Shown: piece after piece, positions 1-7,112 of the stretch
How the letters are laid out: the number at the start of each line of letters is the position of its first letter
Position numbering within the stretch: position 1 is the first letter of the stretch
DNA from: Firmicutes bacterium UBA7709
GTDB lineage: Bacteria > Bacillota_A > Clostridia > Peptostreptococcales > Anaerovoracaceae
Length of the DNA stretch: 7,112 nt
Reading direction: 5' to 3'
Assembly: GCA_002482405.1 (NCBI GenBank)
Contig: DLFX01000383.1
Span: 1-7,112 of the forward strand
Program-made: the position numbers and the translations under genes
Notes under the pieces: model-generated
Told to the model about the DNA's origin: nothing
What the model saw: the letters and a program-made list of their open reading frames with translations, nothing else
Database searches by the model: none

Positions 1-539
1 ATGGCTTCCAGCACCTCGTCGATCCCGATGCCTTCCTTGGCTGAAATCAGGGGGGCGTCGTGGGCGTCGATCCCGATGATGTCTTCGATCTCGGCTTTGG
101 CTTCATCGGGCCTCGCGCTGGCAAGGTCAATTTTATTGATGACAGGCAAAATCTCCAGATCCTCGTCAAGGGCCAGATAGACGTTGGCGAGAGTCTGGGC
201 TTCCACCCCCTGGGTCGCGTCGACGATGAGGACCGCGCCTTCGCAGGCCGCGAGGCTTCTGGACACCTCATATGTAAAGTCCACATGCCCCGGCGTATCG
301 ATGAGATTGAAAATATATTCGTGGCCGTCCTTCGCCTTGTAAGCGAGACGCGTCGTCTGAAGCTTGATGGTGATTCCCCGCTCCCGCTCCAGATCCATGT
401 TGTCCAAAAACTGCTCCTTCATTTCCCTGTGGGAAACGAGGCCGGTATTTTCGATGATCCGGTCTGCCAGAGTGGATTTTCCGTGATCTATATGTGCGAT
501 AATGCAAAAATTTCTGATATACTTCTGGTATGAATTCAT
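1..539 (-). CDS. lepA: Translation elongation factor 4 (LepA), N-terminal GTPase domain, partial
   Basis: LepA (EF4) is a ribosome-bound GTPase of the EF-Tu/EF-G superfamily that acts on stalled or mis-translocated ribosomes. About 179 codons are visible before the gene leaves the window at position 1. The protein starts [20 protein letters not shown] and shows the translational GTPase motifs in order: P-loop AHIDHGKST (G1), RERGITIK (G2), IDTPGHVDF (G3), NKIDL (G4) and SAKEGIG (G5). The run [20 protein letters not shown] is characteristic of LepA rather than EF-G or EF-Tu. The reading frame is open throughout. The ATG at 539 is preceded by GGTGGAGGA, a strong if close ribosome binding site. 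The nearest upstream in-frame alternatives are not supported, and the ATG a few bases upstream is out of frame and stops at once. The gene is divergent from the GntR operon. Domains II to V and the LepA-specific C-terminal domain lie outside the window. Confidence 0.97.
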
Positions 540-576
540 TGTTCCTCCACCATTAAACCAAATAAACGAATTGAGG

Positions 577-605
577 ATACCATAAACGCATGGCGTTTAT
601 GGTAT
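577..605. repeat. Perfect 13-bp inverted repeat in lepA leader
   Basis: ATACCATAAACGC (577-589) and its exact reverse complement (593-605) flank a 3-nt loop. No T-tract follows on either strand, so it is not a standard terminator. It lies between the candidate lepA promoter and the lepA ribosome binding site and would fold as a strong leader hairpin. The outer 8 bases ATACCATA recur as a direct copy at 684-691, so the right arm has two possible partners. Confidence 0.85.
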
Positions 606-613
606 AGAGCCAT

Positions 614-645
614 GCGCCTTTTCGCCTTTGGCGAAATTCTGGCGC
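614..645. repeat. GC-rich interrupted hairpin in lepA leader
   Basis: An inner stem TTTCGCC (620-626) / GGCGAAA (630-636) has a 3-nt loop. An outer stem GCGCC (614-618) / GGCGC (641-645) is separated from it by a small asymmetric bulge. This is the middle of three successive hairpins between lepA and the GntR gene. It is not followed by a T-run. Confidence 0.7.
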
Positions 646-657
646 GGCACTAGATCC

Positions 658-687
658 GTATAATATCTGCGAATGCAGATATTATAC
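658..687. repeat. Perfect 13-bp inverted repeat overlapping lepA -10
   Basis: GTATAATATCTGC (658-670) and its exact reverse complement (675-687) are separated by GAAT. Each arm contains a TATAAT-like element, on opposite strands. The minus-strand copy is the candidate lepA -10. Because the palindrome overlaps the promoter, it may be a protein-binding site rather than an RNA hairpin. Confidence 0.8.
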
Positions 688-689
688 CA
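681..689 (-). promoter_or_regulatory. Candidate extended -10 promoter for lepA
   Basis: On the minus strand this reads TGGTATAAT, a perfect TATAAT with the TGn extended -10 element. No good -35 is seen 17 nt upstream, which is usual for extended -10 promoters. Transcription would start near 674 and give a leader of about 135 nt ahead of lepA containing two strong hairpins. The -10 lies inside the right arm of the inverted repeat at 658-687. This is inferred from sequence only. Confidence 0.45.
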
Positions 690-761
690 TACACCATTCT
701 CTGAAAAGTTAACGAATCATTAAATAATGCAATAAATTTTAAAAAAGAATCAAAATATCTG

Positions 762-790
762 TTGACAATATATCGTCACTGTATTATTGT
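762..790 (+). promoter_or_regulatory. Sigma-A-like promoter of the GntR-ABC operon
   Basis: A consensus -35 TTGACA (762-767) is followed 17 nt later by TATTGT (785-790) as -10, a 4/6 match. An alternative TATTAT at 782-787 matches better but has a short 14-nt spacer. The upstream 30-40 bases are very A/T-rich, like an UP element. The -10 lies inside the inverted repeat at 781-814, which suggests repression by promoter occlusion. Confidence 0.7.
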
Positions 791-814
791 ATTAATTGCC
801 TAATACAACAATAC
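781..814. promoter_or_regulatory. Putative GntR operator, 14-bp near-perfect inverted repeat
   Basis: GTATTATTGTATTA (781-794) and TAATACAACAATAC (801-814) are inverted copies with one mismatch in 14, separated by ATTGCC. The site covers the -10 and expected start point and ends one base before the AAAGGAGG ribosome binding site. GntR-family repressors of the YtrA type typically bind such palindromes upstream of their own gene, so autoregulation is the natural reading. Binding itself is inferred. Confidence 0.75.
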
Positions 815-832
815 AAAAGGAGGTTGCAATAT

Positions 833-1231
833 ATGGCGAATCAGTATAAAGCAAATATACCGATCTATTTGCAGCTGGTAGACAATTTCAGGCACCGGAT
901 CGCCTCAGGGGATTTAAAGGCCGGTTCGAAGCTTGAATCGGTGCGGGATCTGGCCATCAGTTTCGAGGTCAATCCCAACACGATGCAGCGCGCGCTGGCG
1001 GAGCTGGAACGGGACGGCCTTGTTTACGCGGACCGTACGGTAGGGCGCTTTATCACGGAAAATAAGGAGTTGATCAGTAAAATGCGCGAATCGGTAGCCC
1101 AGGAAATCATGGGGCAATTCATAGCACAAATAAAAAGTTTGGGATATTCAGACCAGGAAGCCCTGGATCTGTTTAAAAAGTTCTTAACAAATGACAGTGA
1201 AAACCAGAATCAAAGGAGGGCTTCAGAATGA
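833..1231 (+). CDS. GntR-family transcriptional regulator, YtrA subfamily
   Basis: A 132-residue DNA-binding repressor, expected to control its own operon. The winged helix-turn-helix spans roughly residues 5-75. It opens with the family motif [20 protein letters not shown], followed by LESVRDLA, the recognition-helix region [20 protein letters not shown] and the wing ADRTVGRFI. Only about 55 residues follow, a short helical tail without a FadR- or HutC-type ligand domain. That is the mark of the YtrA subfamily, which usually accompanies ABC exporters. The start is the ATG at 833, chosen because AAAGGAGG (816-823) lies 9 nt upstream. An in-frame TTG at 824 would abut the ribosome binding site. 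The stop overlaps the next start as ATGA (1228-1231), so translation is probably coupled to the ABC genes. The operator candidate lies at 781-814. The inducing signal is unknown. Confidence 0.93.
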
Positions 1232-1929
1232 ACACAGAACTGGTCAAGATCACCGATCTGACGAAAAAATACCGCGGAAAGGCCGCTTTGTCCCATCTCG
1301 ACCTGACGCTGGAATCAGGCCATATCATAGGGCTTCTCGGTCCCAACGGCAGCGGAAAGACGACCCTGATCAAAATTCTGACCGGAGCGATCAGGGATTA
1401 TGAAGGGACTGTCACCATCGACGGAAAAGCAGTCGGCCCGGAATCCAAGGCGCTGGTGTCCTATCTGCCTGACACCGCTTACTTCAGCTCATGGATGCGC
1501 CCTTTGGATATGATCTCGCTCTTTAAGGATTTCTATTCCGACTTCGATGAGCAGAAATGCCGGGAGATGCTGAAACGGCTGAACCTTAATGAAAACCAAA
1601 AGATCAGGGCTATGTCAAAGGGCATGATCGAGAAATTCCAGCTCTGCCTCGTGATGTCAAGGAATGCGAAAATCTACGTCCTCGACGAACCCATCGGCGG
1701 AGTGGACCCTGCCGCAAGAGATTACATCCTGGACACGATCCTCACAAATTACAGCGAGGACGCGACGATCTTCATGTCCACCCACCTGATTTCCGATGTG
1801 GAGCGGATCTTCGACACCGCGATTTTCCTGAAAGAGGGAGAGATCGTGCTGCAGGGCAATATCGACGACATCAGAGCAAAAGAAGAGAAATCCATCGATG
1901 AATTGTTCAGGGAGGTATTTAAATGTTAA
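1228..1929 (+). CDS. ABC transporter ATP-binding protein (YtrB-like)
   Basis: A 233-residue cytoplasmic ATPase that would energise the membrane protein encoded next. Visible motifs: Walker A GPNGSGKT (residues 38-45), a degenerate signature MSKGMIEKF (129-137) in place of LSGGQ, Walker B IYVLDEP (149-155), D-loop GGVD (157-160) and switch His186 in STHL. The Q-loop region reads YLPD, without an obvious Gln. The SKGM signature is common in exporter ATPases found next to YtrA-type regulators, so it does not by itself imply inactivity. Length is normal for a single nucleotide-binding domain without a C-terminal extension. AAAGGAGGG lies 7 nt before the ATG. The start overlaps the regulator stop by 4 nt, and the end overlaps the permease start by 7 nt, which places it firmly in the operon. 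The substrate is not predictable; antimicrobial or envelope-stress export is a family-based guess. Confidence 0.95.
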
Positions 1930-2735
1930 TCAAGCTGCTCAAATATGATATACGGTCCACCTGGAGGCATTTTGCCGGAGCTTACCTGGCGATACTCCTC
2001 GGCGTAATCATCCTTCCCCAGGTTTTTAAGTACGTTGACAATGTCTTTGCCAACGTTTTGGCGGGGTTCATCGCGACGGCCATCATCACCGCGACAGTCG
2101 CCGTCACGATCATAATGATTTTTAAAATTTTCAACGCCAATGTGTTTTCAAAGCAGGGGTATTTGACCATGACCCTTCCGGCGACCTCAACGGAGATCGT
2201 CTCTTCCAAGCTGCTGGTCAGCACCATGTGGGTCGTCCTCACCGGAATCGTGGCGGCCCTCGGCATCTTCATCTTTATCTGGGGCACCCCGGTGTCGGGG
2301 GATTTCTTCAGTGGGGGCAGGGAGCTCCTCGCGATGCTTGAAGGCCGTCAGGTTCTCGCGGCGGTTCTGATAGTTATAATCATAGTAATGTCCGCCGTAA
2401 AAGAGATTGCAAAGCTGTTTCTGGCCTGTTCCATCGCGCATCTGAAGCCCCTTGGCCGCTTCCGCGTCCTGGTGGGGATCCTCTCCTACTTTGTGTTTTC
2501 CTGGCTGGAAGCCCTGCTTTTGAAGGCTATCGCTTTTGTAGCCGGCAACATTCCCGGCGTCCAGTCATACGTCAGCCAGCTCACGCTTATCAACGGTTTT
2601 GGAACAGGGGTGGATGATTTTTACGGCGTGTTCAACGGCGCCATAGGCCTCGGCATCCTTTATGCCGTCATACTGGTGGTGATCTACAGCATCGGTACGA
2701 TTTGGATCCTGAATCATAAGCTGGATTTAGACTGA
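1923..2735 (+). CDS. ABC-2-type membrane permease of the GntR-regulated transporter
   Basis: A 270-residue integral membrane protein, the transmembrane half of the exporter. Six hydrophobic segments are visible at about residues 17-36, 43-68, 97-119, 143-170, 180-208 and 238-262, with a charged amphipathic N-terminus ([15 protein letters not shown]). The GYLTMTLPAT motif after helix 2 is typical of clostridial ABC-2 permeases paired with YtrB-like ATPases. No signal peptide or extracellular domain is seen. The start at 1923 has AGGGAGG (1909-1915) 7 nt upstream and lies inside the last codons of the ATPase gene, so the two are translationally coupled. It probably forms a transporter with two ATPase subunits and either a homodimer of this protein or a partner encoded elsewhere. 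The substrate is unknown. The gene ends the operon; degenerate 20-21-bp repeats and a terminator follow. Confidence 0.92.
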   Translation: MLIKLLKYDIRSTWRHFAGAYLAILLGVIILPQVFKYVDNVFANVLAGFIATAIITATVAVTIIMIFKIFNANVFSKQGYLTMTLPATSTEIVSSKLLVSTMWVVLTGIVAALGIFIFIWGTPVSGDFFSGGRELLAMLEGRQVLAAVLIVIIIVMSAVKEIAKLFLACSIAHLKPLGRFRVLVGILSYFVFSWLEALLLKAIAFVAGNIPGVQSYVSQLTLINGFGTGVDDFYGVFNGAIGLGILYAVILVVIYSIGTIWILNHKLDLD

Positions 2736-2795
2736 AACACCTGCGTCTGCCCTGAAACGCCTTGAGACTGCCTTGAAGCGCCTCGAGGCGTTCTC
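2733..2795. repeat. Degenerate 20-21-bp tandem repeat starting at the permease stop
   Basis: Three units begin with TGAAACACCT (2733), TGAAACGCCT (2753) and TGAAGCGCCT (2774), giving periods of 20 and 21 bp. The first unit begins with the permease stop codon itself. The third contains the perfect 12-bp palindrome CGCCTCGAGGCG (2779-2790). No function is evident; the tract looks like expansion of sequence around the stop codon. Confidence 0.6.
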
Positions 2796-2816
2796 GACCG
2801 ACCTCGATTTCAGTAA

Positions 2817-2849
2817 AAAAACAGGAGAGCTCCGCGCTTTCCTGTTTTT
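2817..2849. terminator. Bidirectional Rho-independent terminator
   Basis: A 14-bp stem (2817-2830 / 2836-2849), with one G-U pair when transcribed from the plus strand, and a 5-nt loop TCCGC. It has an A-tract on the left and a T-tract on the right, so it can end transcripts from both sides. It sits between the convergent permease and cfa genes and should serve both. Confidence 0.88.
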
Positions 2850-2860
2850 CATTTCAATTC

Positions 2861-2880
2861 AATCCCGATCAATCCCGATA
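2861..2880. repeat. 10-bp tandem duplication at the cfa stop codon
   Basis: AATCCCGATC is followed by AATCCCGATA. The stop codon of the minus-strand cfa gene (2869-2871) lies across the junction, so the last codons of the gene are duplicated just after the stop. It is a slippage-type duplication without evident function. Confidence 0.6.
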
Positions 2881-4083
2881 TATATAGTCCCTGGTCCACG
2901 GAATCCGGTCGTTGATGCCTTTCGTAAATACGAGCTGGTGAAGATCGATGTTTCCGGTGTTAAAGGACGCCGCGCAGGACTTCAGGTACAGCCGCCACAT
3001 GCGGATAAAAGTTTCATCCCTGGTTTTCTCTATTTCCGGCAAGGCTTTCTCAAAGTTGGCCGACCAGTGCTCCAGGGTTCTGCCGTAATGCCTGCGGAGG
3101 CTTTCCGCGTCGATGAGGTGGAATCCCTCCATCGACATATGCTTTACCAGTTCCTGGATGCTCGGAACGTACCCACCCGGGAAGATGTATTTATTGATCC
3201 AGGAATTTGTTCCGCCTTTGCCTTCGCTGTCGTGGGTGCCGGTGATGCAGTGAAGCAGCGACAGGCCGCCTCCGTTCAGCAGCTGCCCCACATGGGTGAA
3301 ATATTCGCGGAGATGGGCTTTGCCCAAATGCTCCGCCATGCCCACGCTTACGATCCGGTCGAACTTCCTGTCCTTTATCTCGCGGTAATCCATTCTCCGC
3401 ACTTCCACAAGATCCTCCAGGCCTTCCGCCTCGGCCCGCTCCGTTGCCGCCTTAAACTGTTCCTCACTGAGGGTGATCCCCATTACCTTTACTTTGTAAC
3501 TCTTTGCGGCCTCCAGGATCAGCTCTCCCCATCCGCAGCCGATGTCCAGAAGAGTTTGTCCCTCCTCCAGATTCAACTTTTTCAGGATGTGGCCGACCTT
3601 GTTCTTCTGCGCCTGATAGAGAGTATCCTCTTCGGATTTGAAATATCCACAGGAATAAGTCATGGTCCCGTCCAGCCAGAGCCGGTAAAAGTCGTTTCCG
3701 ATGTCATAGTGGTGCACGACGTTTTCCCTGCTCTTTTTCAGGTTGTTGGATATCGATTTTACCGCTTTATTATAGATGTTCCCCTTCCGCAGAAAGCTTT
3801 CCATATTGCGGTACATAGATTCGATCACCGTCTGGATGTCTCCTTCTATGTCAAGCCGTTTCTCCATATAAGCCTCTCCAAAGGCCATGGACGGATCGGC
3901 AATGATGTCCGCCTTGGGGATCGGCTCATTCAAAATCAGCCGGAAACGGCTTTCGCCCGCTCCGTAGGCCACCTCTTCTCCGTCCCAGTATTTCACCGTG
4001 CAGGGATCGGAAAACAAACCCTTGAACAGGGTTTTATAGAATGCCTTATCGATGTTATGATGTTTATTTGCTTTTGAATCCAC
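2869..4083 (-). CDS. cfa: Cyclopropane-fatty-acyl-phospholipid synthase
   Basis: Transfers a methylene unit from S-adenosylmethionine to cis double bonds of phospholipid acyl chains at the membrane, giving cyclopropane fatty acids. The 404-residue length matches the family. An N-terminal domain (residues 1-120, with LILNEPIPKADIIADPSMAF and FGEAYMEKRLDIEGDI) precedes the methyltransferase domain. That domain opens with HHYDIGNDFYRLWLDGTMTY and has the SAM-binding loop LLDIGCGWG (178-186). Residues matching the E. coli bicarbonate/active site are present: Cys145 in YSCGYF, Glu251 in GMAEHLG, His278 in LLHCITG and Tyr333 in RRHYGRTL. The likely start is GTG at 4083, with AAGGGA about 11 nt upstream; no ATG fits before residue 66, and starting there would remove conserved sequence. 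It is monocistronic here, convergent with the permease and divergent from the DUF4177 gene. CFA production commonly rises in stationary phase or acid stress, but no such control is visible. Confidence 0.97.
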   Translation of the reverse strand: MDSKANKHHNIDKAFYKTLFKGLFSDPCTVKYWDGEEVAYGAGESRFRLILNEPIPKADIIADPSMAFGEAYMEKRLDIEGDIQTVIESMYRNMESFLRKGNIYNKAVKSISNNLKKSRENVVHHYDIGNDFYRLWLDGTMTYSCGYFKSEEDTLYQAQKNKVGHILKKLNLEEGQTLLDIGCGWGELILEAAKSYKVKVMGITLSEEQFKAATERAEAEGLEDLVEVRRMDYREIKDRKFDRIVSVGMAEHLGKAHLREYFTHVGQLLNGGGLSLLHCITGTHDSEGKGGTNSWINKYIFPGGYVPSIQELVKHMSMEGFHLIDAESLRRHYGRTLEHWSANFEKALPEIEKTRDETFIRMWRLYLKSCAASFNTGNIDLHQLVFTKGINDRIPWTRDYIYRD

Positions 4084-4109
4084 GAGTTAACACTTCCCTT
4101 CTGTCCGAC

Positions 4110-4138
4110 ACGCAGGATACCAACTTATAATCCTGCGT
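4110..4138. promoter_or_regulatory. 9-bp perfect inverted repeat upstream of cfa
   Basis: ACGCAGGAT (4110-4118) and ATCCTGCGT (4130-4138) are exact inverted copies separated by 11 nt. The repeat lies 27 bp upstream of the cfa GTG, just beyond its ribosome binding site. It could be an operator or a leader hairpin. There is no T-tract, so it is not a terminator. Nearby minus-strand -10-like elements (TATAAC near 4160, TATAAG near 4129) lack convincing -35 partners, so the cfa promoter cannot be fixed. Confidence 0.55.
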
Positions 4139-4233
4139 ACCATCATTTTCGCCTCGTTATAATCATCTTACACCTCATACTGGATTTTCTTCAAGAGAAT
4201 TCTGTGTTATGATGAATATGAAACGGCTCGAAA

Positions 4234-4299
4234 GCTCCATATCATGAAGGTATGGAGCAGCTCGATAGATTTAGAATTTGTGCCGCCGCTTGGCGGCGG
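4234..4299 (+). promoter_or_regulatory. Two leader hairpins ahead of the DUF4177 gene
   Basis: GCTCCATA (4234-4241) pairs perfectly with TATGGAGC (4251-4258) around a 9-nt loop. CCGCCGC (4283-4289) pairs with GCGGCGG (4293-4299) around TTG. The second hairpin ends just before the GGAG ribosome binding site of the ATG at 4313, so it could hinder initiation. A TATGAT box near 4209 is a possible -10, but no good -35 accompanies it. No RNA family was recognised. Confidence 0.45.
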
Positions 4300-4312
4300 A
4301 ATGGAGACGAAT

Positions 4313-4510
4313 ATGGACAGATTTGAATATAAAACATTATTTACCGACGCCAAGGGCATATTTGGGGGCAAAGTCGACAAATACGCATTTCAACAGGAAC
4401 TAAACGAATTGGGATTGCAGGGATGGGAGTTAGTCAGCTCGATCCCTACCGCTCAAAGCTATGGAAGCACAAGGTGGGTCATTTCCATATTTAAACGTAG
4501 GATACAATAA
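4313..4510 (+). CDS. DUF4177 family small protein
   Basis: A 65-residue soluble protein matching the DUF4177 pattern: N-terminal strand MDRFEYKTLF, a middle KGIFGGKVD, a helix ending NELGLQGWEL, then VSSIPT and the closing strand GSTRWVISIFKRR. DUF4177 proteins have no established biochemical role; many are single small alpha/beta domains. The start at 4313 is preferred because GGAG (4303-4306) lies 6 nt upstream. In-frame ATGs at 4301 and 4244 lack a usable ribosome binding site, and the upstream extension would translate through the GC-rich hairpin. The gene stands alone: cfa diverges upstream, and 380 bp of non-coding repeats follow downstream. No convincing terminator is seen after it. 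Identity is fairly sure; function is unknown. Confidence 0.85.
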   Translation: MDRFEYKTLFTDAKGIFGGKVDKYAFQQELNELGLQGWELVSSIPTAQSYGSTRWVISIFKRRIQ

Positions 4511-4578
4511 CTTTCGTGATTTTTCGGAAGTTCGCGAGGGTTGCCGGGGTTTCTAGGGATCGCTGAGGATTGCCGCGC

Positions 4579-4701
4579 TCAATTTTTCGAACCTGGCGCA
4601 GCCATAGGTGCTTCCGTGCTCAAATATTCGAGTATGGTGAAGCCCTGCGGACTGTGGTGTTCAAATATTCGAGTCTGGCGCATGTTTTTCACCTTTGAAA
4701 G
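4579..4701 (+). repeat. 41-bp-period repeat array, forward orientation (three units)
   Basis: Units start at 4579, 4620 and 4661, exactly 41 bp apart. The conserved head is TCAAATATTCGAGT followed by a TGG about 2 nt later; the first unit has TCAATTTTTCGAAC and CTGGCGCA. The tails of each unit differ. The core CTCAAATATTCGAG is a near-perfect 14-bp palindrome with one mismatched pair. A 41-bp spacing is close to four helical turns, so the cores would face the same side of the DNA. The low identity of heads and the short length argue against CRISPR. Confidence 0.75.
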
Positions 4702-4724
4702 CCCTCAGAGCAAGAAAATATACA
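4695..4724 (+). promoter_or_regulatory. Weak promoter candidate for the ligase/radical SAM operon
   Basis: TTGAAA (4695-4700) and TATACA (4719-4724) are spaced by 18 nt, with 5/6 and 4/6 consensus matches. Transcription would start near 4731, giving a leader of about 160 nt made of the inverted 41-bp units. The promoter would sit between the two oppositely oriented arrays. It is the best candidate I can see in the gap, but still weak. Confidence 0.35.
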
Positions 4725-4861
4725 CCTTACTTGAAAATATGAGCAAAAAGTTACTCCAAGCTTGGAATTTTGAGCAGTGCAAGCAAACATCCTACCCCAA
4801 GCTTGGAATTCTGAGCAGCCCAAGCAAACATTCTACTCCATGCTTGGAATTTTGAGCAAGG
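4721..4861 (-). repeat. 41-bp-period repeat array, inverted orientation (about four units)
   Basis: Units start at 4721 (shortened to 31 bp), 4752, 4793 and 4834 (partial). The three later units share CCAAGCTTGGAATTTTGAGC; the last has CCATGCTTGG and the middle one GAATTC. Read on the minus strand the units begin TGCTCAAAATTC, matching the forward array head. The closest pair, 4723-4746 on the minus strand against 4616-4639 on the plus strand, agrees at 19 of 24 positions. Two units carry the perfect palindrome CCAAGCTTGG. Here the unit tails are also conserved (AAGCAAACAT), unlike in the forward array. Confidence 0.75.
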
Positions 4862-4892
4862 TCAAGGTAAGGTGGAGAAGGGAAACGATGGA

Positions 4893-6035
4893 ATGAGCAG
4901 GCCGACCATGGACCATTGGATCATAGAAAAGATCAAAGCGCGGGACCATCTCCCGGGCTGTAAGTCTGAGCGCCCCAGGCCGGAATCGGTTTGCGAACCC
5001 GGCGGCAGGTCGGAATCCGGATTGCTTGACCGCCGGGAGCTGGAGCGCTGGCAATTGGACAGGATCAACGGCACCCTCGACCTCGCCGCGGAAAAAAGCC
5101 ATTTTTACCGGACGCTTTTTGAGAATGTCAAATTGGACAGTCTGAAAATCAAACCGGACAGGCCGAAGGTCAAGCTGGACACACTGAATATCAAGCTGGA
5201 CAGACTGTCGGATCTGGAGCGCCTCCCCTTTACGACGCCGGAGGATCTCAGGGCCGATCCCTATCGCCTGCTCTGCGTCCATCCAAGCGAAATCAGCCGC
5301 ATCGTGACGCTTTGCACCAGCGGCAGCACCGGCGTGTCAAAACGAGTATTCTTTACGGAAGCGGATCTGGAACTGTGCGTCGACTATTTCCATCACGGCA
5401 TGCGCAATTTAGTTGACGAAAGCGATACGGTGGGGATTCTGTTTCCCTTTCAAACTCCTGCTTCGGTGGGAGATCAGTTGATCAGGGGACTTGATCGGCT
5501 TGGTGCAAAGACGGAACCCCTTTTCGGCCTGTCTAACGAGGAGATCGCGTGTTCCATCAGGGAACGCGGAATCACTTCCCTGGCGGGTATGCCGGGGCAG
5601 ATCTCAGAGTTGGCAAGCTTATACCGTCCGCTTTCAACGATAAAATCCGTGCTTCTGAGCGCGGACTTTGTTTCCGATGAGGCCAGAAAGACCATCCGGG
5701 ACGCCTGGGGCGCGGAGGTATTCGAGCATTACGGCATGACGGAAATGGGACTCGGCTGCGCCGTCAGCTGCGAATATCAAAAGGGATACCATGTCCGGGA
5801 AGCCGACCTGTATTTGGAAATCATTGACCCGGAAACGGGCGCGGTTCTGCCCGACGGGGAATGGGGCGAAATCGCGTTTACCACTCTGACGCGAACCGGG
5901 ATGCCGTTTATCCGATATCGCACCGGCGACGTCAGCCGTTGGAAAACCGAAGCCTGCTCCTGCGGGAGCGGACTAAAGCTGTTGGATTATATTCAGGACA
6001 GAAATATTAAAAAAGGCCAGACACCCCGGACATAA
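4893..6035 (+). CDS. AMP-dependent CoA ligase, DVU_1553-like (phenylacetate-CoA ligase superfamily)
   Basis: An ANL-superfamily adenylating enzyme expected to activate a carboxylate with ATP, and probably to form a CoA thioester. In the 380-residue form, the P-loop TSGSTG is at 142-147, YGMTE at 280-284, the ribose-binding Asp is in RYRTGD (341-346), and the PaaK-type CSCG is at 355-358. The N-terminus (PTMDHWI, LERWQLDRI, AEKSHFYR) and LPFTTPEDLR followed by LLCVHPSEISRIVTL fit the subfamily NCBI calls DVU_1553, recalled rather than searched. ATG 4893 is preferred, with GGAGAAGGG upstream; an in-frame GTG at 4872 is possible. Oddities: a linker of four 7-residue repeats (79-106), a 30-bp duplication near residues 29-48, and an end soon after CSCG, so the usual C-terminal domain with its catalytic lysine is missing. 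The gene precedes a radical SAM gene by 88 nt in the same direction. The substrate is unknown. Confidence 0.85.
   Translation: MSRPTMDHWIIEKIKARDHLPGCKSERPRPESVCEPGGRSESGLLDRRELERWQLDRINGTLDLAAEKSHFYRTLFENVKLDSLKIKPDRPKVKLDTLNIKLDRLSDLERLPFTTPEDLRADPYRLLCVHPSEISRIVTLCTSGSTGVSKRVFFTEADLELCVDYFHHGMRNLVDESDTVGILFPFQTPASVGDQLIRGLDRLGAKTEPLFGLSNEEIACSIRERGITSLAGMPGQISELASLYRPLSTIKSVLLSADFVSDEARKTIRDAWGAEVFEHYGMTEMGLGCAVSCEYQKGYHVREADLYLEIIDPETGAVLPDGEWGEIAFTTLTRTGMPFIRYRTGDVSRWKTEACSCGSGLKLLDYIQDRNIKKGQTPRT
4976..5035 (+). repeat. Degenerate 30-bp duplication in the ligase N-terminus
   Basis: CAGGCCGGAATC (4976-4987) recurs as CAGGTCGGAATC (5006-5017), exactly 30 bp later, with weaker similarity through the rest of each unit. 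The period keeps the reading frame. It falls in a Ser/Arg/Pro/Gly-rich stretch of the ligase that has no counterpart I recognise in the family. Confidence 0.5.
5127..5210 (+). repeat. Four in-frame 21-bp tandem repeats in the ligase
   Basis: Units start at 5127, 5148, 5169 and 5190. They encode VKLDSLK, IKPDRPK, VKLDTLN and IKLDRLS, a 7-residue pattern [VI]K[LP]D followed by three variable residues. They lie between the conserved FYRTLF and LERLPFTTPEDLR, where relatives usually have a short linker. The hydrophobic/charged heptad could form an extra amphipathic helix. Confidence 0.85.
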
Positions 6036-6116
6036 GAGGATAAAAAAGACTGGATACCGACTAATAAGAGGATTTAAATAAAGGCCGGACATAGGATATA
6101 GGAGGATATAGGAGGA
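6008..6116 (+). repeat. Degenerate ~30-bp repeats across ligase end and radical SAM leader
   Basis: Three related units, each running from A-rich sequence through a CCGGACAT-like core to a purine-rich GAGGAT: CCGGACATAAGAGGAT at 6026, CCGACTAATAAGAGGAT at 6057 and CCGGACATAGGAT at 6085. The ligase stop TAA (6033-6035) lies inside the first. The last ends in a 10-bp tandem duplication (GATATAGGAG at 6095 and 6105), giving two strong GGAGG sites. The one at 6111-6115, 8 nt before ATG 6124, is the likely functional ribosome binding site. Confidence 0.6.
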
Positions 6117-6123
6117 TTTAAGG

Positions 6124-7112
6124 ATGAAGATTACAGCCACACCGACAAAGAAAACCTACAGTGTATGCCCGGTATGCCTGAAACGCATTCCCGCAAAGCT
6201 GGTCCTGCGGGATGGAAGCTGGTATATGGAAAAAGCCTGTGCAGAGCACGGAAGCTATACGACCGTGGTCTGGAGGGGCTCGGCTTCAAGCCTCAAAGGA
6301 TGGGGGAATTACCATCCCCCGAAAGAAAATGAGGCGGATCTGCCAAATTGCCCCGACGACTGCGGCCTTTGCGACAAACACCTTCAGAGCACCTGCTGTG
6401 TGCTGGTGGAAGTAACGGACCGTTGCAATCTCCGCTGTCCCGTCTGCTTTGCCGAAAGCGGGGACGAGGAACGTGGGCCGGCAGAGATCGGAGACAAGGA
6501 CGGTGCCCAGACAAAAATCGGAGATGAAAAAGGAACCGCGGAAAAAAGCGAAGGCGGAAAAAGAACTGCGGAAAAAAGCGTCGACGAGCTATTCGGGGAT
6601 TTTAAAGCTTTGATTGAAAAAGAATGCCGGTTCATTCAGCTTTCCGGAGGCGAGCCCACCGTCCGGGACGACCTCCCTGAAATCGTAGCGGCGGCAAAGA
6701 AAGCGGGAGCCACCTCTGTCCAGCTGAATTCCAACGGGCTCCGCCTGGGAAAAGAGCCCGAATACACGAAGCGCCTCGCCGACGCCGGACTGGATTTCGT
6801 GTTCATGCAGTTTGATGGGATGGATGACGAGGTCTACAAAACCCTCAGGGGCAGACCCATGCTGAAAGAAAAACTGGAAGCCATCAAGGTCTGTGGGGAT
6901 AACGGCATCGGCGTCACTCTCGTACCCACCGTGGTTCCCGGCGTCAACGACCGGCAGATCGGAGCGGTCATAAAATTCGGAATGGAACGCTCTCCGGCAG
7001 TGCGAGGCGTGCACTTTCAGCCTATCAGCTATTTCGGACGCTACCCGGAGCCGCCGAAGGATGAAAACCGGATCACGCTGCCGGAAATCCTGACCGCCAT
7101 CGAGGAACAGAC
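6124..7112 (+). CDS. Radical SAM protein, TrsS / MJ0619 (Tes)-like, partial
   Basis: An iron-sulfur enzyme cleaving S-adenosylmethionine to start radical chemistry; 329 codons are visible before the window edge. An N-terminal metal site CPVC (15, 18) with Cys39 and His42 resembles a rubredoxin-like knuckle. CPDDCGLCDKH (76-86) and Cys91-Cys92 follow, then the radical SAM cluster motif CNLRCPVC (101-108) and the SAM-binding GGEP (175-178). This order, including VTDRCNLRCPVCFAES, matches archaeal MJ0619-type proteins such as tetraether synthase Tes, and the bacterial family I recall as radical SAM (seleno)protein TrsS. No in-frame TGA occurs in the visible part, so it is a Cys form so far. Residues 122-151 are three 10-residue repeats inserted between the cluster loop and GGEP. 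ATG 6124 has GGAGG 8 nt upstream. With the upstream ligase it probably forms an operon. Substrate unknown. Confidence 0.88.
   Translation, partial: MKITATPTKKTYSVCPVCLKRIPAKLVLRDGSWYMEKACAEHGSYTTVVWRGSASSLKGWGNYHPPKENEADLPNCPDDCGLCDKHLQSTCCVLVEVTDRCNLRCPVCFAESGDEERGPAEIGDKDGAQTKIGDEKGTAEKSEGGKRTAEKSVDELFGDFKALIEKECRFIQLSGGEPTVRDDLPEIVAAAKKAGATSVQLNSNGLRLGKEPEYTKRLADAGLDFVFMQFDGMDDEVYKTLRGRPMLKEKLEAIKVCGDNGIGVTLVPTVVPGVNDRQIGAVIKFGMERSPAVRGVHFQPISYFGRYPEPPKDENRITLPEILTAIEEQ
6487..6576 (+). repeat. Three in-frame 30-bp tandem repeats in the radical SAM gene
   Basis: Units start at 6487, 6517 and 6547, encoding IGDKDGAQTK, IGDEKGTAEK and SEGGKRTAEK. They form a charged, Gly-rich and probably disordered loop right after the CxxxCxxC cluster loop and before the FIQLSGGEPT strand. 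In related proteins as I remember them, the sequence between these motifs is shorter. Confidence 0.75.

Follow-up and report, generated by a model that had tools for sequence, protein, structure and literature searches.

A TrsS radical SAM protein and its neighbouring ligase as probable accessory genes of a Mop-type aldehyde oxidoreductase

What is the function of the gene pair that closes this 7,112-nt stretch of DNA (hereafter, the window)? An AMP-forming ligase of the DVU_1553 family and the radical SAM protein TrsS are encoded next to each other. The initial annotation recognised this pair, listed the partner genes to be expected and, from the relation to the enzyme Tes, considered a lipid-like substrate. 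NCBIfam scores and open reading frames confirmed the gene pair. Both family assignments held, as did the list of partners; the lipid-like substrate is not supported, and the main partner, a molybdenum aldehyde oxidoreductase (AOR), had been overlooked. In two large genome samples, the Trs pathway is nearly always found with this one particular aldehyde enzyme. Because of this near-constant co-occurrence, the job of the pathway is probably the preparation of the AOR or its redox partner, rather than of membrane lipids.

The ligase frame runs from 4872 or 4893 to 6035 and the TrsS frame, open at the window end, from 6124 to 7110, both on the plus strand (Table 1). Partner genes are absent from the 7,112-nt window and were found in relatives instead. 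No Rfam match was present in the window at E<=0.1, and thus no molybdenum riboswitch was found there. For the database copies of the ligase (P0121) and TrsS (P0001) alike, the longest contig is given as 79,013 bases, which agrees with linkage.

Table 1. Position of the two genes and their motifs in the window.
Feature	Position	Strand	Evidence or remark
AMP-forming ligase, DVU_1553 family	4893..6035	+	NF045666, 385.3 bits, cut-off 300
In-frame 21-nt repeat, 4 copies, within the ligase gene	5123..5206	+	
ATP P-loop TSGSTG of the ligase	5316..5333	+	Sequence; alignment to PaaK 4r1l
TrsS, radical SAM protein (residues 1-329 of 499)	6124..7112	+	NF045646; remainder beyond the window
Rubredoxin-like site C15-x2-C18-x20-C39-x2-H42 of TrsS	6166..6249	+	Spacing as in Tes C9X2C12X20C33X2H36
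N-terminal auxiliary cluster ligands C76, C80, C83 and H86 of TrsS (by analogy)	6349..6381	+	Tes C73, C77 and C80 plus a His
Radical SAM cluster motif CNLRCPVC of TrsS	6424..6447	+	PF04055, 97.8 bits
GGEP motif of TrsS	6646..6657	+	Sequence

The ligase is 380 aa long from the ATG at 4893 (other possible starts are GTG 4872 and ATG 4908). It passes the curated cut-off of the "DVU_1553 family AMP-dependent CoA ligase" model (Table 1) and scores 51.1 bits on PF00501 (AMP-binding). Both PaaK models remain far under their cut-offs (144.6 of 700 and 118.7 of 646 bits), which rules out an ordinary PaaK and agrees with the earlier naming of the protein as DVU_1553-like. It comprises the N-terminal adenylation domain only; 7 aa remain past the last matched profile position, and the C-terminal domain with the A10 lysine is absent. 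This domain is also absent in all of its 120 best database hits, own copy included (tails of 29 aa or less), 107 of which contain the strict P-loop pattern. Its absence from the whole family was considered and proved wrong: of the 44 family ligases in TrsS loci, 34 run 56 to 139 aa past the last matched position and 10 stop no more than 12 aa after it, and many of the longer-tailed ligases have a Lys-Arg tail motif. Given the missing C-terminal domain in the window ligase and in these 120 hits, the proposed activation of a carboxylate by a CoA ligase is uncertain.

NF045646 (TrsS) is the best family for the radical SAM fragment in the window (394.4 bits, cut-off 490). The full-length P0001 (499 aa), which is 100% identical across the 329 aa of the window, passes this model with 528.2 bits, and the Tes model NF045702 comes second at 309.7 bits, under its cut-off of 450; the TrsS signature reported before is thus borne out. 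The motifs CPVC, CPDDCGLC, CNLRCPVC and GGEP named at that time are all in the sequence. In alignments of 26 and 97 sequences that contain P0001, their cysteines and GGEP, which we take to be SAM-binding, vary hardly or not at all. The metal sites were assigned by motif only, and the ligands of the C-terminal cluster were traced in part. The predicted structure had a pLDDT of 69 at first and 80 when built from the 97 sequences. In-frame repeats occur in the TrsS gene of the window as well as in the ligase gene. A 2026 review mentions TrsS once, as a selenoprotein family (PMC13188914). The 329 aa encoded in the window contain no in-frame TGA, and a TrsS scan of 109 rows gave two TGA columns, neither at a conserved Cys.

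In relatives, the genes around TrsS include all those on the earlier list, namely a methyltransferase, a MobA-like transferase, a C_GCAxxG_C_C protein and a small redox protein. The strongest partners were absent from that list: a Mop-type molybdenum AOR, the flavin/dicluster protein of NF045663 (DIC) and an XdhC-type factor. These partners assign the system to the biology of molybdoenzymes. The main partner is the Mop-type AOR together with DIC, an FAD/HdrD-like dicluster oxidoreductase, and the small four-cysteine protein DVU_1557. At least one of these three is present in 54 of 80 TrsS loci, and the ligase is present in 44. None of the seven core partners accompanies TrsS in 13 of the 80 loci, six of which have a CobW-type GTPase. 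Where the closest loci have no AOR near TrsS, it is encoded at another place in that genome, accompanied by DIC in 7 of the 8 regions fetched. Fusions join TrsS, the methyltransferase, the ligase, the nucleotidyltransferase and phosphatases.

The AOR family (NF045668) was followed in two samples of other genomes, 299 from one phylum and 199 from a Desulfovibrio-type family. In the former, AOR is above cut-off in 19 of 20 TrsS genomes, and the 20th has an AOR fragment at a contig edge, on the TrsS contig; one genome (G220) has AOR without TrsS. The ligase is above cut-off in 18 of these 20 genomes and in one other. In the sample of 199, where the AOR model was run on all genomes and a match was defined as E<=1e-150, 127 of 131 TrsS genomes match. 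Of the four others, G443 and G525 have AOR end pieces, G503 has DIC at a contig end, and G329, with two TrsS and a ligase, lacks AOR. Conversely, seven genomes have AOR without TrsS at E<=1e-60 (G355, G380, G452, G464, G509, G517 and G519), with two AOR matches each in G380 and G509. Of 30 TrsS genomes checked for AOR, one (G027) has no match and four are under cut-off. At E<=1e-130, the AOR model matches 83 of the 299 genomes, including the 23 AOR genomes; TrsS is therefore tied to this AOR clade and not to molybdenum hydroxylases at large. A general molybdenum hydroxylase function was rejected, as 60 of the 83 genomes are under the AOR cut-off and few of these have TrsS.

One genome links the pathway to a well-known protein. 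In it, 83/83 residues match the solved D. gigas AOR, and the entire Trs set lies alongside the matching gene, in the row MoeA-like gene, AOR, DIC, DVU_1557, methyltransferase, C_GCAxxG_C_C protein, TrsS, ligase, XdhC-type gene and phosphatase. An unassigned radical SAM pathway is now tied to a textbook enzyme that has been under study for decades, and the genes beside the D. gigas-type AOR offer another candidate electron partner (DIC) and a whole unstudied pathway. In passages of the literature on the D. gigas AOR, the enzyme is described as active without a sulfido ligand (PMC3877041; PMC10223205), flavodoxin is treated as its putative partner (PMC10223205), and, in the portion of the latter text available, the word operon does not occur.

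We favour, with moderate confidence, the reading that both window genes belong to an accessory (maturation) pathway dedicated to the Mop-type AOR module (AOR, DIC and DVU_1557). Its basis lies in sequence: family membership, the co-occurrence in two samples, the operon-like row beside the D. gigas-type AOR, and the fusions. In this pathway, the MobA-like DVU_1551 would be a molybdopterin cytidylyltransferase. On a small molecule or a protein tail, the ligase would adenylate a carboxylate (or hydroxyl), and the methyltransferase would methylate it. TrsS would take a hydrogen from an unactivated carbon, and its Tes-type C-terminal cluster with a labile Met would capture the carbon radical. The product would go to the AOR or to its DIC/DVU_1557 electron path. 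Several points count against maturation. Since the D. gigas AOR is active in the absence of a sulfido ligand and its cofactor is presumably plain MCD, we know of no Trs-made change of the AOR cofactor. The mismatches between TrsS and AOR in the genomes named above are exceptions, as are the loci without core partners, including those with a CobW-type GTPase.

Co-occurrence alone also fits a metabolic pathway in which the acid that the AOR forms by oxidation of an aldehyde is activated by the ligase and converted further by TrsS and the methyltransferase, and DIC takes the electrons. The AOR and an acid-activating ligase would perform consecutive chemistry, and DIC, with two CCG motifs, is an electron-transfer protein. 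In 4 of 80 loci, the second gene before TrsS is malic-enzyme-like, and clusters resembling ABC transporters, judged by eye and possibly for molybdate uptake, recur in 13, 7 and 6. In C. ljungdahlii, one AOR, FAD/CCG, 4-Cys and C_GCAxxG_C_C set is up on syngas and/or H2/CO2, according to an excerpt of PMC5640608. We nevertheless consider this pathway unlikely, as the set includes cofactor genes (XdhC-type, MoeA-like and a nucleotidyltransferase for which no second MocA-like gene was found in 10 of the 12 genomes examined) and the window-type ligase lacks the C-terminal domain for the thioesterification step. The nucleotidyltransferase also bears on a nucleotide-tailed organic cofactor unrelated to MCD, which the set might build, along the lines of the FeGP cofactor in [Fe]-hydrogenase, for use by DIC. 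The enzyme types match (ligase, methyltransferase, radical SAM protein, nucleotidyltransferase and phosphatase), and fusions link the nucleotidyltransferase to TrsS, methyltransferase and phosphatase domains. However, being the only MocA-like gene found in those 10 genomes, the nucleotidyltransferase is probably needed for MCD, and in one locus (L027) it carries a fused ModE-type domain (54.4 bits, where the model's cut-off is 98.5); such a cofactor seems very unlikely.

A membrane lipid substrate, whose tails TrsS would couple or functionalise like Tes, is the most improbable proposal and was dropped as the lead reading. A passage of PMC9433317 terms Tyr459 of Tes completely conserved in 1000 archaeal homologues, whereas the aligned residue in TrsS, despite the kept metal-site motifs, is Val482, nearly invariant in 97 sequences (Tyr483 is next in P0001). 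The TrsS profile is unaligned over Tes chain residues 332-445. The lipid-like substrate is not supported because of this Val and the molybdoenzyme company of TrsS; none of 20 neighbour proteins named by HMM, from recurring clusters named in part, is a lipid gene.

DVU_1557, usually encoded after DIC, has a Glu-Asp-Lys end in all but a few cases. The conservation of this free C-terminus, (L/M)-E-D-K, is similar to that of the metal-binding cysteines, and this near-constant end makes the tail a testable target. It is conceivable, but quite unlikely, that DVU_1557 itself is the object of Trs, its tail being finished as a new protein-bound redox arm that exchanges electrons with DIC. The ligase would either attach an activated carboxylate to the tail or activate the tail itself. 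Tes-type radical chemistry (C-S or C-C) by the methyltransferase and TrsS would complete it, and the arm, loosely like lipoyl, would swap electrons with DIC at its two CCG sites of the HdrB/HdrD type. If true, the arm would be a protein-bound cofactor of a new class, and the D. gigas AOR would have its missing electron partner.

The pathway resembles four known systems to different extents. No paper treating the function of TrsS or DVU_1551-DVU_1557 was found in the open-licence PMC literature (title, abstract or passages). One is the NCBIfam-defined system (NF045645, NF045646 and NF045663-NF045669), whose families are named after D. vulgaris, a laboratory strain amenable to gene deletion. The window ligase and full-length TrsS pass its models, and the neighbours of TrsS in relatives are members of its families. 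The window genes and their kin differ in that the closest relatives split the system over two loci, the ligase is single-domain, and TrsS and the ligase of the window have in-frame repeats. PaaK-type phenylacetate-CoA ligases (4r1l and 2y4n) share the adenylation domain, P-loop and RTxD motif with the window ligase, which ends at the hinge, whereas 4r1l goes on for ~107 residues. Tes (GDGT-MAS; MJ0619, 7tol/7tom) shares with TrsS the fold, the rubredoxin-like site, the N-terminal auxiliary-cluster motif, the radical SAM motif and the labile Met. TrsS differs from it in the score below the Tes cut-off, in its gene company, and in an invariant CDHPxC and an Arg-rich stretch in the part that does not align with Tes. 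The D. gigas Mop AOR (1sij/1vlb) is homologous to the relatives' AOR across 900 residues. AORs fall into two score classes, roughly 1100-1240 and 1370-1730 bits, both of which occur with TrsS.

The Trs genes, to which the ligase and the radical SAM protein TrsS of the window belong, are almost certainly linked to a Mop-type molybdenum aldehyde oxidoreductase (AOR). The initial annotation had placed the ligase in the DVU_1553 family and the radical SAM protein in the TrsS type, and both assignments held in HMM searches. PaaK models gave the ligase at most 144.6 bits, and P0001, the full-length database copy of TrsS (499 aa, identical to the window protein over the shared part), reached 528.2 bits with NF045646, above the cut-off of 490; the Tes (tetraether lipid synthase) model ranked second at 309.7 bits against a cut-off of 450. 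The other genes of the window, lepA and a GntR regulator with an ABC transporter (named by reading) and a DUF4177 protein (by HMM), look unconnected with these two, and the cyclopropane fatty acid synthase-like gene is probably not connected with Trs. An Rfam search gave nothing matching the 41-nt repeats upstream of the ligase.

Features of the window
Feature	Position	Strand	Evidence
41-nt direct repeat just upstream of ligase	4752-4874		3 copies (100, 88, 66%)
AMP-forming ligase, DVU_1553 family	4893-6035	+	NF045666, 385.3 bits (cut-off 300)
In-frame tandem repeat within ligase	5123-5206		21 nt, 4 copies
TrsS radical SAM ORF	from 6124, open at window end	+	fragment, NF045646, 394.4 bits (cut-off 490)
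In-frame tandem repeats within TrsS	6513-6587		15/30 nt units
Cyclopropane fatty acid synthase-like gene	2869-4083	-	PF02353, 342 bits; does not reach the cut-off of any of its four best-matching NCBIfam cyclopropane models

Loci were collected from named genome records with an alignment of 26 relatives; among the matches listed, 564 stretches encoded a relative, and the best 80 of these bear titles from Clostridia, Bacteroidales, Acidobacteria and Holophagaceae, Synergistetes, and Deltaproteobacteria. Neighboring ORFs were clustered, and an NCBIfam scan of 20 selected representatives named AOR (NF045668), the FAD/HdrD-like dicluster oxidoreductase DIC (NF045663), the ligase, the DVU_1556 methyltransferase, C_GCAxxG_C_C proteins, the four-Cys protein DVU_1557, the DVU_1551 nucleotidyltransferase, and an XdhC-type factor. 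These include every partner named in the initial annotation (methyltransferase, MobA-like, C_GCAxxG_C_C, and small redox proteins). With profiles made for this analysis, score limits of our own choosing, and many loci shortened by contig ends, the 80 loci contained DIC in 52, DVU_1557 and the methyltransferase in 47 each, the ligase in 44, AOR in 39, and the nucleotidyltransferase in 27; 67 loci contained one or more of the seven core partners and 13 contained none. A CobW-type GTPase gene precedes TrsS in L042, L045, L055, L056, L076, L077, and L080, mostly with no AOR in the locus, and these loci may represent a TrsS subgroup with a different metal partner. A malic-enzyme-like gene lies two genes upstream of TrsS in 4 of the 80 loci, including L020:6249-7448.

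Fusions among the loci listed suggest that the Trs genes form one pathway: methyltransferase-ligase (8 loci), nucleotidyltransferase-phosphatase (4 loci, with the reverse order in 2 further loci), TrsS-DUF5714 (5 loci: L025, L028, L029, L069, and L075; DUF5714 is related to the double selenoprotein MbdU), and methyltransferase-nucleotidyltransferase (L073). A nucleotidyltransferase-TrsS fusion (L071:1798-3582) has a broken frame: a TGA stands where Trp is conserved and the C-terminal part is split, reflecting decay or sequencing error. If AOR carries the molybdenum cofactor form MCD, DVU_1551 is likely its maker. Among 12 genomes checked, the sole MocA-like match was the best DVU_1551-type match in 10; none passed the TIGR03310 cut-off, and only four genomes passed that of DVU_1551. 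The gene scored better with the MocA model than with DVU_1551 in G243 and G316, G171 had weak matches only, and no MocA-like match was found in G001 in this check. L027:13043-13987 encodes a MocA-like nucleotidyltransferase followed by a ModE-type domain (54.4 bits, under that model's cut-off) in one protein.

In an even draw of 299 genomes from one phylum, TrsS exceeded its cut-off in 20, AOR in 23, and both in 19 (Fisher 3.5e-25, relatedness ignored). The twentieth TrsS genome, G101, has a 952.7-bit AOR fragment where the contig that carries TrsS ends. Four genomes pass the AOR but not the TrsS cut-off: G318 and G098 (TrsS scores of 455 and 469), G108 (a 332-bit TrsS fragment), and G220 (no TrsS); G099 has an AOR fragment slightly below the cut-off and no TrsS. 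Weaker TrsS-like matches (241 to 367 bits) occur in 7 of the 299 genomes including G108, mostly with no AOR over the cut-off. The ligase is over its cut-off in 19 genomes and DIC in 27, and TrsS genomes account for 18 in each case. In G028, DIC is broken across two frames; in six of the nine remaining DIC genomes the protein is of a lower-scoring type about 850 residues long, and AOR does not reach its cut-off. In 199 genomes from the family of a Desulfovibrio genome (TrsS E<=1e-60, AOR E<=1e-150), TrsS was found in 131, AOR in 134, both in 127, and neither in 61 (Fisher 4.8e-38, again ignoring relatedness). G329, G443, G503, and G525 have TrsS but no AOR match; contig ends may explain the last three, because G443 and G525 have short AOR end pieces and DIC starts at contig base 1 in G503. 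G329 is the clearest Trs-only case: its locus L112 has two tandem TrsS genes, the ligase, and a DUF5714 protein, with no AOR match genome-wide. AOR occurs without TrsS at this threshold in G355, G452, G464, and G519, where AOR or DIC sits at the edge of a contig, and in G380, G509 (two AOR matches each), and G517, where the absence is not obviously due to contig ends.

Judging from relatives, the window is most likely one half of a split system, because the genomes with the closest layout carry AOR away from TrsS. The closest loci among the best 80 of 564, L001-L004 (58-61% identity), were grouped by layout with L008, L010, L016, and L059 (50-55%). Varying subsets of these eight have the methyltransferase, a nucleotidyltransferase-phosphatase fusion upstream of TrsS, and an HD protein downstream; the ligase is in L004 only, and a profile search of the loci found no AOR. 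Of the genomes that contain L001-L004, L008, L010, and L016, seven in all, six have AOR over the cut-off, and G005 (L008) has an AOR fragment at a contig end. DIC accompanies AOR in seven of the eight AOR regions examined in these genomes, with DVU_1557 next in five of the seven and contig ends cutting the others. In 30 TrsS genomes chosen mostly because AOR did not adjoin TrsS, AOR was over the cut-off in 25, under it in 4, and without a match in one (G027, L067).

We consider it probable that Trs has an accessory or maturation role for AOR, in an estimate revised slightly downward. A metabolic route that uses AOR is unlikely, and our estimate for it was raised in view of the transporter-like and malic-enzyme-like genes that some loci share. 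Lipid modification is very improbable even after its estimate was raised because of Tyr483, the P0001 residue right after Val482.

Within the AOR module, DVU_1557 has a conserved tail. Of 51 DVU_1557 matches in the best 80 of 564 loci, 49 reach at least 60 bits, and the C-terminus of these is LEDK or MEDK in 48 and LEGK in one; [LM]EDK also ends 17 of 17 proteins listed, including the D. gigas-type one, with one genome region counted twice. In the best 120 of 2239 relatives, ranked with a tail-containing profile and therefore biased toward the tail, the last Lys is conserved in 119, the preceding Asp in 119, the Glu in 120, and each of the four Cys in 120. The plain reading is a docking tail; a bold one is that the tail is modified.

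Among solved structures, the best relative of AOR is the D. gigas enzyme (1sij/1vlb). An 83-residue stretch of it is matched at 100% in genome G343, where the gene order around the matching AOR is MoeA-like, AOR, DIC, DVU_1557, methyltransferase, C_GCAxxG_C_C, TrsS, ligase, XdhC-type, and His-phosphatase. Seven of the eight proteins scanned exceeded NCBIfam cut-offs, the XdhC-type factor being slightly under (338.8 vs 350), and the nucleotidyltransferase is located elsewhere in the genome. The cofactor of D. gigas AOR is plain MCD. We know of no Trs-made mark on the crystallized cofactor, and this absence is the strongest constraint on what Trs does. PMC3877041 and PMC10223205 describe D. gigas AOR as active without a sulfido ligand, and a figure legend in the latter refers to "MCD-Mo or MPT-Mo" regions. 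For Clostridium ljungdahlii, PMC5640608 (2017), in which the term "radical SAM" is absent, already described tandem sets in which AOR is joined by an FAD/CCG oxidoreductase and by four-Cys and C_GCAxxG_C_C proteins, the first set being upregulated on syngas and/or H2/CO2.
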